Assembly: GCA_015490835.1 (NCBI GenBank)
Contig: WFXA01000174.1
Span: 1-36,010 of the forward strand
Reading direction: 5' to 3'
From: Flavobacteriaceae bacterium
GTDB lineage: Bacteria > Bacteroidota > Bacteroidia > Flavobacteriales > Flavobacteriaceae
DNA: 36,010 nucleotides
Part shown: one piece after another, positions 1 to 36,010 of the stretch
Layout of the letters: every line of letters begins with the position of its first letter
Numbering within the stretch: the stretch's first letter is position 1
Position numbers and translations under genes: made by a program
The notes under the pieces: model-generated
What the model saw: only the letters and a program-made list of their open reading frames with translations
Told to the model about the DNA's origin: nothing
The model's database searches: none

Positions 1-1502
1 GCTCTTATTAGGCGTTCTTTGGTTATATCAAAAATGGTAGGTTTTGCTACTTTTAACTCGTTTTTTACAAAATCGTAAGCCGTTTTATTGTTTTTTTGGT
101 TTATGAGTTCAGGTAGTTGTGCTAAAATAAATTTTCTATTTCCGCCATCTTCCGCATTTAGTTGCATTACGGCATCTGCTGTTGTTCCTGAACCTGCGAA
201 GAAATCTAGGATTATAAAATTTTGTTCAGCAATTATATTGATAAAATAAGTAATTAATCCAACTGGTTTTGGATTGGAAAAATATTTTTTTTTATCAAAC
301 AATCTTCCAAAATCAGAGCTACCTTTTTGATTAATTGGTTCTAGTATAAGATTTGAAAAAGCGCGACCGAAATCTTGTCTTATATTTCCTTCATTATCAA
401 CATTTTGATATACTTTGTATTTAATTGTATATTTAGACCCCTTGCTTTTGTCAGATTTTACGAATTCTAAAAATTTGTTTTGTAGTCCCCATTTTATTTT
501 ATCTTTATTCCATTTCCAAATCCAACCATCATTAACAAATTCAGAACGACCATTTGGAAATATAATTCCCCCATCAGGTGCTTCAATTCCAAAATTCATT
601 GAGTCAGAATATTGTAAGCCACCCCTATCAAGCGTATCCAAATAATATTTTCCGCGAGTATTAACAAATTCATCAATTAATCTAAAACGTGATTGATTAA
701 TTGAATCTATATCCCGATTCCAAATACCATTATTGATTGTGGTGGGATGATTTTTCGAATATAGTAATATTGATTCTGTAATATTTGCAATGTCTTTTGC
801 ATCATTTGCTCCTGTTTTTTTACGCCATACAAATTCACTTACAAAATTCTCCTCCCCAAAAACTTCATCCATCAAAAGGCGTAGTTGTGCCACTTCATTA
901 TCATCAATAGAAATAAAAATAACGCCATCTTCTTTTAGCAGTTGTTTTGCAATATAAAGCCTTGGATACATAAAAGTGAGCCAAGCAGAATGGCTGTTGC
1001 TTTTGCTTTGGGTAAAGTCTAAAATGCGTTTGGCACGTTCTTCACTTATTCCTGCCAATTCTTGCAGTTCGTCAACAGTAAATTTTCTGTCGTCTTGATA
1101 TACAAAACCGTCACTGCCTGTGTTGTAAGGAGGATCAATGTATATCATTTTTATTTTTTCGTAATAGGCATTTGATAAGTGCTTTAGCACTTCGAGATTA
1201 TCGCCTTTTATCAGTAAGTTTTCAGAGTTTTTGTTTTCTTTTTTTTGGTTAAAAGTTTCATCTTCTTTTAAAAGGGTAGTGGTTTCGTCTGTTGCGAGAA
1301 GACGAGCATAAGATTTTCCGAGCCAATCCATTCCGTAACTTTCTTTTGAAAAGTTAATTTCGGTTGCAGAAAGTTGTTTTTTAAACTTTTCAAAATCAAA
1401 ATTTCCACCTTTGTCAAAACATTGAGGGAAATGTTTTTTTAGTGTTTCCAAATCTTTATTTGGTGGTGTTATATTACCCGTAATTATTTGTTCTTTATAC
1501 AT
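1..1502 (-). CDS. Type III restriction-modification-like site-specific DNA adenine methyltransferase (Mod), 3' end truncated by the window edge
   Basis: Hand translation from ATG (complement of 1500-1502) stays open to position 1: MYKEQIITGNITPPNKDLETLKKHFPQCFDKGG...KMIYIDPPYNTGSDGFVYQDDRKF...ILDFFAGSGTTADAVMQLNAEDGGNRKFILAQLPE...IFDITKERLIR. DPPY motif precedes FxGxG, the beta-class order typical of Type III Mod. Not in the ORF track because it has no stop inside the window. Confidence 0.9.
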   Translation of the reverse strand, partial: MYKEQIITGNITPPNKDLETLKKHFPQCFDKGGNFDFEKFKKQLSATEINFSKESYGMDWLGKSYARLLATDETTTLLKEDETFNQKKENKNSENLLIKGDNLEVLKHLSNAYYEKIKMIYIDPPYNTGSDGFVYQDDRKFTVDELQELAGISEERAKRILDFTQSKSNSHSAWLTFMYPRLYIAKQLLKEDGVIFISIDDNEVAQLRLLMDEVFGEENFVSEFVWRKKTGANDAKDIANITESILLYSKNHPTTINNGIWNRDIDSINQSRFRLIDEFVNTRGKYYLDTLDRGGLQYSDSMNFGIEAPDGGIIFPNGRSEFVNDGWIWKWNKDKIKWGLQNKFLEFVKSDKSKGSKYTIKYKVYQNVDNEGNIRQDFGRAFSNLILEPINQKGSSDFGRLFDKKKYFSNPKPVGLITYFINIIAEQNFIILDFFAGSGTTADAVMQLNAEDGGNRKFILAQLPELINQKNNKTAYDFVKNELKVAKPTIFDITKERLIR

Positions 1503-1781
1503 GTTTTAGGCATTCGTTATAAAAACCAAAAATAACGGATTTTTATTGAATGCCTTTTATTTTAAAATGATTTATTTTACTATCTGTTGTAGGTTTTTGT
1601 AAGCGTTGCAAAAAAAACAAACCCACTTGTAGAACAAACAGGTGTGTATTTTGTGCAGCTGGCTTTTTCTTTTTAGTAGGATTTTTTAGTAGGGGCTTGT
1701 GGTAACTATCCCCACAAAAGCTACCAACAAGCAGTTGCTTTTACAGTCTATTTAAAATTGTTTTTTTTAGTTAAAACTATA

Positions 1782-2900
1782 TTAGTTTCCTAACATTACC
1801 GGCATAACGAGCATGGTAACCATTTCGCCTTCATGCATTCCGTCGGCTGGAGTTAGTATTCCGGCACGACTGGGAAGCGACATTTCTAACACAATTTGTT
1901 CGCTATTAAGGTTGTTAAGCATCTCGGTAAGAAAACGAGAGTTAAATCCTATTTGCATATCGTCTCCTTGATAATCGCAGGTTAAACGTTCTTCGGCTTT
2001 ATTGCTGTAATCTATATCTTCTGCCGAAATATTTAATTCGGCGCCGGCAATTTTAAGACGGATTTGATGCGTGGTTTTATTTGAGAAAATAGAAACCCTA
2101 CGAACCGAGTTTAAAAATAAATTCCGATCTATAGTAAGTTTGTTAGGATTTTCTTTCGGGATAACCGCTTCATAGTTCGGGTACTTTCCGTCAATTAAAC
2201 GACATATTAACTGGGTGTTATCAAAACTAAATTTTGCATTAGAATCGTTATACTCAATAGTTACATCCTCTTCGCTTCCGGTTAGAATTCCTTTTAACAA
2301 GTTTAGCGGTTTTTTAGGCATTATAAATTCGGCTGTTTGCGAAGCCTGTAAATCATTTCTGGTGTATTTTACCAATTTATGTGCATCGGTAGCAACAAAG
2401 GTTAAGCTTTCGGTGCTAAATTGAAAAAACACACCGCTCATTACCGGACGTAAATCGTCGTTTCCGGCAGCAAAAATGGTTTTTGAAACAGCCGTTGCCA
2501 ATACATCTCCGGGAAGGGTTGTTTTGCTTGGGTCTTGCAACTCAATACTGGCAGGAAAATCTTCGGCATTTGCATACGCCAAAGCGTATTTACCATGACT
2601 GGAACTAATCTCGATAGTATTGTTCTCTTCAATTGTAAAAGTAAGCGGTTGTTCGGCAAATGTTTTTAAGGTATCTAAAAGTAATCTGGCAGGAATACAA
2701 ACAGCTCCTTTATGATCGCCCTCTACATCTAGTTCTGCCGAAATGGTGGTTTCTAAATCGGATGCAGAAACGGTTAACCGGTTTCCATCAAGTGAAAATA
2801 AAAAATTATCTAAAATAGGTAGCGTATTGTTGTTGTTAATAATACCTCCTAATACTTGTAATTGCTTTAATAAATACGAACTCGATACAATAAATTTCAT
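1782..2900 (-). CDS. dnaN: DNA polymerase III subunit beta (sliding clamp)
   Basis: 372 aa; MKFIVSSSYLLKQLQVLGGIINNNNTLPILDNFLF... and C-terminal MVTMLVMPVML typical of DnaN. Confidence 0.97.
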   Translation of the reverse strand: MKFIVSSSYLLKQLQVLGGIINNNNTLPILDNFLFSLDGNRLTVSASDLETTISAELDVEGDHKGAVCIPARLLLDTLKTFAEQPLTFTIEENNTIEISSSHGKYALAYANAEDFPASIELQDPSKTTLPGDVLATAVSKTIFAAGNDDLRPVMSGVFFQFSTESLTFVATDAHKLVKYTRNDLQASQTAEFIMPKKPLNLLKGILTGSEEDVTIEYNDSNAKFSFDNTQLICRLIDGKYPNYEAVIPKENPNKLTIDRNLFLNSVRRVSIFSNKTTHQIRLKIAGAELNISAEDIDYSNKAEERLTCDYQGDDMQIGFNSRFLTEMLNNLNSEQIVLEMSLPSRAGILTPADGMHEGEMVTMLVMPVMLGN

Positions 2901-2938
2901 GCTCCGTTTACAGTTTTGTTATTATAAATTTTGATTTA

Positions 2939-2971
2939 CAAATATATTTTAAAATAATGGTATTATACCAA
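2939..2971 (-). promoter_or_regulatory. Bacteroidota-type promoter upstream of dnaN
   Basis: Minus strand TTG (2971-2969), N22, TATATTTG (2946-2939); matches TTG-N(17-23)-TAnnTTTG. Confidence 0.55.
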
Positions 2972-3087
2972 CGTTGCCGAAAAATTATTAACAAGAAAGT
3001 TTGATAAATAAAACGGTATCGAAAACCTTGCAACGGGATGTGTTTAGAAAAAATTAAATGCGTACTTTTGAAACTAAAATATACCCA

Positions 3088-4149
3088 ATGAAGCATCTTA
3101 CTTTTTTACTCCTTATTTTTACCTTTTCTGCCTGTAATGACAAACCAAAAAAAACAGAAACTAAAACTCGTAGTATTGTTAAACAGAAAGAAACAAATCA
3201 ATCCGATTTCACCGCAGTTTTTGCCAGTTGCAACGATCAAAAAATGGAGCAACCGCTCTGGAAACCTATTTTAGAAACCCATCCGGACGTTTTTGTTTGG
3301 GGAGGCGATAATATTTATGCAGATACAAAAGATACTACCAAAATGAAACAGGATTATGCCTTGTTACTAGCAAATCCGGACTATAATAAACTCTCAAAAC
3401 AAACAAAAATAATAGGTACTTGGGACGATCACGATTATGGTATTAACGACGGTGGTAAAGAATGGGAGATTAAAGCCGATGCACAAAAAGTCTTTTTGGA
3501 TTTTTTAAAAGTACCTAAAGAGAGTCCCAGACGCAAGCAAGAAGGAATTTATACTGCCGAGGTTTTTGAAACGCCAAAAGGAAAAATTAAAATCATACTA
3601 TTAGATACAAGATATTTTAGAACCGGATTAAAAAAGAGCAACGTAAGAGGAAGACGCTACGAACCTTGGAATAAAAATCATAAAGGGACTATTTTGGGAG
3701 AAAAACAATGGGAATGGCTTGCTAAAGAATTGCAAGACACAACGGCAACTTTTACGGTACTAAACAGCAGTATTCAAGTTTTGTCCAGCGAACACGGATG
3801 GGAGCGTTGGGCTACGTTTCCCAATGAATTGGAAAAATTAAAACAAACCATAAAAAATGCAACTTCAAAAAATATTTTTATTATTAGCGGCGATAGACAT
3901 TTAGCAGAATTTTCGGTAGATAGAGTAGAAGGACTTCCTTACGAATTGGTAGATTTTACAACTAGTGGTTTAACAAAGACATTTCCCGATAATCCGGATG
4001 AATTAAACGCACTTCGAAAAGGAAAACAAGTTAAACAATTAAATTTTGGTGTTGTTTATTTTAATTTTGAAAAACAACAGGTAAAAATGGAAATAAGAGG
4101 AAAAGATAACACCCTTTATGAAACCTATACATTGGATTTTAAAAAATAA
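3088..4149 (+). CDS. PhoD-like alkaline phosphatase / metallophosphatase lipoprotein
   Basis: GGDNIYAD, GTWDDHDYG and SGDRHLAEFS metallophosphatase motifs; lipobox FSAC after MKHLTFLLLIFTFSAC. ORF track start 3058 lies upstream of a TACTTTTG -7-like element at 3063-3070, so ATG 3088 is preferred. Confidence 0.88.
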   Translation: MKHLTFLLLIFTFSACNDKPKKTETKTRSIVKQKETNQSDFTAVFASCNDQKMEQPLWKPILETHPDVFVWGGDNIYADTKDTTKMKQDYALLLANPDYNKLSKQTKIIGTWDDHDYGINDGGKEWEIKADAQKVFLDFLKVPKESPRRKQEGIYTAEVFETPKGKIKIILLDTRYFRTGLKKSNVRGRRYEPWNKNHKGTILGEKQWEWLAKELQDTTATFTVLNSSIQVLSSEHGWERWATFPNELEKLKQTIKNATSKNIFIISGDRHLAEFSVDRVEGLPYELVDFTTSGLTKTFPDNPDELNALRKGKQVKQLNFGVVYFNFEKQQVKMEIRGKDNTLYETYTLDFKK

Positions 4150-4184
4150 ACCGGTATCTTTATTCAAAAAAAAATAAGAATGTA

Positions 4185-5114
4185 ATGAAGTTAGTTTATA
4201 AATTAGGAATTGGGGTTTTAATAGTAGGAGGAATATACGCTTCGATACAAGCAGTGCAAAACCCGCCAACCGACGATATATTAGAAAAAAAATTAGTAAA
4301 CGATTACAATGTTTATGCCTTGCCATTACCGCAAGAAATAGATTTTTGTGGCGAACCGGTTCCGTTAAACAATCCGGATATTAGAGAACGCTTAGACAGG
4401 GAGTTGTTAGTTAACACCTATTGGCAATCTAACGGATTGTTGCTGATTAAAAGGGCAAATAAATATTTTCCTATCATAGAACCACTATTAAAAAAGTACG
4501 GATTGCCCGACGATTTTAAATACCTCGTTGTAGCCGAGAGTGGTCTTGAAAATAACAAGTCGCCGGCAGGAGCAGCCGGTTTTTGGCACTTTTTAAAAAG
4601 TACCGGAAAAGAATACGGTTTAGAAATAAACTCTTATGTAGATGAGCGTTATAACTTAGAGTTAGCAACAAAAGTTGCTGCAAAATATTTAAAAAACTCT
4701 AAAAACAAATTCGGAACTTGGACATTGGCTGCCGCTGCTTACAATGCAGGAAACGCCGGAATTCAAAAACAAATAGACAGGCAGGGCGTAAATACATATT
4801 ACGATTTGTTGCTAAATCAAGAAACCAGTAGGTACGTATTTAGAATTTTGGCATTTAAAGAAATTTTATCGAACCCGCAAAAATACGGATTTAACTTTCG
4901 TGAAAAAGATTTGTACCAACCCATTCCCACTTATTCGGTTAAGGTTGACACGCCCGTTACCGATTTTGCAAAATTTGCACAACGTTACGGAATAAATTAT
5001 AAGATATTAAAACTTCACAACCCTTGGCTACGTGATACGTTTTTAAAAAATGCTTCGGGTAAATCGTATTTTATACAAATTCCCAAACAAGGTTATTATA
5101 ATGCAGGACAATAA
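4185..5114 (+). CDS. Lytic transglycosylase, SLT domain (MltD-like)
   Basis: VAESGLENNKSPAGAAGFWHFLKSTGKEYGLEI...LAAAAYNAGNAGI SLT motifs with catalytic Glu in AESGLE. Confidence 0.88.
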   Translation: MKLVYKLGIGVLIVGGIYASIQAVQNPPTDDILEKKLVNDYNVYALPLPQEIDFCGEPVPLNNPDIRERLDRELLVNTYWQSNGLLLIKRANKYFPIIEPLLKKYGLPDDFKYLVVAESGLENNKSPAGAAGFWHFLKSTGKEYGLEINSYVDERYNLELATKVAAKYLKNSKNKFGTWTLAAAAYNAGNAGIQKQIDRQGVNTYYDLLLNQETSRYVFRILAFKEILSNPQKYGFNFREKDLYQPIPTYSVKVDTPVTDFAKFAQRYGINYKILKLHNPWLRDTFLKNASGKSYFIQIPKQGYYNAGQ

Positions 5115-5487
5115 AAAAATGAGCATTTCTACTCTTTTAATTTTGGTACTTATAGGTTTGTTAGCAGGATTTGTAAGCGGATTGTTAGGTATTGGCGGTG
5201 GTGTTGTTATTGTTCCGTTAATGATGTTGATTTTTGGATCTTCGCAACTCGAAGCGCAAGGAACGAGTTTGGCAGTATTAGCAGTACCGGTTACGTTTTT
5301 AGCGGCATACGGTTATTACACCGAAGGATATCTAAATTGGAAATATGCCCTCGCCATTGCTGTTACTTTTGTGATAGGCGGTTATTTAGGTTCTAAATTG
5401 GCAATTTCAATTCCAAAAGAGTTGCTAAAAAAAATATTTGCAATTGCACTTATTATTGTTGCTATAAAAATGCTTTTCGGTAAATAA
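5101..5487 (+). CDS. TauE/SafE family sulfite exporter-like membrane protein, half-size
   Basis: LLAGFVSGLLGIGGGVVIVPLMMLIFG motif; about 129 aa from ATG 5101; overlaps the previous CDS by 14 nt. Confidence 0.8.
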   Translation: MQDNKKMSISTLLILVLIGLLAGFVSGLLGIGGGVVIVPLMMLIFGSSQLEAQGTSLAVLAVPVTFLAAYGYYTEGYLNWKYALAIAVTFVIGGYLGSKLAISIPKELLKKIFAIALIIVAIKMLFGK

Positions 5488-5512
5488 TTGAGTAAGAAAA
5501 GATTGTTCTGCA

Positions 5513-6220
5513 CTATTCTTTTAAAACATAATTGTTTTGAGTCCCTTCAAAGTTTTTCAACAGCGAAATACCGTTGTAAAAAGCGGTATAATTTAATTCA
5601 AAAGAGAGTTCGTATTTCTCGTTAAAAGGATGTAAAACACCTCTTCTTACATCTACAATTTTTTTGTTTTCATCTATAAAGAAAGAGGTAGGAAAACCTA
5701 AGGTGTGCTTTAGGGTTTGAATAATATGATTACTGCTATTTTCATCTTCATTCACATAAACAATTGTAATATGACGAGAATAGTTTTTGGCAACTTTACG
5801 TACCGCTTTCTTAGTGTCCCAAAACAGTACAACAAAATCAATATCTTTATAATAGTTATTGGCTATTTCATTTAAAGCAGGAATTTCTCCGGTACCGGGC
5901 GTACACCAAGAAGCATAGGTCATTAAAAAAATCGGTTTTTTAAAATCATACATTTCAATCCGCTTACCCGAAAGTTTTTTAACCTTAAAATCATCTAAAT
6001 AACTTCCATTAACAACATTTTTTATCAGCGAATCAAATAGAAATTCAGCTTTTTCATAGTCCTTTTCAAAATAAGCTCTATCAGACTTTATCGAGTAATT
6101 CTTGAAACTTTTACCCAACCGAATAGACAAAAAAGACTCGTCCGGTATGACGGTATTTTGGCATATCGCTGAAAAAGAAATCAATAAGAAGTATAAAAGT
6201 AGTTTTCTACTCATACACAT
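5513..6220 (-). CDS. TlpA/redoxin-like thioredoxin-fold secreted protein
   Basis: Signal peptide; FLMTYASWCTPGTGEIPALNEIANNYYKDIDFVVLFWD...TLGFPTSFFIDENKKIVDVRRG (cis-Pro FPTSF). Confidence 0.8.
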   Translation of the reverse strand: MCMSRKLLLYFLLISFSAICQNTVIPDESFLSIRLGKSFKNYSIKSDRAYFEKDYEKAEFLFDSLIKNVVNGSYLDDFKVKKLSGKRIEMYDFKKPIFLMTYASWCTPGTGEIPALNEIANNYYKDIDFVVLFWDTKKAVRKVAKNYSRHITIVYVNEDENSSNHIIQTLKHTLGFPTSFFIDENKKIVDVRRGVLHPFNEKYELSFELNYTAFYNGISLLKNFEGTQNNYVLKE

Positions 6221-6491
6221 TTGGTTTTGTTAGTTAGACTGCAAATATACAAAAAGGTTGCTTTAGTTACTGCTTAAAATCATATAAAATTATTAAAATC
6301 AATTGTTTATACAAAGTTGTCTAACAAAAATCCGTTTATTTATTAAATTAAAACAAAGAAAAACCCTGTAAAAAGAAATAGAAAAACCCTGTAGCTGACA
6401 AAAATCAGCGTTTAATCACATAACTAATATTATCTTAGCTTTTTATTTGTGCAAAAAGATTTCTAATCAATAAATTGCAAACACATACGGT

Positions 6492-8372
6492 ATGGGCGAT
6501 CAAAAAGTAAATAAAATTAAAGGAAAACATACAAAAGCAAGGTTTACACAACATTTGTTAGAAGACTTAAAAGCATTGGATTATATGCTTAAAAACAACT
6601 TGTTTGATGACGATACAATTCGTATTGGTGCCGAGCAGGAATTTTGTTTGGTAAATCAAGATTGGAGACCCTCTAAAAAAGCCTTAACTATTTTAAAAAA
6701 TATTGATGACCCTCATTTTACTACCGAAATTGCAAAATATAACCTAGAGCTTAACTTAGATCCTGTAGTATTAACAAAAAATGCTTTCAGTAAGGTTGAA
6801 AACCAATTAGCTAAGTTACTTCAAAAAGCAAAAAATAAGGCTGCTATTGCCCAAAACAGAATTGTTTTAACCGGAATTTTACCCACTATTACCAAAAACG
6901 AATTGCAACTGGATTATATGACCCCTAAACCTCGATACTATTTATTAAACAAAATGCTTAAAGCGTTGCGAGGTGGCGACTTTAGATTGCATATTCGTGG
7001 CGTAGATGAGCTAAATAACGTACACGATTCGGTTTTGTTTGAAGGTTGCAATACCAGTTTTCAAATGCACTTGCAAATTCCTTCGTACGACTTTATTGCC
7101 AGTTACAATTGGGCTTTGGCAATTTCGGGAGTGGTGTTAAGTATGTGTGTAAATTCGCCATTGTTACTAGGACGAGAGTTGTGGAGCGAAACACGTATTG
7201 CCTTATTTAAACAAAGTATCGATACGCGTAAATCTTCGTATGTTTTAAAAAACCAAGAAGCAAGAGTGGCGTTTGGTAACAATAGCTGGGCTGAAGGTAA
7301 CATTGTTGAAATATATAAAAACCTTATCGCACAACATGACAATATTGTTACTAAAACTATTTCTGCTAACTCACTTGAAGAAATTAAAAACGGAAATACT
7401 CCAAAACTGGAAGCCCTATGTACTTTTAACGGAACTATTTATAGATGGAATCGAGCATGCTATGGAGTAACAAACGGAAAGCCACACTTACGAATTGAAA
7501 ACAGATACATTCCCTCCGGTCCCTCTATAAAAGATGAAATGGCTAACTTTGCTTTTTGGGTGGGTTTAATGATGGGAAGACCCAAAAAATATAATGCTAT
7601 GCAAAAAGTGATGGATTTTAGAGATGCCAAAGCAAATTTCATTAAAGCGGCTCGATACGGAAAAGAAAGCCTGCTCTTTTGGGATAATACTTACGTTCCG
7701 GCTTCAGATTTGGTGTTACATAAATTTTTACCAATTGCAAAATCCGGTTTGCAAAAAATGAATATCGATGACCAAAGTATAAACGAATTATTAGGCATTA
7801 TTGAAAAACGTGCAAAAACACAAACAGGTGCAGAATGGATGATAACGAACTATCGTAAACTTTTAAAAAACAACAAACCCGATGATTCGCTTCAAATTTT
7901 AACAAAATCTATTTATGATTTTCAAAAAAATAACACTCCGGTCTCCCAATGGCGAATGTTACAGGATAACGAAAAATTAGATGCAAAAAAAAATACAGAA
8001 GTAGCACATATTATGACAACCCGACTTTTTGTAGTACATAAAAACGATTTGGCTTTACTGGCAACGAGCATTATGAAATGGAAAAACATTCATCACGTTC
8101 CGGTAGAGAGTAAAAAAGGAAAATTAGTAGGTTTACTTACTTGGAAACATTTATTGAAATTTCAAGAAAAACAAAAATCAACTGCATTAAATCATTATTT
8201 CGTCAAAGATATTATGGTAAAAAAAGTAATAACCGTTACACCACAAACAAGCATTAAAAAAGCAGTAACATTAATGAAAAAACACCAAATAGGATGTTTG
8301 CCGGTGATACAAAAAAAATACTTGGTAGGAATAATCACAGCAAAAGATTTAATCGAAGCATCCTATGCGTAA
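6492..8372 (+). CDS. Glutamate-cysteine ligase family 2 (GCS2)-like domain with C-terminal CBS-domain pair
   Basis: N-terminal RIGAEQEFCLVNQDWRPSKKALTILK and related GCS2-type motifs; C-terminal two CBS repeats (VAHIMTTRLFVVHKND...; VKDIMVKKVITVTPQTS...GCLPVIQKKYLVGIITAKDLI). Confidence 0.85.
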   Translation: MGDQKVNKIKGKHTKARFTQHLLEDLKALDYMLKNNLFDDDTIRIGAEQEFCLVNQDWRPSKKALTILKNIDDPHFTTEIAKYNLELNLDPVVLTKNAFSKVENQLAKLLQKAKNKAAIAQNRIVLTGILPTITKNELQLDYMTPKPRYYLLNKMLKALRGGDFRLHIRGVDELNNVHDSVLFEGCNTSFQMHLQIPSYDFIASYNWALAISGVVLSMCVNSPLLLGRELWSETRIALFKQSIDTRKSSYVLKNQEARVAFGNNSWAEGNIVEIYKNLIAQHDNIVTKTISANSLEEIKNGNTPKLEALCTFNGTIYRWNRACYGVTNGKPHLRIENRYIPSGPSIKDEMANFAFWVGLMMGRPKKYNAMQKVMDFRDAKANFIKAARYGKESLLFWDNTYVPASDLVLHKFLPIAKSGLQKMNIDDQSINELLGIIEKRAKTQTGAEWMITNYRKLLKNNKPDDSLQILTKSIYDFQKNNTPVSQWRMLQDNEKLDAKKNTEVAHIMTTRLFVVHKNDLALLATSIMKWKNIHHVPVESKKGKLVGLLTWKHLLKFQEKQKSTALNHYFVKDIMVKKVITVTPQTSIKKAVTLMKKHQIGCLPVIQKKYLVGIITAKDLIEASYA

Positions 8373-9567
8373 GATTTATAGTAAGGCTTTGGATAAAAAC
8401 CTGGAAGTATCTAGGATTATTTGTAAAATTGAAGGTAAAAAACCCGGACCTACTATTATCTTTATGGGTGGAATTCATGGTAATGAACCTTCAGGAGTTT
8501 TTGCATTGCAGCAAGTTTTTTCAGAAATAAAAAAGAAAAAAAAGGATATTTTCGGAAGTTTATTCGCTTTAAGCGGAAATCTATGGGCACTCGAAAAAGG
8601 AGTTCGTTATCAAAAAGAAGATTTAAACCGACTTTGGACAGAAGACTCCATTAAAAAGATTATTAAATCAGGCAATAACCAACTGTCGGAAGATGCCCTG
8701 CAATTAAAAGAAATCTACAAAACACTTGTTGCTATTATCGAAAATCATTCACCGCCATTTTATTTTTTCGATTTGCATACAACTTCCGGAGAAACCATTC
8801 CGTTTATAACCGTTAATGACAGCTTGTTAAACCGGAAATTCACAAAGCAATATCCGCTTCCGTTAGTGTTGGGTATCGAAGAATATTTAGAAGGTCCCTT
8901 GTTAAGTTATATCAACGAATTGGGTTATGTCGCATTTGGGTATGAAGCCGGACAGCACGATGCGCTTTCTGCAATTGAAAACCACGTGGCATTTATTTAT
9001 CTATCTCTGTATTTTTCGGGAGTGTTTAAAGAAAAAGACCCTGCGTTTTATCAATATTTTGAAGTGCTTGCAAAATCGTCCATTCATCGTATTCATTTTT
9101 ACGAAATATTTTTTAGGTATCAAATTTTACCTAGAGAACATTTTAAAATGCAACCCGGATTTGTAAATTTTCAACCCGTAAAAAAAGATCAAGTAGTCGC
9201 TTTTTCAAATAATAAAAAAATAAAAGCAATAAAAACCGGTAAATTATTTATGCCTTTGTATCAAGGGCAAGGCGAAGACGGATTTTTCCTTATTAAGAGA
9301 GTTCCTAAAATCTTTTTAAAAATTTCATCGGTATTAAGAAGAGTTAGATTTGATAAGTTGTTACCCTTACTTCCGGGAGTTTCTTGGGCATCCGGAACTA
9401 AAAATGCGCTTTTGGTCAATAAAAAAATAGCTTGGCTTTTTGCCAGAGAATTTTTCCACTTATTAGGCTATCGGAGCAAACAAGTTAATAAAACGCATTT
9501 GCTTGTAAAAAATAGGGAAGAAGCAGCAAAATATGAAGATTATAAAAACGAAAAATGGCTGAATTGA
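8365..9567 (+). CDS. Succinylglutamate desuccinylase/aspartoacylase family (M14-like) zinc hydrolase
   Basis: GGIHGNEPSG (HxxE zinc motif) and FFDLHTTSGETIPF; overlaps upstream CDS by 8 nt. Confidence 0.88.
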   Translation: MRKIYSKALDKNLEVSRIICKIEGKKPGPTIIFMGGIHGNEPSGVFALQQVFSEIKKKKKDIFGSLFALSGNLWALEKGVRYQKEDLNRLWTEDSIKKIIKSGNNQLSEDALQLKEIYKTLVAIIENHSPPFYFFDLHTTSGETIPFITVNDSLLNRKFTKQYPLPLVLGIEEYLEGPLLSYINELGYVAFGYEAGQHDALSAIENHVAFIYLSLYFSGVFKEKDPAFYQYFEVLAKSSIHRIHFYEIFFRYQILPREHFKMQPGFVNFQPVKKDQVVAFSNNKKIKAIKTGKLFMPLYQGQGEDGFFLIKRVPKIFLKISSVLRRVRFDKLLPLLPGVSWASGTKNALLVNKKIAWLFAREFFHLLGYRSKQVNKTHLLVKNREEAAKYEDYKNEKWLN

Positions 9568-9719
9568 CTTCTTAAAACTTTTATTTAGTCTGTCTGAAAG
9601 ATTAAAACCGGTACGGTCTTATTCAATGAAACATCAAAAGTAATTTAGCTTTGCTATGAGTTACCAAAACAGCAAATAGGAAACTTTGTTTGGCGTGAAA
9701 ATTGATGTATCTTTACATT

Positions 9720-10976
9720 ATGAAACGCATTTTTTTATTCCTCTTACTACTAATTGCATTACAAGCTAAAGCATCTTATATTTTAGTACCTATGGATGCC
9801 GAAACCCAAAAAGAACACCTAAAAGCCTACGGTATAACCTATTGGGTTTTAGAAAAACACCTTAAAGTAAAATGGTTACTTAACTATAGAGGCGGCTCGT
9901 TTTTATTACCAGATTCTGAAGAAATTAGAAAAGAATGTCAGATTAGAGGCGTTTCATTTGAAGTACTTTCCAACGCTAAAACCGAAGAAATTTTAAATGA
10001 AATTAGTAGTCCGTCACAAAATATGGAAGCCGTCGTACTTGAAAAAGCACCGCGTATTGCCGTGTACGCTCCTCCAACAAATCAACCTTGGGATGATGCC
10101 GTTACGATGGTTTTAACCTACGCCGAAATACCTTATACCGTTATTTATGACGAAGAAGTGTTAAGCGACCAACTTTTGCTTTACGATTGGTTGCACCTGC
10201 ACCATGAAGATTTTACAGGGCAATACGGAAAATTTTATAGAGCGTATCGTTCGGCTCCTTGGTATATTGAAAATAAAAAAAATGCCGAAGCATTGGCAAC
10301 CAAACTGGGTTATCAAAAAGTTTCTGAGGAAAAAAGAGATGTAGCTTTAAAAATTAGAGATTACGTAATAGGAGGAGGATTTATGTTCGCTATGTGCAGT
10401 GCTACCGATAGTTTTGATATTGCTCTTGCCGCAGAAGGAGTAGATATTTGCGAAACCATGTTTGATGGCGATCCCAGCGAACCCAATTACCAAAGCAAAA
10501 TAGATTATAACAAAACCTTTGCATTTACCAATTTTATTTTGGAGAGAAACCCGATGGTTTACGAATTTTCTTCGATAGATATGACCACCAAACGTAAAAT
10601 TAGAAAAGAAGTAGATTATTTTAGTTTAATGGATTATTCGGCTAAGTGGGATCCAATACCTTGTATGCTGGTACAAAATCATACGGCTTTGGTAAAAGGT
10701 TTTATGGGGCAAACAACAGCTTTTGCAAGAGACCAGATTAAAGCCAATGTATTAGTGATGGGAGAAAACAAAGCCAACGGAGAAGCACGCTATATTCACG
10801 GAATCAAAGGAAAGGGTTTCTACACATTCTATGCCGGTCATGACCCAGAAGATTACCAACACCGAGTAGGAGATGCCAAAACCGAATTAGCACTGCACCC
10901 TAATTCTCCCGGTTACAGACTCATTTTAAATAACGTGTTGTTTCCGGCTGCTAAAAAGAAAAAGAAAAAAACGTAA
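9720..10976 (+). CDS. Secreted protein of the group often auto-annotated 'asparagine synthetase B' in Flavobacteriia; GATase1-like
   Basis: Signal peptide MKRIFLFLLLLIALQAKA; GGGFMFAMCSATDSFD resembles a nucleophile elbow. ATG 9720 preferred over track start 9702. Confidence 0.65.
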   Translation: MKRIFLFLLLLIALQAKASYILVPMDAETQKEHLKAYGITYWVLEKHLKVKWLLNYRGGSFLLPDSEEIRKECQIRGVSFEVLSNAKTEEILNEISSPSQNMEAVVLEKAPRIAVYAPPTNQPWDDAVTMVLTYAEIPYTVIYDEEVLSDQLLLYDWLHLHHEDFTGQYGKFYRAYRSAPWYIENKKNAEALATKLGYQKVSEEKRDVALKIRDYVIGGGFMFAMCSATDSFDIALAAEGVDICETMFDGDPSEPNYQSKIDYNKTFAFTNFILERNPMVYEFSSIDMTTKRKIRKEVDYFSLMDYSAKWDPIPCMLVQNHTALVKGFMGQTTAFARDQIKANVLVMGENKANGEARYIHGIKGKGFYTFYAGHDPEDYQHRVGDAKTELALHPNSPGYRLILNNVLFPAAKKKKKKT

Positions 10977-11052
10977 TGTTATGGTATAAAAAAATCTATC
11001 CTACAAAAGTTAATAATTTGCAAGATAGATTGGTTTCTTCCGGTAATTACAA

Positions 11053-12237
11053 TTACAGAGAGTTGTTATCGTTTAAAATACGTTTTAATTGCTCTTTAAT
11101 AGTTTCCCCTGCATCATAAACCATTTGTTCGCTTCCGGGAAAGGGTACAAACTCATTTTTAATTATTTTTAAGTCGTCTTTGGTTAAGGCTTTTTTGTTG
11201 CCGGTATAGGTTGCAAAAACGTTTTCAAAAACAAATTCGGTCTCCAACGGAAAGTTATTTAACTCTCTTCCTGTTACTAAATTACGATAAATAACTTCAC
11301 CTACAACATGAGTCGCTTTGCTTTGCGTTGTTATAAGAATTTCTGCTTCAACAGTTTCAAAAATATCAATTTTTATAGGCTTTCCATTTTCATCTTTAAC
11401 AATAGTTCCATTTCTGTCTTTTTTATATTTCCATCCGGTTTTCACTTCTTTTTCTCTGTGAAACGATTTTTCAAAAATCTTTTCGGGCGAAACTTCTATT
11501 ACGCGAAAGTTTAAATCAATTCCGTATGTGTAATCTATGTTATTTTGCGGTTTACTATGGTATTCAGTCCAAAAATCATCCAACCCATAGGTATTAAAAT
11601 TAAGCAAATCTTCTTCTAATCGATACGGAATTAAAATACCGCTGTAGTTATTAATAGCAACCAACACAAAATCGGTTCCTCTATAATGGGCTTCGTCTCG
11701 TAATTGTTTGGTATCCTTATAATTCGGATTAATATCGGTTAACTCGCAGAATACAGTATACGCTTTGCGATAGTCATCTTTTGTATTGTAACTCATATAA
11801 TTTTTTCCGATATCGTATAAATGTACTTCATAAACCTTTCTGGCTTGTGCAATTTCGTCGGAATAATCTTCAAATTTAAATTTGGCATTTCGGTTTAAAG
11901 AAGCAATAGCAAGTGGAAGCAACGGACGAATTAAATCCTGTCTGTTTCGTAATTGAATATACGTGTAATAAATCTCACGTGGTGCATCCGGATTATCGCT
12001 TTTTTGAAAATACTTAATGTTTCGCTTGTCTTTATCAACTGCTTTTTTGTAAGCTTCTTCCAACAACACAATGTGTTCATCTGCTTTAGAAGAGTGCGAA
12101 TTTTTTTGTAATTTTTTTACTGCTAATTCAATAGCCGTATCGTAATTTCCTTGTGCAATAAAACGTTGGTTTCGTTTTACGCTGTTACAAGAAACAAAAA
12201 GTAAAGCAACGAGTAGTAAGGGTGTAATTTTCTTCAT
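11053..12237 (-). CDS. Lipoprotein of unknown function, TPR-like N-terminus
   Basis: MKKITPLLLVALLFVSC lipobox; helical NYDTAIELAVKKLQKN...; conserved hypothetical. Confidence 0.75.
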   Translation of the reverse strand: MKKITPLLLVALLFVSCNSVKRNQRFIAQGNYDTAIELAVKKLQKNSHSSKADEHIVLLEEAYKKAVDKDKRNIKYFQKSDNPDAPREIYYTYIQLRNRQDLIRPLLPLAIASLNRNAKFKFEDYSDEIAQARKVYEVHLYDIGKNYMSYNTKDDYRKAYTVFCELTDINPNYKDTKQLRDEAHYRGTDFVLVAINNYSGILIPYRLEEDLLNFNTYGLDDFWTEYHSKPQNNIDYTYGIDLNFRVIEVSPEKIFEKSFHREKEVKTGWKYKKDRNGTIVKDENGKPIKIDIFETVEAEILITTQSKATHVVGEVIYRNLVTGRELNNFPLETEFVFENVFATYTGNKKALTKDDLKIIKNEFVPFPGSEQMVYDAGETIKEQLKRILNDNNSL

Positions 12238-12287
12238 AATCTTCAAGCATTGGTTTGGTTAGTTAAATACAAGTGTTGTGCCAAAAA

Positions 12288-13565
12288 TTATTGGAGTGCG
12301 GGTAATACTTTCCCGCTACATTCACCAAATCCAATTCTTAGACCGTCTTTTTCGCAATGCGCACGCATAATTACGGTATCTCCGTCTTGAATAAATTTCC
12401 GGGTAGTTCCGTCCTTGAGTGTAACAGGATTTTGACCACGCCAAGTGAGTTCCAGCATCGAACCGTAACTGTCTTTTGTAGGTCCCGAAATAGTACCGCT
12501 TCCCATCATATCGCCCGAACGTAAATTACAGCCATTTACCGTGTGATGTGTGAGTTGCTGTGCCATAGACCAATACATATATTTAAAATTGCTGTTTGCC
12601 AATGTGGTTTCTTCTCCATTTTCAGGTTTAATACCAACTTGTAATTGGATATCAAAATTCTTTTTTCCGCTTTGCTGTAAATAAGGTAGCGGTTGTGGTT
12701 CTTGTTTAGGTCCTTCGGTTCTAAAAGGCTCTAAGGCGTCTAATGTTACAATCCATGGCGAAATAGTTGAAGCAAAGTTTTTACCCAAAAACGGTCCAAG
12801 CGGCACATATTCCCAAGCTTGAATATCTCTTGCGCTCCAATCGTTAAAAAGGACTAATCCGAAAATATAATCTTCTGCCTCTTCAATTGGCACTCGATGA
12901 CCTAAAACATTAGCATCGGTAGTGATAAAAGCCATTTCTAATTCAAAGTCCAATAATTTGGTAGCACCAAATCCGGGAATACCATCTTCGCCGGGTTTGG
13001 TTTGTCCAACCGGACGATAAATGGGAGTGCCCGAAGGAACAATAGACGAGCTTCTTCCGTGGTAGCCAATTGGTATGTGCAACCAGTTAGGCAATAGTGC
13101 ATTATTCGGGTCTCTAAATAACGAACCTACATTGGTAGCATGTTCTTTACTGGCATAAAAATCGGTGTAATCGCCTACATCTACCGGAAGTTGCATTTCA
13201 ATTTCATCTAGTGTAAAAAGAATTTGTTTTTTATGAGCTTCGTTATCTCTTAATTTCGGGTTGTCTTTTAAGAATATATCTGATACACGGTTACGTACCA
13301 AACGCCAAGTTTTTCTTCCGTCTGCAATAAAATCGTTTAAACTGTCTTGAAGAAAAATATCGTCGGTAAGTTCGATACCTTCAAAATAACCTAGTTGATG
13401 TAAAGCACCTAAATCTATTGCGTAATCGCCAATTCGAGTACCAATGGTTATAATGTCATCTCGGGTTAAAAAAACACCAAAAGGAATGTTTTGAATAGGA
13501 AAATCGGTATTTGGTTTGGTATTTAACCAAGTTTTTCTGGTGGGGTCGTTTGCGGTTAAGGGCAT
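12288..13565 (-). CDS. fahA: Fumarylacetoacetase
   Basis: 425 aa; GYHGRSSSIVPSGTPIYRPVGQ, NDWSARDIQAWEYVPLGPFLGKNFASTISPW, LRSGDMMGSGTISGP. Confidence 0.95.
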   Translation of the reverse strand: MPLTANDPTRKTWLNTKPNTDFPIQNIPFGVFLTRDDIITIGTRIGDYAIDLGALHQLGYFEGIELTDDIFLQDSLNDFIADGRKTWRLVRNRVSDIFLKDNPKLRDNEAHKKQILFTLDEIEMQLPVDVGDYTDFYASKEHATNVGSLFRDPNNALLPNWLHIPIGYHGRSSSIVPSGTPIYRPVGQTKPGEDGIPGFGATKLLDFELEMAFITTDANVLGHRVPIEEAEDYIFGLVLFNDWSARDIQAWEYVPLGPFLGKNFASTISPWIVTLDALEPFRTEGPKQEPQPLPYLQQSGKKNFDIQLQVGIKPENGEETTLANSNFKYMYWSMAQQLTHHTVNGCNLRSGDMMGSGTISGPTKDSYGSMLELTWRGQNPVTLKDGTTRKFIQDGDTVIMRAHCEKDGLRIGFGECSGKVLPALQ

Positions 13566-13653
13566 AATTTCTTGTTTTAATAGGTTATGGGTTTTCTGTG
13601 AAAACCAAAAATTATATAACTGGCTAACTTTTTCGACTTCAAATATAGGATTT

Positions 13654-13687
13654 TTGTTTATCTAACCGAATGGTTTTACTATTTTTG
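13654..13687 (+). promoter_or_regulatory. Putative promoter for glyA
   Basis: TTG (13654-13656), N23, TATTTTTG (13680-13687); supports ATG 13715 rather than track start 13670. Confidence 0.45.
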
Positions 13688-13714
13688 GCATTAATTATTT
13701 TAAATCTTTTTACT

Positions 13715-14992
13715 ATGCACCGTGACCAACAAATTTTTGAACTTATTAATGAAGAAGAACAACGTCAAATGAACGGACTGGAACTTATTGCTTCAGAGAA
13801 TTTTGTAAGCAACCAAGTGCGAGAAGCTGCCGGTTCTGTTTTAACCAACAAATATGCCGAAGGTTATCCGAGAAAAAGATATTACGGCGGGTGCGAAATA
13901 GTGGACGAGGTAGAGCAAATAGCCATAGATCGAGCCAAAGAGCTATTTGGAGCCGAATATGCAAACGTACAACCGCATAGTGGTTCGCAAGCTAATAGCG
14001 CTGTGTTTTTTGCTTGTTTAAAACCGGGCGATACATTTTTGGGTTTCGATTTATCACACGGAGGTCATCTAACACACGGTTCGCCTGTAAATTTTTCCGG
14101 CACATTGTACAAGCCTGTGTTTTACGGCGTAGATAAATATACCGGTGTGTTGGATTACAACAAAATTGAAGACATTGCCAAAAAAGAAAAACCCAAGATG
14201 ATAATTGCCGGCGCATCGGCTTACTCAAGAGAGATAGACTATCAAACTTTTAGAGAAATTGCCGATAGAGTAGGTGCCATTTTAATGGCAGACATTGCAC
14301 ATCCTGCCGGTTTAATTGCCAAAGGAATTTTACAAGATCCCATTCCGCATTGTCACGTAGTTACCACCACAACTCATAAAACCCTTCGGGGTCCTCGCGG
14401 CGGAATGATTTTAATAGGAAAAGATTTTGAAAATCCTTTTGGGAAAAAACTTAAAAACGGAAATTTAAAGAAAATGTCTTCTTTAATTAACAGTGCTATT
14501 TTTCCGGGCAACCAAGGAGGACCTTTAGAACATATTATTGCCGCCAAAGCCATTGCATTTGGTGAAGCGTTAACCGATGATTTTCTACACTATATGGTTC
14601 AAGTAAAGAAAAATGCAGCTGCTATGGCAAAAGCATTTGTAAAGAAAGAGTATCATATTATTTCGGGCGGAACCGATAACCATATGATGCTAATAGACTT
14701 GCGAAACAAAAATATTACCGGAAAACAAGCCGAACAAGCCCTTGTGCAAGCCGATATTACAGTAAACAAAAACATGGTTCCGTTTGATACCCAATCGCCT
14801 TTTGTTACCAGTGGCATACGTGTAGGAACTCCGGCAGTTACCACACGCGGATTAAAAGAAGAAGACATGGAAACAATTGTTTATATGATTGATGAAGTTA
14901 TTAATCATCCCGATAATCCGGTGGTATTACAAAACGTTTCCAAACGTGTTCGTAAAATGATGCACGCTCGACCGCTTTTTGTGAGCGAATAG
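13715..14992 (+). CDS. glyA: Serine hydroxymethyltransferase
   Basis: [32 protein letters not shown]...[16 protein letters not shown]. Confidence 0.97.
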
Positions 14993-15059
14993 ATTTTAAC
15001 CAAATTTAATAATCCATTCTTCTAACGAAACACTACTTTTGCAAATCAATTATTAAGTG

Positions 15060-18000
15060 ATGCTAAAAAAACTTGCAACTTTTCTTTTTTCTACCCGTTT
15101 AACGGCTGTTTTGTTTATTGTTTTTGCCATAGCAATGGCTACAGGAACGCTTTTAGATGCTTCGGCAGAAACATCTCCCACTCCTTATACAAAAGAGCTT
15201 ATCTATGATGCTTGGTGGTTTGAGGTAATTATGCTTTTGTTTATGATTAACTTTATAGGTAACATTTCGAGATACCAACTTTTTAAAAAAGAAAAATGGG
15301 CAACACTCTTGCTACATCTGGCTTTCATTCTCATTATTTTTGGAGCTTTTATTACCCGGTACATTAGTTATGAAGGAGCCATGCACATTAGAGAAGGTGC
15401 AACAGAAAATAAAATACTTTCTTCCGAAACATATATCACCGCTTTTATAGATGGCGATTATGAAGTAAACGGTGTAAAACAACGCCGTGTTATTGCACCT
15501 GAAAAAGTTAGGTTAAGCAACAGATTAAATAACCATTTTACTATTAAAACCGATTATAAGGGAAAACCGGTAACCATCAAATTTAAAGAATTTATAAAAA
15601 ATGCCAAAGAAGGCATTATCCCTTCAAATGAAGGAGAGGAGTATTTAAAAATTGTAGAATCCGGTACCGGAAAACGAGAAGAACATTGGTTAAAATCAGG
15701 CGAAATACAAAACATACACAACGTACTATTTGCATTAAACAAACCCACCAACGGCGCAATTAACTTAATAACTGAAGGGGATAATTACACTATTAAAGCT
15801 CCATTTTCCGGAAATTATATTATTATGGCAAACCAAACCAAAGGTAGTGTCGTGGCAGATAGTTTACAACCCTTTCATCTCCGGTCTTTGTACCAATTAG
15901 GAGGCATGTCCTTTGTCGTTCCGGAACCTGTAATTAAAGGAAAATACGGTGTTATAAAAGCTCATAGAAAAGAAAAAACCAATCAAGATGCTGTATTGGT
16001 TACGGTACAATCCGGTAACAAAGAAAAAGACATCTGGTTGTTTGGAGGTAAAGGAACCGCTCCGGCTATGCAAAAAGTTACTTTAAACGGTTTAGATATT
16101 TATGTGGGCTATGGCTCTAAAGAAATAGAACTTCCGTTTAGCATTACCCTAAACGATTTTATTGCCGAAAAATATCCCGGAACGCAACGCGGATTTTCTT
16201 CTTTTAAAAGCAAAATAACTGTAAATAAACCCAATAAAGAATTTTACGATTACGATATTTATATGAACCACGTTTTAGACGAAAGCGGTTACCGGTTTTT
16301 TCAATCGGGATTCGACCCCGATGAAAAAGGAACCATTTTAAGTGTAAATCATGATTTTTGGGGAACCTGGATTACTTATATTGGTTACACCTTATTGTAT
16401 ATAGGATTACTGGGTATTTTATTTACACCAAATACCCGATTTGGATCGTTAAAAAAACAATTAAAAAAACTACATAGTAAACATTCAAAAATAACCACGC
16501 TATTACTTTTGTTTATTTCGTTTTCTGCAATGGCACAAGAAAATGCTTCACACCAAACATTTTCAAAATCGCAAATAGACTCGCTAATACAAGCAAATGC
16601 CGTCGATAAATCACACGCTTTAAAGTTTGCACAACTCGTTATTCAAGATAACGGGAGGATGAAACCGGTAAATACTTTTGCCAGTGAGTTATTACGAAAA
16701 ATAAGCCATAAAACTCATTACCAAGGCTTAGATGCCAATCAGGTATTCCTTTCGATGACTGAATTTCCCAGACTTTGGGTTGAAGCACCTATAATTTATT
16801 TAAAAAGAGGAAACGATAGTATTCGAAAAATTATAGGAGTTCCTGTGGATAGAAAGGAAATAGCTTTAATAGATTTATTTGATGAAAAAGGCAATTACAA
16901 ACTCGAACCTTATCTTGAAAATGCAACACGAACCACAAACCCCAATCAGTTTCAAAAAGATTTTATAAAAACACACGAAAACTTTTATTTACTGAACCAA
17001 GCATTAAGCGGAAGCATTTTAAAGGTGTTTCCTATTCCTAATGACCCTTCCAATAAATGGATTTCCTATCCCGAATTAAGCGAAGCAAACATTAAAGGAA
17101 ACGACTCCTTGTACGTTAAAAATATCTTGCCAATGTATTTTGAAACACTAAAGCAAGCAAGAAAAACCAACGATTATTCGCAGGCAGATAAACTATTGGA
17201 AAGCATTACGGCTTTTCAGAAAAAATTCGGAAGTAAAGTACTTCCTTCCGAAAATAAAATAAAAGCAGAAATACTTTATAACAAAGCCGATATCTTTAAC
17301 AGGATGTACAAATTTTTTACCTTAATAGGTGTTTTGATGTTTATCTTTGTTATTCTGCAAATATTTTATGATAATAAGTTACTAAATTTTCTTGTAAATG
17401 TATGTAAATATCTCATTTGGATTTCGTTAATTATTCTTACTGCCGGACTTATGTTACGATGGTATGTTAGTGGGCACGCACCTTGGAGTGATGCGTATGA
17501 AAGCATTGTTTATGTAGGTTGGGCAACCGTATTATTCGGATTGGTTTTGGGAAGAAAAAGCGCATTAACTATTGCATCTACAGCATTTGTTGCGGCGATT
17601 GTTTTTTGGGTGGCACATCAAAACTGGATAGATCCTTCTATTGCAAATCTGCAGCCGGTTTTAAATAGCTACTGGCTAATGATTCATGTAGCAATTATCG
17701 TAGCCAGCTACGGACCATTTACATTAGGAATGATACTAGGTGCCACGGTTTTATTATTAATGATTTTAACCAACTCGAAGAATAGACAAAAGATGAACCT
17801 TCATGTAAAAGAGTTGCTCATTATAACAGAGATGGCATTAATAGTAGGTTTGGTGCTGTTAACTATAGGAAATTTCCTTGGAGGACAATGGGCTAACGAA
17901 AGTTGGGGACGTTATTGGGGTTGGGATCCTAAAGAAACTTGGGCACTTATAAGTATTATGGTTTATGCATTTGTAGTGCATATGCGATTGGTTCCCGGAC

Positions 18001-18218
18001 TTAGAGGGAAATGGCAATTTGCAGCAGCTTCTGTTTTTGCTTATGCTTCGATTATGATGACCTATTATGGTGTTAATTTTTATTTGGTAGGATTGCATTC
18101 TTATGCTAGCGGAGAAAAAACCATGACACCTAATTTTGTATGGTACACCGTAATTTTCTTTGTAATTTTAAGTACACTTGCCTATTTCAAATATAAAAGA
18201 TATTATAAAAAAGGATAA
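15060..18218 (+). CDS. ccsA: Cytochrome c biogenesis ResB-CcsA fusion protein
   Basis: N-terminal ResB-like membrane segments; C-terminal HAPWSDAYESIVYVGWA and WGRYWGWDPKETWALISIMVYAFVVHMRL (CcsA tryptophan-rich heme-handling motif). Confidence 0.92.
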   Translation: MLKKLATFLFSTRLTAVLFIVFAIAMATGTLLDASAETSPTPYTKELIYDAWWFEVIMLLFMINFIGNISRYQLFKKEKWATLLLHLAFILIIFGAFITRYISYEGAMHIREGATENKILSSETYITAFIDGDYEVNGVKQRRVIAPEKVRLSNRLNNHFTIKTDYKGKPVTIKFKEFIKNAKEGIIPSNEGEEYLKIVESGTGKREEHWLKSGEIQNIHNVLFALNKPTNGAINLITEGDNYTIKAPFSGNYIIMANQTKGSVVADSLQPFHLRSLYQLGGMSFVVPEPVIKGKYGVIKAHRKEKTNQDAVLVTVQSGNKEKDIWLFGGKGTAPAMQKVTLNGLDIYVGYGSKEIELPFSITLNDFIAEKYPGTQRGFSSFKSKITVNKPNKEFYDYDIYMNHVLDESGYRFFQSGFDPDEKGTILSVNHDFWGTWITYIGYTLLYIGLLGILFTPNTRFGSLKKQLKKLHSKHSKITTLLLLFISFSAMAQENASHQTFSKSQIDSLIQANAVDKSHALKFAQLVIQDNGRMKPVNTFASELLRKISHKTHYQGLDANQVFLSMTEFPRLWVEAPIIYLKRGNDSIRKIIGVPVDRKEIALIDLFDEKGNYKLEPYLENATRTTNPNQFQKDFIKTHENFYLLNQALSGSILKVFPIPNDPSNKWISYPELSEANIKGNDSLYVKNILPMYFETLKQARKTNDYSQADKLLESITAFQKKFGSKVLPSENKIKAEILYNKADIFNRMYKFFTLIGVLMFIFVILQIFYDNKLLNFLVNVCKYLIWISLIILTAGLMLRWYVSGHAPWSDAYESIVYVGWATVLFGLVLGRKSALTIASTAFVAAIVFWVAHQNWIDPSIANLQPVLNSYWLMIHVAIIVASYGPFTLGMILGATVLLLMILTNSKNRQKMNLHVKELLIITEMALIVGLVLLTIGNFLGGQWANESWGRYWGWDPKETWALISIMVYAFVVHMRLVPGLRGKWQFAAASVFAYASIMMTYYGVNFYLVGLHSYASGEKTMTPNFVWYTVIFFVILSTLAYFKYKRYYKKG

Positions 18219-18371
18219 GAAATTTCTTAGAGACACCTCGTTGCATTTTTGAATTTAAAATTTTAATTATTTTTAAAGTCTTCTTGCTAAAACGATTAAA
18301 ATGTATTTTATTAGATGTAAATGATGATTTTTTATAGCTAAGCATCTTTTTTAAGATGACAAACGTAAAAC

Positions 18372-18401
18372 TTGAGTTACTTATCTTTTTTCCTATATTT
18401 G
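18372..18401 (+). promoter_or_regulatory. Bacteroidota-type promoter for the lpxD-lpxC-lpxA operon
   Basis: TTG (18372-18374), N19, TATATTTG (18394-18401), about 30 nt upstream of GTG 18431. Confidence 0.65.
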
Positions 18402-18430
18402 CAAGACTCAAAAAAAACAAAAAAAATTGC

Positions 18431-19456
18431 GTGGAATTTACAGCAGAACAAATAGCAGGCATTTTAGAGGGTGAAGTAGATGGCAATCCAAACGAGGTAG
18501 TTAATAAACTTTCAAAAATAGAAGAAGGCACAAAAGGAAGCCTTACTTTTTTAGCAAATCCAAAGTACACATCGTTTATATATTCCACAAAAGCAAGTAT
18601 AACGATTGTTGATAAAAACTTTATTCCGGAAAATTCACTTACAACCACGCTTATTAAAGTAGAAGAACCTTACAAAGCTTTTTCAAAATTATTAGCATAC
18701 TATAATCAGGTAAAAAATAATAAAACCGGTATTGAACAACCTGTTTTTGTTTCAGATAGTGCTTCTTATGGTGACAATATCTATCTCGGCGCTTTTTCTT
18801 ATTTAGGAAATAATGTAAAAATAGGAAACAATGTTAAAATTTATCCTAATGCATATATTGGAGACAATGTAATAATAGGGAATGATGTAACGATTTTTTC
18901 AGGAGCTAAAATTTATTCAGAAAGTGTTATTGGTAATAACTGCATAATACATAGCGGTGCGATCGTTGGTGCAGATGGTTTTGGCTTTACCCCTGATGAT
19001 AAAGGAGAATACAGTAAAGTGCCTCAAACCGGAAACGTTATTTTGGAAGATAACGTCGATGTTGGTGCCGGAACAACTATCGACAGAGCAACCTTAGGCT
19101 CTACTATTATTAAAAAAGGAGTAAAATTAGATAATCAAATTCAAATTGCTCATAACGTAGAAATAGGAGAAAATACCGTGATAGCAGCTCAAACAGGAAT
19201 TGCAGGCTCAACAAAAATAGGTAAAAACTGTATGATTGGCGGACAAGTTGGAATTGTAGGACATCTTACCATTGGTGACAATGTTCGCATTCAAGCACAA
19301 AGCGGTATAGGACGTAATGTTAAAGATAATGAAACGCTACAAGGTTCACCTGCGTTAAATTATGGAGATTATAACAAGAGTTACGTACATTTTAAAAATC
19401 TTCCGAAAATTATTAATAGACTTAACGATATAGAAAAGAATTTTAAAAATGATTGA
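18431..19456 (+). CDS. lpxD: UDP-3-O-(3-hydroxyacyl)glucosamine N-acyltransferase
   Basis: EFTAEQIAGILEGEVDG..., hexapeptide repeats, LDNQIQIAHNVEIG catalytic-His motif; GTG start at 18431 preferred because the promoter overlaps the track start. Confidence 0.94.
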   Translation: MEFTAEQIAGILEGEVDGNPNEVVNKLSKIEEGTKGSLTFLANPKYTSFIYSTKASITIVDKNFIPENSLTTTLIKVEEPYKAFSKLLAYYNQVKNNKTGIEQPVFVSDSASYGDNIYLGAFSYLGNNVKIGNNVKIYPNAYIGDNVIIGNDVTIFSGAKIYSESVIGNNCIIHSGAIVGADGFGFTPDDKGEYSKVPQTGNVILEDNVDVGAGTTIDRATLGSTIIKKGVKLDNQIQIAHNVEIGENTVIAAQTGIAGSTKIGKNCMIGGQVGIVGHLTIGDNVRIQAQSGIGRNVKDNETLQGSPALNYGDYNKSYVHFKNLPKIINRLNDIEKNFKND

Positions 19457-20855
19457 TTGCAACCTTAGACAACGTACCATAGAAAAAGAAGTTTCGTTAA
19501 CAGGGGTGGGGCTACACACAGGGCAAGAAGTAACACTTACGTTTAAACCTGCGCCTGAAAATTATGGTTATAAATTTATTCGTGTAGATTTAGAAGGTAA
19601 ACCGGTTATTGAAGCAGATGCCAATTATGTAGTAAATACACAACGAGGAACCAATCTTGAAAAAAGAGGAGTTGTTATTAACACCTCAGAACACGTGCTA
19701 GCTGCGTTAGTAGGTCTTGAGATAGACAACTGTATAATAGAACTTAACGCTTCTGAACCTCCCATAATGGATGGGTCTTCAAAATATTTTCTAGAGGCTT
19801 TAGAAAATGCTGGTATTAAAGTTCAGAAAGAACCACGAGAGGAGTTTGTTGTAACCGATGTAATTAGTTATAAAGACGAAGAAACAGGCAGCGAAATTAT
19901 GGTCGTTCCGGCAGATAATTATCAGTTAACTGTTATGGTGGATTTTGGTGATAATGTAATCGGGACTCAAAATGCTACGCTTAAAGATATTTCAGACTTT
20001 AAAGAAGAAATTTCTTGTGCAAGAACATTTAGCTTTCTTCATGAATTAGAAATGCTTTTAGACCATGGTTTAATAAAAGGAGGCGATTTAAACAATGCCA
20101 TAGTATATGTAGATAAAGAACTTTCTGAAGAAACGATGCAAAAATTGCGTAAAGCATTTAATAAACAAGCTATTTCGGTTAAACCAAACGGAATTCTAGA
20201 CAATTTAACACTGCACCATCCTAACGAAGCAGCAAGACATAAATTATTAGATGTTATTGGAGATTTGGCTCTAGTAGGAACTCGTATTCGAGGTAAAGTT
20301 ATTGCAAATAAACCCGGTCATACGGTAAATACACAATTTGCAAAAAAACTTTCAAAAATAATCAAACTCGAAAAACGCAATAAAGCTCCAAAAATAGATT
20401 TAACAAAAACACCGGCAAAAGATGTAAACCAAATAATGGAGATGCTTCCGCACAGACCTCCTTTTTTATTGGTTGACAAAATTTTAGAGCTAACAGACAC
20501 TAAAGTTATAGGCTTAAAAAATGTTACAATGAATGAGCCCTTTTTTGTTGGACATTTTCCGGGTGCACCCGTAATGCCGGGTGTTTTAATTATTGAAGCG
20601 ATTGCTCAAACAGGAGGAATTTTAGCTTTAAGCACTGTACCCGACCCCGAAAATTACTTAACGTATTTATTAAAAATGGATAATATCCGTTTTAAAAAAC
20701 AAGTAAATCCGGGCGATACACTTATATTTGATTTAACGTTAGATGAACCCATTCGAAGAGGAATTGTAAAAATGTCTGGTAAGGCGTATGTAAATAACGT
20801 TGTAGTAACCGAAGCCGAATTAATGGCGCAAATTGTTAAAACTAAAAACCTATAA
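19449..20855 (+). CDS. lpxC-fabZ: Bifunctional UDP-3-O-acyl-N-acetylglucosamine deacetylase / 3-hydroxyacyl-ACP dehydratase
   Basis: LpxC: RQRTIEKEVSLTGVGLHTG, NTSEHVLAALVGL, LHHPNEAARHKLLDVIGDL; FabZ: MLPHRPPFLLVDKI, GHFPGAPVMPGVLIIEAIAQ. Confidence 0.97.
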   Translation: MIDCNLRQRTIEKEVSLTGVGLHTGQEVTLTFKPAPENYGYKFIRVDLEGKPVIEADANYVVNTQRGTNLEKRGVVINTSEHVLAALVGLEIDNCIIELNASEPPIMDGSSKYFLEALENAGIKVQKEPREEFVVTDVISYKDEETGSEIMVVPADNYQLTVMVDFGDNVIGTQNATLKDISDFKEEISCARTFSFLHELEMLLDHGLIKGGDLNNAIVYVDKELSEETMQKLRKAFNKQAISVKPNGILDNLTLHHPNEAARHKLLDVIGDLALVGTRIRGKVIANKPGHTVNTQFAKKLSKIIKLEKRNKAPKIDLTKTPAKDVNQIMEMLPHRPPFLLVDKILELTDTKVIGLKNVTMNEPFFVGHFPGAPVMPGVLIIEAIAQTGGILALSTVPDPENYLTYLLKMDNIRFKKQVNPGDTLIFDLTLDEPIRRGIVKMSGKAYVNNVVVTEAELMAQIVKTKNL

Positions 20856-21637
20856 TGAATCAGCCTTTAGCATACGTACATCCGGGAGCAAAAATTGCAA
20901 AAAATGTTGTAATAGAACCTTTTGCTACAATACATAATGACGTTATTATTGGTGAAGGAACTTGGATAGGATCTAATGTTACCATAATGGAAGGAGCAAG
21001 AATAGGAAAAAATTGTAATATTTTTCCCGGTGCTGTAATCTCTGCTATTCCTCAAGATTTAAAATTTCAAGACGAAGAAACTACTGCTCATATCGGAGAC
21101 AATACAACCATACGTGAGTATGTTACCGTAAATAGAGGAACCATAGATAGAGGAAAAACAATAATTGGTAAAAATTGCCTAATTATGGCTTATTGCCATA
21201 TTGCACACGATTGTTTTGTAGGCGATAATTGCATTTTTTCAAACAACAGTACATTAGCAGGTCATATAACTGTTGGTGATTATGTAATTTTAGCCGGAAT
21301 GACCGCAGTACATCAGTTTTGTACCATTGGTAATCATGCATTTGTAACCGGAGGATCTTTGGTAAGAAAAGACGTGCCTCCTTATGTAAAAGCTGCAAGA
21401 GAACCTCTATCCTATGCAGGTATTAACTCTATTGGCTTACGTCGAAGAGGTTTCGCATCCGAAAAAATAAGAGAAATTCAAAATATATATAGAATTTTAT
21501 ATCAAAAAAACTATAATAACACCCAAGCTTCAAGGATTATTGAAGCCGAAATGGAAGCAACACCCGAACGTGACGAAATTCTTCAGTTTATTAAAAACTC
21601 TAAACGAGGAATTATGAAGGGTTATTTTTCAAACTAA
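20855..21637 (+). CDS. lpxA: Acyl-[ACP]--UDP-N-acetylglucosamine O-acyltransferase
   Basis: MNQPLAYVHPGAKIAKNVVIEPFATI...YCHIAHDCFVGDNC...GINSIGLRRRGF. Confidence 0.96.
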   Translation: MNQPLAYVHPGAKIAKNVVIEPFATIHNDVIIGEGTWIGSNVTIMEGARIGKNCNIFPGAVISAIPQDLKFQDEETTAHIGDNTTIREYVTVNRGTIDRGKTIIGKNCLIMAYCHIAHDCFVGDNCIFSNNSTLAGHITVGDYVILAGMTAVHQFCTIGNHAFVTGGSLVRKDVPPYVKAAREPLSYAGINSIGLRRRGFASEKIREIQNIYRILYQKNYNNTQASRIIEAEMEATPERDEILQFIKNSKRGIMKGYFSN

Positions 21638-21666
21638 AAAACTTAGAAACGCAACAACTCACAAAT

Positions 21667-21685
21667 CTACCTGTCGGTAGACAGG
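21667..21685. repeat. Short REP-like interlocked palindrome
   Basis: CTACCTGTCGGTAGACAGG: CTACC-TGTC-GGTAG and CCTGTC-GGTA-GACAGG alternative hairpins, between lpxA and efp. Confidence 0.45.
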
Positions 21686-21701
21686 CTAATAAACTAAAAA
21701 A

Positions 21702-22268
21702 ATGGCATCAACATCAGACATAAGAAAAGGATTGTGCATAAAATACAATAACGATATTTATAAAATAATAGAATTTTTACATGTTAAACCGGGTAAAGGA
21801 CCGGCATTTGTTCGTACAAAACTAAAAAGTGTAACCTCCGGAAAAGTAATTGACAATACTTTTTCAGCCGGACATAAAATAGAAGATATACGAGTAGAAA
21901 CTCATAAATTTCAGTATTTATATAATGATGGAGAAACCTATCATTTTATGAACACTAATGATTACAGCCAAATTCAACTTCAAAAAAATTCATTAGATAA
22001 ACCCGAACTTATGAAAGAAGGCGAAATTGTAACCATACAAATAAACACAGAAGATGGTCTTCCTTTGTCTGTTGAGCTTCCGGCACATGTTATTTTAGAA
22101 ATCACTCATACCGAACCCGGAGTAAAAGGAAATACGGCAACAAATGCAACCAAACCCGCAACGGTTGAAACCGGAGCAAAAATTAATGTTCCATTATTTG
22201 TAAACGAAGGTGATAAGATTAAAGTAGATACCGAAAAAAGTTCGTATATTGAAAGAGTTAAAGAATAA
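21702..22268 (+). CDS. efp: Elongation factor P
   Basis: MASTSDIRKGLCIKYNNDIYKIIEFLHVKPGKGPAFVRTKLKS. Confidence 0.97.
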   Translation: MASTSDIRKGLCIKYNNDIYKIIEFLHVKPGKGPAFVRTKLKSVTSGKVIDNTFSAGHKIEDIRVETHKFQYLYNDGETYHFMNTNDYSQIQLQKNSLDKPELMKEGEIVTIQINTEDGLPLSVELPAHVILEITHTEPGVKGNTATNATKPATVETGAKINVPLFVNEGDKIKVDTEKSSYIERVKE

Positions 22269-22282
22269 CATTAGATAACATT

Positions 22283-23227
22283 ATGAAATTCAATAAACCA
22301 CAGTCACTTAAGGAAATTGCAAAAATCATTAATAGTGACTTTGTAGGGGATGAAAATTTTCCGGTTTTAGGAATGAACGAGATACACGTGGTTGAACCCG
22401 GAGATATCGTTTTTGTAGATCATCCAAAATATTATGATAAAGCACTTCAATCCAAAGCAACTGTAATTTTAATTAATAAAGAAGTAGCTTGCCCCAAAGG
22501 AAAAGCATTGTTAATTTCAGACGACCCTTTTCGAGATTTTAATATACTTACCAAGCACTTTAAACCTTTTATTCCGGCAACTTCTTCCGTTTCAGAAACT
22601 GCAATAATCGGTAAAAACACGATAATTCAACCTAATGTTTTTATAGGCAATAATGTTACCATTGGCGATAATTGTGTAATCCATCCTAATGTTTCAATTT
22701 ATGATAATACCGTTATCGGAAATAACGTAACCATACATTCGGGAACAGTTCTGGGTGCCGATGCTTTTTATTACAAAAACAGACCCGAAAAATACGACAA
22801 ACTTCTAAGCGGAGGAAACGTTGTAATAAAAAATAATGTTGATATAGGCGCATTATGCACCATAGATAAAGGAGTCTCGGCATCTACGATTATTGGTGAA
22901 GGAACAAAATTAGATAATCAAGTACACATCGGTCACGACACTATCGTAGGCAAACGTTGTTTGGTTGCTTCACAGACCGGTATTTCAGGTTGTGTTGTAA
23001 TTGAAGATTTTGTAACCATTTGGGGGCAAGTAGGAATTACAAGTGGGATAACCATTGGCAAAAAAGCAATTATTTCAGCTCAAAGCGGAGTGAGTAAATC
23101 GTTAGAAGGAAACAAATCATATTTTGGTACACCGGCAGATGATTTTAGAAAAAAATATAAAGAAATAGCATCCATACGTTTAATTCCGGAAATACTTAAA
23201 AAAATAGATAGTTTAAAAAATGAATAA
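22283..23227 (+). CDS. LpxD-like UDP-3-O-(3-hydroxyacyl)glucosamine N-acyltransferase paralogue
   Basis: Hexapeptide repeats, LDNQVHIGHDTIVG with retained catalytic-type His; shorter than and divergent from the LpxD at 18431. Confidence 0.85.
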   Translation: MKFNKPQSLKEIAKIINSDFVGDENFPVLGMNEIHVVEPGDIVFVDHPKYYDKALQSKATVILINKEVACPKGKALLISDDPFRDFNILTKHFKPFIPATSSVSETAIIGKNTIIQPNVFIGNNVTIGDNCVIHPNVSIYDNTVIGNNVTIHSGTVLGADAFYYKNRPEKYDKLLSGGNVVIKNNVDIGALCTIDKGVSASTIIGEGTKLDNQVHIGHDTIVGKRCLVASQTGISGCVVIEDFVTIWGQVGITSGITIGKKAIISAQSGVSKSLEGNKSYFGTPADDFRKKYKEIASIRLIPEILKKIDSLKNE

Positions 23228-23633
23228 TCAAGCAAAAGAAATTGTAAAAGCGTTTTATCTTTCAGATATCTTAAAAGACGAAACCGTATTATCCAGATTT
23301 TTTCATCCCGATATAAAACTTTTATGGAATAGCAACGACGGTCTTACCATCATGCAATACCAAGATTTAAAAAATTTCTTTGACGAAATAAGACGAACCT
23401 ACTGTGATATGCGTATTCAAGTAAGTCATTTACTACAAGATGAAAATTTTGTTACTGTTCGATACAAATATTACATTAAAACCATCGAAAATCCCGATGA
23501 AGAACTGGGAATTGCACATTTTATTGCAATTTGGGAAGTAAAAGACGGAAAATTTATAAGCGGATATCAAGTAAGTCAACCGGTTACAGATAAAGATGAC
23601 ACCGCAGAGTCGTACGAAAAAGTTAAAGTTTAA
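23220..23633 (+). CDS. NTF2-like/SnoaL-like domain protein
   Basis: 137 aa, AKEIVKAFYLSDILKDETVLSRFFHPDIKLLWN... cone-fold pattern; overlaps the previous CDS by 8 nt. Confidence 0.7.
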   Translation: MNNQAKEIVKAFYLSDILKDETVLSRFFHPDIKLLWNSNDGLTIMQYQDLKNFFDEIRRTYCDMRIQVSHLLQDENFVTVRYKYYIKTIENPDEELGIAHFIAIWEVKDGKFISGYQVSQPVTDKDDTAESYEKVKV

Positions 23634-23720
23634 TTTTCTTTTAAAACCTTGTGTTTTGCAGTATATTTGCCCGGTATTTTTTACAATAATTTAAGTTTTA
23701 ACCTATAATAAAATCTGATA

Positions 23721-24596
23721 ATGAGTGTTTTAGTAAATAAAAATTCAAAAATAATAGTTCAAGGGTTCACCGGAGGCGAAGGTACTTTTCATGCCAAACA
23801 GATGATAGAATACGGAACGAATGTCGTGGGTGGCGTAACTCCGGGTAAAGGCGGGCAAACCCATTTAGACAAACCGGTGTATAATACAGTTGCAGAAGCA
23901 GTAGCTAAAACAGGAGCAGATACATCCATTATTTTTGTGCCGCCGGCTTTTGCCGCTGATGCCATTATGGAAGCAGCCCAAGCAGGTATCAAAGTAATCA
24001 TTACCATCACTGAAGGTATTCCGGTAGCCGATATGACTAAAGTAGCCGAATATGTTAAAGACAGAGATTGCAGATTGGTTGGTCCCAACTGTCCCGGAGT
24101 AATCACACCGGGAGAAGCTAAAGTAGGAATTATGCCGGGCTTTGTATTTAAAAAAGGAAAAGTAGGAATTGTTTCAAAATCAGGAACTCTTACGTATGAA
24201 GCCGCAGATCAAGTTGTAAAACAAGGCTTGGGAATAACAACTGCAATAGGAATTGGAGGAGACCCGATTATAGGTACTACAACCAAAGAAGCAGTAGAAA
24301 TGTTTATCAACGATCCGGAAACCGAAGCTGTAGTTTTAATAGGAGAAATAGGTGGACAATTAGAAAGCGATGCTGCAAAATGGTATAAAAACAGCGGAAG
24401 TAAAAAACCGGTAATCGGTTTTATTGCCGGCGAAACGGCTCCGGCAGGACGCACCATGGGGCACGCAGGTGCCATAGTAGGAGGAAGTGATGATACAGCA
24501 CAAGCAAAAAAGAAAATACTAAAAGAAAACGGTATCTATGTGGTAGATTCGCCTGCTAAAATTGGTGAAACTGTGGCAAAAGTCTTAGCCGGATAA
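23721..24596 (+). CDS. sucD: Succinate--CoA ligase subunit alpha
   Basis: GFTGGEGTFHAKQMIEYGTNVVGGVTPGKGG, GPNCPGVITPGEAKVGIMPG, GRTMGHAGAIVGG. Confidence 0.97.
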   Translation: MSVLVNKNSKIIVQGFTGGEGTFHAKQMIEYGTNVVGGVTPGKGGQTHLDKPVYNTVAEAVAKTGADTSIIFVPPAFAADAIMEAAQAGIKVIITITEGIPVADMTKVAEYVKDRDCRLVGPNCPGVITPGEAKVGIMPGFVFKKGKVGIVSKSGTLTYEAADQVVKQGLGITTAIGIGGDPIIGTTTKEAVEMFINDPETEAVVLIGEIGGQLESDAAKWYKNSGSKKPVIGFIAGETAPAGRTMGHAGAIVGGSDDTAQAKKKILKENGIYVVDSPAKIGETVAKVLAG

Positions 24597-24616
24597 TAAA
24601 CCTAAATTACTTAACA

Positions 24617-25363
24617 ATGAAACTATTAAAAGGTAAAACAGCCATTATTACAGGAGGAAGTCGCGGAATTGGAAAAGGAATTGTAGAAACATTTGCAAAA
24701 AATGGAGCAAATGTTGCTTTTACGTATAGCTCTTCTGAAGATGCCGCAAAAACTATTGAAGCAGAAATTTATAACTTAGGTGTAAAGGTAAAAGCTTACA
24801 AGAGTAATGCAGCCGATTATGAGCAATGTCAAGAATTAGCACAACAAGTTGCTGAAGAATTTGGAAGCATTGATATTTTGGTAAATAATGCCGGAATTAC
24901 AAAAGACAACCTATTAATGCGAATGAACGAAGAAGATTTTGATAAAGTAATATTGGTAAACCTAAAATCGGTATTTAATATGACCAAAGCCGTTCAACGA
25001 ACGATGCTTAAACAACGCAACGGTTCTATTATTAATATGAGTTCGGTTGTAGGCGTAAAAGGAAACGCCGGACAAAGCAATTATGCAGCTTCAAAAGCCG
25101 GAATTATAGGATTTACAAAGTCGATGGCATTAGAGTTAGGCTCTAGAAACATACGCAGCAATGCCATTGCGCCCGGATTTATAGAAACCGAAATGACCGC
25201 CAAGTTAGACCCGGAAACAGTAGCCGGATGGAGAAAAGCCATTCCGTTAAAACGAGGTGGTACGCCCGAAGATATCGCCAATGCTTGTGTTTTTTTAGCA
25301 AGCGATATGGCATCGTATATTACCGGACAAGTACTTCACGTTGACGGCGGAATGTTAACCTAA
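24617..25363 (+). CDS. fabG: 3-oxoacyl-[ACP] reductase
   Basis: TGGSRGIGKGIV, NNAGITKDNLLMRM, SNYAASKAGIIGFTKS, VDGGMLT. Confidence 0.96.
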   Translation: MKLLKGKTAIITGGSRGIGKGIVETFAKNGANVAFTYSSSEDAAKTIEAEIYNLGVKVKAYKSNAADYEQCQELAQQVAEEFGSIDILVNNAGITKDNLLMRMNEEDFDKVILVNLKSVFNMTKAVQRTMLKQRNGSIINMSSVVGVKGNAGQSNYAASKAGIIGFTKSMALELGSRNIRSNAIAPGFIETEMTAKLDPETVAGWRKAIPLKRGGTPEDIANACVFLASDMASYITGQVLHVDGGMLT

Positions 25364-25390
25364 CCGATATTTGAAATAAAAATAAGACGT

Positions 25391-25424
25391 AACCGAGATA
25401 AACCCTGTTTGTTTCGGTTTTTTG
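25391..25424 (+). terminator. Intrinsic terminator after fabG
   Basis: AACCGAGATAAAC-CCT-GTTTGTTTCGGTT (13-pair stem with 2 G-U) followed by TTTT. Confidence 0.75.
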
Positions 25425-25475
25425 ATATTGCTCTGTTTCTTTCAATTTACTACCTTAGCAAAAATCTTTCACCTT

Positions 25476-26333
25476 ATGATTTCCCAAAAACAATTTAATA
25501 AAGAAATAGATATTATCATCGCTAACGCAGTACGAGAAGATATTGGCGATGGCGATCACAGTTCAAAAGCGTGCATTTCAGAAGACGCAACCGGAAAAGC
25601 AAAACTTTTGGTAAAAGATCAAGGCATTATCGCCGGAGTTGAGTTTGCCAAACGCACATTTGATTTTATTGACCACGGTTTACAAGTTGAAGTGCTTATC
25701 AAAGACGGAGAACCCGTTAAATATGGCGATATTTGTTTTTATGTAGAAGGAAATTCACAATCCATACTTAAAGCAGAACGATTGGTGCTAAATGCGATGC
25801 AACGTATGAGTGCCATTGCAACCAAAACAAACAAGTTTGTGCAAAAATTGGAAGGCACAAAGACCAAAATTCTCGATACCCGAAAAACCACACCCGGAGC
25901 ACGCGCACTCGAAAAATGGGCGGTTAAAATTGGAGGAGGAGAAAACCACAGATTTGCCTTATACGATATGGTGATGCTAAAAGATAATCATATTGATTTT
26001 TGCGGCGGAATAACCAAAGCTGTTACCAAAGTAAAGAAATACCTAAAAGAAAATCACCTCAATCTTAACATCATTGTTGAAGCTAGAAACCTAGACGAAA
26101 TAAAAGAAATACTTCAAAATGAAGGAGTACATCGCATATTAATCGATAATTTTAACTATGAAGATACTCGTAAAGCCGTACAACTTATTAACGGAAAATG
26201 CCTCACCGAATCAAGTGGCGGAATTACACTTGAAACTGTAAGAAAATATGCAGAATGTGGCGTAGATTTTATTTCAAGCGGTGCGCTTACTCACAGCGTG
26301 TATAACATGGATTTAAGCCTAAAAGCGATATGA
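25476..26333 (+). CDS. nadC: Nicotinate-nucleotide pyrophosphorylase (carboxylating)
   Basis: VREDIGDGDHSSKA, LDTRKTTPGARALEKWAVKIGGGENHRFALYDMVMLKDNHI; ATG 25476 preferred because track start 25422 lies in the terminator. Confidence 0.96.
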   Translation: MISQKQFNKEIDIIIANAVREDIGDGDHSSKACISEDATGKAKLLVKDQGIIAGVEFAKRTFDFIDHGLQVEVLIKDGEPVKYGDICFYVEGNSQSILKAERLVLNAMQRMSAIATKTNKFVQKLEGTKTKILDTRKTTPGARALEKWAVKIGGGENHRFALYDMVMLKDNHIDFCGGITKAVTKVKKYLKENHLNLNIIVEARNLDEIKEILQNEGVHRILIDNFNYEDTRKAVQLINGKCLTESSGGITLETVRKYAECGVDFISSGALTHSVYNMDLSLKAI

Positions 26334-27250
26334 GTAAAAGCGTAGAGGAGATACTTGTTAACATTCCGGTGGTAAAACAAATGGTGTATATTGCCAAAAA
26401 AATAAAACTTCCCGGATTTGAAGGTCTCTCTGTTTTTGACCTTGTAAAAACCTACCTTTACGGAATTGTTAAAGGCACCTTTACCTCACGTGCCGGATCT
26501 ATTGCGTTTAGTTTTTTTATGGCACTGTTTCCGTTTTTACTCTTTGTTCTTAACTTAATTCCCTATGTCCCGGTTGAAAATTTTCAACAAGAATTTATCG
26601 GCTTTATACAAGCTATTTTACCACCGCAAACCACCGATTTTTTTCTTCCAATCGTTCAAGATATTTCTGCGCATCAACGTGGCGGATTACTTTCTATTGT
26701 TTTTGTGCTAACGATTTTTTTAATGGCTAATGGTGTAAATGCTATATTTAGTAGCTTTGAATATTCTGTCCACGTAACCATAAACCGAAATTTCATCAAA
26801 CAATATTTTACTGCACTAATGGTTTCGGTGTTCTTGGCACTTTTATTACTTATTACCGTTGTTATTATCGTTTATAGCGAATATGCCATTATAAAACTTC
26901 AATCGGAAGATCTGTTGAGTAATAATTTTCAATGGATTGCCATCGTTCGATACTTTATCTTTGTGATGATGATTTATTTTGTAGTTTCTATCCTGTATTA
27001 TTACGGAACAAAAAAAGGAAAAACATCGGGTTTCTTTTCAATCGGTGCATTGGTTACCACATTGTTATTTATGCTTACTACCTATTTATTTGGTATTTAC
27101 ATCGAAAACTTTTCGCGTTATAACGAGCTGTACGGCTCAATTGGTGCGTTGCTAATTTTGATGCTGTACATCTGGATAAATTCGAATTTACTACTATTGG
27201 GTTTCGAGCTTAATGCTACTTTAAAAACGCTTAAACACAAAGAATGTTAA
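26330..27250 (+). CDS. YihY/virulence factor BrkB family membrane protein
   Basis: SRAGSIAFSFFMALFPFLLFVLNLIPYVP..., LYGSIGALLILMLYIWINSNLLLLGFELNA. Confidence 0.9.
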   Translation: MSKSVEEILVNIPVVKQMVYIAKKIKLPGFEGLSVFDLVKTYLYGIVKGTFTSRAGSIAFSFFMALFPFLLFVLNLIPYVPVENFQQEFIGFIQAILPPQTTDFFLPIVQDISAHQRGGLLSIVFVLTIFLMANGVNAIFSSFEYSVHVTINRNFIKQYFTALMVSVFLALLLLITVVIIVYSEYAIIKLQSEDLLSNNFQWIAIVRYFIFVMMIYFVVSILYYYGTKKGKTSGFFSIGALVTTLLFMLTTYLFGIYIENFSRYNELYGSIGALLILMLYIWINSNLLLLGFELNATLKTLKHKEC

Positions 27251-29709
27251 AAAGTGATTATTTTATAGATGTCTTATTGCCCATTCCGTTAAAGCAAAGC
27301 TTTACCTACCAAGTAAATCAAGAACAGGCAGCAACTTTACAAACCGGAATGCGCGTTGCCGTTCCTTTTGGGAAATCTAATATCTATACCGGAATTGTAT
27401 TACGCGTTCATCAACAAACACCCGAATATAAAACCAAACCCATAGACCAGATCTTAGATGAATTACCCATTATTACGCTTACCCAACTTAAACATTGGCA
27501 ATGGATTGCTTCGTATTATATGTGTACGTTTGGCGAAGTTTTACGTGCTGCCTTACCAAATGCCTTTTTATTGGAAAGCGAAACCGTAGTACAACTGGTA
27601 TCAACTAAAGCAATAGACGAGAAAACACTATCAGATGACGAATTTTTGGTTTACGAAGCATTAATACATCAATCTAAAATTCATGTAAATGAAATAAAAT
27701 CTATTTTAAATAAAAATAATGTAGTTGGAATTTTACAGAAATTGCTTCAGAAAAATATTATTGAAATTGAAGAGACAATTTTTGAAAAATACACGCCTAA
27801 ACTAAAACGGTATATTAAACTTTCATCAAACTATTCTTCAGAAGAATCCTTACGAGCTTTATTAGAAACGCTTTCGGCACGAGCAAATAAGCAAAAAGAA
27901 GTGCTAATGACCTTGTTTATGATGCAAGCTCAAAATAAAAAACCAATTGGCTCAATAGAATTACAAAAAAAAGCAAATGTTACGGCATCGGTATTAAAAA
28001 CGTTACTAAAAAAAGAAATTTTAGAAGAATATTATATAAAAAAAGATAGAATTGAATACCAAGGCAAAGCACCTCAAATGCTTAAATCACTTTCTGAAAA
28101 GCAAGAACAAGCATTAACCAACATTAAAGCTTCTTTTAAAACGCATCAAACCAGTTTGCTTTATGGCGTTACCTCCAGCGGTAAAACCGAAATTTATGTT
28201 TCGTTAATTAAGGAAATGTTGGAAGCAGGTAAACAAGTACTCTATATGCTTCCTGAAATTGCCCTTACTACACAACTTATATCTCGATTAAAACATTACT
28301 TTGGAGATAAATTATCTGTTTATCACTCTAAATATTCGCTAAACGAAAGGGTAGAAGTATGGAACAATGTTTTGTATAACAAACCCAAAGCACAACTAAT
28401 TGTAGGTGTACGTTCCTCTTTGTTTTTACCATTTAAAAACTTAGGATTTATAATTGTAGATGAAGAACACGAACCCAGTTACAAACAATACAATCCAGCT
28501 CCACGGTATCACGCCAGAGATAGTGCCATTGTACTTGCCGGACTGCATCAAGCAAAAGTATTATTGGGCTCGGCTACTCCCGCAATTGAAACTTATTTTA
28601 ATGCCAATGAGGGCAAATACGGTTTGGTACGTCTATCTGAACGTTACGGAAAGGTTTTACTGCCCGAAATAGAACTGGTGAATATTAAAGACAAACACAA
28701 AAAGAAAAAAATGACCGGTCACTTTAGCGACCGATTGCTAGAGGAAATGAATTTGGCTTTGTCTAATAACAATCAAATATTGCTGTTTCAAAATCGCAGA
28801 GGTTTTTCACCTGTTGTAGAGTGTACTACCTGTGGTATTTCACCTCAATGCAAAAATTGTGATGTTAGTTTAACCTATCATAAATTTAAAAACGAATTAC
28901 GATGTCATTATTGCGGGTATCATATTCCTATGCCTCACAGTTGTTCGGCGTGCGGAAGTCCTACACTAGACACAAAAGGGTTGGGTACAGAACAAATAGA
29001 AACCGAGTTAAAACAATTGTTTCCAAATAAATCCATTGCTCGAATGGACCAAGATACCATGCGCCGTAAAAATGCGTATTCCAAACTCATTGATGCTTTG
29101 GAAAATCAAGAGATTGATATTTTGGTAGGAACGCAAATGTTAGCCAAAGGCTTGGATTTTAGAAACATCAGTTTAGTAGGAGTGATGAATGCCGATAACC
29201 TGCTAAACTTTCCCGATTTTAGAGCACACGAACGCAGTTTTCAGTTATTGTTGCAAGTAGCAGGTAGAGCAGGACGTACCGAAGAAAGAGGGAAGGTGTT
29301 AATACAAACGTACAATCCGTATCATCAAATATTACAGCAGGTAAGTGCCAATAAATATGAAGAAATGTATGGAGAACAAGTACAACACCGCTATCAATTT
29401 AAATATCCTCCGTTTTATAGATTGATAAAAATAACGTTTAAGGATAAAAACTTTTCAAAAGTTCAAAAAGCATCCTATTGGTTTGCAGAAGCATTAAAAA
29501 AGAACACTACCGGAATAGAATTTTTAGGACCCGAAAGTCCGCCTGTGGGTAGGGTACGAAACTTGTTTATCATTAATCTTATGGTAAAAATACCCAAAAA
29601 CAAACCGCTAAAGCAAGCAAAACACACCATAACGATTATAGAAAAATCGTTCTTGGCAATTAAAGAGTTTTCAAGTGTGAAGTTGGTTTTGGATGTGGAT
29701 TTTTATTAA
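27244..29709 (+). CDS. priA: Primosomal protein N' (replication restart helicase)
   Basis: LLYGVTSSGKTEIYVSLI Walker A, VDEEHEPSYKQY, Zn-binding CTTCGISPQCKNCDVSLTYHK...CHYCGYHIPMPHSCSACGS. Confidence 0.97.
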   Translation: MLKSDYFIDVLLPIPLKQSFTYQVNQEQAATLQTGMRVAVPFGKSNIYTGIVLRVHQQTPEYKTKPIDQILDELPIITLTQLKHWQWIASYYMCTFGEVLRAALPNAFLLESETVVQLVSTKAIDEKTLSDDEFLVYEALIHQSKIHVNEIKSILNKNNVVGILQKLLQKNIIEIEETIFEKYTPKLKRYIKLSSNYSSEESLRALLETLSARANKQKEVLMTLFMMQAQNKKPIGSIELQKKANVTASVLKTLLKKEILEEYYIKKDRIEYQGKAPQMLKSLSEKQEQALTNIKASFKTHQTSLLYGVTSSGKTEIYVSLIKEMLEAGKQVLYMLPEIALTTQLISRLKHYFGDKLSVYHSKYSLNERVEVWNNVLYNKPKAQLIVGVRSSLFLPFKNLGFIIVDEEHEPSYKQYNPAPRYHARDSAIVLAGLHQAKVLLGSATPAIETYFNANEGKYGLVRLSERYGKVLLPEIELVNIKDKHKKKKMTGHFSDRLLEEMNLALSNNNQILLFQNRRGFSPVVECTTCGISPQCKNCDVSLTYHKFKNELRCHYCGYHIPMPHSCSACGSPTLDTKGLGTEQIETELKQLFPNKSIARMDQDTMRRKNAYSKLIDALENQEIDILVGTQMLAKGLDFRNISLVGVMNADNLLNFPDFRAHERSFQLLLQVAGRAGRTEERGKVLIQTYNPYHQILQQVSANKYEEMYGEQVQHRYQFKYPPFYRLIKITFKDKNFSKVQKASYWFAEALKKNTTGIEFLGPESPPVGRVRNLFIINLMVKIPKNKPLKQAKHTITIIEKSFLAIKEFSSVKLVLDVDFY

Positions 29710-29752
29710 TAGTCAGGCTTGGTATTACCTTTATATCGCACGAGTTGTATCT

Positions 29753-32191
29753 TTAAAAACCGCCACTGTTACCCGATTTTTCATCTTGATCTCTTTTCTT
29801 TCGGGATTTGGCTTTATAATTACTGCCGCCAAACCGGTAAGAAAGGTTAACGTTTACGGTGTTGCTTTCCCAGTTAAATACTCCGGTAGAAGGAAAAGGA
29901 TTGCTTCTTGTAAAACCAAATCTCATCGTATTAAAAATATCGTTGTAGTTTATGCTAAAAGTTCCTTTTCTTTTCCACAGGCTGTAACGAGCGCCTATGT
30001 TTACAAGATACATAGGTATTGTATTAAACTGCAGTCCTTTGGTTCTGCCTCGATACATCGCAAAGGCAGATAGAGATAATTCTTTGCTAATCTTAAAGTT
30101 GTTAAACATTCTAATGTTCCACACTACATTATCAACCGATATAGTTTCGGTTACAATATCTTCTAAAGTAGGATTGTTTCCTTGATTGTTAAGCCTTTCG
30201 GTGATGCCTTTTTGAGTTTGCGAATACAAATCAAAACTTCCGTTTAGCATCCACCATTTTGTGGGTCGGTAGGTGCCGGAAAGTTCGACTCCAAATGCAG
30301 TTGTGTTGTCAAAATTATCATAAGCAAGTATTACCTTGTTTAAGTCGGTTTTATCTATAAACAATGCGCGGTTTATTTCGTCCTCAATAATCCTGTAAAA
30401 AACACCGGTTGTGATGTTTCCGCCTTTTAATTTTCGGGTGTAATTTACTTCTACCGAGTTTGTAAATTGAGGTCTTAGGTTACTGTTTCCAAATGATGAA
30501 ATTAAAGGCGTGCTCCATTCTCTTATCGGATTTACTTGTGAGATACCCGGTCTGTCCACACGGCGACTAAAGCTGACTTGATATTGGTTTTTTTCTGAAG
30601 GATTATAAGTTACAAAAGCACTGGGATATATTTGAGAATAATAATTTTCAAACGAACGGACAGCACTTGTGTCAGCAGTAACCGCAACGGTTTCTGCTCG
30701 TAATCCTAATTGGTAATTCCATTTCCCGAGTTGCTTTCCATAAGTTGCGTATATGCTGTATATATCTCGTTTGTAAGTAAACGCTGTGCTTGGCGTTGGA
30801 ATTAAATCGCCGTTGCTGTTAAAGCTAAGTCCTGTAGAATTATAATCGATGTTGGTTTCAAATAATCTTGCTTCCAACCCGGCTTCTATCTTATCGGTTT
30901 CAGATATGGGATTTATATAATCTAAATTTATGGTAGTGCGCTCTCTTTTTGTATCAACAAAATCGTCATAATTGGGAAACGCCGAAGCACCCGAAAAGCG
31001 AAAATTACCTTCTTGATTTTCAGAAAAGTTATTATAGTCGGCTTCCAACTCTATATTGTGTCCTTCTTCGTTAAAGTCGTGTTTGTAATCAAAATTGTAT
31101 TGTGAGGAAGTGTTGTCTCTATATTGAAGAAAACGCTGGTCTTGATTTAAAGAGGAAACGGGATATATGATATTGGTAAGTGCGTCTGTATTTCCTTCAA
31201 AAATATTTTGATTGGTAAAAACCGAAAAGGTGTTTTTTTTATTCAAGTAAAAATCCATTCCTATTTTAAAAAGGTTGGATTTGGTGTCTGATAGAAATTT
31301 GAATTGTTGGTCTATCTCGTCAATGGGTCTATATACGTTACCGTATCGTTCATTTTTTGAAACATTATTTCCCCAGCTTCCGTAAAAGTTTAATTTTCCG
31401 TTACGGTAATTTAAGTCTATGTTGCTGTTAAACTTGGCTTGTTCTTCGTAGGTTAATCCTACATCCATATTTCCGTTAAACCCTAATTTTGTGTTTTTGT
31501 GCAAGATAATATTTATTATTCCGCTCATTCCTTCCGGGTTGTATTTGGCAGAAGGATTGGTGATAAGTTCTATTTGTTTGATAGAAGTAGAAGGAATTTG
31601 TTTTAATAATTGTGCAATTGGCACATTAGAGAGTTTTCCGTCAACCATTACACGCACGTTTGGATTTCCTCGCAAGGAAAGTTCGCCGGTTTGTTGGTCT
31701 ATAGAAACCGATGGAAGATTGTTCATAATGTCGGAAGCAGTAGGTCCCGAAGTAGTTAAATCTTTTCCAACAGTAATTACTTTTCTATCTATTTTTTGTT
31801 GAATGGTGGATGTTTCGGCAACCACAACTACCTCGTCCAATGCTTCAGCATCTTCTTCAAGAAAAATTTTGCCCAAGTTTACTTTTTTATTTTTTTTAGT
31901 TATTTCTATAGTTGAAGAATACGTTTTATACCCAATAAATTGAATGGAAACTTCGTATTTTCCTTCCGGAATTTTAGCAATATAAAACTTTCCATCATCA
32001 TTAGTGATACCTCCTGTAACAACTTCTTCTAATTGATTTTTTAGTACAACTGTTACATACGGAATGGGTTGTTGAATTTTTCTATCAATAACAATTCCGG
32101 TAAGGATTCCTTTTTTGTCTTCTGCAGGACGATTGGATGCAATGGATGTGATGGAGTATAAAGCCATTGCAAGGTATAGAAGTTGCTTCAT
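29753..32191 (-). CDS. TonB-dependent-receptor-like outer membrane beta-barrel protein with N-terminal carboxypeptidase-regulatory-like domain
   Basis: GILTGIVIDRKIQQPIPYVTVVLKNQ... CarboxypepD_reg-like; plug NLPSVSIDQQTGELSLRGNPNVRVMVDGK; beta-barrel to the C-terminus. Confidence 0.9.
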   Translation of the reverse strand: MKQLLYLAMALYSITSIASNRPAEDKKGILTGIVIDRKIQQPIPYVTVVLKNQLEEVVTGGITNDDGKFYIAKIPEGKYEVSIQFIGYKTYSSTIEITKKNKKVNLGKIFLEEDAEALDEVVVVAETSTIQQKIDRKVITVGKDLTTSGPTASDIMNNLPSVSIDQQTGELSLRGNPNVRVMVDGKLSNVPIAQLLKQIPSTSIKQIELITNPSAKYNPEGMSGIINIILHKNTKLGFNGNMDVGLTYEEQAKFNSNIDLNYRNGKLNFYGSWGNNVSKNERYGNVYRPIDEIDQQFKFLSDTKSNLFKIGMDFYLNKKNTFSVFTNQNIFEGNTDALTNIIYPVSSLNQDQRFLQYRDNTSSQYNFDYKHDFNEEGHNIELEADYNNFSENQEGNFRFSGASAFPNYDDFVDTKRERTTINLDYINPISETDKIEAGLEARLFETNIDYNSTGLSFNSNGDLIPTPSTAFTYKRDIYSIYATYGKQLGKWNYQLGLRAETVAVTADTSAVRSFENYYSQIYPSAFVTYNPSEKNQYQVSFSRRVDRPGISQVNPIREWSTPLISSFGNSNLRPQFTNSVEVNYTRKLKGGNITTGVFYRIIEDEINRALFIDKTDLNKVILAYDNFDNTTAFGVELSGTYRPTKWWMLNGSFDLYSQTQKGITERLNNQGNNPTLEDIVTETISVDNVVWNIRMFNNFKISKELSLSAFAMYRGRTKGLQFNTIPMYLVNIGARYSLWKRKGTFSINYNDIFNTMRFGFTRSNPFPSTGVFNWESNTVNVNLSYRFGGSNYKAKSRKKRDQDEKSGNSGGF

Positions 32192-32313
32192 AAGTTGTTA
32201 TCCTCTTGTTTTTGGTTAATGTTTTTAAGACTGCAAAGAAAAAATTATGTTACAAGAATAGCAGTAATTTAACAAAGATTAACATTTTTTTACAAAACTA
32301 AGAGATACTAAAA

Positions 32314-32339
32314 ACCCGCTTCAAAGAATCGAAGCGGGT
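32314..32339 (-). terminator. Intrinsic terminator downstream of the sodium:solute symporter
   Basis: Minus strand ACCCGCTTC-GATTCTTT-GAAGCGGGT followed by TTTT; 9-bp perfect stem. Confidence 0.75.
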
Positions 32340-32487
32340 CTATCACTTTACTGCTTTATTAACACTAACCATCAACGTAAAAAAAGTACAGTAAAGTAGT
32401 TATGTTTTCTTTATTATGAGACGTAAAAATACTATAATTGTTACATAAAAACGGAATTTTTAACAAAGTATTATAAAAAAAATAACA

Positions 32488-33945
32488 TTATTTTTTTCGA
32501 ATAAGATACAAACCGGCAAAGGTAAACAAAGCATTAAGACCTAAAAGTTCAAAACTAAACTGATAGCCGTTAAATAAGTCTTGTGAATAGGTATTGAGCA
32601 AATAACTTAAAGCCACCGAAAGCAAACAGATAATAAATACATAGTTTTCTTTTACTTTATAACGTGTAAAAATCCCGAAAAAGAAAAGCCCAACCAAAGG
32701 ACCGTAGGTATAAGATGCAATGGTAAAAAGACCTGTGATAACATTCATTTCCAAAACCTCGTTAAAAAGTACCACAATAACCACCAAAATTGCCGAAACC
32801 ACAATATGAACTCGCTTTCTTAATTTTTTTTGTTGTTCTTTTTTACGTTTTTCGATATCTAGAAAATCTACACAAAATGAAGTGGTTAAAGAAGTTAATG
32901 CCGAATCTGCACTAGAATATGCAGCAGCAATAATTCCTAAAATAAATACCATAGCTAACGGAATGCCCAAATTACTTTTTACAGCAATCATAGGAAAAAG
33001 CAAGTCGGTACGACGTATGCCATCTGCAACGGGAACATCTAGCCCAAACTTTGAAGCATAAATATACAATAACGCACCTAGTAGCAAAAACACAAAATTT
33101 ACCGCAACCAGTAAACTTATCATAGTGAGCATGTTTTTTTGTGCATCCTTAAGATTTCTGCAGGTAAGGTTTTTTTGCATCATATCTTGGTCTACTCCGG
33201 TCATTGCAACAGTAATAAAAATGCCGCCGAGAAATTGTTTTATAAAATACGACTTGTTGTTAAAATCGTCAAAGAAAAATATCTTATTGTATTGTTTTAA
33301 TTCTTCAGAATGAAAAAACTCCATAAAACTCCAACCTATTTTTTCATTGATAAAATAAATAGACATCACTACCGCCGAAAGCATAAAAAAGGTTTGTAAC
33401 GTGTCTGTAAAAACAATGGTTTTAATCCCGCCTCGATGGGTATAAATCCAAATAAGTAAGATAGAAAAAATTACCGTAATAACAAAAGGAACGTCCCATT
33501 GTTCAAAAATTAAATACTGCAAAGCCAATGCTACCAAAAAAATACGAAAAGCCGCTCCAATAGTACGAGAAAGCAAGAAAAAAGCAGCTCCTATTTTATG
33601 TGAAGTACTTCCCAGCCTATCATCAAGGTATTGATAAATAGAAGTTACATTGTATCGGTAATAAATAGGAAGCAAAACATAGGCTACAATAAGAGTCCCG
33701 AAAATATATCCGAAAACCATTTGCATATACCCAAATTTTTGCACTTCAACCGTGCCGGGAACACTTATAAATGTGACTCCGGACAGTGTGGCTCCAATCA
33801 TCCCAAAGGCTACTAATAACCAAGGAGATTGTTTATTTGCTTTAAAAAACGCTTCGTTACTATCGTCTTTTCCTGTAAAATAAGAGATTAAATATAGTAC
33901 TAAAAAATAACCTCCAATAAGGAGCAGAATAGTAATGGGTTGCAT
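32488..33945 (-). CDS. Sodium:solute symporter family protein
   Basis: 485 aa polytopic; [58 protein letters not shown] signature. Confidence 0.93.
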
Positions 33946-34147
33946 AGAATTTATGAGTATTTAACTTGGATGCAAAATACATAAAATTTTATTTAATAAA
34001 AGCCAACATTTTATTATATTTATGATAGGTTTAATGACCCAAGTTACAATGATTTTATAGAAACTAAATGTCTGTGGGATATTTAACATAATAGAGAATT
34101 ATAGCTATCAAATAAATTCTGAACTTGATAAGCCGTAATTTCTTTTA

Positions 34148-34197
34148 ACATAATTGTTGACGATATAGACCTAAAGGCACTATATCTACAATTATGT
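34148..34197. repeat. Interrupted inverted repeat (long hairpin) in non-coding DNA
   Basis: ACATAATTGT-TGAC-GATATAG-ACCTAAAGGCA-CTATATC-T-ACAATTATGT: 10 + 7 bp arms, 4/1 asymmetric internal loop, 11-nt loop. Confidence 0.7.
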
Positions 34198-34234
34198 ATA
34201 AATAGCCTGAAATACTGCTATACAGAAATTACTA

Positions 34235-34272
34235 TATATTTGTACTATAATGTTCTGCGTTATGTAACTTTG
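34235..34272 (+). promoter_or_regulatory. Orphan overlapping promoter-like motifs
   Basis: TATATTTG at 34235-34242; TTG (34240-34242)-N22-TAACTTTG (34265-34272); no plus-strand ORF follows before 34915. Confidence 0.35.
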
Positions 34273-34291
34273 CTTGGGTAAAAAGCAAAGT
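34267..34291. repeat. Inverted repeat / hairpin
   Basis: ACTTTGCTT-GGGTAAA-AAGCAAAGT, 9-bp perfect stem. Confidence 0.6.
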
Positions 34292-34416
34292 ATATTAGTT
34301 TTACAGCTACTGAAAAAAATCTACTAAAAAGTTTATTTACAAAAGTAATGGAACACTTATTTTGAGCTAGGGCAGAAGCGTTGGTGCAAAATGTGTGTGG
34401 AATGGTTTTTAAAAGT

Positions 34417-34761
34417 TTATTTTTTACTTTTTAGCAACTCTCTTAAAAATAATATTTCTTCTTTTAAAGTATTAACATGTTCTTTATCTGCATTAATGAT
34501 GGTGTCTACATTATAAGCTTGAGGGCTATCATTATTATGTTGATTAATTATTTTGGCAGATTTTTCGTCGAACAAATAAGCAACGGTTATATCTAAAATT
34601 TTGGCAATTTTTTGTATTTTTGGTGCGGTTAGTCTCGAATCACTTTTTTCTAATCTACAATAATTGGATTGTGATATTTCTAACTCAAAAGCCATAGCTT
34701 CTTGAGAGATGCCTTTAGTTTCTCTTATTTTTCTAATTCGGCTACCTATTTTATTATTCAT
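34417..34761 (-). CDS. Xre-family helix-turn-helix regulator with C-terminal coiled-coil-like tail
   Basis: MNNKIGSRIRKIRETKGISQEAMAFELEISQSNYCRLEKSDSRLTAPKIQKIAKILDITVAYLF; ATG 34761 preferred over the TTG at 34803 used in the track. Confidence 0.88.
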   Translation of the reverse strand: MNNKIGSRIRKIRETKGISQEAMAFELEISQSNYCRLEKSDSRLTAPKIQKIAKILDITVAYLFDEKSAKIINQHNNDSPQAYNVDTIINADKEHVNTLKEEILFLRELLKSKK

Positions 34762-34814
34762 AATATGAATTATTTTAAACGTAAAAGTAATATTATTATT
34801 CAAAATATAAATTA
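34751..34814. repeat. Two near-identical 22-nt direct repeats, 42-bp offset, at the 5' end of the HTH gene
   Basis: 34751 TTATTATTCATAATATGAATTA vs 34793 TTATTATTCAAAATATAAATTA (20/22 identical). Confidence 0.7.
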
Positions 34815-34845
34815 AAAATCTTAAAAAAATATAAATATTGCGCCG

Positions 34846-34861
34846 TGTAACTTTTGTTACA
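34846..34861. promoter_or_regulatory. Candidate operator palindrome in the divergent intergenic region
   Basis: TGTAAC-TTTT-GTTACA, perfect 6-bp arms, about 53 bp upstream of the leader-peptide ATG. Confidence 0.45.
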
Positions 34862-34914
34862 TAGTGGATGCCGAAAAACTAAAGAGTAGGTAAAACTAAA
34901 ATAATAAAAATATT

Positions 34915-35109
34915 ATGAAATTAACTTTAGACGCTCTTAAAGAAAGAGCAGATGCAGTAGCATCAGAAGAATTATTAAACTCTATTTCAGGAGGAACAGA
35001 GAATGCTTGTCATGATACTTTGCCAGAGCCCGTATTACCCCATACAGGAAATCCAATTGTAGATCCTATTACAGGACTTATTTGGTGGTGGGATTTACTA
35101 ACTGAATAG
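34915..35109 (+). CDS. Double-glycine-leader peptide precursor (bacteriocin/RiPP-like), 64 aa
   Basis: MKLTLDALKERADAVASEELLNSISGG | TENACHDTLPEPVLPHTGNPIVDPITGLIWWWDLLTE; typical GG cleavage-site context LLNSISGG. Confidence 0.75.
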   Translation: MKLTLDALKERADAVASEELLNSISGGTENACHDTLPEPVLPHTGNPIVDPITGLIWWWDLLTE

Positions 35110-35131
35110 TGAGAAACCAAATCTGTAAAGA

Positions 35132-35168
35132 CAGAATAAGACGATTATCTTTTAATCGTCTTATTTTG
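35132..35168 (+). terminator. Strong intrinsic terminator after the leader-peptide gene
   Basis: AATAAGACGATTA-TCTTT-TAATCGTCTTATT 13-bp perfect stem, extendable by G-U, A-T and C-G pairs (35132-35168), with T-rich 3' arm. Confidence 0.8.
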
Positions 35169-35235
35169 TGTACAATAATGCTAATTGATTAAAAAAACTA
35201 TACTTAAAAGTTTAAATACTATATTTCTATAAATA

Positions 35236-35892
35236 ATGAAGATAATAAAACATATACTATATACTTTAGCTTTTATCTCAATAGCACTTATAGCTATTTA
35301 TTTATATACAAAGGGTGTTTTAACCACTTTAATTAGTGATAAATTGACTATTAGGGATGAGTTTTATTTGCATATAAAGAAAGAGGCAGGTTTTACTTTC
35401 TATATTATTGTTATAGTTTTATTTGTTCCCATACTTGAGGAAGCACTTTACAGATTAGGTCTTAAATTTTCAATAAATGGCGTAGCAGCATTATGTTTGG
35501 GTATTAGTTATTCGGTTTATTTATTTTTTCAGCCAAGTGATATTAACTGGAAGAATCCATATGTTTTAATAACATTTTGGAGTGCTTTTATTTTTACCTT
35601 TTTTTTATATCAATTTTTATTAAAAAAGCATCAATCATTTGTCATAAACTTCTATAAAAGAAACACAAACTTAATAATTCTTGTATCAATAATTTCCTTT
35701 GCATACAGTCATATAACACTTTATGGGCAACAGGATCTAATAAATAATTTATTTCTCAGTCCATTGATACTTCTCCCTTATGTTATTGCTGGTGCATTAT
35801 TTTCCTTTTTGCGAATTAAGTTTGGATTTTGGTATGGTGTTTTAGGGCATATTTTTTGGAATTCATTGGTATTTTACCTATCTAATTATTAA
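35236..35892 (+). CDS. CPBP family intramembrane glutamic endopeptidase (CAAX/bacteriocin-processing type)
   Basis: 218 aa polytopic; motif 1 EEALYR, motif 2-like SFAYSHITLYG, motif 3-like GVLGHIFWNSL. Confidence 0.85.
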   Translation: MKIIKHILYTLAFISIALIAIYLYTKGVLTTLISDKLTIRDEFYLHIKKEAGFTFYIIVIVLFVPILEEALYRLGLKFSINGVAALCLGISYSVYLFFQPSDINWKNPYVLITFWSAFIFTFFLYQFLLKKHQSFVINFYKRNTNLIILVSIISFAYSHITLYGQQDLINNLFLSPLILLPYVIAGALFSFLRIKFGFWYGVLGHIFWNSLVFYLSNY

Positions 35893-36010
35893 AAAAATGA
35901 TTTAAACAGAATATCAGTTATTAATACAATTAAATTACTCTTTTATAAAGACAACTCTACTTCATTTAATAAACTATCAATTTTAGTTCAGTATGTTCGA
36001 TGAAATATTA

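Follow-up and report, generated by a model that had tools for sequence, protein, structure and literature searches.

Double-glycine peptides exported by C39 ABC transporters (class II microcins, LahT-type PCAT) have a GG leader with hydrophobic spacing and go with a C39-ABC and HlyD pair (PMC6363468). The alpha-KG-HExxH RiPP hydroxylases (TIGR04267/IPR026337), such as ChlB/ChlH, PflC/PosC, BpmH and PesO, form another described group. Hydroxylation of His, Asp, Gln, Phe or Pro has been published for members of this group, as has backbone cleavage (PMC12636437, PMC13060819). They are encoded beside a short precursor peptide, and their partners are radical SAM or MNIO. Fold families with activity on histidine or in carboxy-SAM synthesis include the OvoA/CARME histidine N-methyltransferases and CmoA. 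The CPBP/Abi proteins of bacteriocin loci were reportedly described by Kjos in 2010, and SagE and SilX belong with them. SilX, a CAAX/CPBP protease of Streptococcus, is required for bacteriocin regulation via a signal peptide, and no immunity role was found for it (PMC9298176).

We consider it likely that the locus studied here belongs to a RiPP-type secreted-peptide cassette of Flavobacteriales and represents its 5' part. The regulator, the precursor and a CPBP protease lie in the window (the whole stretch of DNA analysed, 36,010 nucleotides). Modification would fall to the next gene (gene 3), and export to a C39/HlyD pair. The cassette is apparently undescribed, and its secreted peptide is probably antagonistic. 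The computational support covers homology, gene order, co-occurrence and fold. The GG leader with hydrophobic spacing and the C39-ABC and HlyD genes are shared with the class II microcins and LahT-type PCAT. However, the family has its own leader and core, with an invariant Cys-His pair, and cassettes of the window type add a putative tailoring enzyme, a CPBP and a secreted amidohydrolase. The CPBP has the family and motifs of those in known bacteriocin loci and likewise sits beside a bacteriocin-like gene. Unlike them, it has a Gram-negative host, a divergent sequence and a putative role.

Layout of the locus

The contig of the window (C174) stops at 36010, which is its exact length, inside the gene after CPBP. 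The features at this end are:

34417..34758, minus strand: Xre/Cro-type HTH regulator, 114 aa (PF01381), divergent from the peptide gene
34846..34861, no strand: candidate operator TGTAAC-tttt-GTTACA, an inverted repeat in the divergent intergenic region
34915..35109, plus strand: 64-aa GG-leader precursor with Cys-His motif; homologues with E down to 5e-12
35131..35167, plus strand: long stem-loop between peptide and CPBP genes (-24.7 kcal/mol, z=-5.1)
35236..35892, plus strand: CPBP (Rce1-like, Abi) intramembrane glutamic protease, 218 aa (PF02517), motifs intact
35893..36010, plus strand: putative gene 3, 5' end only, frame broken and cut by the contig end (alignment with gene-3 N-termini; profile match)

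A sequence-only reading had proposed the regulator, the divergent GG-leader precursor and the CPBP protease, and all three ORFs were confirmed at the positions listed. Two other regions of the contig were read by eye. A type III Mod-like DNA methyltransferase is truncated at the left contig end (3-1502, minus strand), and a glutamate-cysteine-ligase-like protein fused to CBS domains is followed by an aspartoacylase-like gene (6492-9567).

The Xre ORF spans 34417-34803 (minus strand). It is readable from a TTG at 34803, with a likely ATG start at 34758, and matches PF01381 (HTH_3) above the cut-off (E=1.1e-10). The intergenic region between regulator and peptide holds five inverted repeats, against 3.1 in shuffles, and they are not common to the relatives. 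For these reasons, we treat TGTAAC-tttt-GTTACA as no more than a candidate operator. Sigma-70 promoter matches in this analysis equalled the shuffled number, and sigma-70 is the wrong promoter type for Bacteroidota.

The peptide family

The precursor leader consists of residues 1-27, MKLTLDALKERADAVASEELLNSISGG, and terminates in SISGG. The core, TENACHDTLPEP..., carries the Cys-His motif of the family. The GG-leader pattern by itself is at chance level: the window has one short ORF of this kind, and shuffles have 0.55. Thus, the relatives had to decide whether the peptide is real.

The 64-aa query alone gave a match at E<=0.1 in 16 of 400 Flavobacteriaceae genomes. Beyond its own genome, nine matches with E from 5e-12 to 6e-3 were short GG ORFs, and the weaker ones lay mostly within long unrelated frames. 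A tenth peptide locus was found in Kordia aestuariivivens, with 75% identity across the leader and the first core residues. The aligned homologues have a common leader, MSKLSLxALKERAxAVASxELLNSISGG, and the Cys-His pair follows, usually four residues on. These two are the only invariant residues of the core, which is highly variable past them. Among the loci counted outside the window, GGx(4-8)CH is present in 15 of 16. The exception is L027, whose peptide copy presents a stop codon and CY in place of CH. The GG..CH peptide of L056 does not have the usual start codon at the expected place. Judged from these alignments, the peptide family is real, with homologues in other Flavobacteriaceae, and the GG-leader precursor proposed earlier is borne out by homologous leaders in relatives.

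The window peptide and the tested homologues had no precursor-family match in Pfam or NCBIfam, and a literature search on the GG/CH peptide found no paper. These two results agree with the earlier suggestion of an undescribed system. We found no homologue of the peptide in 18 other genomes of the same genus, so the locus is accessory. One match within the genus (G006, E=0.55) was discarded as chance; it sits in a long frame read as FolD. The cassettes L053 (2580-8835) and L055 (3812-11839) hold two GG/CH precursors each.

The cassette in related genomes

A profile of gene 3 was searched in 400 genomes of the family and 398 of the order. It added six loci, and each of them has a GG..CH peptide. 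We counted 16 loci outside the window: ten found via the peptide and six via gene 3. Neither route selects for CPBP, C39 or Xre, so their counts are independent; the gene-3 counts are so only in the first ten loci. The recurrent order is [divergent Xre], GG/CH peptide, hairpin, CPBP, gene 3, [amidohydrolase or TPR lipoprotein], C39 ABC transporter and HlyD. Gene 3 encodes about 375 aa and the transporter about 730 aa. The amidohydrolase is present in four of the 16 loci and carries an apparent lipoprotein or secretion signal.

Gene 3 is intact in 12 of the 16 loci and broken in three (seven and two, respectively, in the first ten). The broken copies are those of L025, split into two frames, L026, a remnant, and L056. 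The C39 transporter is found in 11 of 16 loci, with L051 included. In L051 (8256-10062), a ThiF/E1-like protein and an alpha/beta hydrolase (acyl-transferase/LuxD-like) lie between the GG/CH peptide and gene 3. A survey of biosynthetic clusters in Flavobacteriaceae (PMC10734526) does not mention HExxH or C39.

In 10 of the 16 loci, the CPBP gene adjoins the peptide or is part of the cassette. With only 1-9 CPBP genes per genome (nine genomes counted), such linkage far exceeds what chance would give. As a partner, CPBP is less regular; for example, L024, L030 and L031 keep peptide and gene 3 without it. The divergent Xre flanks the cassette in three of 16 (L028, L029 and L056). The sequence-only reading had asked whether the peptide recurs with CPBP and Xre; it does with CPBP, and with Xre only in a few loci.

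The CPBP of the window scores 24.7 bits against PF02517 (gathering cut-off 22.4). The motifs EEALYR (68), FAYSH (155) and HIFWN (205) are intact (EExxxR/FxxxH/HxxxN). Of the HMM checks suggested earlier, the CPBP model was thus matched above its cut-off, and the precursor had no match. The equivalog M949_0222 (NF052640) gave 37.1 bits, below its curated cut-off of 220, and a literature search on M949_0222 found nothing. This protein may serve immunity or extra processing. The example of SilX means that an immunity role must not be assumed. In L026, gene 3 and the exporter are lost while the peptide and CPBP are retained, which is how an immunity-keeping strain would be expected to look; it is one case.

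Hairpins occur at the matching position between peptide and CPBP in L022, L023, L025, L028, L029 and L056, and their sequences are unrelated. No hairpin was found at this position in L026 or L052. The stem-loop might be a read-through attenuator or a 3'-end stabiliser. Its position is conserved and its sequence is not, which suits a device yielding more precursor than enzyme.

Gene 3 and its predicted fold

The last 118 bases of the window, directly after the CPBP stop, encode NRISVINTIKLLFYKDNSTSFNKLS. Positions 35905-35979 align with the N-termini of most gene-3 homologues. The window tail is also the best match to the gene-3 profile in the window (14.0 bits, E=4e-4; the next has 3.4 bits, E=0.7). 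This frame has no usual start codon and runs into a stop. Therefore, either gene 3 is broken in this genome or misassembly has altered the contig end. The assembly lacks the remainder of the gene.

On the gene-3 proteins of the relatives, every family model stays below its cut-off. One member matches TIGR04267 with E=7e-4 and 19.6 bits (curated cut-off 40), spanning its HQTGH motif. The gene-3 profile gave only a chance globin match against the PDB sequences, so a fold search was needed. For the Kordia protein, AlphaFold2 with 13 sequences gave a model with a pLDDT of 89.9 and a pTM of 0.91. With Foldseek, it matched five PDB chains at E<=0.001, and the next match was at 0.7. Four of these come from the structure of the ChlB HExxH domain, 8s5f (E=3.6e-9 to 7e-8, probability 1.00, TM 0.56/0.63). 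The other is 22ob, SjiH with Ni (E=5e-7). According to this model, the gene-3 protein folds like the iron/alpha-KG peptide oxygenases (alpha-KG-HExxH).

The metal motif is HEGAH in L054 and HQxxH in most members, and it is lost in two tandem paralogues. Since most have HQxxH, two have no motif and none exceeds the curated cut-off, we regard gene 3 as a putative enzyme only. Compared with the alpha-KG-HExxH RiPP hydroxylases, it shares the predicted fold and the position beside a short precursor peptide. On the other hand, the identity is only 10-14%, below the curated cut-off, most members have HQxxH, and there are no fused domains. The partners also differ, with GG-leader precursors and a C39/HlyD exporter in place of radical SAM or MNIO. 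In L030 (7314-9956) and L031 (7174-9846), tandem paralogues, one with HQTGH and one motif-less, flank a GG peptide with two CH motifs. They are possibly an enzyme and pseudoenzyme pair.

Exporter genes in the same genome

The genome has two C39 transporters, both on other contigs. The earlier statement that no such transporter is visible before the window ends is correct and applies to the window only. Contig C268 is 3733 bases long and includes a C39 transporter in full, together with the second half of an amidohydrolase and the beginning of HlyD. Its transporter and those of the four closest cassettes share 81-84% identity, against only 28-31% for the transporter of contig C108. The latter also has different neighbours and was rejected as the cassette partner. 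The C108 locus (L005) encodes a C39 ABC transporter of 729 aa with a thioredoxin-like gene upstream, and no peptide substrate was found for it.

Close relatives of the C268 amidohydrolase occur in four of 400 family genomes (this one, G347, G365 and G407). All four carry the peptide, and in the last three the amidohydrolase sits inside the cassette. About 1.7 kb, which would hold the remainder of gene 3 and the missing first half of the amidohydrolase, was not found in the assembly, and C174 and C268 are not physically joined. From the identity pattern of the transporter and the co-occurrence of amidohydrolase and peptide, C268 very probably continues the window cassette across this gap. Of the options left by the sequence-only reading, maturation and export genes located elsewhere agrees with the content of C268 and with the gene-3 start in the window tail.

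Alternative explanations

The other option of that reading was a minimal system, in which peptide and CPBP alone are the unit and CPBP cuts or releases the peptide without a C39 exporter. Two loci would fit it. G292 (L026) keeps peptide and CPBP intact with a gene-3 remnant, and its genome has no cassette-type exporter. Likewise, L025 has both genes intact beside its split gene 3. However, the usual partners across the 16 loci are the C39 transporter, HlyD and the protein with the predicted alpha-KG-HExxH fold. The genome of the window holds a transporter of the cassette type as well, and several loci keep peptide and gene 3 without CPBP. We consequently reject the minimal module, which is very unlikely. 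It is still a little less probable that C268 exports another, unrelated peptide and that the window cassette has no exporter. The two contigs end inside genes and have no physical link, as this would require. But among the 400 family genomes the amidohydrolase is confined to those carrying the peptide, the transporter shows the identity pattern of the cassettes, and no second GG/CH peptide was found in this genome.

The secreted peptide could also be a quorum-type pheromone signal, with CPBP as the processing protease and Xre as responder or regulator. The requirement of SilX for bacteriocin regulation by a signal peptide (PMC9298176) points in this direction, as does the divergent Xre in four loci, window included. 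Nevertheless, Xre stands beside only three of the 16 other peptide loci, there is no recurrent receptor kinase, and the variability of the core past CH fits an antagonistic peptide at least as well. This makes a signal rather unlikely. Decay of the locus in this particular genome is somewhat more probable than a signal role, though still less likely than not. Here, peptide and CPBP (immunity) would persist and the modifying enzyme would already be a pseudogene, which is compatible with the cassette as our preferred account of the whole family. The broken frame in the window tail speaks for decay, and so do the three broken gene-3 copies in relatives and the stop in the L027 peptide. In contrast, the ORFs of the peptide, CPBP and C268 transporter are intact, and contig ends often carry assembly errors, of which the break may be one.

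Proposed working of the cassette

In the RiPP-type cassette, the Xre repressor would control the divergent precursor gene. The hairpin after this gene would provide the 64-aa precursor in excess of the downstream proteins. In complete cassettes, the predicted iron oxygenase of gene 3 would modify the core, most likely at the Cys-His just past the GG. The C39-peptidase ABC transporter, with its HlyD adaptor, would cleave at the GG and export the peptide. The secreted amidohydrolase or TPR lipoprotein, together with CPBP, may be trimming or immunity factors. For the window, the exporter part would be on C268. Gene 3 is apparently frame-broken here, which could mean either export without modification or a cassette in decay.

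The L053 cassette has a CmoA-like relative of carboxy-SAM synthase (TIGR00740, E=2e-47, below cut-off). It also has a relative of the carnosine/4-mercaptohistidine N-methyltransferases (PF07942, E=8e-13). By eye, L054 and L055 have neighbours that resemble these in sequence. These companions are of the same fold families as OvoA/CARME and CmoA. Unlike the known proteins, they are encoded beside GG/CH peptides, and the window cassette, as far as seen, is without them. Companions of the histidine type lead us to infer that His is a target of modification. A further and speculative step, which we think improbable, is that the Cys-His pair is the substrate of a new oxidative chemistry of the HQxxH enzyme (e.g. 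a thioether/thiohistidine crosslink or beta-hydroxy-His). In L053-type cassettes, carboxymethylation or methylation of His by the CmoA-like/CARME-like pair would then leave an ovothiol-like group in a secreted peptide.

Significance

These results define a peptide family that Pfam and NCBIfam do not contain; its core has a short invariant motif, and a putative enzyme recurs with it. The predicted fold of gene 3 indicates an alpha-KG-HExxH hydroxylase that profile searches miss, so such cassettes escape profile-based mining. Finally, the Cys-His motif and the histidine-type methyltransferases point to a modification site that can be directly tested.
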